Shown here piece after piece: positions 1 to 45,225 of a DNA stretch of 45,225 nt. Position numbers and translations under genes: made by a program. This stretch comes from Spirochaetia bacterium (GTDB lineage: Bacteria; Spirochaetota; Spirochaetia; B11-G9): the NCBI GenBank assembly GCA_029932585.1, contig JAOZPU010000002.1:1-45225 (forward strand), given 5' to 3'. The first letter of the stretch is position 1. Each line of letters begins with the position of its first letter. The notes beneath the pieces are model-generated. The model made no database searches. It was given only the letters and a program-made list of their open reading frames with translations, and was not told the DNA's origin.

Positions 1-13
1 GAGGAACGTATCG

Positions 14-56
14 TTGGTAGCGAGCCTGCGAGTGGAACGTTGCCAGACTTTTTTTT
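14..56 (+). terminator. Possible intrinsic terminator of an upstream transcript
   Basis: Stem TTGGTAGCG (14-22) / CGTTGCCAG (38-46) pairs over 9 bp with G-U wobbles, 15-nt loop, followed by T8 at 49-56. GC-rich compared with its flanks. Confidence 0.45.
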
Positions 57-204
57 ATTAATCTGTAATCCAATATAAAAATTCAAAAAAAGACAAAATT
101 CTTGCCAATTATCCATAATCATAATACATTTAATAATAGAAGATTAATTATTTCTACTATTTAAGGCTTATAGTCAATTTAAAACTGACTAAACGGAGGT
201 TTGT

Positions 205-1062
205 ATGAAGAAAATAGTTGTTGGGATAGATGGTTCCAGGAATAGTTTTGATTCCTATAAATGTGCAGCAACTCTTTTTAAAGATGAAGATATAGCTTTA
301 ACAGCATTATTTGTGCGGGATGAGAGGAAGACACAGATACCCTTTATCTATTCCGGGGCCGCGTATGATATTGCTTATGAAAGATTATATATACCTATTG
401 ATCCTCAGTTACAAAATATATTTAAAAAAATAAATGAAGATAATAAAATATTTGCTGAAAAATGTTTGAAAATGTGTAAAAATATTAAAATTGGAAATAA
501 TGTTGAATATAATGGAACTGTTTTAGAAGGTGATCCTTCTGAAGTATTAATGAATTATACAAAAGATTCTGATCTACTTGTACTTGGCCAGAGAGGTGAA
601 AATGCCGAGTATGCAAAAGAGTTAATTGGATCTGTTTCTGAAGATCTTATTAGGAAATCTTTAATACCGGTTTTAATTTGTCCAGGAGATTATATTAAAA
701 CAGACAGGATTTTAATTGTTTATGAACAAAGCACTTCTTCAAAAAATGCTTTAGATTTTTATATAAATGAGTTAAGCAGGGAAAACCGTGAATTAACCAT
801 ACTTATGAAAGGGCATTTTGATGAAACCAGTACCAGTATTGATAAAAAGATAAAAAATTTAAAAAAAGGTGGTAAAGAAATAACAGTTGAACATTGTCAT
901 GGATCTCTTTCACATAGAGCTCTCGAAATAATGGAAACTGGAATAATAGATATGTTTGTTCTTGGGTCTCATGGTACCCATAAGTTAACTGAATATCTTT
1001 TAGGTTCAGTAACTGTGCATATTATTAGAAAAAGTAGCCTTCCAGTGTTCATAGTGCATTAA
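205..1062 (+). CDS. Universal stress protein, tandem UspA domains
   Basis: Starts MKKIVVGIDGS; two Usp-like ATP-binding C-terminal motifs (LVLGQRGENAEYAKELIGSVSEDLIRKSLIPVLI; FVLGSHGTHKLTEYLLGSVTVHIIRKSSLPVFIV); RBS cggagg upstream. Confidence 0.9.
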   Translation: MKKIVVGIDGSRNSFDSYKCAATLFKDEDIALTALFVRDERKTQIPFIYSGAAYDIAYERLYIPIDPQLQNIFKKINEDNKIFAEKCLKMCKNIKIGNNVEYNGTVLEGDPSEVLMNYTKDSDLLVLGQRGENAEYAKELIGSVSEDLIRKSLIPVLICPGDYIKTDRILIVYEQSTSSKNALDFYINELSRENRELTILMKGHFDETSTSIDKKIKNLKKGGKEITVEHCHGSLSHRALEIMETGIIDMFVLGSHGTHKLTEYLLGSVTVHIIRKSSLPVFIVH

Positions 1063-1124
1063 AATCACTTGCAAAATAGTCTTATCTTAACTATTCTTAG
1101 GAGAACTTGTATTAGGGAGGAAAA

Positions 1125-1607
1125 ATGGCAGATACCAATGAAAGTAAATTACAGTTGGTTACCTTTCAATTAGGCTCAGAAAGCTATGGAATAGATATTA
1201 TGATTGTAGATGGCATTGTAAGGGTTGAAGAAACAAGATCTATTCCTAATGCTCCCAATTATGTGGATGGTATTTTTAATTTACGTGGTGAAATTATTCC
1301 AATTATAAATTTACATAAACGTTTTCAAATACGGCGTGCAGAATTAAGTGAAGAAGATATGCTTTTAAGTGGCTTTATCATTATAAAAATAAGTGGTATG
1401 AAGCTGGGTATTATTATTGATAAAATATCAAGAGTAATTACAGTTGATCTTGATAAGATGCAATTACCTCCTCAGATGCTGTCCGGGATAGGTGCTGAGT
1501 ATATTCAGGGTGTTTTTACCCGGGAAGAAGAGTATTTAATATTGCTTGATATCGAAAGACTTTTTGACCCGAGAGAATTGCAGCAGCTTGGAAATTTAAG
1601 TAGTTAA
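1125..1607 (+). CDS. cheW: Chemotaxis coupling protein CheW
   Basis: CheW fold: LVTFQLGSESYGIDIMIVDGIVRVEETRSIPNAPNYVDGIFNLRGEIIPIINL. Confidence 0.93.
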   Translation: MADTNESKLQLVTFQLGSESYGIDIMIVDGIVRVEETRSIPNAPNYVDGIFNLRGEIIPIINLHKRFQIRRAELSEEDMLLSGFIIIKISGMKLGIIIDKISRVITVDLDKMQLPPQMLSGIGAEYIQGVFTREEEYLILLDIERLFDPRELQQLGNLSS

Positions 1608-1611
1608 TTTA

Positions 1612-2634
1612 ATGATTCCTGTTTATAAACCTTCAATTAAACGTAAAGAGATGGATGCTCTTCTTTCAACACTGGTCTCTGATTATAAAGAAGCATCAAA
1701 CGATAATAATGATTTTCTTAAAACCTTTGCAAAATATTTAAATTTTGAACCAGGAGTACTGGTAAGAGATTATTCTACAGCAATTTCTACAGCATTAAAA
1801 GCTATAGGTCTTGGGTCCGGTAGTAGGGTTCTTGTTTCAGCACTTTCTCCAGCTTCTTATATAAAAGAGTTTGAAAAACTATCAATTGTACCAGTATACG
1901 CAGATGTAGATATTACTTCTGGGTGTATTGGAGATGATGAGTTAAAAAGGGTTGTAGAAGCTGGAATAGATGGTATGGTCCTGTATTCGCCTAACGGTAT
2001 TAGTCCTGATTACAGCATAATTGCAGAACTTGATGTACCGGTAATTGCTGATATTACAAATACAATAGGTTGTCCTTTAGAAGATGAAGAGCTTGGGTGG
2101 ACACCGGATATTGCTATCTTACGAATGGAACTACATGATATTATAACTTCTGGTGAAGGTACTGCAGTATTTGCAGGTAATAAAAAAACTCTTTCAACTC
2201 TTCGAGGGGTTATTTCTGATCTTCCTTTGACGGCGCTTCTTCTTAACATGCATGCAGCTATGGGACTTGTACAGCTTGATTCGCTGGATTCTTTTATTGA
2301 AAAAAGAAGAGAGATTGGAGATATATTTGAAAAATCTCTTCTTAAGGGAAATCATAAATCTTTTTATCCTGTAAACGATACAAAAAGGAATTACCCCTCT
2401 TTTCATGTTGTTTTAAGCAGCCCCTTTAAAGAGGTCTCCCGTTATGCCAGAAAAAATGGAATTATGGTAGAACTTGCGTTTACAGATTCTGCAATGGCTA
2501 TTAATCCTGAGCTTTCAGAGCAATGTCCAAATTCGAATTCTTTACATATGAGAACTGCTGTTTTTCCATTATATCCAGGATTAGGCAGTCGAAATACTTT
2601 GTCAATTTCCAGATTACTTTCCACGCTGCCATAG
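1612..2634 (+). CDS. DegT/DnrJ/EryC1/StrS aminotransferase-fold protein, probably without the catalytic lysine
   Basis: Fold-type I features: LKAIGLGSGSRVLVSALSPASYIKEFEKLSIVPVYADVDI, VIADITNTIGCPLEDEELG, TSGEGTAVF. The Lys five residues before GEG is Asp. Confidence 0.75.
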   Translation: MIPVYKPSIKRKEMDALLSTLVSDYKEASNDNNDFLKTFAKYLNFEPGVLVRDYSTAISTALKAIGLGSGSRVLVSALSPASYIKEFEKLSIVPVYADVDITSGCIGDDELKRVVEAGIDGMVLYSPNGISPDYSIIAELDVPVIADITNTIGCPLEDEELGWTPDIAILRMELHDIITSGEGTAVFAGNKKTLSTLRGVISDLPLTALLLNMHAAMGLVQLDSLDSFIEKRREIGDIFEKSLLKGNHKSFYPVNDTKRNYPSFHVVLSSPFKEVSRYARKNGIMVELAFTDSAMAINPELSEQCPNSNSLHMRTAVFPLYPGLGSRNTLSISRLLSTLP

Positions 2635-2664
2635 AATGGAAAGTTCTTATGAAAGGGTAGTAGT

Positions 2665-3519
2665 ATGACTCAGAAGATATTAAAAGTTATTATTGTTGTT
2701 AATCTGCAAAAAGATGGATCCTCAGAACTTGTAAAAGAGATTAGTAGTTATTTAAAAAGCCTGGATATTGATGTTTTTGTATTTTCATACTCTGGTAAAT
2801 CTAAAATCCCTAAACTGGAAACTGCTGATTTGGTTTTTTCTCTTGGAGGAGATGGTACCGTTTTATTCTGTTCCAGAATAGTAGAAAGCATGAGTATACC
2901 TATTTTAGCGGTAAATATAGGCGATTTTGGTTTTATAACTGAAATTTCCAAAAAAGAATGGAAATCTGCTTTTATTAAATATCAGAATGGTCAGCTGGAT
3001 CTTTCCAGACGAGTTATGATAAATGTAATGGTAGAGAGACGTGGTGAGAGAGTTGCTTTTCACAAAGGATTGAATGATGCAGTAATCAGTTCCAATGGAA
3101 TTTCTAATATTATCAAATTAACTTTGCAAATAAATGAAACAAGTCTTGGTAAATATCGTGCAGATGGAATTATTGTAGCTACCCCGACAGGATCTACTGC
3201 TTATAGTATTTCTGCTGGAGGTCCAATTCTTGATCCGGAGATGGAAGCTTTAATAATTAACCCCATATGCCCTTTTACTCTTTCGAATAGACCTATTGTT
3301 GTCTCTGGTAATGAAGTTGTAACTATTACAGTTGAAGATGGGCAGCGAACAGATGTTATTCTTTCTGTGGATGGTCAGGATGCGTATCCTCTTAAGGTTG
3401 GAGATAAAATAATTGTAGAACGTTCTCAGACAAAGGCTCTTTTAATACGTTCTGATAAACGAAATTTTTATGATATTTTGCGTTCAAAGTTAAATTGGTC
3501 CGGAGGTGCAAATGCTTGA
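2665..3519 (+). CDS. nadK: NAD kinase
   Basis: LGGDGTVL motif, GDFGFITE, ADGIIVATPTGSTAYSISAGGPI. Confidence 0.95.
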   Translation: MTQKILKVIIVVNLQKDGSSELVKEISSYLKSLDIDVFVFSYSGKSKIPKLETADLVFSLGGDGTVLFCSRIVESMSIPILAVNIGDFGFITEISKKEWKSAFIKYQNGQLDLSRRVMINVMVERRGERVAFHKGLNDAVISSNGISNIIKLTLQINETSLGKYRADGIIVATPTGSTAYSISAGGPILDPEMEALIINPICPFTLSNRPIVVSGNEVVTITVEDGQRTDVILSVDGQDAYPLKVGDKIIVERSQTKALLIRSDKRNFYDILRSKLNWSGGANA

Positions 3520-5197
3520 AGAACTTACAATAAAAAACTATGCGCTTATTGAGGATCTTGTTGTAAATTTTGATTCTGGATTAAATATTTTATCTGGTGA
3601 AACCGGAGCTGGAAAATCAATTGTTATAGGTGCTATTGGATTAATTATTGGATCTAAAGGCGATTCATCTTCAATTAGAACAGGTTGTTCTGAATCTCAG
3701 GTTTCCTGTGTAATAAAAATACCAAAAGGAAATGAGGCAAATAATTGGCTTGTTTCTCATGAAATTGAACCGGAAGATGATAGAATTATAATACGAAGAG
3801 TTCTACGTCAAACAGGCAGGGGATCAATTTTTATTCAATCTGTGCCCTGCAGTAGAAAAGATTTAGAAGAATTAAGCTCTTTTATTTTTGATATGCATGG
3901 GCAGCATGCTCATCAGTCTTTGCTTAATATTGAGAATCAAAGGAAGCTTCTTGATCGATATGCAGCTGTTGAAGATGATGTTAGTAAATTAAAAAATAAT
4001 TTTCTAAAACTGTCTGAGTTGAAATCAGCACTTGAAAATATGAAAAAAACAGAAAGTGATCTTGTTATGGAAAGAGAGCTTCTTATTAAATCGATAGAGG
4101 AAATAGATAAAGCTAAATTGAAGCTTGATGAAGAAAGCCATTTAGTCAATGAAAGAAAAATTTTGATGCAGCATGATAAATTGGTGGAATATCTTGAAGT
4201 TTGTCGTAATGCTTTGTCCGAAAATTCCGGTGGTGCTTTGACTTCATTAAGAACGGGCAGATCTTCAATGGATTCTCTTTCGCAGGCAGTTGAGAGTCTT
4301 AAACCTTTATCAACCAGGCTTGATGATGCTTTTTATGAAATAGAGGATGTTGTTGAATCACTTGGTCAATTTCAGGATACAATTGATTTTACTCCTGGTA
4401 AACTTGAAGAGTGTGAAGACAGGTTGCAGCTTATTCATATTTTACAGAAAAAATATGGAAGTACAATAGGAGAAATTCTGGAATACAGGACTCAGGCAGA
4501 TGCTAAAATATTGTCTATGCAGACATTTGAAGGAGATAGAATCAGGCAGGAGAAGGAAATTTTATCTTTGGAAAGGCAGGTTGTTAAGGATGCAGGTGGA
4601 ATTTCAAAAAGAAGGATAGAATTTGGAAAAAAACTGGAAGATAAAATAAAAAATAATTTAGTTCCAATGGGAATGCCTAAAGCTGTATTTAAGGTTGATG
4701 TTTCCTTAAGGGAAAATAACAATCATAAGCCAACATGTGGTCCCACTGGTCTTGATAAAATCGAGTATCTACTGTCTCCTAATGAAGGTGAGCCTCTTAA
4801 ACCTCTTAAAAATATAGCCTCAGGAGGAGAGCTTTCAAGAATTATGTTGAGTATAAAATCTGTCCTGGCAGAGTCTGATAGTGTCCTTTCTTTAATATTT
4901 GATGAAATTGATACAGGTATTGGAGGAGAGGTTGCATTGTCTGTAGGAGATCATCTTGCGAAAATTGGGAAGCATAGACAAATTCTTTGTATAACTCACC
5001 TTGCTTCAATAGCAGTTCATGCCGATAGACATATTAAGGTTGAAAAAAATGTTGTAGATGGAAGAACATTTACAACTATAAAAAATATAAATGAAACAGA
5101 TAGGGTATCTGAAATAGCAAGAATGTTATCTGGTGATGTTTCCGGCATAGCTTCTCTGGAACATGCCCGGGAATTATTGGATAAATACAGCAGTTAA
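3512..5197 (+). CDS. recN: DNA repair protein RecN
   Basis: Walker A GETGAGKSIVIGAIG, FDMHGQHAHQSLLN, SGGELSRIMLSIK, LIFDEIDTGIGGEVA. ATG at 3512 sits 5 nt after GGAGG; overlaps the nadK stop. Confidence 0.95.
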   Translation: MLEELTIKNYALIEDLVVNFDSGLNILSGETGAGKSIVIGAIGLIIGSKGDSSSIRTGCSESQVSCVIKIPKGNEANNWLVSHEIEPEDDRIIIRRVLRQTGRGSIFIQSVPCSRKDLEELSSFIFDMHGQHAHQSLLNIENQRKLLDRYAAVEDDVSKLKNNFLKLSELKSALENMKKTESDLVMERELLIKSIEEIDKAKLKLDEESHLVNERKILMQHDKLVEYLEVCRNALSENSGGALTSLRTGRSSMDSLSQAVESLKPLSTRLDDAFYEIEDVVESLGQFQDTIDFTPGKLEECEDRLQLIHILQKKYGSTIGEILEYRTQADAKILSMQTFEGDRIRQEKEILSLERQVVKDAGGISKRRIEFGKKLEDKIKNNLVPMGMPKAVFKVDVSLRENNNHKPTCGPTGLDKIEYLLSPNEGEPLKPLKNIASGGELSRIMLSIKSVLAESDSVLSLIFDEIDTGIGGEVALSVGDHLAKIGKHRQILCITHLASIAVHADRHIKVEKNVVDGRTFTTIKNINETDRVSEIARMLSGDVSGIASLEHARELLDKYSS

Positions 5198-5241
5198 TAC
5201 CATTGTTAAATACAATTCTTTAGTATTGGCTGAAAGGAGTT

Positions 5242-6054
5242 TTGGTGGGAAAGATAAGCACTACGGCTAGAAGTAAATACAACGAAAGAATAAAAGAGTA
5301 TAAAATTCAGGTTGATGAACTTTTAACAAAAGAAAAGAATATTTTAGGAATTTTGAAAACTGAAGATGATGATTCGCCCTACAAGCGTCTTGTTTTGGCT
5401 GATGATAGTCTTAATATGGTTTCTTATTATCTTTTAATGAACCAGCTTTCTCTTGCTTTTCTTGGTGTTAAAAATGAAAGTATGCTGAATGATGCCCGTA
5501 AACGTATTTATCAGTCTATAATCTATCTTGAGCAGGTAGTTACCGATTATATAGATGCTCCTTTTTCAGATTATGAAGAAAAAATTCAATTAATTGCCAA
5601 TTTTACTGATAAACAAAAGCTTGATATAATAAAAAAACTTGGTTTCTCTATAACCTCTGTGAAGGAAGGGTATGGTGATAATAGTAGGTGGAAATGGTCT
5701 TTTGTAGAAATTGAAGGAAGATTTGGAACAATTGCTAAGAATTTTATCAATTTAAAAACCTTTGTTGCTGGTATGGATCCAAGGGTTGAAGGGTACGAAG
5801 TTAGAACAAAGCATCTCTCTCTTGTTAAAGAATTACTAGTTGATTCTGCAAAACGGTATAGAGAAAAATATGAACTTTCAACATTTCGTATTGATGATTT
5901 TAAAAAAGCAATACAGTACCTCTCTGCGTTAAAACGGCTTCTTTCAATGCTTGGGGATACAGGTTCTATTGAGGAATTAAAAAAGAAAATTGATATATGG
6001 AAGGCAAAGATGGATGCTGACCAGCGAAAAAAAGAAACAAATCATCGAAAATAA
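5242..6054 (+). CDS. Conserved hypothetical protein, mostly helical
   Basis: Long ORF with RBS aaaggag and TTG/GTG start. No family recognised by eye. Follows recN. Confidence 0.7.
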   Translation: MVGKISTTARSKYNERIKEYKIQVDELLTKEKNILGILKTEDDDSPYKRLVLADDSLNMVSYYLLMNQLSLAFLGVKNESMLNDARKRIYQSIIYLEQVVTDYIDAPFSDYEEKIQLIANFTDKQKLDIIKKLGFSITSVKEGYGDNSRWKWSFVEIEGRFGTIAKNFINLKTFVAGMDPRVEGYEVRTKHLSLVKELLVDSAKRYREKYELSTFRIDDFKKAIQYLSALKRLLSMLGDTGSIEELKKKIDIWKAKMDADQRKKETNHRK

Positions 6055-6097
6055 TATTTTTAAGTAGAAAATTATACACAGCGTAAAAAAGCTTTGT

Positions 6098-7165
6098 TTG
6101 GGAGAGTTGCATTTGAAAATAATAAAGAATTCCTTTATTATTCTAATTTTTATTAGTTATTTTTTAATATTTGGAAAACCGTTAACCCCTGAGTTGTCCT
6201 TTATTCCTGTTTTTGTAGAAGATTTGGAATTAGAAAGGATAGGCTCTGATACCTCAGAAGACAGTTTTATAAATTTCGAGTTGAATGGAAAATTTGGATA
6301 TCTGGATGGTAAAGGTGGAATTTTATTTTCTGAAAATATTCTTTATGGTGTTGCAGTTGATAAGAGTGGGTTTATAAATTATTCCAGACAAAATAATGTA
6401 TTGGTTCTAAGAGATAGAGATGGACATTATGTAAATAGAGTAGATCTTGCAGGTTATCCTTTTTTTACACAGGAAAGAAGGTTTATTCTATCCTATTATA
6501 ATAATGGAATAAGTGAAATTGATCAGGAAGGTAATATTCTTTGGAGAAAAACTTTTAGTTCCTCTGTTAGTTCTGTTTCTGCAACAGATTCTTTGACTTT
6601 TGTAGGTACTGTTGATGGAAGTGTAAGAATTCTCAATTTAGATGGTGATATTCTTTTTCTGGAAGATACCAGAGCCAGTAGGATTAATATTGTTTATGGT
6701 GGTTCAATTTCTTTAAATAGTAAGAATTTGGTTACAGTTACAGGTATTGAACCTCAGCTTCTGAGTTTGTGGATCAATACTGGAAATAGCTATGATGTAG
6801 AAGCTACCTGGACTCTTAATTCAGAACTGCGCCGGCATGCAGTTACAGGTTTTTCTGATGATGGTTTATTTGCATATGTCGAAGCTGATGAAGAGCTTCT
6901 GTTTATTGAGTTAAAAACTAAAAAAATGTATTCAATTCCAATTTCAGGGCGCCTCCAGCATTTGAGTTTAAAAGGAGACTCTGGTCTTGTTCATATACTT
7001 GGTTTAGATCAAAAAGGGTACTATTATATTATTTCTGAACTTAAAGGTAATATATTGTTTAACACAAGGTTGTCAGGTGATAATGTATTTTTGAAAAAAG
7101 ATGGGAATAGAATTATTATTGGAATTGGAAATAGTTTAATTGGGTATGATATGGTATCAATGTAA
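6098..7165 (+). CDS. Exported beta-propeller-like (PQQ/WD-repeat-like) protein
   Basis: N-terminal signal/TM segment (KIIKNSFIILIFISYFLIFG); repeats such as GKFGYLDGKGGILF, GISEIDQEGNILWRKTF, GSVRILNLDGDILFLED. The true start may be TTG at 6113. Confidence 0.65.
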   Translation: MGELHLKIIKNSFIILIFISYFLIFGKPLTPELSFIPVFVEDLELERIGSDTSEDSFINFELNGKFGYLDGKGGILFSENILYGVAVDKSGFINYSRQNNVLVLRDRDGHYVNRVDLAGYPFFTQERRFILSYYNNGISEIDQEGNILWRKTFSSSVSSVSATDSLTFVGTVDGSVRILNLDGDILFLEDTRASRINIVYGGSISLNSKNLVTVTGIEPQLLSLWINTGNSYDVEATWTLNSELRRHAVTGFSDDGLFAYVEADEELLFIELKTKKMYSIPISGRLQHLSLKGDSGLVHILGLDQKGYYYIISELKGNILFNTRLSGDNVFLKKDGNRIIIGIGNSLIGYDMVSM

Positions 7166-8040
7166 TGAAAAATATTGTATTTAGTGTTATATTTATTTTT
7201 TTGTGTCTAAATATTTATGGGTTTCAATGGCCTGTACAGGATGTAGTTCTTGTTTCTACCTTTGGTGAAAGTAAATTTAATGAATATGTTAAGGGTTTGG
7301 ATCTGGATGGCAGTACTCAGGATGTAAAACCTATAGATTCCGGAGAGTTGGTTTTTTATTCACACCAGAATGCAAGCCCCCTGGATCTACCTTCAGGTCT
7401 AGGCGCTTATGTAATTTATCAGCATAAAAATGGGATACGGTCGTTGTATGGTCACCTTGAAGAGAACTCTATAAATCCTAAAAATATCCAGGTGGAGCTA
7501 ACAGATAAAATTGGGACTATGGGTTCTACAGGGACTGCTGTTGGAGCAATGCTGCACCTTCAGGTTATAGATACAGAATTTAAAAAATATATAAATCCTT
7601 TACTTTCACTACCTCTGTTGGTGGATCAAAGTAATCCTCTAATTAACAAAGTTTATCTTACTTCCAGTGATCAAAGGATAGAGTTGGGATTAGGAGAGGT
7701 TGTACAATCGGGTTTTTATAGTTTAAGTGCCGATATTCGTGATCTGAGTGATGTTCCCGGGTATTATTGTCCTCTTGCTCCATATTCAATTTCTGTTTTT
7801 GTGAATGGTGAGAATCTTGCTAATATAAACTTTGAATCAATGAAAGTTGAAAATGGTGCTATGCTGTTACAGGAATCTGAAGGAATATCTTATAGTGACC
7901 TTTATAAATCTGATTGGGAAATTTTTATAGGTGATTTTGAATTTAATCCTGGTGATGTGAGGATAGAAATTTCTGTAAAAGATTTTGCAGGGAATGAAGG
8001 TGTTAAAATGTTTGCTTTAAAGGTAGTAGAGGAATCTTGA
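7165..8040 (+). CDS. Secreted M23/LytM-like protein with degenerate active site plus C-terminal beta-rich domain
   Basis: Signal peptide MKNIVFSVIFIFLCLNIYG; LytM core GLGAYVIYQHKNGIRSLYGHLEE...DKIGTMGSTGTAVGAMLHLQV. Confidence 0.8.
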   Translation: MKNIVFSVIFIFLCLNIYGFQWPVQDVVLVSTFGESKFNEYVKGLDLDGSTQDVKPIDSGELVFYSHQNASPLDLPSGLGAYVIYQHKNGIRSLYGHLEENSINPKNIQVELTDKIGTMGSTGTAVGAMLHLQVIDTEFKKYINPLLSLPLLVDQSNPLINKVYLTSSDQRIELGLGEVVQSGFYSLSADIRDLSDVPGYYCPLAPYSISVFVNGENLANINFESMKVENGAMLLQESEGISYSDLYKSDWEIFIGDFEFNPGDVRIEISVKDFAGNEGVKMFALKVVEES

Positions 8041-8882
8041 AAACCTATTCCAGTTTACCCGCTGATGAAAGTAAAAATAATATAAGCTGTAATATTTGTG
8101 GAAGTCATGACCGGGTATTGTATTGGGACTGTAATGGATATACCTTTTCAAGATGTAATAATTGTAAGCTAATCTATCAGTACCCTCAGCCGGTTCAGTC
8201 TGATCTATCTTTAAGGTACGATGATAATTATTTCGAATATGAGATAAATAATGAAGAATCTTTTTTTAGTTTAATGTTAAAAACTCTTAGTGATGTTCAG
8301 TTTGATAGCCGCAGTGCATTTCTAAAGGATGGTAATGCTGAATTTCTGGATGTGGGATGTGCTACAGGATTACTTTTAAAGCATATGGAAGGCCTTGGCT
8401 GGAAGGGGAGAGGTGTTGAGTTATGCCCCTCCTCGGCTGAATATGGACGTAATATAAGGAAACTGGATATTTATCAAGGTACTCTTGAAGAAGCAGAATA
8501 TTCTGATAATCAATTTTCTGTTATCCATTCTTCCCATTTAATAGAACATTTAACAGATCCTGCAGCTTATATTAAGGAAGTTTTTAGAATTCTTGCCCCT
8601 GGGGGGCTGTTTATAACAACTACTCCTAATGCAGATAGTCTGCAGGCAAGGCTGTTTGGAAAAAACTGGAGATCTGCCATTGCAGACCATATGTTTCTTT
8701 TTTCTCTAAAGACATTACCCCGGCTTATTCAAAATCAGGATTTTAAGATATTGCAGACAGGAACCTGGGGGGGCATTGCTGCAGGAATTGTTCCTGGAAT
8801 AATTAAAAAACCTGTAGATAAGCTGGCTAAGAGGTTTGGGTTTGGTGATGTTATGGTTGTTTTGGCCCAGAAAAATAAATAA
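8037..8882 (+). CDS. Class I SAM-dependent methyltransferase with N-terminal zinc-ribbon-like motif
   Basis: CNICGS...CNNCKLIYQYPQP; motif I FLDVGCATGLLLKHME; HLIEHLTDPAAYIKEVFRILAPGGLFITTTPN. TTG start overlaps the preceding stop. Confidence 0.87.
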   Translation: MKTYSSLPADESKNNISCNICGSHDRVLYWDCNGYTFSRCNNCKLIYQYPQPVQSDLSLRYDDNYFEYEINNEESFFSLMLKTLSDVQFDSRSAFLKDGNAEFLDVGCATGLLLKHMEGLGWKGRGVELCPSSAEYGRNIRKLDIYQGTLEEAEYSDNQFSVIHSSHLIEHLTDPAAYIKEVFRILAPGGLFITTTPNADSLQARLFGKNWRSAIADHMFLFSLKTLPRLIQNQDFKILQTGTWGGIAAGIVPGIIKKPVDKLAKRFGFGDVMVVLAQKNK

Positions 8883-8947
8883 TATAGTAAGGTCTTTCTC
8901 TTTATATAGATAAAGCAATACATTCTCCCCCAATTACATATCATGGG

Positions 8948-8976
8948 TTGACACAAATCGGAGATTTAAGAAGAAT
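8948..8976 (+). promoter_or_regulatory. Candidate sigma70-type promoter for DUF4912-GH57 operon
   Basis: TTGACA (8948-8953), 17-nt spacer, AAGAAT (8971-8976); lies in one of the larger intergenic gaps. Confidence 0.45.
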
Positions 8977-9001
8977 GATCTAATGATGCAGCGAGGTTTT
9001 A

Positions 9002-9751
9002 ATGACTAGAGATCGTTTAACTCAATATTCAATGTTTGATCTGTATAAAATTGCTGAAAACGAAGGTGTTCAGTATGACGTTACAGAAGGTAATCGTGAT
9101 GAGCTTATAGAAAAGATACTGGAAGCCCTTGAAGAAGATAAAAATGAGCGGGATCTGGCTAATAATGATGCGATGAAGCTGAAGAATACGAAGTATGATA
9201 TTCTACAGGACTATGAGCTTGAAGCCCAGGAAAAGCAGGTCTATTCCATACCTGAAAAATATAATGATACCAGGATAGTTTTATTGTTAAGAGATCCTTT
9301 ATGGGCATATACTTATTGGGATCTGAATGATAAAGAGCTTGCTAAAATGAAAGAGGAGCTTTTTTTTGAAGGGTTTTTTCTTAGAGTATTTGAGCTTAGT
9401 TCAAAAAAAACATCAAAGGAAGATTCTTTTTCAAAGGATAATATAATTGACTACTATGATATTCCTGTAGATGAAAAAGATGACAGCTGGTATATAAATC
9501 TTGGTAAAACAGGTAGAAATTTTGGCATTCAGCTATGTTCTGTTATACATGGAAAGGTTTCTGTGCTAAGTGAGTCTAATATTATTAAAAGCCCCAGAGG
9601 TTTTGTTGCTGAGCATATTAAAGATTTATCCAATGATCCTGATTTAATGACAGTGTTGATGTCAGGGTTATGGGATTATAATAATAAAGGGGAAAATGTT
9701 ATTCCTCAGAGAATTTTATCAATTATGGAGAATCAGGATTTAACTTTATAG
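9002..9751 (+). CDS. DUF4912-like protein with SAP/Rho-N-like N-terminus
   Basis: N-term LTQYSMFDLYKIAENEGVQYDVTEGNRDELIEKILEAL resembles a Rho-N/SAP helix-extension-helix; the core IVLLLRDPLWAYTYWDL matches my memory of DUF4912. Confidence 0.75.
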   Translation: MTRDRLTQYSMFDLYKIAENEGVQYDVTEGNRDELIEKILEALEEDKNERDLANNDAMKLKNTKYDILQDYELEAQEKQVYSIPEKYNDTRIVLLLRDPLWAYTYWDLNDKELAKMKEELFFEGFFLRVFELSSKKTSKEDSFSKDNIIDYYDIPVDEKDDSWYINLGKTGRNFGIQLCSVIHGKVSVLSESNIIKSPRGFVAEHIKDLSNDPDLMTVLMSGLWDYNNKGENVIPQRILSIMENQDLTL

Positions 9752-9782
9752 AGTTATAAGATTTTCCAATTAAGGATTATTT

Positions 9783-11369
9783 ATGTCAAAGGGTTATTTA
9801 GGGTTTGTGCTTCATGCACATCTCCCTTTTGTAAGACATCCGGAATATGAACACTTTTTAGAAGAGGATTGGCTGTTTGAAGCTATATCAGAGACATATC
9901 TTCCTATGCTCAGAATGTTTAACAGACTTCTTGTAGATAAGGTTAAATTTAAAATAACTTTTTCTATATCGCCTACTTTGTCTGCAATGCTTACAGATGA
10001 TCTGCTAATGAAAAGATATGTGAAATATCTGGAAAATAGAATTGAACTTGGTGAAAAGGAACTTGAACGGACAAGGGATAATGAGCAGCTGCAAAAAACA
10101 GTTAGTATCTACCTTAATCTTTTTAAAGAGAATCTTGACGAATTTGTGCATATTTATAGAAATAATATTTTGTGGGGTTTTAGAAATCTTGAGAAAGAAG
10201 GTGTTCTTGAGATAATTACCACAGCTTCTACCCACTCATTTTTTCCTGTATTTGAGGAGCATCCTCAGGCTATAGAGGCGCAGATTCAAAATGCTGTTAT
10301 TTCTCATGGCCGTAATTTTGGAACAAAGCCCAGGGGGTTCTGGCTTCCTGAATGTGGTTATTTCCCAGGCCTTGAGAGCTATCTTAAGGCTAATAATATA
10401 GATTACTTTTTTGTTGCAGCTCATGGTATTCTTTTAAGTGATGGTAAGCCGCAAAATGGAGTTTATAGTCCCCTTGAACTGCCTAATGGTCTTTCTGCCT
10501 TTGGACAGGATTTCTCTTTAACCGAAGCAGTCTGGTCTGCTGATACCGGATATCCTGGTGATCCTGTTTACAGGGAGTTTTATAGAGATATAGGATACGA
10601 TCTTCCCCTGGAGTATATACGACCTTATATTCATGAACCTGATGTAAGAGTTAATACAGGCTATAAATATTATGCTGTAACAGGTAATACAGATAATAAA
10701 GAGTTCTATAATTCTGAACTTGCAATGGATAAACTTGATGAACATGCAGAAGATTTTATACAAAAACACATTGATCAGGTTGCCAAGCTTGAAGGATTGA
10801 TGGATAAAACACCCTTTTTTGTGACTCCTTACGATGCAGAGTTATTTGGCCACTGGTGGTTTGAAGGTATTTCCTGGATGGAAGCTGTTATTCGCAAGGT
10901 TTCCAAACGGGAAGATGAACTTGAGATGATAACAGCCGTTGAATACCTGGAAAAGTATCCGAAAAATCAAACAGGTGTACCATCTTTTTCCAGCTGGGGT
11001 AATAAAGGTTATTCTGAAGTGTGGCTGGATGGAAAGAATGACTGGATCTACAGGCATCTTCATAAGGCTATAGACAGAATGACTGAGCTTGTGTTTCGGT
11101 ATCCGAATGAGAGTGGTTTGAAGCTAAGGGTTCTTAATCAGGCTGCACGGGAAGTTCTTTTAAGTATGGCTTCTGACTGGCCGTTTATAATGAAGACCGG
11201 CACGACAGTGCCTTATGCTGTAAAGAGAATTCGTGAACATATACATAATTTCAATTATATATATGATAATCTGCGTAGAAATACTGTTGATACAGGATGG
11301 CTTACACGTATTGAACGAAAAAATAATGTGTTTCCCGATCTTGATTACACAATTTTTGGAAAAAAATAA
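9783..11369 (+). CDS. Glycoside hydrolase family 57 1,4-alpha-glucan branching enzyme (with DUF1957-type C-terminus)
   Basis: GYLGFVLHAHLPFVRHPEYE, FWLPECGYFPGLE (nucleophile region), TPYDAELFGHWWFEG, C-terminal AAREVLLSMASDWPFIMKTGT. Confidence 0.92.
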   Translation: MSKGYLGFVLHAHLPFVRHPEYEHFLEEDWLFEAISETYLPMLRMFNRLLVDKVKFKITFSISPTLSAMLTDDLLMKRYVKYLENRIELGEKELERTRDNEQLQKTVSIYLNLFKENLDEFVHIYRNNILWGFRNLEKEGVLEIITTASTHSFFPVFEEHPQAIEAQIQNAVISHGRNFGTKPRGFWLPECGYFPGLESYLKANNIDYFFVAAHGILLSDGKPQNGVYSPLELPNGLSAFGQDFSLTEAVWSADTGYPGDPVYREFYRDIGYDLPLEYIRPYIHEPDVRVNTGYKYYAVTGNTDNKEFYNSELAMDKLDEHAEDFIQKHIDQVAKLEGLMDKTPFFVTPYDAELFGHWWFEGISWMEAVIRKVSKREDELEMITAVEYLEKYPKNQTGVPSFSSWGNKGYSEVWLDGKNDWIYRHLHKAIDRMTELVFRYPNESGLKLRVLNQAAREVLLSMASDWPFIMKTGTTVPYAVKRIREHIHNFNYIYDNLRRNTVDTGWLTRIERKNNVFPDLDYTIFGKK

Positions 11370-11371
11370 TG

Positions 11372-11405
11372 CCGGTAGGGGCGATTTATGAATCGCCCCT
11401 ACCGG
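11372..11405. repeat. 34-bp perfect palindrome (15-bp arms, 4-nt loop), REP-like; possible terminator for the minus-strand ORF
   Basis: CCGGTAGGGGCGATT-TATG-AATCGCCCCTACCGG. GC-rich in AT-rich context. Read on the minus strand it is followed by gcATTATTTTTTT. Confidence 0.9.
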
Positions 11406-11641
11406 GCTAACGCCAACAATTCCTGTCCCACAATCAATTCTAAATAATAATATTTTGTAATCTCTTTGCGTTCCTCTGTGGTGGAAACTTTGTAGACCCT
11501 GTAAACGATCACCTTTGGAGAGGGGATGGGTGTTCTTATTGGGTTGCCGTTCATATCTACAATTTGGTTGAAATTAGGTGCATTTCTTATTTCTATTTCA
11601 TCCCCTTCAGGATATTTCAGAATGTAAGTAGTATTTGTCAT
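11399..11641 (-). CDS. Small hypothetical protein (80 aa), possibly C-terminally truncated
   Basis: ORF with ATG at 11641 and TATAAT just upstream on the minus strand; ends ...LLALAR with CGG TAG inside the palindrome. No family recognised. Confidence 0.5.
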   Translation of the reverse strand: MTNTTYILKYPEGDEIEIRNAPNFNQIVDMNGNPIRTPIPSPKVIVYRVYKVSTTEERKEITKYYYLELIVGQELLALAR

Positions 11642-11762
11642 TTGTCTCTACCATTATATCTAATTACTCTATTATGCACTGTAGAATTCTAAACTACTAT
11701 ACATATGTTAAGGACTATTATCGGCATCTGTGTAAAATATCTTTAATAAAATTTGTCTTATG

Positions 11763-11790
11763 TTGACAATTGAAATTTTTAGGGTAGTAT
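11763..11790 (+). promoter_or_regulatory. Candidate promoter of the dcw cluster
   Basis: TTGACA (11763-11768), 16-nt spacer, TAGTAT (11785-11790), directly upstream of MraZ-box-like repeats. Confidence 0.5.
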
Positions 11791-11801
11791 GTAAAGAGTA
11801 G

Positions 11802-11847
11802 TGGGGGAAAGTGGGTAAATTAAGCAGAAAGTGGTGGTTAAGTGGTA
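11802..11847 (+). promoter_or_regulatory. Candidate MraZ operator (TGGG/TGGT repeats with about 10-bp period)
   Basis: TGGGG at 11802, TGGGT at 11812, TGGTG at 11832, TGGTA at 11843. Known MraZ operators are TGGGN direct repeats spaced by about 5 nt. Confidence 0.6.
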
Positions 11848-12297
11848 AATGGTGAGTATAGAAATTCATTGGATGATAAGGGACGGTTTTTAATCCCATC
11901 CAGAATTCGTAATAGTATTAAAGGAAATATACTCATACTTACACGTTCGGTTGATCGCTGTATCTGGATTTTTACACCTGATGAATGGGAAAAAATCTCA
12001 CAACTTATAATGGGAACATCATCGATGTTTAGCAAAAGAACACGTAGTATGCAGCGAAGAATAATTGCTCCGGCTCAGGAATGTGAAATTGATAAATCCG
12101 GGCGAATAACAATACCTCAAACTCTTAGAGAGTATGCAAACCTTGAGTCTAAGAAAGAAGCTACTATTCTTGGAGTTCAAAATTATATGGAACTTTGGGA
12201 TGTTAATTCCTATAACAGTTATCTTCTTGATAGTGAAGATGATTTTCTCGATGCAGCAGAAGATCTGGATAAGCTTTTGCAATCAAATAATTTGTAG
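11842..12297 (+). CDS. mraZ: Transcriptional regulator MraZ
   Basis: NGEYRNSLDDKGRFLIPSRIR and the second SpoVT/AbrB-like repeat CEIDKSGRITIPQTLREYANL; GTG start. Confidence 0.94.
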   Translation: MVNGEYRNSLDDKGRFLIPSRIRNSIKGNILILTRSVDRCIWIFTPDEWEKISQLIMGTSSMFSKRTRSMQRRIIAPAQECEIDKSGRITIPQTLREYANLESKKEATILGVQNYMELWDVNSYNSYLLDSEDDFLDAAEDLDKLLQSNNL

Positions 12298-12328
12298 TAA
12301 ATATAATTAAGGATAGAAAGGGTCGTTC

Positions 12329-13276
12329 ATGGATATTTCGCATAGGTCAGTTTTAAAGGAGGAAGTGCTCGAATTTTTGGCTCCCAGAGCTTCTGGAGAG
12401 TTATTAATTGATTGTACCCTTGGTGAGGGTGGTCATAGCGAGTATTTATTATCTTCATTTTCTGATCTAAAGATTGTAGGTCTGGATGCAGATGCAGATA
12501 TTCAAAGTGTTGCAAAGGACCGGCTTAAGGTTTATGGAGAGCGTATTAGATTTTTTAACGTCTGGTTTAATACTTTTTTTCGAGAATATCCACTGGGAGA
12601 TGAACGACCCGATTCTATTCTTTTTGATTTAGGCATATCTGTTTATCACTATGAAAAGTCCGGACGGGGTTTTACTTTTAGCAAAGATGAACCACTGGAT
12701 ATGAGATTAGAAAAGGGCCTTGAAATTTCAGCGTCAGATATTGTAAATAACTATCCTGAAGAAGAACTGGCAAATTTGATCTATGAATTTGGTGAAGAGA
12801 GGTATTCCAGAAGAATAGCAAGAGCTATTATAAAAGCACGTTCAGAAGAATCTATTGTTACTACAAAACAGCTTGCTGATGTAATATGGAATTCTGTTCC
12901 AAAAGATTATAGGTATGGGCGTATTCATCCAGGTACAAGAACTTTTCAGGCTCTTAGAATTGCTGTTAATGGTGAACTGGCAAGGCTGAAAACTGCTCTT
13001 GGGAGTGCTCTTGCAGTTTTAAAGCCAGGTGGTAGGATGGGAGTTATCTCTTTTCATTCACTGGAAGATAGAATTGTTAAACATTACTTTAGAGAAAAGG
13101 GAAAATCCTGTACTTGTCCTCCTGAATTTCCAATATGTCAATGTAGTGGTAAACCTGTTGTGCGTGTTTTAACCAAAAAAGCTATCAAACCTTCTGAGTT
13201 GGAAATTAAAGAGAATCCTCCCTCCCGAAGTGCACGTTTTCGTGTTATTGAAAAAATAATGGACGAGGAGTTGTAG
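12329..13276 (+). CDS. rsmH: 16S rRNA (cytosine(1402)-N(4))-methyltransferase RsmH
   Basis: HRSVLKEEVLEFL, DCTLGEGGHSEYLL, LFDLGISVYHYEKSGRGFTFSKDEPLDMR, GVISFHSLEDRIVKHYFRE. Confidence 0.97.
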   Translation: MDISHRSVLKEEVLEFLAPRASGELLIDCTLGEGGHSEYLLSSFSDLKIVGLDADADIQSVAKDRLKVYGERIRFFNVWFNTFFREYPLGDERPDSILFDLGISVYHYEKSGRGFTFSKDEPLDMRLEKGLEISASDIVNNYPEEELANLIYEFGEERYSRRIARAIIKARSEESIVTTKQLADVIWNSVPKDYRYGRIHPGTRTFQALRIAVNGELARLKTALGSALAVLKPGGRMGVISFHSLEDRIVKHYFREKGKSCTCPPEFPICQCSGKPVVRVLTKKAIKPSELEIKENPPSRSARFRVIEKIMDEEL

Positions 13277-13278
13277 AT

Positions 13279-13566
13279 ATGAAAAAATTTTTACTTTTAA
13301 TTATTGTAGCAACTGTTCCTGGAATTATTTTTCTAACGGTAAGACAGGTTTATAACTATAACAAAATAGATCAGGAGGTTCATTCTTTAATTTTAGATCA
13401 AAGAGAGTTGTTTGAACAAAATAAAAGGATGGTTGCTAATTTATCTATTCTAAGTTCCCCGGGAAGAATAGATGATCTCGCAGAAAATAAGTTGAAAATG
13501 GAAAAAAATAGAGTAGATACTATTCGGATTAAAATCGAAACAGCTAAAGAGGGTTCTGATGAATAG
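13279..13566 (+). CDS. ftsL: FtsL-like small bitopic division protein
   Basis: One N-terminal TM segment plus coiled coil (95 aa), positioned between rsmH and murF. Confidence 0.65.
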   Translation: MKKFLLLIIVATVPGIIFLTVRQVYNYNKIDQEVHSLILDQRELFEQNKRMVANLSILSSPGRIDDLAENKLKMEKNRVDTIRIKIETAKEGSDE

Positions 13567-14971
13567 GGAGGCTGGAAAGTTTTTTTCAGTTTCTGATGCA
13601 TCTGTCAGAGCTGGAGGAACATTTGTTTCATATAAAAATTCTGATCCTGATATAGTATCAATATCGATAGATTCCAGGACTGTTTCTTCGGGGGGATTGT
13701 TTATAGCTCTAAATGGTGAAATTACCGATGGACACAAATATATTTCCAGTGCATTTGAGTCCGGTGCATCGGCTGCTATGATTTCAAGCAAATACTATGC
13801 TAAGCATTACAATAATGTATCGTTTTTTAATGGCTGCCTGATTGTAGTAGAAGATACTCTTTCCGGCTTTCATAAGCTGGCAGCCAGCTGGGTTGCTGAT
13901 TTTGGAAAACTAACCAGGGTTGCTGTGACTGGTAGTAATGGGAAAAGTACAACTAAGGAGATGATAGGGTCAATTTTGGCTGAAGATGGAAGTACTGTTA
14001 TTAATAAAGGTAATTTGAATTCTGAAACAGGATTGCCTTTATCGGTTATGGGAATTAAGAAAGAACACAAATATGGTGTATTTGAAATGGGCATTAACCA
14101 TCCTGGAGAAATGAAGGCTTTGGTTTCTGTTTTTAGTCCTCAATTTGCTTTAGTTACAAATATTGGAACAGCACATATTGGGCCTATGGGCAGTCAGGAG
14201 GCTATTGCTGCTGAAAAATCTGAAATTTTTTCTCTTTTTGACAAAGATAATACAGGGTTTATTCCTGATAATGACTCCTGGGCTGATTATATGGAGACTC
14301 ATTGTCCTGGAAAAACTATTCGATATGGTTTGAATTCTACAGAGGGCGTTGAAAAGGCATTTAATCTTGGTCTTAAGGGCTGGAATATTCAGTATAAAAA
14401 TCTTGAAATTAATTTAAAACTTGTTGGGCAGCATAATCTGAATAATGCAATAGCTTCAATAAGCCTTTCCTCTGCTCTAGGTATAATTCCAGATAAAATA
14501 AAAAAAGGTCTTGAGAAGATTGAACCGCTAAAAGGGCGAAGTCAGATTATTGAAGGACTCTATACCATTATCGAAGATTCCTATAATGCCAATGCTGATT
14601 CTATGAAAGAAATATTTCAGTTTATTTCTGATTTGGAATGGGGTGGACGGGTTGCTCTTGTTCTTGGTTCTATGAAGGAGCTAGGTGATGAATCTGTACA
14701 GATGCACAGGCTTGTTGGAACTATGGCAGCAGAATTGAATCCTGATGTTATTTTCTTATTTGGTTTGGAAATGAGAGATGCATACTTTGCTATTCAGGAA
14801 TCTGATTATTCCGGGCAGGTTGTTCATATACTGGATTATCAGAAGCTTGAAAATTTGGTTCTTGATTCTTTAATAGAAGGGGATCTTGTTCTTTTAAAGG
14901 GGTCACGGACAATGGAATTAAACAGGCTTGCTGATGAAATTTCAAAATTGATGGGGGTTTTGGGTGTTTAA
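13559..14971 (+). CDS. murF: UDP-N-acetylmuramoyl-tripeptide--D-alanyl-D-alanine ligase
   Basis: SIDSRTVSSGGLFIAL, RVAVTGSNGKSTTKEMI, FEMGINHPGEM, IIEDSYNANADSMKE. Confidence 0.95.
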   Translation: MNREAGKFFSVSDASVRAGGTFVSYKNSDPDIVSISIDSRTVSSGGLFIALNGEITDGHKYISSAFESGASAAMISSKYYAKHYNNVSFFNGCLIVVEDTLSGFHKLAASWVADFGKLTRVAVTGSNGKSTTKEMIGSILAEDGSTVINKGNLNSETGLPLSVMGIKKEHKYGVFEMGINHPGEMKALVSVFSPQFALVTNIGTAHIGPMGSQEAIAAEKSEIFSLFDKDNTGFIPDNDSWADYMETHCPGKTIRYGLNSTEGVEKAFNLGLKGWNIQYKNLEINLKLVGQHNLNNAIASISLSSALGIIPDKIKKGLEKIEPLKGRSQIIEGLYTIIEDSYNANADSMKEIFQFISDLEWGGRVALVLGSMKELGDESVQMHRLVGTMAAELNPDVIFLFGLEMRDAYFAIQESDYSGQVVHILDYQKLENLVLDSLIEGDLVLLKGSRTMELNRLADEISKLMGVLGV

Positions 14972-16043
14972 AGAGATTCTTCTTCCTTTTGTTGATAAAT
15001 TTACATTTCTCAATATTTTTCAGTATATAACTTTCAGGGCGGCATATGCGGCTGTTACAGCTCTGTTGATTTCGTTTATTTTTGGACCTAAGTTGATAAA
15101 AGCACTGAAAAAAAGAAAAGCAGGACAGGAAATAAGAGAAGATGGACCTGAAACCCATTTGGTGAAATCCGGAACACCTACTATGGGTGGTATATTAATT
15201 CTATTTGCTATAATAATTTCTGTTTTACTTTGGCAGGATCTTGGAAGTTACTACACCTGGATTTCTCTTATTTCACTGGTTGGATTTGGTGCTATTGGTT
15301 TTGTTGACGACTATTTGAAAGTTTTTCGAAAAAGTTCTGCTGGACTTCAGGCAAGATTTAAATTTTCTGCACAAATAGTAGTTTCGATTATAATTGTGTT
15401 GATTATTTATTTTAAAGATGCAGGTTCTGCGACATATCTCTATCTTCCTTTTTTTAAAAACCCTGTACTTGATCTTTCTTTAATGTATATTCCTTTTGCA
15501 ATAATTCTTCTTGTAGGATTTTCAAATGCTGTAAACTTAACAGATGGACTGGATGGGCTGGCTTCCGGGCTTGTAATAATTGTTGGCCTTACAATGGGTA
15601 TTATTACCTATGTTACAGGAAGAGTTGATTATTCAGAATATTTGATGATTCCTTATGTGGCTGGAAGTGGTGAATTGATGATTTTAAGCTTTGCCATTGT
15701 TGGTGCCAGCATAGGATTTCTTTGGTATAATACACATCCTGCGGAAATATTTATGGGAGATACGGGTTCTCTTTCTCTTGGAGGTACTATTGGTGTTATT
15801 GCTTTATTAACAAAAAAAGAGATGTTAGTAATAATTATAGGCGGTGTATTTGTTCTTGAAGCTCTTTCAGTAATAATTCAGGTTGTATCATTTAAGCTGC
15901 GGGGAAAAAGAGTTTTTAAGATGGCACCCCTTCATCATCATTTTGAATTAAAAGGATGGGCAGAGAGTAAGGTTGTAATTCGCTTTTGGATAATTGGTGG
16001 TCTTTTCGCAATTTTAAGCCTTTCTACTTTGAAGATACAATAA
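14964..16043 (+). CDS. mraY: Phospho-N-acetylmuramoyl-pentapeptide-transferase
   Basis: GTPTMGGILIL, GFVDDYLKVFRKSS, NLTDGLDGLASG, MGDTGSLSLGG, MAPLHHHFELKGWAE. GTG start. Confidence 0.97.
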   Translation: MFKEILLPFVDKFTFLNIFQYITFRAAYAAVTALLISFIFGPKLIKALKKRKAGQEIREDGPETHLVKSGTPTMGGILILFAIIISVLLWQDLGSYYTWISLISLVGFGAIGFVDDYLKVFRKSSAGLQARFKFSAQIVVSIIIVLIIYFKDAGSATYLYLPFFKNPVLDLSLMYIPFAIILLVGFSNAVNLTDGLDGLASGLVIIVGLTMGIITYVTGRVDYSEYLMIPYVAGSGELMILSFAIVGASIGFLWYNTHPAEIFMGDTGSLSLGGTIGVIALLTKKEMLVIIIGGVFVLEALSVIIQVVSFKLRGKRVFKMAPLHHHFELKGWAESKVVIRFWIIGGLFAILSLSTLKIQ

Positions 16044-17191
16044 TGAACTATAATTTTTCAGCAGAAAAAATTGAAAACAAACAAGGAGATTTTGTATTTA
16101 CTCTTCTTATAGTTCTTCTTGCAGGGATTGGAATTTCTGTATTATTTTCTGCATCTTACTATTATGGTAATTATAAGTTTGGTGATTCTGGTTATTTTTT
16201 TATACGGCAGCTTAGTTTTATGATAGTTGGATTTTTTCTGGCTTTTTCTGTTTCCAGAATTCCTCTTCCTTTAATTATCAGATTCATTCCTCTTCTTCTT
16301 TTTATAAGTTTGATTCTTATGCTGGCAACATTTATTCCTGGTATTGGTCGAGAAATGATGGGTGGAAGGAGATGGATTATTATTGCCGGAAAATCTTTTC
16401 AACCTTCAGAATTTGTAAAACTTTCAATTATTCTTTATCTTGCGGGTATACTTAGTAAAAAACATGAAAAAATATATGATTTTTTTAACAGTGTTTTGCC
16501 GCCTTTTTTAATAGTAGGTATTTTTACAGCTTTAATTATTGCTCAGAATGATTTCTCAACAGCTGCCTTTGTTATGATTGTATCACTTAGTATGTTTTAT
16601 GTTGCAGGGGTCAGGTATGGCTATTTTGTTCTAATATTTATGACTATTATTCCTCTTGCAGGTATGCTCTTATTTTCAAAAGAACACAGGGTTAGAAGAA
16701 TTATGTCTTATCTTGATCCTGGTAGTGATCCTTCAAATGCCGGTTATCAGGTCCTTTCGGCAAGACGTGCTCTTTCTAATGGTGGGTTTTGGGGTGCTGG
16801 TATTGGTCTGGGTACTCAGAAACTTGGAGGATTACCAGAAGCTCATTCTGATTTTATTTTTGCAGTAATTGGAGAAGAGGCAGGTATTCTTGGTGTTACT
16901 TTTATAATAGTTCTTTTTCTTGCTATGGCTGTCAGGGGTTATGCGTTAGCGTTGAAGTTTCGGGAAAAAAATCTTTTTGCATATTTTTTAACTTTTGGAT
17001 TAACTACAAGTATTTTATATCAGGCTTTAATTAATATGGCTGTTGTTTCGGGTATGCTCCCTGTTACAGGAATTACTCTGCCTTTCTTTTCTCATGGCGG
17101 GTCTTCTATAATTGTAACTTTTATTATGTGTGGTCTATTGCTTAATTTATCAAGGAATCAAAAAATATTATTGGAGAATATAGTTGAGTAG
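16043..17191 (+). CDS. ftsW: Lipid II polymerase FtsW (SEDS family)
   Basis: Multi-TM; QPSEFVKLSIILYLA, AQNDFSTAAFVM, EAHSDFIFAVIGEEAG, PFFSHGGSS. The likely start is ATG 16043 overlapping the mraY stop, not the ORF-track start at 15986. Confidence 0.93.
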   Translation: MNYNFSAEKIENKQGDFVFTLLIVLLAGIGISVLFSASYYYGNYKFGDSGYFFIRQLSFMIVGFFLAFSVSRIPLPLIIRFIPLLLFISLILMLATFIPGIGREMMGGRRWIIIAGKSFQPSEFVKLSIILYLAGILSKKHEKIYDFFNSVLPPFLIVGIFTALIIAQNDFSTAAFVMIVSLSMFYVAGVRYGYFVLIFMTIIPLAGMLLFSKEHRVRRIMSYLDPGSDPSNAGYQVLSARRALSNGGFWGAGIGLGTQKLGGLPEAHSDFIFAVIGEEAGILGVTFIIVLFLAMAVRGYALALKFREKNLFAYFLTFGLTTSILYQALINMAVVSGMLPVTGITLPFFSHGGSSIIVTFIMCGLLLNLSRNQKILLENIVE

Positions 17192-18020
17192 TGTAATTTT
17201 ATCCCCTGAAGTATATCCTGGTCGTGTAAAAGCCAGCCGGGGGAAAGTGAATTCGAAAAAAATAGAACGGGTTTTTACCGGATTTATTATTTTGCTCGTT
17301 GGCATTATAATTGTTGAACTTGGGTTCCACTTTTGGATTGCTCCTTCAGTTTTAATTAACAAAATTGTTATAAGTTCTGATTCTAATTTTATATATTCTG
17401 ATGATTTTTTACTTGCAAAGGCTGGAGTCAGTTCTTCTGATACCTTTTTTAATATTAAAACTTCTTTAATAGAAAAACGACTTATGCTTATTCCTGCAAT
17501 TCAATCAGTTTCGGTGAAAAAGGTGTTTCCTTCAATTCTTCAAATTAATATTGAAAGTAGAGTCCCTGTTGGCCTATCGCTTATCTCAACTGATAAAGGG
17601 GTAGTCCCCGGGATGATTGACAGTGAAGGTGTTGTATTTATGACAGGTTATAATTTAAGTTCTATGGATTTACCTGTAATTTCCGGGCTCGAATTTCCTG
17701 AAATTCGTGACGGAATGAGAATGCCTAAAGATTTGTGTTCATTTTTGGGGGATATGGAGGTTGTTAAAAGGCTTTCTCCTGATTTGTATGGCATGATTTC
17801 TGAAATAAAGTTTGTAAGGACAGGAGATGCAGATTATGAGGTTCTTTTATATCCTAAAAATTATCGAACACGTATTAGAATAGGATCGTCTATAGATGAT
17901 AAAATCCTTAAATATATAATAATGGTTCTTGAGGTTATTTCCGGACAGCCTGGCATGGAAAAGCTTAAAGAAATAGACTTCAGGACTGGTGATATAGTCT
18001 ATCGAATTCAGGGGGAATGA
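17184..18020 (+). CDS. ftsQ: FtsQ/DivIB-type division protein
   Basis: N-terminal TM then POTRA-like INKIVISSDSNFIYSDDFLLAKAGVSSSDTFFNIKTSLIEKRLMLIPAIQSVSVKKVFPSILQINIESRVPVGL; located between ftsW and ftsA. Confidence 0.85.
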   Translation: MSSVILSPEVYPGRVKASRGKVNSKKIERVFTGFIILLVGIIIVELGFHFWIAPSVLINKIVISSDSNFIYSDDFLLAKAGVSSSDTFFNIKTSLIEKRLMLIPAIQSVSVKKVFPSILQINIESRVPVGLSLISTDKGVVPGMIDSEGVVFMTGYNLSSMDLPVISGLEFPEIRDGMRMPKDLCSFLGDMEVVKRLSPDLYGMISEIKFVRTGDADYEVLLYPKNYRTRIRIGSSIDDKILKYIIMVLEVISGQPGMEKLKEIDFRTGDIVYRIQGE

Positions 18021-19258
18021 AATTGTCGCAGGATGATTTAATAGTCGGTCTGGATATAGGATCAACTAAAGTTTGTACAGTTATTGGAGAGATCAACGAG
18101 CATGGTTCTGTTGTAATAATTGGTGTTGGAACCAGTCCTTCAGAAGGACTCCGCAGAGGTGTTGTTGTAAATATTGAGTCTACTCTAAGATCTGTTTCCG
18201 CAGCTATTGAAGCTGCTGAAATGATGTCGGGAAGAGAAGTTCATAATGTTATAACCGGAATTGCAGGAGCACATATTGAGGGCATTAATTCCAGAGGTGT
18301 TGTTGCTGTAACAGGAAAAGGCCGGGAGATCAATCAGTCAGATATTCTAAGGGTAATAGAAGCATCAAAAGCAATTGTTATTCCTATGGATCGTGAAGTT
18401 ATTCATGTTATTCCCCAGGAATATATAGTGGATGATCAGGGTGGAATAAAAGATCCCCTCGATATGATTGGAATAAGGCTTGAGTCTGAAGTGCATATTA
18501 TTACAGGGTCGGTGACATCTGCACAGAATCTATTGAAATGTGTAAACCGATCAGGGTTAAGAGTTGAGGATATTGTTCTTCAGTCTATAGCTTCTTCAGA
18601 AGCAGTACTTTCGAATAGTGAAAAAGAACTTGGTGTGCTTTTAATAGATTTAGGTGGAGGAACAACAGATATACTGCTTCATATTGGTGGAGCACCATAC
18701 CATACAGATGTTGTTACTATTGGTGGAGATCAGGTAACCAGTGATCTTTCAATTATGCTTAAAACTCCATCTGATTTTGCTGAAAAGATTAAACTGGAAT
18801 CCGGGTGCTGTTATCTTCCATTAGTTGATAAAGATGAGGAAGTTATTATTCCAGGAGTAGGTGGGTGGCCTGCTGCTTCAGTTCCAAGAACAGAATTATG
18901 TAAGATTATAGAACCCAGAATGGTGGAAATATTTTCAATGGTCAGAAGTCAGTTGGAGAAAAAAGATTATCTTAGACATCTTAGAGGCGGGGTTGTCCTT
19001 ACTGGTGGTGGTGCGGCGATGCCTGGTGTTGTAGAGTTGGCCAGCCAGGTTTTTGATGTTCCTGCCAGAATTGGTATGCCTCCAAGACTAGGAGGCCTTT
19101 CGGATACTTATATGAAGCCGGATTTTACAACAGCAATAGGATTGGTAATGTATGGAGCAAATCAGATTTTATCAGAAGATAAAAAAATCCCGTTGCCCAG
19201 GAAAGGAAGTGAAGGTTTTACAGGTAAATTGAAAAACTGGATGAAAGAGTTTTTCTAG
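18017..19258 (+). CDS. ftsA: Cell division protein FtsA
   Basis: VGLDIGSTKVCTVIGE, LLIDLGGGTTDILL, VLTGGGAAMPG; C-terminal amphipathic GKLKNWMKEFF. Confidence 0.97.
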   Translation: MKLSQDDLIVGLDIGSTKVCTVIGEINEHGSVVIIGVGTSPSEGLRRGVVVNIESTLRSVSAAIEAAEMMSGREVHNVITGIAGAHIEGINSRGVVAVTGKGREINQSDILRVIEASKAIVIPMDREVIHVIPQEYIVDDQGGIKDPLDMIGIRLESEVHIITGSVTSAQNLLKCVNRSGLRVEDIVLQSIASSEAVLSNSEKELGVLLIDLGGGTTDILLHIGGAPYHTDVVTIGGDQVTSDLSIMLKTPSDFAEKIKLESGCCYLPLVDKDEEVIIPGVGGWPAASVPRTELCKIIEPRMVEIFSMVRSQLEKKDYLRHLRGGVVLTGGGAAMPGVVELASQVFDVPARIGMPPRLGGLSDTYMKPDFTTAIGLVMYGANQILSEDKKIPLPRKGSEGFTGKLKNWMKEFF

Positions 19259-19268
19259 ATATATATAA

Positions 19269-19304
19269 GATATTAGGGCACAGAGTAGTCTTTGCACTAA
19301 TATT
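19269..19304 (+). other. Predicted stem-loop in ftsA-ftsZ intergenic region
   Basis: ATATTAGGGCA (19270-19280) / TGCACTAATAT (19293-19303): 10 of 11 pairs, 12-nt loop. Confidence 0.5.
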
Positions 19305-19343
19305 GTAAAAAAAATTATTTTATCAGATGCTCGGGAGGGGGCT

Positions 19344-20516
19344 ATGCAGATCGAAGTAATTGAAGAAGAAATGGATGTTAATCATTTTAATCAAACGAAA
19401 ATTAAGGTCATAGGTGTTGGTGGCGGCGGTAGTAATGCTGTAAACCGCATGATCGAAAGTGGTCTTGGTAATGTTAATTTTATTGCCGTAAATACAGACC
19501 TTCAGGCGCTTAAGCTTTCAAATGCTGAAAACAGGATACCCATAGGCTCAAAGCTTACGAATGGTCTTGGAGCAGGAGGAATCCCTGACGTAGGTGAACA
19601 GGCAGCTTTGGAAAATAAAGCCGATCTTCAGAATATTCTTAAGGGTTCTGATATGGTCTTTATTACAGCAGGCATGGGTGGTGGAACCGGAACAGGTGCA
19701 GCTCCTATAGTAGCTGAGGTTGCCAAAGAAACAGGTGCTCTTACTGTAGCTGTTGTAACAAAGCCTTTTGATTTTGAGGGCAAGAAGAAGATGAAGCTTG
19801 CTGAGGAGGGCATTAGTAAGCTCCGGGCGGCTGTAGATACTCTTATTATTATTCCTAATCAGTATTTATTAAAAATTGTTGAGAAACGTACTCCGATTAG
19901 GGAAGCTTTTCTTATGGCGGATGATGTTTTAAGACAGGGTGTACAGGGTATTTCAGAGTTAATTACAATTACCGGTGAAATTAATATTGATTTTGCAGAT
20001 GTTAGAACTATTATGAGTGGCCAGGGTGATGCTCTTATGGGTATTGGCCAGGGAACTGGTGATAACAGAGCTGTGGATGCTGCTACAAATGCTATTAATA
20101 ATCCACTTTTAGAAGATGCCAGAATGGAAGGCGCCAGGGGTATTTTGGTAAATATTACCGGTGGTGCGGATTTCTCACTTTCTGAGTATGACGAAGTCAT
20201 AAAAATTGTTACTGCAAATGCAGATGAGGATGCTCTTATAATTCCAGGTCAGACAATAGATGAGAATATGGGTGATCAGGTACAGGTTACTGTGGTTGCT
20301 ACCGGTTTTAATAGTGATGTAATTGTAAGCGAGTCCGGGGAAGTTTCCCAACCTGAAAATGATGTAATAAAATATAAAGACTGGCTTGATATGCAGAAAG
20401 GTCTTTCTCATGGTGGTGGCCATGGAGGTTATCTGTCAGGTAGAAACAGAAAAGAAGTTGACCTGGGAATACCTGCAATTCTGCGTGAAAAAAAGGCAGT
20501 TGGTCAGGACGGTTAA
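19344..20516 (+). CDS. ftsZ: Cell division protein FtsZ
   Basis: [34 protein letters not shown]-terminal peptide [11 protein letters not shown]. Confidence 0.98.
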
Positions 20517-21461
20517 ATGGATATACTAACTGTTAGAAAGGAATACGAAGATTATCTTTTTCTCGAACTAAGGCTTTCACCTCTTACGCGTGAAACCTAT
20601 ATTAGGGAAATTGATCGTTTTTTTGTTTTTCTTTCAAAGTTGGATATTACACCTGAGAATATTATGAGTGATGGTTTAATTACATATCTTTCTCTCTTGC
20701 ATGAGAAAAAAATGGATTCTGTCACAATTGCCAAAAGTTTAAGTTGTCTGCGTTCGTTTTTTAGATTTATGAATTACGAAGGCTATCGTGAAGATAATCC
20801 TACAGAAAAAATTGAATTTGGAAGAAGTAAGTCTCCTCTTCCTGAAGTTCTTTCTCCTGCAGAAATTGATAAGTTTTTGAATTCTATTAAAATTAATAAA
20901 CCATTAGGTCTTAGGGACAGAGCTTTATTTGAATTAATTTATTCCTGTGGACTTAGAATTTCAGAAGCAGTGAATCTTACTATGGGAAATCTTTTTTTCG
21001 ATGAAGCTCTTATAAGAGTTAATGGTAAAAGGGATAAGGATCGAATGATTCCTTTTGGAACTCAGGCAGAGAAGTGGTTAAAACTGTACTTAACTGAAGT
21101 GCGGCATACTCTTATAAAACACGGAATCCAGGATGATCATCTGTTTCTTGGTATCAGAGGGCGGGGATTATCCAGAAAAGGTGTCTGGAAGCGGTTTAAA
21201 GAGATAAGAGATGTATCAGGTGTTAAAGCTAAAGTACATACTCTGCGTCATTCATTTGCTACACATCTTATTCATGGGGGAGCGGATCTCAGGGTTGTTC
21301 AGGAGCTACTGGGGCATTCAAATATTACAACAACACAAGTATATACTCATGTTCAAAATGATGATTTACAGAGAAATCATGATAACTATCACCCTATGAA
21401 TGAAGATTGTAATGAAGCAGAATTCCATATTTCCTCATATATAAAAGAGGGGGTGTTGTAG
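20517..21461 (+). CDS. Tyrosine recombinase XerC/XerD family (copy 1)
   Basis: Catalytic set: CGLRISEAVNL, GKRDKDRMIPFG, HTLRHSFATHLIHGG, LLGHSNITTTQVYTH. Confidence 0.93.
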   Translation: MDILTVRKEYEDYLFLELRLSPLTRETYIREIDRFFVFLSKLDITPENIMSDGLITYLSLLHEKKMDSVTIAKSLSCLRSFFRFMNYEGYREDNPTEKIEFGRSKSPLPEVLSPAEIDKFLNSIKINKPLGLRDRALFELIYSCGLRISEAVNLTMGNLFFDEALIRVNGKRDKDRMIPFGTQAEKWLKLYLTEVRHTLIKHGIQDDHLFLGIRGRGLSRKGVWKRFKEIRDVSGVKAKVHTLRHSFATHLIHGGADLRVVQELLGHSNITTTQVYTHVQNDDLQRNHDNYHPMNEDCNEAEFHISSYIKEGVL

Positions 21462-21463
21462 TT

Positions 21464-22183
21464 ATGAAAAAGACCTTATTTTTACTTGTTCTAATTTCTA
21501 TTTTGGCACTGTTCTTTTCCTGTGATAAAACACGGACTAAAATTCTTGAAAGGATACTTCCTACGGAATCCGGGGATTATGAGAATGAAGAAATTTCAAG
21601 GAAGCGAATAAAGGAACTGGAAGATAGTATAGCAAAGTATAGTAAAGATGTTGATAGAGTAGTTAGTGCGAATGCTGAGATAGGTGTGTATTACAGAATG
21701 CTTGCTCTGGAATATTTTGATTTCAAAATGTATAAACATGCACTGGAAAATCTTGAAAAATCTATGGAATATTATCCTACTAACCCTGTTTTATTTTATT
21801 ATTCTGGTTTGTCAAAGGCAAATATTGCAAGATCAGAAATAGATGAAGCCAAAAGTTTATTAATGCTTAGGGAAGCTGAAATCTATTATACTAAAGCTAT
21901 TAAATTACGTAAAAATTACTCTGATGCAATGTATGCTCTGGCTATTCTTTATATGTTTGACTTGTACAGTCTTGACGATGCAAGACCTTTACTGGAAAAG
22001 TTGATTTCTATTGATCCTCAAAATTGGGAGGCTTTAAGTTTGTATGCAAGGTACAATGTCGAAATAGGAGACTTTGATACAGCTATAGAGATCTATAATG
22101 AAATTTCTGAAAAAGCATGGGATGACGGCATGAAAGAGCAGGCTGCTTTAAATCGCGATTCCCTATTGGCAGGCAGATTATGA
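21464..22183 (+). CDS. TPR-repeat lipoprotein
   Basis: Lipobox-like LALFFSC near residue 20; TPR-like YKHALENLEKSMEYYPTNPVLFYYSGLS and DFDTAIEIYNEISEKAW. Confidence 0.8.
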   Translation: MKKTLFLLVLISILALFFSCDKTRTKILERILPTESGDYENEEISRKRIKELEDSIAKYSKDVDRVVSANAEIGVYYRMLALEYFDFKMYKHALENLEKSMEYYPTNPVLFYYSGLSKANIARSEIDEAKSLLMLREAEIYYTKAIKLRKNYSDAMYALAILYMFDLYSLDDARPLLEKLISIDPQNWEALSLYARYNVEIGDFDTAIEIYNEISEKAWDDGMKEQAALNRDSLLAGRL

Positions 22184-23052
22184 AGATAAACATAATGCAG
22201 CTTTATATAAGCAGACTTCCCTGTTTGAGTACCCGGGAAAGAATTATTGTTTCAGATAACTATTCTTCAATAGAAGATCTTCTTAAAGTTAAAAAATCTG
22301 ATTATGAATATTTATTAAAGCGGAATTTAAGTGGTTTGAGTTTTGATCCGGCATCTGTTCATAAAGAGGTTCATGGTATTCTGGAGACAATAAATAGTTC
22401 TGGAATTGATATTATTAATTATTTTAGTAAAAAATATCCACCTCAACTAAGGGAAATATATAATCCCCCTTTTCTTCTTTATAAAAAAGGAGGAGTTTTG
22501 AATAACGAAATTCCTTCTATTGCAGTAGTTGGAACAAGGACTCCATCTCAGGTAGCTTTTAGAGCATCGTATAATCTTGGTATTGAAATTGCTTCTCATG
22601 ATATTTATCTGGTTTCCGGTCTTGCTCATGGTGTGGACAGGGCTGCTCATGCAGGTGTTGTTAAAAGGAGAGGGAATACTATTGCTGTTTTAGGAAACGG
22701 TATAGATTTTGTTTATCCACAAAGGAATAAGCTTTTGGGTCAGGAAATTATTGATCTTGGTGGAGTGTTGGTAAGTGAATATCCTCCTGGAACTCCTCCT
22801 TTAAGGTATAATTTTCCTGCCAGAAATAGAATTATCAGTGGCCTGAGCCAGTCTGTAGTTGTAGTAGAAGCACCTGAAAAGTCAGGAGCTTTAATTACAG
22901 CAGGTTTTGCCCTTGATCAGGGTAGAGATGTTTTTATACATAGGTCGTCAATAAATAGCTTAAAAGGGGCTGGATGCAGAAAACTTTTATTTGAGGGTGC
23001 TGGAATTATTGATTCTCTTGGAGATCTTATTAGTTTCAGGGAGGCTGTATAA
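22180..23052 (+). CDS. dprA: DNA processing protein DprA/Smf
   Basis: AVVGTRTPSQVAF, LVSGLAHGVDRAAHAG, TIAVLGNGIDFVYPQRN, SEYPPGTPP, FPARNRIISGLSQSVVVVEAPEKSGALITA. Confidence 0.96.
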   Translation: MKINIMQLYISRLPCLSTRERIIVSDNYSSIEDLLKVKKSDYEYLLKRNLSGLSFDPASVHKEVHGILETINSSGIDIINYFSKKYPPQLREIYNPPFLLYKKGGVLNNEIPSIAVVGTRTPSQVAFRASYNLGIEIASHDIYLVSGLAHGVDRAAHAGVVKRRGNTIAVLGNGIDFVYPQRNKLLGQEIIDLGGVLVSEYPPGTPPLRYNFPARNRIISGLSQSVVVVEAPEKSGALITAGFALDQGRDVFIHRSSINSLKGAGCRKLLFEGAGIIDSLGDLISFREAV

Positions 23053-23053
23053 T

Positions 23054-23956
23054 ATGATAGATACTTTTGAAAAAAATAGAGTAAACTACCTTAGCTATCT
23101 TAGGACTGCAAAAAATCTTTCGGATAATTCTATAAGAGCATATACTCACGATCTTGAAGTGTTTAGCAGTTTTTTAGATGCTGAAAAATTAAACTTTGCA
23201 GATCTTGATTCAAAAAAAGTTCGAAATTTTGTGGGAAACCTTGGTAGAAAAAAACTTAAAGAATCTTCTATTAACAGAATAATATCTTCAATTAAGAGTT
23301 TTTATAAATATTGTATCAGGTATGATATTTTAAAAATAAATCCTTTTTCACATGTTCGAAGTATTAGTAACAGCAGGAAAATCCCTGATGTATTATCTTT
23401 TGCAGAGATCGGAAAGATGATTGAAACTGCAGATAATTCCTTTTTGGGTATTAGGGATAAGGTTATTCTTGAAATGCTCTATTCTACAGGTTGCAGAGTT
23501 TCTGAACTTACAGAATTGAAAGTTAAGGATATTGATATAAATAAAAGAATGGCTCTTGTTAATGGGAAGGGAGGAAAACAGAGATGGGTTTTTCTTACCA
23601 AAGGTACTGCAGATGAACTATCTTCCTATCTTCCTCTTAGAGCACAATATTATAATGATTCAGGAAAATCGGAAAATGGCAGTCTTGTATTAAATAGAAA
23701 TGGGAAAAGTATTTCAACCAGAGGAATACGGTATATAATTGATAAATATATTAGAGCAATAGGAGTGACAAAACATGTCAGTCCTCATACTTTTAGGCAT
23801 ACCTTTGCTACTCATATGCTTAATAACGGGGCAGGAATAAGGATTGTGCAGGATATGCTTGGTCATTCTTCTATATCAACTACACAGGTGTATACGCATA
23901 TTGGTATGGACAGACTTAAAGATGTTTACAGAGTAGCTCATCCGCATGGACAATAA
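23054..23956 (+). CDS. Tyrosine recombinase XerC/XerD family (copy 2)
   Basis: TGCRVSELTEL, GKGGKQRWVFL, PHTFRHTFATHMLNNGAGIRIVQDMLGHSSISTTQVYTH. ATG at 23054 preferred over the ORF-track start at 22991, which would overlap dprA. Confidence 0.93.
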   Translation: MIDTFEKNRVNYLSYLRTAKNLSDNSIRAYTHDLEVFSSFLDAEKLNFADLDSKKVRNFVGNLGRKKLKESSINRIISSIKSFYKYCIRYDILKINPFSHVRSISNSRKIPDVLSFAEIGKMIETADNSFLGIRDKVILEMLYSTGCRVSELTELKVKDIDINKRMALVNGKGGKQRWVFLTKGTADELSSYLPLRAQYYNDSGKSENGSLVLNRNGKSISTRGIRYIIDKYIRAIGVTKHVSPHTFRHTFATHMLNNGAGIRIVQDMLGHSSISTTQVYTHIGMDRLKDVYRVAHPHGQ

Positions 23957-23979
23957 GTATGGTAAAGAGAGGGAATTGA

Positions 23980-24513
23980 ATGGAAATTAGAGGTACTACA
24001 ATTATAGCTGTTAGAAAGGGTGATTCTGTTGCAATGGCCGGAGATGGGCAGGTAACTTTTGGAACAACTGTTATGAAAGGCAAAGCTAGAAAAGTACGAA
24101 GAATGTATGATGACAGGGTGATTGTCGGGTTTGCCGGAGCAACAGCAGATGCTTTTACCTTATTTGAAAGGTTTGAAGGAAAGGTAAAAGAATATAATGG
24201 TGACATAACAAGAGCTGCTGTAGAGTTGGCTAAAGACTGGAGAACAGACCGTGTTCTAAGAAAACTTGAAGCTATGCTTCTTGTTGCAGATAAAAATAAA
24301 ACCTTGTTGATTTCGGGTACAGGAGATGTTGTAGAACCCGATGAAGGTGCTATTGCTATTGGTTCCGGAGGGAATTATGCCTATGCTTCAGCACTGGCCT
24401 ATCTGGATTCTTCAGAATTAAGTGCAGGGGAAATTGCAGAGCGAAGTATTAAAATTGCATCAAATATATGTATTTACACAAATGGTAATATTATTCTGGA
24501 GGAAATAAAATGA
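23980..24513 (+). CDS. hslV: ATP-dependent protease subunit HslV
   Basis: [38 protein letters not shown]. Confidence 0.97.
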
Positions 24514-25922
24514 AAACTGATCTTGATAAACTAACTCCGAAAGAGACAGTCCGTGAGCTTGATAAATATATTATTGGGCAGAATAAAGCAAAAAAAGCTG
24601 TTGCAATTGCCCTTAGAAACAGAATGAGACGAAGACTTCTTCCAGAGGCATTAAGGGATGAAGTTACTCCTAAAAATATAATAATGATTGGCCCTACTGG
24701 TGTGGGAAAAACTGAAATAGCCAGACGATTATCTAAATTATGCGGAGCTCCCTTTTTGAAGGTGGAAGCAACTAAATTTACAGAAGTTGGATATGTTGGT
24801 AGAGATGTAGAGTCCATGATTAGGGATTTAATGAGTATTGGGCTTACTATGGTCAAAAAAGAACTTTCTGAAGATGTTAAAGAGGAGGCTGCAAAAAGAA
24901 CAGAAGAGGTTCTTCTCGATTTACTTCTTCCGGGAATGGGGAAAAAGAAATCTGCTTCTCCTAAGAAAACAAGTAAAAATGGACAGCCTGTTTTAATTGA
25001 TGTTTCAGAATTGAGTAACCCTGCAGTAGCAGAGGATCCTGCTCAAACAGGTACAAGAGAAAAATTTCGTAAGATGCTTCAGGAGGGAAGTCTTGATGAT
25101 AAGACTGTAGAGGTAGATATTGCAGGAGGGGGATTCCCCTCAATTGAGATTTTTTCCGGTACAAATTTTGAAGAGATGGATTTAAATCTTGGCAATTTAG
25201 GCTCTATTTTCGGCGGCAAAAAAAAGAAAAAGAAAGTTACTGTAAAAAGAGCAAAGGAAATAGTTCTTGCAGATGAAATGAGTAAACTTGTTGATACAGA
25301 CCGTGCTTCGGATATTGCTAAGCAGCGTGTTGAGGATATGGGTATTATTTTTATTGATGAAATTGATAAGGTTGCATCCAAAGAGGGACGATCCGGGGCA
25401 GATGTTTCAAGAGAAGGTGTTCAGCGGGATATTCTTCCAATTATTGAAGGAAGTAAAGTAAATACAAAGTATGGAATTGTAGATACCTCTCATATTTTAT
25501 TTATTGCCGCCGGGGCCTTTCATATTAGTAAACCTTCTGATCTTATTCCGGAACTTCAGGGTAGATTTCCTATTAGAGTGGAACTTGATGATTTAGATAG
25601 TAACGATTTTCATGAAATACTTACAAAAACTGAAAATTCACTTACTCTTCAGTATGTGGAGCTGTTGAAAACCGAAGGTGTAACTATTAATTTTACTGAT
25701 GGAGCTACAAGACGACTTAGTGAGATAGCTGCTGAAGTTAATTCAAATACAGAGAACATTGGTGCCAGAAGACTTCATACTATAATGGAGTTATTATTAG
25801 AGGATGTTTCTTTTAATGCTCCGGATTTAAAGGGGCAGGAAATACCAATAACTTCAGATTATGTTGATGATAAATTGGCTAATATTGTAAAGAATCATGA
25901 TCTGTCCAGGTACATTTTGTAA
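24510..25922 (+). CDS. hslU: ATP-dependent protease ATPase subunit HslU
   Basis: [73 protein letters not shown]. Confidence 0.98.
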
Positions 25923-25974
25923 TGATTAGTAAAAAAATGGCCGACAATATTAAGAACAAGATAATTTTTAAAGG

Positions 25975-26400
25975 ATGGATAAGTTGTTTTTAAATAATAG
26001 TTTTGGAAAAAGTGTTGATGTACTTCATAGAACTATGGATGCAACAACTTTAAGACAGCAGGTGCTTGCTAATAATATTTCGAATGCTGATACTCCAAAC
26101 TTTAAAAGAAGTTCTCTTAATTTTGAGGCGGAACTTAAAAGAGCATTGGATTCGGAAGATATTCAAAAGCCCCGGGCGGCTCTAACTCATGAGAAACATA
26201 TTCCCTTTGACAGGACTTTGAATTATAGGGATGTAAGACCTAAGCGATTTTTAGATTATCTCACTCAAACAGATAATAATGGAAATAATGTTGATGCAGA
26301 ACAGGAAAGTATGCTGCTTCTACAAAATCAACTTAGATATGATCTTTTAACGAGATCAATTTCCAATCAGTTTACGCAGTTGAATATAGTATTAAGGTAG
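25975..26400 (+). CDS. flgB: Flagellar basal-body rod protein FlgB
   Basis: RQQVLANNISNADTPNFKRSSLNFEAEL; first gene of the flagellar operon. Confidence 0.96.
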   Translation: MDKLFLNNSFGKSVDVLHRTMDATTLRQQVLANNISNADTPNFKRSSLNFEAELKRALDSEDIQKPRAALTHEKHIPFDRTLNYRDVRPKRFLDYLTQTDNNGNNVDAEQESMLLLQNQLRYDLLTRSISNQFTQLNIVLR

Positions 26401-26407
26401 GTAAAGT

Positions 26408-26866
26408 ATGGGAATATTCAGTAGTATAAATATAGCAGCATCGGGCTTGAGTGCTCAGAGAACCAGACTGGATGTTATCTCTAATAATATTGCGAATGTT
26501 GATACGACAAGGACACCTGAAGGTGGTCCTTTTAGACGGAGCAGAGTTATTTTTAGACCCAAAGTGCAGGAACCTTACTGGCGTTCCCCTTTTCTACCTG
26601 AAAAAATGGATAATGGTCTTGGTAAGGGTGTGAGAATTGTTGAAATTAATAAAGATCTGGATGGCGATCCAAGACTTGTTTATGATCCAACTCACCCTGA
26701 TGCAATTAAAACCGGACCTCAAAAGGGGTATGTAGAGATGCCTAATGTTAATGTTGTGGAAGAGATGGTTGATATGATATCAGCTTCAAGATCCTATGAG
26801 GCTAATGTAGCTGTCGTAAATGGAAGTAAAGCTATGTTTATGAAAGCTCTGGAAATTGGGAGGTAG
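26408..26866 (+). CDS. flgC: Flagellar basal-body rod protein FlgC
   Basis: SSINIAASGLSAQRTRLDVISNNIANVDTTRTPEGGPFRRSRVIF; C-term MISASRSYEANVAVVNGSKAMFMKALEIGR. Confidence 0.97.
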   Translation: MGIFSSINIAASGLSAQRTRLDVISNNIANVDTTRTPEGGPFRRSRVIFRPKVQEPYWRSPFLPEKMDNGLGKGVRIVEINKDLDGDPRLVYDPTHPDAIKTGPQKGYVEMPNVNVVEEMVDMISASRSYEANVAVVNGSKAMFMKALEIGR

Positions 26867-26869
26867 TAG

Positions 26870-27202
26870 ATGAATTTTCTTGATATTGGTCAGGTTAGCG
26901 GAAGTACTGTAGATGTTCTTAGAACAAATCCAGCACATATTCCCGGCCTGCTGCATGGGGAACAGGAAGATAGTGATGTTTCAACTTCCTTTGGTGATAT
27001 GGTTTTAGATGCTTTAAACGGAGTAAATGATCTGGCAGAGGAGAGTACAGCTCTAACAGAACAGTACATTACTAATCCTGACAGTGTTGATGTTCACGAT
27101 ATAACTATTGCTATGAGTAAGGCCAACTTAGCAATAACAATGACAAAATCTGTAGTAGATAATGCATTAAAGGCCTATCGGGAGATAATTAATATAAGAT
27201 AA
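26870..27202 (+). CDS. fliE: Flagellar hook-basal body complex protein FliE
   Basis: FGDMVLDALNGVNDLAEES...DVHDITIAMSKANLAITMTKSVVDNALKAYREIINIR. Confidence 0.95.
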   Translation: MNFLDIGQVSGSTVDVLRTNPAHIPGLLHGEQEDSDVSTSFGDMVLDALNGVNDLAEESTALTEQYITNPDSVDVHDITIAMSKANLAITMTKSVVDNALKAYREIINIR

Positions 27203-27238
27203 GATTATCCCTGGCTGCATTCTTTTTGGGAGGGGGGA

Positions 27239-28948
27239 ATGAACGAATGGTTGAAAAAATTTAGAGAACAGGTAAAAGTACTTTGGGGCAAATGGTCTCT
27301 TGTACAGAAAATAATTCTTTTTGCTGTAATTGGTGTGACTTTAACTGGTCTTGTGCTTTTGGCAAATTTCAGTTCTGAACCAAATATGGTGCTTCTTATT
27401 ACATCTCCTATAAGTGATCCCCAGAAGTTGGAAGATATTTCAATGCGTCTGGATCAGGAGGGTGTTGAGCACAAAATTACAGAAGAAGGCCGTGTCTATG
27501 TTTCTGATAGAAAAACAGCTCAGAAGATGGTTGCAATTTTATTGAGGGAAGATTTAATTCCCACAGGGACATCTCCCTGGGACATTTTTAAGATGGATCG
27601 GTGGTCATTAACAGATTTTGAAAGAAATATTAATTTGCGACAAGCTATAACATTAAATCTTCAGGATCATATAGAGGCTCTTGATGATGTTGATTCAGCA
27701 AAGGTTACTCTGGTATTACCGGAAGATAAGCTCTTTTCTGAAGATCAGAATCCTGTTACAGCCTCTGTAATAATAACACCCCGCCCAGGTTCAGATATTG
27801 TTACAAACAGAAAGAAAATTGAAGGTATTGTTAAACTTGTCCAGTTTGGTGTCGAGGGGCTTATCGCTGATAATATTGTTATTTCTGATTACCGGGGTAC
27901 AGTATTAAATGATTTTGGAGATCTGGCTGATTTTGACAGACTCGAATTATCCGGCAGGCAGTTGAAACAGAAACAATCTCTGGAGAATTCCTACAAAGAA
28001 CAGATATTTAAAGAGCTGGCTCATATATATGGTAAAGATCGAATAAGTATAACCAAAGTTGAAATTAATCTGGATTTTACAAAGGAAACTGTTACAACAG
28101 AGGAACACTTTCCTATAACTACAAAGGCTGATAATCCAAGTACACCCTATGATGAGTCTGCATTTGTTCTTTCAATTTCAAGATCAAGTGAGAATTTGTC
28201 AGAGAATTTTAATGGTACCGGTTTTAACCCTGAGGGGCCTCCTGGCCAGGAAGGTCAGACCCCACCTGCATATCAGGATCTGGATAATCTTGTAGGAAAT
28301 TATTCAAAAACATCAGCAATTGTTAATGAAGAAATTAATACAAGAAATATTTATGAAGAAAAGAGCCCCTGGGAAATAAAGAGGATATCTGTTGGAGCTG
28401 CTATAGATGGTGTATGGAAACGTATCTATAGTGACAAGGGTGAAATCCAATTTGAAAGTGGTGGTATAATCCAAAGAGAGTACACTCCTGTAAGTGATGA
28501 AGAGATTAAAAAAGCACAAACTCTAATTGAGCATGCCATCGGATTTAATCAAGCCCGGGGAGATTCTGTTATTGTTCAGCATATCCAGTTTAACAGGGCA
28601 GAGCAGTTTAATATTGAAGATGAAGAAATTAGAAATGAAAAAAGAGTTCAGCAGGCTGTACTCTATTCTATAATTGGTGTGGCAGTAATAATTGTAGCGT
28701 TTATAATATTCAGAATAATTTCCAGAGAGATGGAGAGAAGAAGACGTCTCCGCGAAGAAGAGCTTGCAAGGCAGCATCAGATGATGCGTGAAGCTGCTTT
28801 AAAGAGTGCAGAAGAGGAAGAGATGGATGTTGCTATGTCTGTGGAGGAAAGAGCCCGAATGGAAATGCAGGAAAATGCAATCAATATGGCCCGGGAACAT
28901 CCTGAAGATGTTGCACAGCTAATTAGAACATGGCTGGTGGAGGAGTAG
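27239..28948 (+). CDS. fliF: Flagellar MS-ring protein FliF
   Basis: LLITSPISDPQKLEDISMRLDQEGVEHKI, two TM segments, length and operon position. Confidence 0.96.
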   Translation: MNEWLKKFREQVKVLWGKWSLVQKIILFAVIGVTLTGLVLLANFSSEPNMVLLITSPISDPQKLEDISMRLDQEGVEHKITEEGRVYVSDRKTAQKMVAILLREDLIPTGTSPWDIFKMDRWSLTDFERNINLRQAITLNLQDHIEALDDVDSAKVTLVLPEDKLFSEDQNPVTASVIITPRPGSDIVTNRKKIEGIVKLVQFGVEGLIADNIVISDYRGTVLNDFGDLADFDRLELSGRQLKQKQSLENSYKEQIFKELAHIYGKDRISITKVEINLDFTKETVTTEEHFPITTKADNPSTPYDESAFVLSISRSSENLSENFNGTGFNPEGPPGQEGQTPPAYQDLDNLVGNYSKTSAIVNEEINTRNIYEEKSPWEIKRISVGAAIDGVWKRIYSDKGEIQFESGGIIQREYTPVSDEEIKKAQTLIEHAIGFNQARGDSVIVQHIQFNRAEQFNIEDEEIRNEKRVQQAVLYSIIGVAVIIVAFIIFRIISREMERRRRLREEELARQHQMMREAALKSAEEEEMDVAMSVEERARMEMQENAINMAREHPEDVAQLIRTWLVEE

Positions 28949-28951
28949 TAG

Positions 28952-29992
28952 ATGGCAAATGCAGCTGATACAGGCAGTAAAAAAGCAATTAAAAAGGAAC
29001 TGACAGGTCGGCAGAAAGCCGCTGTTTTTCTTGTGACACTTGGATCGGAAATTTCTTCTGAAATTTTTAAACATTTAAGAGAAGACGAAATTGAAACGCT
29101 TACATTTGAAATTGCACGACTCGATAATGTAGAACCCGAAGAACGTGATAAAGTCCTTATGGAATTTAAAGAACTGATGATGGCTCAGGACTTTATTACA
29201 TCCGGAGGTATAGATTATGCCAGAGAGCTTCTTGAAAAATCTCTTGGTTCTCAGAAGGCAGTTGATATAATAAATAGACTTACCAGCAGCCTTCAGGTTC
29301 GTCCTTTTGATTTTATTAGAAGAACTGACCCTGCACATCTGTTAAACTTTATTCAGCAGGAGCATCCACAGACTATTGCTTTGATACTCGCGTATCTGGA
29401 GCCTGCAAAAGCATCTGTTATTCTTGGTGCTCTGCCTACAGATGTTCAGTCAGATGTGGCAAAACGTATAGCTACTATGGACAGAACTTCTCCTGAGGTT
29501 CTTAGAGAAGTAGAGCGGGTACTTGAAAAGAAACTGTCAACACTTTCCAGTGAGGACTTTACAGCTGCCGGTGGTGTGGAAAATATAGTTGAAATACTTA
29601 ACCTTGTAGACAGGTCTACAGAGAAGCTTATTATTGAGTCTCTTGAAGAGGAAGATCCTGAACTGGCTGAAGAAATTAAGAAACGTATGTTTGTATTTGA
29701 GGATATTGTACTTCTTGATGACCGGGCAATTCAAAAGGTTCTCCGTGAAGTTGATACGGCAGAACTTGCAAAGGCTCTCCGCGGTGTAGAAGGGGAAGTG
29801 CAGGACAAAATTTATAAAAACATGTCTAAGCGTGCTGCAGCACTTCTCAAAGAGGAAATGGAATATATGGGACCAATAAGGCTGAAAGATGTTGAAGAGA
29901 CTCAACAGAAAATAGTTTCTATTATCAGGAAACTTGAAGATAGCGGTGAGATTGTTGTTGCCAGATCCGGTGAAGATGAGATGGTTGTATAG
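28952..29992 (+). CDS. fliG: Flagellar motor switch protein FliG
   Basis: LTGRQKAAVFLVTLGSEISSEIFKHL, EHPQTIALILAYLEPAKASVIL, MFVFEDIVLLDDRAIQKVLREVDTAELAKALRG. Confidence 0.97.
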   Translation: MANAADTGSKKAIKKELTGRQKAAVFLVTLGSEISSEIFKHLREDEIETLTFEIARLDNVEPEERDKVLMEFKELMMAQDFITSGGIDYARELLEKSLGSQKAVDIINRLTSSLQVRPFDFIRRTDPAHLLNFIQQEHPQTIALILAYLEPAKASVILGALPTDVQSDVAKRIATMDRTSPEVLREVERVLEKKLSTLSSEDFTAAGGVENIVEILNLVDRSTEKLIIESLEEEDPELAEEIKKRMFVFEDIVLLDDRAIQKVLREVDTAELAKALRGVEGEVQDKIYKNMSKRAAALLKEEMEYMGPIRLKDVEETQQKIVSIIRKLEDSGEIVVARSGEDEMVV

Positions 29993-30016
29993 TAAAGGCC
30001 TAGAGGGGGAAAAGTT

Positions 30017-30925
30017 TTGGCAAAAAATGTTTTTAGAGCAATGGAAATAATAAATGTTAATAACAGGGTAACTCTGGATTCTCCCTTTCCTGAAATAGAG
30101 GTTGTTGAAGAGGCTCCGGTTGTTGAAGAGTATACAGGACCAACTGCAGATGATTTAAGGAAAGAGGCTGAGCTTTTTAAAACCAACTGGGACAAAGAAA
30201 AAGATGATATGATAAAAGCAGCTGAATCCAAAGTTGCACAAATTCTTCGGGATGCGGAACAGCGGGCATTTGAAGAGGTCCAGCAGAAAACTGATGAGAT
30301 CCAGGTTCTTAAAAAAACTTCAGAAGATGAAGCAGGTAGGCTTGTAGCAGAAGCTGAGAAATCTGCTGCAGAATTAACAGCAAAAGTGGAAGCTGACCTT
30401 GACTCAATAAGAAAAAAAGCTGAAGAAGAGGGATATGAGGCTGGTCTGGAAAAGGGTTATGCAGAGGGACAGGCTGAAGTTGAAAGGCTTGTTCAGCAGT
30501 TACATTCCATTATTGATAAAACTATTGAAAAACGAAATGAGATAATTGATGAATCAGAAACACAGGTTATTAATCTCGTTGTAATGATTGCAAAAAAAGT
30601 AGTAAAGGTTATTTCCGAAAATCAGAAAAATGTAGTTGTTAACAATGTTATTCAGGCCTTACGGAAATTAAAGAGTCGAGGTGAAGTTCTTATTAAAGTT
30701 AATCTTGCAGATGTGGAACTTACATCTGAGCATATAAAAGATTTTATGAGGATGGTGGAAAATATACGTTCTGTAACTGTTGTTGAAGACTCTACTGTGG
30801 ATAGGGGTGGATGTATAATTGAAACAGATTTTGGTGAGATTGATGCCAGAATTTCATCTCAACTTCATGAAATAGAAGAAAAAATATTGGATCTGGTCCC
30901 TATTAAAACAAAGGGTGATAACTGA
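30017..30925 (+). CDS. fliH: Flagellar export apparatus stator protein FliH
   Basis: Coiled coil, YEAGLEKGYAEGQAEVERL, C-terminal VTVVEDSTVDRGGCIIETDFGEIDARISSQLHEIE. Confidence 0.92.
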   Translation: MAKNVFRAMEIINVNNRVTLDSPFPEIEVVEEAPVVEEYTGPTADDLRKEAELFKTNWDKEKDDMIKAAESKVAQILRDAEQRAFEEVQQKTDEIQVLKKTSEDEAGRLVAEAEKSAAELTAKVEADLDSIRKKAEEEGYEAGLEKGYAEGQAEVERLVQQLHSIIDKTIEKRNEIIDESETQVINLVVMIAKKVVKVISENQKNVVVNNVIQALRKLKSRGEVLIKVNLADVELTSEHIKDFMRMVENIRSVTVVEDSTVDRGGCIIETDFGEIDARISSQLHEIEEKILDLVPIKTKGDN

Positions 30926-32280
30926 TGTTTGAGAAGTATGAGGCTGTTTTGGATAAAGTTGACCCTATTAAATATAGTGGTATTGTTCAGAAAGTTCAGG
31001 GTTTAATTATTGAAAGCCTCGGGCCTCAGGTTGTTGTCGGAGAACTTTGTCATATTTTTGTTCCTCGTGGAGAGGGAATGGTAAGGGCTGAAGTTGTTGG
31101 TTTCCATAATGAGATTGTCCAATTAATGCCTTTTGATGATATGGAAGGAATTGAGCCTGGCTGTACTGTTGTTGCCATGGGAGAATATTTAACTATACCT
31201 GTGTCTGATAGACTTCTGGGGCGAGTTCTGGATAGTATGGGTCATCCTATGGATGGTAAAGGCAGTATTGGTTCTGCTGAGTCATTTCCCGTTCGAAATA
31301 CGCCTCCTGATGTATTAAAAAGAAAATCTATTACAGAGCGACTGGTTACAGGTGTGAGAGCTATTGATGCACTGACACCGGTTGGGATGGGGCAGAGGGT
31401 TGGTATATTCTCTGGAAGCGGAGTGGGAAAATCTACTCTTCTTGGTATGATTGCAAGAAATACTCATGCAGATATCAATGTAATTGCTTTAATTGGAGAA
31501 CGTGGAAGAGAGGTTAAGGAATTTCTTGAATCTGATCTTGGAAAAGAAGGGTTGGCACGATCTGTGGTTATTGTATCAACAAGTGATACTCCTCCTCTTT
31601 CAAGGGTTCGGGCTGCATTTGTAGCTACTGCTGTTGCAGAATATTTTAGAGATCAGGGTAAAAATGTAATGCTTTTGTTTGATTCTCTAACAAGGTTTGC
31701 AAGAGCTCAGAGGGAAATTGGTCTGGCAGTAGGGGAACCGCCAGCAACCAGAGGTTTTACACCTTCTGTTTTTTCCCTTCTTCCAAAGCTTCTGGAAAGA
31801 TGCGGAACTTCTGAAAAAGGGACTATTACAGGTTTTTATACAATTCTTGTAGATGGTGATGATATGGATGAGCCTGTAGCAGATAATGTTCGGGGTATCC
31901 TTGATGGACATATAATTCTTTCTCGAAAGCTTGCGCAAAGTTATCATTATCCTGCAATAGATGTTCTTCAGTCCTTATCACGTTTAGGTAATAAAGTTAC
32001 AGGTTCGCAAGAGCAGGATGCTATGGGAAGAATAAGAACTCTCCTTGCAAGTTACACCGATGCGGAAGATTTAATTAATGTAGGTGCCTATTCGGAAGGT
32101 AGTAATAAAAATATTGATGAAGCAATTGAAAAGATTGATCTGATACGGGCTTTCCTCCGACAAAAAACAGAAGAAAATGCAGATATTGCAGAAACTTTAA
32201 AACAAGCAGAAGTGATCTCCGGGAAAAAGATACCATATTCTGTAATTGAGGAGTCTTCAGATGAAGCGGTTTCGATTTAA
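30925..32280 (+). CDS. fliI: Flagellum-specific ATP synthase FliI
   Basis: VGIFSGSGVGKSTLLGMIARN, LIGERGREVKEFLE, LLFDSLTRFARAQREIGLAVGEPPATRG. Confidence 0.97.
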   Translation: MFEKYEAVLDKVDPIKYSGIVQKVQGLIIESLGPQVVVGELCHIFVPRGEGMVRAEVVGFHNEIVQLMPFDDMEGIEPGCTVVAMGEYLTIPVSDRLLGRVLDSMGHPMDGKGSIGSAESFPVRNTPPDVLKRKSITERLVTGVRAIDALTPVGMGQRVGIFSGSGVGKSTLLGMIARNTHADINVIALIGERGREVKEFLESDLGKEGLARSVVIVSTSDTPPLSRVRAAFVATAVAEYFRDQGKNVMLLFDSLTRFARAQREIGLAVGEPPATRGFTPSVFSLLPKLLERCGTSEKGTITGFYTILVDGDDMDEPVADNVRGILDGHIILSRKLAQSYHYPAIDVLQSLSRLGNKVTGSQEQDAMGRIRTLLASYTDAEDLINVGAYSEGSNKNIDEAIEKIDLIRAFLRQKTEENADIAETLKQAEVISGKKIPYSVIEESSDEAVSI

Positions 32281-32716
32281 TCTGGAAAAACTACTTGAAC
32301 TTAGAGTGTATGATGAAAAAGGCTGGGAAATAAAACTGGGTCAGATAGTAAGTAAGTGTAATATTATGGAACGTAGAATAAGAGGTTATGAATCTGATAA
32401 AAAAATAACTTTTTTTAAATTTAATCTGAAAAATTCAGGAATTGATATGCTCCATTTATCTGAAAACTATCTTCAAAAGCTAAATTATGAAATTAATCAG
32501 TCTGAGCTTAAGCTTGATTCTTATAAATCAGAAAAACAAAAAATTCAGGCAGAATATATTAAAGCTTCAAATAAAAGAAAAATACTTGATAAACTAAAAA
32601 GTAAGGAAGAGCTTGCATATTATAAGAAGCAGGCTGTGGAAGAAATGAAAGAGATTGATGATATTAGTATTGGAATAGCATTAAGAAAGCGTATTAATAA
32701 AGTTCAGTCTGCTTAG
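32261..32716 (+). CDS. fliJ: Flagellar export chaperone FliJ
   Basis: MKRFRFNLEKLLELR start, coiled coil, follows fliI; ATG 32261 preferred over track start 32246. Confidence 0.85.
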   Translation: MKRFRFNLEKLLELRVYDEKGWEIKLGQIVSKCNIMERRIRGYESDKKITFFKFNLKNSGIDMLHLSENYLQKLNYEINQSELKLDSYKSEKQKIQAEYIKASNKRKILDKLKSKEELAYYKKQAVEEMKEIDDISIGIALRKRINKVQSA

Positions 32717-32726
32717 GGGGGAAGTT

Positions 32727-33338
32727 TTGGCAGGATCGACACGTTCGGGCTTACGAATAATTTTACTAATTTTACTTATTACAGTCCTGTTCCTTGGAGG
32801 ATTGCTGTGGTTCGATTTTTTGGGAATAGTTGATGTAAGGTACAGGTTTGCTCCTGTTTTAAAGCTTGTGGGCCTTGAATCACCAGTTAAATTGGAAAAT
32901 TCTGATGATTTGCTTCTTCTTGATAAAGAGCGGATGAATAAACAGATTCAGGCACTGGATATAAGGGAAGAAGAGCTTACAACCAGGGAAGATGAGATCA
33001 TTTTACGAGAAGCTGAAGTGCAGCAAAAGCTGGAAACACTGGCAGAACAGGAAAAATCGTTGTCCGATAGAGAAAAATCGTTTAATGATCGTTTAAAAGA
33101 GTACGAAGATAGAAATAGGAACTTACGACAAGCATCTGTCTATTTTACTGGAATGCCGCCACAGGATGCAGTTGACAGGCTTCTTGGTATGACTGATCAG
33201 GATATTATCGATATTTTTCGTATTACTGAACTAATTGCCCAGGAAGCCGGTACAGATTCAATTGTATCATACTGGTTTTCATTGATGCCGGCTGATAGGG
33301 CTGCAGAGCTTAATCGTAAGATGCTGAAAAAACCATAG
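32727..33338 (+). CDS. flbB: Periplasmic flagellar collar protein FlbB (MgtE-N-like C-terminus)
   Basis: N-terminal TM, coiled coil, then AVDRLLGMTDQDIIDIFRITELIAQEAGTDSIVSYWFSLMPADRAAELNRKM; position between fliJ and fliK as in spirochaetes. Confidence 0.82.
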   Translation: MAGSTRSGLRIILLILLITVLFLGGLLWFDFLGIVDVRYRFAPVLKLVGLESPVKLENSDDLLLLDKERMNKQIQALDIREEELTTREDEIILREAEVQQKLETLAEQEKSLSDREKSFNDRLKEYEDRNRNLRQASVYFTGMPPQDAVDRLLGMTDQDIIDIFRITELIAQEAGTDSIVSYWFSLMPADRAAELNRKMLKKP

Positions 33339-33355
33339 ATTAAACGGAGGGATAT

Positions 33356-34621
33356 TTGCTTCCAATACAGATGCCTTTGCAAAGGGTAGATAACAGTTTT
33401 GACTCAAATGATTCAAAAATGGGTAAATCTGTAGCATCTGAAAATTTGCAGGAGAAAGGAAATTTTTCTGAAGTTTTTGAATCTGCATCATCAAAAATTG
33501 AAAAAAAACAAAAGAATGATGTAAAACAAAAATTAAAACGAGCTGTAACTAATAATGAAGGTATTAGAGAAGGCAGCAAGCTCTCTAAAAAACCTTTGAC
33601 CCATTTTAATTTAAAGAATGAAAAACTTATTGGTTTGAAAAGAATTGGGCCGGATCTTTCTAAAACTAAAATGGGGAAAATCGTAAAGAGTAAAGAATCC
33701 ATAAAAAAAATTATAAATAAAGTGGAAATATCTGAATTGAAGGAAAATCAATCTGAGGAAATTAGTTCTGATAATTTTGATGAATCAAAAGTAAATCATC
33801 CTGAGGCTTTGGAAAAATTACCAGATTCCATACAAATTTCAGATTCTATTAATTTTCCCGCAGCAACTTCTGATGCAGGTGCAGCAGAGCAGATGAATAA
33901 TTCTTTGTTGCTTAAATCAGGTAGTAATGAGAAAAAGAATTTTTCTGATAAGAAGAAAATAATTAAAAATGATTCGAAAAATTCTAAGGGTAAAATTTCA
34001 GTTCTTGATCTAAGGCAGGTAGAATTAAAGAATAATAGAGTAAAACATGCCAACCCTGGAATAGAAAGTGAAAATAAAAATTTTCTATCAGGAACTGTCG
34101 ACCAGATAAACTCTGATAGTAGTGAAGAGTCTAAACCAATAGTAATTGAATTGGCCCATATAAAGGATAACTTCTCAAGTGAGTCAAAAACACTTACAAC
34201 TTCAAGCAGTTCCTCATTGATGAAGCAGCTGGAAGAAAGTGTTAACAGTAAAATAGTAAAACAATCCAGTATAATTCTAAAAGATGGTGGTTCTGGTGAA
34301 ATAAAATTAATTCTTAAGCCGGAACAGCTTGGAAAGGTAAGGATAAGGCTAAGTCTTACCGATAATAGGATAGCAGGGCAAATAATTGTTGATAGTGCAG
34401 CTGTAAAAGAAGTATTTGAACAGAACCTGCAGAATCTTGAAAGGGCTTTTAAGGAAAATGGTTTTGATACTGCCGCCCTTAATGTTTCTGTAGGTGGAGA
34501 TCAAAGTGGTCAACATGACAGAGAAAAGAGTGGTAATTTTGCAAAGAAGATTGAACTGATTGATGAGAATATTCCTACTATGATAAGTGAATCAGAAAAT
34601 CTTATCGATCTTGTAGTTTAA
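33356..34621 (+). CDS. fliK: Flagellar hook-length control protein FliK
   Basis: Low-complexity Lys/Ser-rich N-terminus; conserved C-terminal GSGEIKLILKPEQLGKVRIRLSLTDNRIAGQIIVDSAAVKEVFEQNLQNLERAFKENGFD. Confidence 0.88.
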   Translation: MLPIQMPLQRVDNSFDSNDSKMGKSVASENLQEKGNFSEVFESASSKIEKKQKNDVKQKLKRAVTNNEGIREGSKLSKKPLTHFNLKNEKLIGLKRIGPDLSKTKMGKIVKSKESIKKIINKVEISELKENQSEEISSDNFDESKVNHPEALEKLPDSIQISDSINFPAATSDAGAAEQMNNSLLLKSGSNEKKNFSDKKKIIKNDSKNSKGKISVLDLRQVELKNNRVKHANPGIESENKNFLSGTVDQINSDSSEESKPIVIELAHIKDNFSSESKTLTTSSSSSLMKQLEESVNSKIVKQSSIILKDGGSGEIKLILKPEQLGKVRIRLSLTDNRIAGQIIVDSAAVKEVFEQNLQNLERAFKENGFDTAALNVSVGGDQSGQHDREKSGNFAKKIELIDENIPTMISESENLIDLVV

Positions 34622-34633
34622 GCGGAGGGTTAT

Positions 34634-35083
34634 ATGGATTTTACAAGTGTACTTACAAATTCTGAGCAGGCAAGGGTAAATATGCAGAATGATACCTTTA
34701 ACAAAGCCTTAAGTGGTGGAAAGGTAAATGATAATACCCTGGATAAAGATGATTTTTTAAAAATTCTGATAACCCAGCTTAGCTATCAGGATCCTACAGC
34801 TCCTATGGAAGATAAAGAATTTATTTCCCAGATGGCTCAGTTTTCATCTCTTGAACAGATGACAAATATGAGTAAGGGGTTTAATGAACTTTCCGGAATT
34901 CTTGGAAAGGGAAATGCTTTGGGGCTTCTTGGTAAATGGGTGGAAGTAATTGATGGAGATAAAATGATCAGTGGAAAGGTTGAGGAAGTTTCTGGAAGAG
35001 ATTTCCCTCAAATTTTGATTGATGGGAAATATTATGATTATAACAATGTAGAGAAAGTAAGCGAACAGGAGGCTGCTTTATGA
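34634..35083 (+). CDS. flgD: Flagellar hook capping protein FlgD
   Basis: [41 protein letters not shown]. Confidence 0.96.
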
Positions 35084-36465
35084 TGAGATCACTATATTCC
35101 GGAGTTTCAGGACTTCAGAATCATCAGATCCGAATGGACGTAATTGGTAATAATATATCAAATATTAATACAATTGGATTTAAAAAAGGAAGAGTTAATT
35201 TTCAGGATATGCTTTCCCAGACTATGTCCGGAGCGGCAAGACCTACAGATGATCTTGGTGGTGTAAACCCTAAGCAGGTTGGACTTGGTATGACAGTTGC
35301 ATCTATAGATACTATACATACTCAAGGGTCAATGCAGACAACTGGTGTAATGACAGATTTAGCTATACAGGGAAATGGTTTTTTTGTAATGAATTCCGGA
35401 GCTAAAGAATTTTATACAAGGGCTGGTGCTTTTGGTCTTGATGAAAACGGTACACTTATTAATCCTGCAAATGGAATGAGAGTACAGGGCTGGCAGGCAG
35501 AAACCATAGAAGGACAGAACTTTATAAATGCAGCAGCTGATGTTAATAATCTTGTTATACCCGTAGGAAGTAAGGATCCTGCTGCTGCAACTTCCGAGGT
35601 TGAACTTGCATGTAATCTTGATAAAAGAACACAGGACATAAATGATGGTTCTGGTGCGATTGAAACAAGAGAAGGTACCTGGAGTATCGATAAAGCAGTA
35701 TATGATTCTTTTGGAAATACTCATAAATTAAGAGTTAATTTTACTAAGGTTCCAGGTGTTGAAAATCAATGGCAGGGGCAGGTTATAATAGACCCTGATA
35801 CGGAAATAAGTACAAACACCCTTGCAGATATAGGTGATGTTAACAGTACTGCAAATACTTTTATTGTTGAATTTAGCAATTTGGGAGTACTTTCAGGTGC
35901 TGTTGATAGTCTTGGTGAACGTGTAGATACTGGATCTTTACTGGTTAATGTAGGGTTTGATGTACTTCAGGCAGCTGATGAAGGAGCGGGGCAGGTAAGA
36001 CAGAATCTTAAGCTTAATCTTGGAGATGTTGGCAGTGTTGTTAATTCAGTAACACAATTTGCAGAAAAAAGCTCAACAAAAGCCTTCAGACAGAATGGCT
36101 ATCCTATGGGTTATCTTGAAAACTTCAAAATAGATCAGTCCGGGCAGATAACGGGTGTTTATTCAAATGGTACAAACCGTCTTTTGGGTCAGGTTGCTAT
36201 GGCAAGTTTTACTAATCCTGGAGGATTGGAAAAAGCTGGTGAAAGTACATATGTTATTTCAAATAATTCAGGTGATCCCAATATAAGTCAGTCTGGTGTA
36301 GCTGGAAAGGGTAAAATGATTGCTGGCGCTCTTGAAATGAGCAATGTTGACCTTGCAGAGCAGTTTACTGATATGATAATTACTCAGCGTGGTTTTCAGG
36401 CTAACTCAAAAACAATAACTACTTCTGATCAGATGCTTCAGGAATTGTTAAGTCTTAAACGATAG
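35080..36465 (+). CDS. flgE: Flagellar hook protein FlgE
   Basis: [46 protein letters not shown]-term [36 protein letters not shown]. Cys178 at 35611-35613 and Lys165 at 35572-35574. Confidence 0.97.
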
Positions 36466-36491
36466 GTAATGGGAGTTAAGGAAAGTATGAT

Positions 36492-36689
36492 ATGATCGAA
36501 GTTACAAGGTTGAATGGTACACTTTATTATATAAATCCTCATCAGATTGAATATATTGAGAGTAATCCGGATACAACACTTATCATGCTTTCCGGTAAAC
36601 GCCTGATAATTAAGGAAAATTATCAGGAAGTTTTTCAGAGTATAGTTGAATACAGGCGTTTAATTGGTGCCTTTAAGAATGAGGAGTAG
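36492..36689 (+). CDS. flbD: Flagellar FlbD family protein
   Basis: MIEVTRLNGTLYYINPHQIEYIESNPDTTLIMLSGKRLIIKE. Confidence 0.95.
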   Translation: MIEVTRLNGTLYYINPHQIEYIESNPDTTLIMLSGKRLIIKENYQEVFQSIVEYRRLIGAFKNEE

Positions 36690-36696
36690 ATTATAA

Positions 36697-37479
36697 ATGG
36701 ATATATCAACGATTATTGGGTTAGTCCTTGGTTTTGGGTTAATTATCCTTTCGATGGCACTTGGAGGGAGTGGTCTTGGAATTTATGTTGACCTGAACTC
36801 CTTCTTAATGGTAATTGCAGGTTCATTTGCTGCCATGATGATTTCAAATCCATTGGCCAGAGTTCTTGGTGTTTCTAAAATTATGAATCATGTTTTTAAA
36901 ATACCAAATTATGAACTTGAAAAAACTATATCTACTCTTGTTAATTTTTCTGAACGTGCAAGAAGAGAAGGTCTTCTGGCTCTTGAAGATGATATTGAAG
37001 ATGTTGGGGATGAATTCCTGAAAGATGGAATTCAAATGGTTGTTGATGGTACTGATCCTGAAATAATAAAAGCCATACTTTACAGTGATCTTGAGCAGCT
37101 TGAAGCAAGGCATGCAATAGGTATTAAGTTTTTTTCAGATTGGGGTTCTTTAGCTCCTGCTTTTGGAATGATTGGAACCTTAGCCGGCCTTATTGCCATG
37201 CTTGCAAACCTTGATGATCCTGATGCTATTGGTTCCGGTATGGCCCTTGCTTTGATTACTACTATGTATGGATCAATTTTTGCAAATGTAATGTTAATCC
37301 CGTTTAAAAATAAACTTGAAGACAGGGATCAGGAAGAACGGCTTACAAGAGAAATTATGATAGAAGGAATTCTTTCAATTCAGGCAGGGGATAATCCTAA
37401 TATTTTAAAATTTAAACTTGTTTCTTTTCTGGACCCTGGTAAGCGTAAATCTATGATGGAAGAGTTAGCCGGTGATTAG
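36697..37479 (+). CDS. motA: Flagellar motor stator protein MotA
   Basis: Four TM segments; DWGSLAPAFGMIGTLAGLIAMLANLDDP...MALALITTMYGSIFANVM. Confidence 0.96.
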   Translation: MDISTIIGLVLGFGLIILSMALGGSGLGIYVDLNSFLMVIAGSFAAMMISNPLARVLGVSKIMNHVFKIPNYELEKTISTLVNFSERARREGLLALEDDIEDVGDEFLKDGIQMVVDGTDPEIIKAILYSDLEQLEARHAIGIKFFSDWGSLAPAFGMIGTLAGLIAMLANLDDPDAIGSGMALALITTMYGSIFANVMLIPFKNKLEDRDQEERLTREIMIEGILSIQAGDNPNILKFKLVSFLDPGKRKSMMEELAGD

Positions 37480-37490
37480 AGGGGATCTAT

Positions 37491-38222
37491 ATGGGTGGTA
37501 GTGCTAAGAAATGTCCCAGGTGTGAGCAGAAAGTAGCTGAATACATGTTGACATATGGAGACATGGTAACCTTATTACTGTGTTTCTTTGTTCTTCTATA
37601 TTCTCCTCCTATCGAAGAGGGATCAAGGATAAAGTTAATTCTGGCAGCTTTCAGCGGTCTTGGAATTCAAACTGGAGGAAATACACTACAGGCTGGTAAA
37701 CTTGCTGAACTTGGTAACAATATTATGTCCCTGCCTTCGATGGATAATGGAAGGGCTATGAGTACTGCCCGTAAAAGAGCTATAAGTGCTTTTCAACCGG
37801 AAATAAAGACAAAAAAAATGAGAATTAAAGAAGATGAACGAGGTCTTGTAATAAGTCTTGCTGCAGATTCCTTTTTTAAACCCGGAACAGCGGATATTGA
37901 TATTGAACAGGCAAGGGAAACCCTGCAGAAAGCAGCTTTATTGTTGAATTCTGAAGATTTGTCTGATAAAATTTTTAGAGTGGAAGGCCATACTGATTCT
38001 ACTCCTACGGGACCTGACAGTCCCTGGCCCAGTAACTGGGAGCTGTCTACAGCCCGATCTACTAACGTTCTACACTATCTTGTAGATTTTGGTGTTAATG
38101 AAGGACAGTTCCAGGTTGCCGGATTTGCGGATACAATGCCCCTGGCTTCTGAAGAAACCGAAGAGGGTAGAGCATATAACAGGCGTGTAGATATAATTAT
38201 ACTGACTGAGGGACACTTGTAA
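37491..38222 (+). CDS. motB: Flagellar motor stator protein MotB
   Basis: PRCEQKVAEYMLTYGDMVTLLLCFFVLLYS (conserved Asp in TM); OmpA-like FRVEGHTDSTPTGPDSPWPSNWELSTARSTNVLHYLVDFG. Confidence 0.96.
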   Translation: MGGSAKKCPRCEQKVAEYMLTYGDMVTLLLCFFVLLYSPPIEEGSRIKLILAAFSGLGIQTGGNTLQAGKLAELGNNIMSLPSMDNGRAMSTARKRAISAFQPEIKTKKMRIKEDERGLVISLAADSFFKPGTADIDIEQARETLQKAALLLNSEDLSDKIFRVEGHTDSTPTGPDSPWPSNWELSTARSTNVLHYLVDFGVNEGQFQVAGFADTMPLASEETEEGRAYNRRVDIIILTEGHL

Positions 38223-38232
38223 ACATATAGCG

Positions 38233-38262
38233 TTTGCATAATTCTCTCAATTTTGATAAAAT
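38233..38262 (+). promoter_or_regulatory. Candidate internal promoter upstream of fliL
   Basis: Extended -10 TGaTAAAAT (38254-38262) with weak -35 TTTGCA (38233-38238), in a 68-bp intergenic gap. Confidence 0.3.
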
Positions 38263-38290
38263 TCCTTGATGAGGAATTCAGGAGTTATTC

Positions 38291-38839
38291 ATGAGCGATG
38301 AAGAAGTTTTTGCTGAAGAAGAAATAGCTGGTGGAGAAGGACAGGAACTGGGTGGGAAAACAGGTTTTATCCCTGCAGTGGTGCTTCGTCTTCTTAAATG
38401 GGTAGCCCTTGGTCTGGGAGCAGTTATTTTTATTGTAACAATAGTTGTTGTTACTGTAAGTTTTTTAAATAAAGGGCCCCAGAACGTTGTTTATCCATCA
38501 GATTCTGAGGAATATAGTGAAGTTCCTGATATTCTTCAGTGGTATGATCTAAAAGAGATCCGGGTGCGAACTGCAGATAAGTCGCCTATTACAGTGGTTA
38601 TTCACCCTAAGCTTGGCTATGAAATGGAGAATACTGCAGTTCAGACAGATTTAATAGCAAGAAATGAAATTATTGTAGACAGGATACGTAGTTTTTTTGC
38701 TGCAAAATTAGGATCAGAATTAACAGCGGATAAAGAAAAACAGATTAAAAATGAGTTAAAGCAGGCAATAAATAAAATTGTTTTAAAGCAATCTGTTAAA
38801 GAAATAGTATTTCTGGATTATAATGTCATAGAGTTTTAG
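38291..38839 (+). CDS. fliL: Flagellar basal body-associated protein FliL
   Basis: Single TM; C-terminal FFAAKLGSELTADKEKQIKNELKQAINKIVLKQSVKEIVFLDYNVI. Confidence 0.88.
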   Translation: MSDEEVFAEEEIAGGEGQELGGKTGFIPAVVLRLLKWVALGLGAVIFIVTIVVVTVSFLNKGPQNVVYPSDSEEYSEVPDILQWYDLKEIRVRTADKSPITVVIHPKLGYEMENTAVQTDLIARNEIIVDRIRSFFAAKLGSELTADKEKQIKNELKQAINKIVLKQSVKEIVFLDYNVIEF

Positions 38840-38849
38840 CGGAGATCCC

Positions 38850-39872
38850 ATGAATGAAGTACTTTCTCAGGATGAAATTGATCAGTTATTAACGGCAATT
38901 TCTACAGGAGAGATCGAAACAGAATCGGTCAGTCAGACTCAGGAACAACGTAAAATCAAAATATATGATTTTAAGAGGCCTGATAAATTTTCTAAAGAAC
39001 AAATTAGAACTGTTTCAATTATGCATGAGACATTTGCACGTCTTACAACTACCGCTATGTCTGCACAGCTACGTAGTCTGGTTAATGTCCATGTAGCCTC
39101 TGTAGATCAGTTGACATATGAGGAATTTATTCGTTCAATACCTAATCCAACAACCTTAGGTATAATTAATATGGATCCCCTTAAGGGGTCTGCTGTGCTG
39201 GAAATTGATCCGGCAATTACTTTTTCAATTATTGATCGTTTGTTCGGTGGTAAAGGAGAAGGCACAAAAGTTAACAGAGATCTTTCTGATATTGAACAAT
39301 CAGTAATGGAAAATATAATTGTAAGAATTCTGGGAAATCTTAGAGAAGCCTGGAGTCAGGTAATAGATTTAAGACCCCGATTAGGACAGATAGAAACCAA
39401 TCCTCAATTTGCGCAGATAGTACCTCCCACAGAGATGGTTGTACTCGTAACTCTTGAAACTAAAGTTGGTGAAGTAGAAGGAATGATGAATTTCTGTATT
39501 CCTTATTTAACTATTGAACCTATTATTTCAAAATTGTCTGCTCAGTATATGTATTCATCTGTACGAAGCGGTGGTACAACAGAGAATCTTAATATATTAA
39601 AAGAACGTTTATCTATGATTGGAATTACGGTCAGTGCAGAGATTGGGAATATGAATCTTACAGTTAGAGATTTGCTTTCATTAAAGGGCGGTGATGTAAT
39701 AAGGTTACCTGATGTTAGAACAGGTGATCCTATGGTTTTAAAAATAGGTAACAGAGAAAAATTTATGTGTCGTCCGGGTGTTGTTGGAAGCAAATTGGCC
39801 GTGCAGATAACAGAAAAACTTGAAGAAGTCACCAAAAGTGAATTTGAAGAACTTACGGCTGAAGGAGAATAG
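38850..39872 (+). CDS. fliM: Flagellar motor switch protein FliM
   Basis: VLSQDEIDQLLTAI; KIYDFKRPDKFSKEQIRTVSIMHETFARLTTTAMSAQLR. Confidence 0.97.
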   Translation: MNEVLSQDEIDQLLTAISTGEIETESVSQTQEQRKIKIYDFKRPDKFSKEQIRTVSIMHETFARLTTTAMSAQLRSLVNVHVASVDQLTYEEFIRSIPNPTTLGIINMDPLKGSAVLEIDPAITFSIIDRLFGGKGEGTKVNRDLSDIEQSVMENIIVRILGNLREAWSQVIDLRPRLGQIETNPQFAQIVPPTEMVVLVTLETKVGEVEGMMNFCIPYLTIEPIISKLSAQYMYSSVRSGGTTENLNILKERLSMIGITVSAEIGNMNLTVRDLLSLKGGDVIRLPDVRTGDPMVLKIGNREKFMCRPGVVGSKLAVQITEKLEEVTKSEFEELTAEGE

Positions 39873-39874
39873 AT

Positions 39875-40972
39875 ATGAGTGATGGATCCCTGTCTCAGGA
39901 TGAGATTGATGCTTTATTGCAGGGTAGTAGTATGGACTTTGAGGAAGCTCCTGCAGGGGATGAATCTGGTTTGTCTGCAAAAGCAAAGATGGACTTTACC
40001 AGTTTTCTTAATGATACTGTATCTTCCAAAGAAGCTAACCTTGGAGGTATGCTGGGTGAATCTCTAAGTTTAAAAGCCCCAAGTATAGAGATAATTAAAA
40101 ATTCTGAACTTGGTTCTGGATTTGAGGGTAGTCTTGTAGAGATAAAAATGGACTATTCTGAGGGAATTACAGGTTCTCACTCTTATATTTTTAATGAATC
40201 ATTTGCCAGTGTTATGGCTGGGAAGATGATGGGGCAGGAAGAAGTTGAGCTGAATGATGCAGCTTTATCAGCCTTAGAGGAAGCAGCCAATACTATTGCA
40301 GGATCTTCTGCAACTTCTATAGGAGAACTTGTTGGTGTAACTGTTATGAATGCTCCTGGCAAAACTGCAGTAATGTCCGGTAGTGAGCTTACTTTTGCTT
40401 CTGATTATATTTTAAAAGCTACATTTCCTGTTGAACTTGAGGGTAATGAACCTTCAAATTTGGTTGAACTGTTCGATATAAATATTGTTCGTGAGGTGGC
40501 TTCTCATATTGGTGGTTCTTCTGAGCCTGATCCAATGGCTTCTCTTGGTATGAATGGTGGTTCTGACATGATGGGTATGCCGGCACAAGGTGGTGGCCAG
40601 ATGGATATGGGGCAGATGGGTATGGGCCAGATGGGTGGCCAGGGTTTTAATCAGGCCAATGTTCAGTCTGTGCAGTTCCCCAATCTTACCCCTCAACTTT
40701 CAGCAGGAGAACAGGGAAATATAGGCTTACTCATGGATGTCTATATGGAGATGACTGTTGAGTTAGGAAGAACCAAGAGGTTAATTAAAGATATTCTTGG
40801 AATGGGTGAGGGAACCATAATTGAGTTGGATAAATTGGCTGGAGAACCTGTTGATATTCTGGTAAATCATAAGCTAATTGCCAAAGGTGAAGTTGTTGTT
40901 ATTGATGAAAACTTTGGTGTTCGTGTTACAGAAATTATATCACCTATGGACAGGGTTAGTGAAATAACTTAA
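39875..40972 (+). CDS. fliY: Flagellar motor switch protein FliY/FliN
   Basis: SLSQDEIDALLQGS N-term; CheC/FliY-like middle domain; C-terminal SpoA/FliN domain VELGRTKRLIKDILGMGEGTIIELDKLAGEPVDILVNHKLIAKGEVVVIDENFGVRVTEI. Confidence 0.95.
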   Translation: MSDGSLSQDEIDALLQGSSMDFEEAPAGDESGLSAKAKMDFTSFLNDTVSSKEANLGGMLGESLSLKAPSIEIIKNSELGSGFEGSLVEIKMDYSEGITGSHSYIFNESFASVMAGKMMGQEEVELNDAALSALEEAANTIAGSSATSIGELVGVTVMNAPGKTAVMSGSELTFASDYILKATFPVELEGNEPSNLVELFDINIVREVASHIGGSSEPDPMASLGMNGGSDMMGMPAQGGGQMDMGQMGMGQMGGQGFNQANVQSVQFPNLTPQLSAGEQGNIGLLMDVYMEMTVELGRTKRLIKDILGMGEGTIIELDKLAGEPVDILVNHKLIAKGEVVVIDENFGVRVTEIISPMDRVSEIT

Positions 40973-41003
40973 ACCTGTCAGAATCACAAAATCGGGGGGG
41001 GAT

Positions 41004-41645
41004 GTGATTACAAATAAACTATTTGGATTAATACTAATTATCTTTTTTATTACTACTGTATTTGTTATTGCAGAGGATAGTACAGATGCAGAGACTGAGG
41101 TTCTGGAAAAAAGTCAGGAAGCTGTAAAGGATAACAATAATCAGAATCTTGTTTCTGAAGAATCTCTTGTTATTTTAGATACAGAAGACCAGAGAAATTT
41201 AGAAAATACAACTTCCCTGAATACCTTTTCTGTATTTGATTTTGTACGGATGCTTCTTGTTTTAGGAGCTGTTCTTGGATTTATCTATTTTTTCTTTTTC
41301 CTGTTAAAAAAAGCAGGAAAACCAAAAAATGTTTCTGATAGTATCATAGACGTTATCTCAACTCAAAACTTAGAATCAGGTAGATCTCTGCATCTTATAG
41401 AAATTGGACCTCAGGTTTTTTTAATTGGTTCAGGAGAGAGTTCTGTTCAGCTGATTTCAGAGATTACAAATAAAGAAACACTGGATACTATAAAATTGGA
41501 AAAATCTGGTAGAAACCAAAGTTCCAGTACTTTTACGGATATTTTTAGAGGTCTTTTTAAGAAAGAAACCAGCAATCCGGAAACTGTAGAAACTGGGAAA
41601 ATAAGTTTTATGAAGAAACAGAAGGAAAGATTGAGGAACATGTGA
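41004..41645 (+). CDS. fliO: Flagellar biosynthesis protein FliO/FliZ
   Basis: Signal/TM segments; VFDFVRMLLVLGAVLGFIYFFFFLLKK...SLHLIEIGPQVFLIGSGESSVQLISEI; directly upstream of fliP. Confidence 0.87.
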   Translation: MITNKLFGLILIIFFITTVFVIAEDSTDAETEVLEKSQEAVKDNNNQNLVSEESLVILDTEDQRNLENTTSLNTFSVFDFVRMLLVLGAVLGFIYFFFFLLKKAGKPKNVSDSIIDVISTQNLESGRSLHLIEIGPQVFLIGSGESSVQLISEITNKETLDTIKLEKSGRNQSSSTFTDIFRGLFKKETSNPETVETGKISFMKKQKERLRNM

Positions 41646-42463
41646 TGAAGAGGACTATTGTATTTTGGGGTATTATCTTAGTACTGCTGACAGGTCAGGT
41701 TGTTTCTGCGTTCAGTCAGGAAACCTCAACCCTGGAGGAACGAACTGTAGAGGCTGTAAATACAGGAATTACTAATGGAATTAATATACCTTTTATTGAT
41801 CTTGCAGTTCGACAGGCAAATGATAACAGTGAAGTTACTTTAAGTATACAAATTCTTATATTTTTAGCAATATTAACTCTTTCGCCTTCTATTTTAATCC
41901 TGACAACTCCATTTTTAAGAATTGCCATAGTATTTGATTTTGTAAAACGTGCTCTATCACTGCAGCAGGTTCCACCTACTCAGGTTTTAATGGGAATTGC
42001 ATTGTTTCTTACTTTGTTTATTATGTGGCCAACTATAGAGGAAGTGAATGACACAGCATTTCAGCCTTTTTCTAATGGAGAAATAGGATTGCAGGAGTTG
42101 TATGATAATACTGCAGGACCAATGCGACTTTTTATGTACAGGCAAATGCAGGGAAATCATGAAAATATTCAACTTTTTATGAAGCTTCGGGGGCTTCCAA
42201 AACCTGCTAACTTCTCAGAAGTACCCACTTATGTCCTTGTCCCAGCTTATGTTCTTAGTGAACTTACAGTTGCATTTAAAATAGGGATACTTCTTTTTAT
42301 ACCTTTTATTGTTATAGATATGGTTGTTGCTTCAATATTAATGTCCATGGGAATGATAATGCTTCCTCCTGTTATGATTTCGATGCCATTTAAAATAATT
42401 TTGTTTGTACTTGTTGATGGTTGGGGTTTAATAACCCAGCAATTAATTGCGAGTTTTGGTTAG
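41642..42463 (+). CDS. fliP: Flagellar export gate protein FliP
   Basis: SIQILIFLAILTLSPSILILTTPFLRIAIVFDFVKRALSLQQVPPTQVLMGIALFLTLFIMWP. Start may be ATG 41645. Confidence 0.97.
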   Translation: MMKRTIVFWGIILVLLTGQVVSAFSQETSTLEERTVEAVNTGITNGINIPFIDLAVRQANDNSEVTLSIQILIFLAILTLSPSILILTTPFLRIAIVFDFVKRALSLQQVPPTQVLMGIALFLTLFIMWPTIEEVNDTAFQPFSNGEIGLQELYDNTAGPMRLFMYRQMQGNHENIQLFMKLRGLPKPANFSEVPTYVLVPAYVLSELTVAFKIGILLFIPFIVIDMVVASILMSMGMIMLPPVMISMPFKIILFVLVDGWGLITQQLIASFG

Positions 42464-42474
42464 AGGAGTTAAGT

Positions 42475-42744
42475 ATGAGTATTGGTTTTGCTTCAATGAT
42501 TATGAGAGATGGTATATTTCAGGTTTTAATTATCGCTGCACCTGTGCTCGTAATTGGAATGAGTATAGGTCTGGTCATTTCTATTTTTCAGGCTACAACC
42601 TCCATACAGGAACAAACTTTAACCTTTGTTCCTAAGATTGTTGCTATTTTTCTTACATTGGCTTTTTTTGGCCCCTGGATGTTTTCATCTATGAGGGAGT
42701 TTACATTAAATTTGTTTAGATTGATTCCAGAAATGATTGGATAG
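42475..42744 (+). CDS. fliQ: Flagellar export gate protein FliQ
   Basis: RDGIFQVLIIAAPVLVIGMSIGLVISIFQATTSIQEQTLTFVPKIVAIFL; ATG 42475 preferred over track start 42421. Confidence 0.95.
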   Translation: MSIGFASMIMRDGIFQVLIIAAPVLVIGMSIGLVISIFQATTSIQEQTLTFVPKIVAIFLTLAFFGPWMFSSMREFTLNLFRLIPEMIG

Positions 42745-42750
42745 GTAGTA

Positions 42751-43545
42751 ATGGAAACTGATGTTTTATTACAAAATTTAGAGCTTTTTATTCTAATATT
42801 TGTAAGAATCTTTGCTCTTATTTCTATTGCTCCTCTTCTATCATCAGCTGGTATTCCCGGCATTGCAAAAGTAGGTTTAGCACTATTTACAGGAATTGTT
42901 GTTTTCCCATGGGTTGCAGAACAGGGGTATTTAATTCCTCAGTCAGGTTTTTCCTATGCTATGTTAATGGTTGGAGAGATTTTTATAGGACTTATTCTTG
43001 GCTTTATGCTTACAGTAATATATTCAGCATTTTTGCTTTCAGGGCAGCTTTATTCCATGCAAATGGGATTTGGTGCATCAATGGTTTATGATCCTCTTGC
43101 ACAAATACAAATCCCTCTTATGGGTCAATTTATCAATCTTATGGCCATGTTAATTTTTGTGATTGTAAGCGGGTTCCAAAAAATATTCCTTATGGGTGTG
43201 TTAAGATCTTTTGAAACTATAAAAGCAGTTGATCTTCTTGTTATTAGAGAACCACTTTTGACACTGGTTTTAAGAAGTATGACTCTTCTTTTTGAACAGG
43301 CACTTGTTATTGCTTTTCCAATTCTTGGAGTTCTGCTTTTAATTTCTGTATCTATGGGACTCCTGGCAAAAGCAGCTCCTCAGATGAATCTTCTTATGCT
43401 TGGATTTCCTATAAAAATTTCTATGGCTTTTGTAATGCTGTTTCTGGCTTTACCCTTTATACTTGTAGCTTTTAACAGAGTTATAGATTCCAGCTTTTTT
43501 GAACTTATGAATTTTCTTGATAATATAGCTGGAGAAAAATTATGA
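42751..43545 (+). CDS. fliR: Flagellar export gate protein FliR
   Basis: FVRIFALISIAPLLSSAGIPGIAKVGLALFTGIVVFPW; GQLYSMQMGFGASMVYDPLAQIQIPLMGQF. Confidence 0.96.
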   Translation: METDVLLQNLELFILIFVRIFALISIAPLLSSAGIPGIAKVGLALFTGIVVFPWVAEQGYLIPQSGFSYAMLMVGEIFIGLILGFMLTVIYSAFLLSGQLYSMQMGFGASMVYDPLAQIQIPLMGQFINLMAMLIFVIVSGFQKIFLMGVLRSFETIKAVDLLVIREPLLTLVLRSMTLLFEQALVIAFPILGVLLLISVSMGLLAKAAPQMNLLMLGFPIKISMAFVMLFLALPFILVAFNRVIDSSFFELMNFLDNIAGEKL

Positions 43546-44705
43546 GTGAAAGTAGAGTTATTAAACCCTGGTGGCTGGAAGAGTATATTCCACTGACCAA
43601 TTCTTCCTATGCTATTGATATTCAATGGTTTGCGGCAGAGGATGAAGGGCGAACAGAAGATCCTACAGAACAGAAAATACGGAAATCCAGAGAAGAAGGT
43701 AAGGTTGCTAAAAGCTCAGAGTTTACCTCTGCTATAGTACTTATGTTTCCAATTATTGTTATTGGTATTATGGGTCCCTATATGCTTAATCAGATGAGTG
43801 AAATGATGCATTTTTTCCTTTCAATTTCTGTTGAATCCGATATTTTAGGAGAAGGCAGAATTGTAAGAGCATTTGTTTCTTATTTAATTAAATTGGTTGG
43901 TCCTGTTATAATTGTTGCTTTCTCTTCTGCCTTATTGTCAAATATTTTGCAAGTTGGTTTTTTATTTTCTTTGAAGCCTATTACACCGGACTTTAATAAA
44001 ATCAAACCGGATTTTATTAAATTTGCAAAAAAATCGTTTCTTTCGACTGAAGCATTATTTAATCTTGGTAAATCATTGTTCAAGGTTGCAATCATAGCAG
44101 TAATAGCGTATATCAATATAAATAAAGAACTTGAGAATATTATAGGTTTTCTATCTTCCAGTTTTGCTTATTCATTTAAGGCAATTGCTGTAATTTCATT
44201 TAAAATACTTATAGAGGCAGCTCTTGCTATGCTCGTTTTGGCAATACCTGATTATTTCTTTCAAAAGAAGCAGCATACAGAGTCTTTAAAAATGACACAA
44301 CAGGAAGTTAAAGAGGAAAGAAAAACTACAGAAGGAGATCCTTTAGTTCGAAACAGACTTCGTGAAAGAATGAGAGAGATAATGACTCAGAACATGCTTC
44401 AAAAAGTGCCTGAAGCTGATGTTATTATTACTAATCCAACACATTTTGCTGTGGGAATGGAATGGGCCAGAGACTCTATGGCCGCTCCTGTAGTTATAGC
44501 AAAGGGGCAGGATAATATGGCCCAACGTATAAAAAGTATAGCCCGGGATAATAATGTTCCTATAATTGAAAATAAACCTCTTGCACGGGGTTTATTTGCA
44601 GAAGTTGAGATTGGTGAAATTATTCCTGAAAAATATTATCAGGTTATGGCTATTGTTTTTGCTGAAGTTTACCAGATGGGTGAGAAAGAGCAGGAGGTAT
44701 CATGA
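43542..44705 (+). CDS. flhB: Flagellar export switch protein FlhB
   Basis: EDEGRTEDPTEQKIRKSREEGKVAKSSEF; NPTH autocleavage motif in DVIITNPTHFAVGMEW. Confidence 0.97.
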   Translation: MSESRVIKPWWLEEYIPLTNSSYAIDIQWFAAEDEGRTEDPTEQKIRKSREEGKVAKSSEFTSAIVLMFPIIVIGIMGPYMLNQMSEMMHFFLSISVESDILGEGRIVRAFVSYLIKLVGPVIIVAFSSALLSNILQVGFLFSLKPITPDFNKIKPDFIKFAKKSFLSTEALFNLGKSLFKVAIIAVIAYININKELENIIGFLSSSFAYSFKAIAVISFKILIEAALAMLVLAIPDYFFQKKQHTESLKMTQQEVKEERKTTEGDPLVRNRLRERMREIMTQNMLQKVPEADVIITNPTHFAVGMEWARDSMAAPVVIAKGQDNMAQRIKSIARDNNVPIIENKPLARGLFAEVEIGEIIPEKYYQVMAIVFAEVYQMGEKEQEVS

Positions 44706-44726
44706 TTTATTTAAAGGTGGTTTATT

Positions 44727-45225
44727 TTGTCTGATACTGTAGGTGCAACGTCAAAAAATACTAATGGAAATAGAAGTGATATATTGGTTGCTATTGGTGT
44801 AGTTGTAATAATTGGGATGTTGATAATTCCTCTTCCTACTATTCTTCTTGACCTGTTTATGTCAATTAATTTAATGATAAGTCTAATTATGATTCTGATA
44901 GTTCTTTATACTACAAAACCACTTGATTTTTCAGTTTTCCCAACTTTACTCCTAATTACAACAGTTTTTGGCCTGGCATTAAATGTTAGTTCAACAAGGC
45001 TTATTCTGTCTAAGGGTGTAGATTTTGATGGAAGAATTGTTAAAGCATTTGCTTCTTTTGTTGTAGGAACAGAAGGAACAGAAGGTTTGGTAATTGGTTT
45101 TATCATTTTTATAATTCTTATAGCTGTACAGTTCATTGTTATTACAAAGGGTGCTACAAGGGTTGCTGAGGTTGCAGCAAGGTTTACTCTGGATGCATTG
45201 CCGGGTAAACAGATGACTATAGATA
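44727..45225 (+). CDS. flhA: Flagellar export protein FlhA, partial (runs off window end)
   Basis: My reading from TTG 44727: MSDTVGATSKNTNGNRSDILVAIGVVVIIGMLIIPLPTILLDLFMSINLMISLIMILIVLYTTKPLDFSVFPTLLLITTVFGLALNVSSTRLIL...AVQFIVITKGATRVAEVAARFTLDALPGKQMTID. Confidence 0.93.
   Translation, partial: MSDTVGATSKNTNGNRSDILVAIGVVVIIGMLIIPLPTILLDLFMSINLMISLIMILIVLYTTKPLDFSVFPTLLLITTVFGLALNVSSTRLILSKGVDFDGRIVKAFASFVVGTEGTEGLVIGFIIFIILIAVQFIVITKGATRVAEVAARFTLDALPGKQMTID

Follow-up and report, generated by a model that had tools for sequence, protein, structure and literature searches.

Sugar aminotransferases of the DegT family (PF01041) include ArnB, PseC and Spr1654, and homologues of these proteins are routinely annotated as having the same function. 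ColD and E1 are related dehydratases in which the Schiff-base lysine is replaced by histidine. Pseudo-subunits lacking the lysine are also known among the fold-type-I proteins, LCB1 being one of them, where the fold has been kept under selection and the PLP lysine has been lost. In Spr1654, Asp170 contacts N1 of the cofactor, His173 contacts O3', Tyr84 lies on the ring, Ser194 and Thr59 contact the phosphate, and Glu205 and Gly206 make contact via water; Lys199 forms the Schiff base and His196, equivalent to His185 of ArnB, contacts the amino donor (PMC5936713). The phosphate cup is the main anchor of PMP in this enzyme (PMC5936713).

A window of 45,225 nucleotides, this being the whole stretch of spirochaete DNA that was analysed, contains a DegT homologue, referred to here as X, with the following neighbours.

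1125..1607, + strand: cheW (context), 4 bases upstream of X (PF01584, E 3.8e-32)
1612..2634, + strand: X, putative DegT-fold pseudo-aminotransferase, 340 aa (ORF; PF01041; AlphaFold2; Foldseek)
2665..3519, + strand: nadK (context), directly downstream of X (PF20143, E 9e-38)
3506..5197, + strand: recN (context), recognized by sequence inspection, its listed start overlapping nadK

The reading frame of X is uninterrupted and has an ATG start. A profile search matched it to PF01041 (DegT_DnrJ_EryC1) with 87.8 bits against a cut-off of 19.8 (E 1.1e-24), and no NCBIfam equivalog reached its own cut-off. The structure prediction that had been called for in the original prediction, itself made from the window sequence alone, returned a confident DegT/ArnB fold (AlphaFold2 pLDDT 90.6, pTM 0.90; a monomer model, from an input alignment of 44 sequences). 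The closest solved structures are those of ArnB (Foldseek E 5e-25, TM 0.88), with ColD and E1 also among the structural matches. By sequence and by fold, X is thus a homologue of the DegT enzymes. For the window gene against its closest orthologues dN/dS is approximately 0.13 to 0.15, with third codon positions carrying most of the changes, and this purifying selection indicates that X is functional. Together with the retention of the predicted fold, it makes X very probably a folded, functional protein, and not an ordinary transaminase.

The former site of the Schiff-base lysine lies in the following segment.

2122..2163, + strand: R-M-E-L-H-D-I-I-T-S-G-E-G-T, residues 171-184, with Glu173 in place of the amino-donor His (ArnB His185) and Arg171 in place of the phosphate-binding Ser (alignments; roles from PMC5936713)
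2137..2139, + strand: codon of Asp176, at the PLP-lysine position of DegT enzymes (alignments)

Residues 171-184 of X read RMELHDIITSGEGT, with Asp176 five residues ahead of Gly181. HMMER alignments place Asp176 opposite the Lys of the solved DegT enzymes, and its spacing to the Ser171 site and to GEG is that of Ser194, Lys199 and Glu205 in Spr1654 (PMC5936713). X therefore lacks the Schiff-base lysine of a DegT enzyme, as had been proposed from the Asp five residues before GEG. The original prediction had also asked whether this Asp is conserved in orthologues, and had named orthologues with Lys, or another Lys in the pocket, as grounds for doubt. It is the absence of Lys that is conserved and not the Asp itself. 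Lys is present at site 176 in 1 of 128 non-identical orthologues from the class (L195, which is without most of the other cofactor contacts), compared with 19 of 19 DegT paralogues from related genomes, while G, D, S, N, C, H and A are all common among the orthologues. Judged from these sequences, the missing Lys in X is neither a sequencing error nor a local variant. Residue 176 varies too freely to be a likely new catalytic residue. In a comparison of the sequence columns no conserved Lys was found near the old site; Lys occurs within residues 171-180 in 4 of the 128, one of these at 176, and the Lys-rich columns of the family (6, 10, 12, 37, 192, 198, 245, 249, 281, 282 and 334) do not include the old Lys site.

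By alignment and motif spacing, the Spr1654 contacts Asp170, His173, Tyr84, Ser194, Thr59, Glu205/Gly206, His196 and Lys199 correspond to positions 147, 150, 80, 171, 55, 182/183, 173 and 176 of X. Conservation percentages compare the 128 class orthologues with the 19 DegT paralogues.

1765..1782, + strand: R-D-Y-S-T-A, residues 52-57, replacing the N-S-G-T phosphate loop (family: R52 ~86%, Y54 ~73%)
1849..1851, + strand: Pro80, at the site of the ring-packing aromatic of DegT enzymes (aromatic in 0% of X orthologues, 95% of DegT paralogues)
2050..2052, + strand: Asp147, the PLP N1-binding residue in DegT enzymes (invariant, 132/132)

The S-G-T motif, suspected at the outset of being altered, is indeed replaced. 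Gly, Ala or Cys occupies its Gly site (residue 54) in 1% of X orthologues and Thr or Ser is found at 55, the equivalent of Thr59, in 13%, while Ser171, the equivalent of Ser194, is present in 34%; all three are at 100% in the DegT paralogues. X itself has neither the S-G-T and Ser phosphate contacts (RDYSTA, Arg171) nor the ring-packing aromatic (Pro80). The amino-donor His site is Glu173 in 89% of X orthologues, a residue that would oppose the binding of a glutamate side chain. With the Lys, the phosphate cup, the aromatic and the amino-donor His lost, X should not form an internal aldimine or transaminate.

The N1-binding Asp of DegT enzymes has been kept by X, as was recognized earlier in the ADITNT segment; this Asp147 is at 100% in both X orthologues and DegT paralogues, and Gly183 is also at 100% in X. 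The invariant Asp147 could mean that the pyridine ring is still bound, in which case X might hold PLP or PMP without a Schiff base in the manner of ColD or E1. The presence of these two proteins among the structural matches is in keeping with this, as are the His, Gln or Asn found at the O3' position in 66% of X orthologues and the greater retention of the phosphate loop by Lys-less members in other classes. However, the His that marks the Lys site of ColD and E1 is present at 176 in only 10 of 132 orthologues, X having Asp, and the phosphate cup on which PMP anchoring mainly depends in Spr1654 (PMC5936713) is lost in X of the class, as are the ring aromatic and, to Glu, the amino-donor His. 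Retention of the cofactor in this way appears improbable.

Other residues have become conserved in X itself.

1627..1683, + strand: X-specific N-terminal motif KPSIKRKxMDxxLxxxVSD, residues 6-24, with Arg11 invariant (family alignment)
2353..2355, + strand: His248, X-specific and conserved (88% of X, 6% of DegT)

Strong conservation in X, and not in DegT, is seen for Arg11, Met14, Arg52, Pro80, Tyr83, Glu173, Asn214, His248 and Lys281. The conservation of several polar residues would also fit an enzyme, and several of the X-specific ones are at old active-site positions. The old pocket may have gained new catalytic residues (e.g. Glu173, Asp147, Tyr54, Arg52, His248) and may support some other reaction, with a sugar nucleotide or a comparable substrate, and the strength of the purifying selection and the retention of X in a compact 1.14-Mb genome (locus L178) would agree with this. 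Yet when the phylum's Lys-less groups are compared, Asp147 and glycines are the only former cofactor contacts that they have in common; Glu173 is for the most part limited to the class, outside which the Ser of N-S-G-T persists. An enzyme of this kind is rather unlikely. The role of X seems most likely to be ligand binding or that of a scaffold, with a new PLP-independent reaction ranked second.

X orthologues are also found in other classes of Spirochaetota. In a maximum-likelihood tree of 65 rows, in which support is weak on several deep branches and some terminal branches are long, the DegT paralogues form one clade (100/100) and X of the class another (100/100), with X of the other classes between them. 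The basal X-like proteins L208, L217, L218 and L219, all from other classes, retain Lys, and one of these (L218/L228, the same gene) is followed downstream by a STAS-like gene, nadK and recN; the loss is therefore derived and ancient. A minimum of three changes in Lys state is needed on the tree, with the root and the number of losses uncertain. Lys-less X is found within cheW-X-nadK-recN in other lineages as well (L180, L237), and it is in the class that the phosphate loop has eroded furthest. The simplest reading of these sequences is that an ancestral Lys-bearing protein at the nadK-recN locus would have lost its Lys, with erosion of the phosphate loop. The phylum keeps intermediates, with Lys present, with Lys lost and the phosphate loop partly kept, and with both lost, which makes this a tractable case of the change from enzyme to pseudoenzyme.

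Outside the class the neighbours of X differ, including QueD, Rho and ribH, with none that is consistent in function, and no pathway can be inferred for X from contexts that differ in this way between classes. At L232, L234 and L238 X adjoins a 6-pyruvoyl tetrahydropterin synthase gene (QueD-like, PF01242 E ~1e-39), although the listed frames overlap at L238. In two genomes a Lys-bearing X-like gene directly follows the rho terminator gene, at L230 (7977-10382) and L231 (7422-9927).

A clear X orthologue (E < 1e-30) is present in 48 of 59 relatives, with ordinary DegT paralogues scoring far lower. In a survey of 393 Spirochaetota genomes, X is carried by nearly all members of the class, and those without it are a group that we take to be Borreliaceae-like and a few other lineages. 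All 80 loci kept in a contig scan for the X family are from Spirochaetota, a scan whose pattern was built from that family and tells little about other phyla. X at first seemed to be missing from many Treponema-like genomes, a false impression that arose because an insertion near residues 157-161 splits the matches, and an apparent Lys-less DegT paralogue (D_L097) is actually X cut by a contig end. Such insertions in X are lineage-specific: many Treponema-like genomes have theirs near residues 157-161, and L178 (2950-4191) has one in the C-terminal part.

The original prediction had placed X between cheW and nadK and outside any sugar-biosynthesis cluster, and this agrees with the comparison of 46 loci. 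In these, nadK adjoins X in 45, cheW is upstream in 35 and a recN-like gene comes next in 41; the usual order is cheW-X-nadK-recN, with X upstream of nadK, and several of the exceptions are contig ends. In most class members the cluster is accompanied by a conserved gene for a 270-aa protein downstream of recN (window 5242-6054), with Pfam matches below threshold only. A single 22-kb contig (CALFMX010000163.1; L176 and L177) has one gene twice, towards its two ends and in opposing orientations, possibly as a palindromic assembly artefact. The genome of the window has 12 CheW-domain matches, the cheW beside X being one of many.

That cheW is directly upstream of X in so many loci, and only 4 bases away in the window, could suggest a chemotaxis accessory protein working with CheW. 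Against this, seven genomes without CheW, presumably Sphaerochaetaceae, retain X, and two Borreliaceae-like genomes that were tested have five CheW matches each and no X. X is thus found without CheW, which argues against a role in chemotaxis and against a functional association with cheW in general. The apparent CheW-X fusions, frames of 504 aa (L191) and 454 aa (L197), are out-of-frame read-through in which the upstream part is cheW in the wrong frame. Such a role for X is highly doubtful.

Many genomes of the class carry further DegT genes, and X might pair with a Lys-bearing paralogue as the non-catalytic half of a heterodimer, a general precedent being LCB1 with LCB2 in serine palmitoyltransferase. 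However, X is the only DegT protein in six of the presumed Sphaerochaetaceae genomes, where it scores 94-109 bits on PF01041 and the next match no more than 47 bits; real DegT enzymes score 240-410 bits. The lack of a Lys-bearing DegT paralogue in these six argues against a DegT heterodimer and largely rules it out, making this a very remote prospect.

On balance, X is probably an ancient, orthologous and repurposed pseudo-aminotransferase that would serve as a scaffold or regulator binding a ligand and no longer as a PLP enzyme. It would descend from a Lys-bearing protein similar to sugar aminotransferases, probably near nadK-recN in an ancestor of the phylum. Lost on the way were the lysine that forms the Schiff base, the cup for the PLP phosphate, the aromatic residue on the ring and the histidine for the amino donor. 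Like DegT proteins in general, X would still form a homodimer. Its old cleft may now hold a new conserved set, Arg52, Tyr54, Tyr83, Asp147, Glu173 and Asn214, with the X-specific Arg11 and His248 elsewhere, and this set may bind a small ligand or a partner. With nadK so constant a neighbour, the first candidate would be a nucleotide or an NAD(P)-linked signal, although as evidence this is weak because nadK-recN adjacency is common in bacteria. The suggestion of a PLP-fold protein without its PLP lysine, possibly non-catalytic and with a different role, is supported by the family-wide loss of Lys, the missing contacts, the purifying selection and the absence of a sugar cluster; its non-catalytic nature we infer only, since X may have new PLP-independent chemistry.

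The cheW-X-nadK-recN order is retained at L178 in a genome of 1,139,633 bp that is apparently T. pallidum, the syphilis bacterium. That so small a genome (1.14 Mb) retains this class-wide orthologue points to a role in spirochaetes that is not redundant. We advance tentatively the possibility that PLP chemistry was given up by X early in the spirochaetes, that the protein turned into a new kind of sensor or PLP-independent enzyme, and that nearly every lineage of the class has kept it, one with a genome of T. pallidum size among them. The T. pallidum gene is apparently annotated 'spore coat polysaccharide biosynthesis'; for the X family, naming as a sugar aminotransferase is very probably wrong. 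No earlier report of the X gene or of Lys-less DegT proteins in spirochaetes was found in the open-access literature searched.

Compared with the known systems, X resembles ArnB, PseC and Spr1654 in its whole-length fold (TM 0.88 to ArnB), its N1-binding Asp and the G-x-G after the lysine site. It differs from them in having no Lys, S-G-T or ring aromatic, in the loss of Ser171 from most members and in the change of the amino-donor His to Glu, and it is a single orthologue at a fixed locus, outside a sugar cluster. Like ColD and E1, X has the DegT fold with the Schiff-base lysine replaced, but the replacement is neither His nor conserved, and the phosphate-binding residues have been lost as well. 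PLP-fold pseudo-enzymes are already known, and X adds to these a family conserved across a class in which the loss of the cofactor site is visible. X is similar to pseudo-subunits of the LCB1 type in keeping the fold under selection after losing the PLP lysine, but unlike them it is the only DegT protein in several genomes, with no Lys-bearing DegT partner there.
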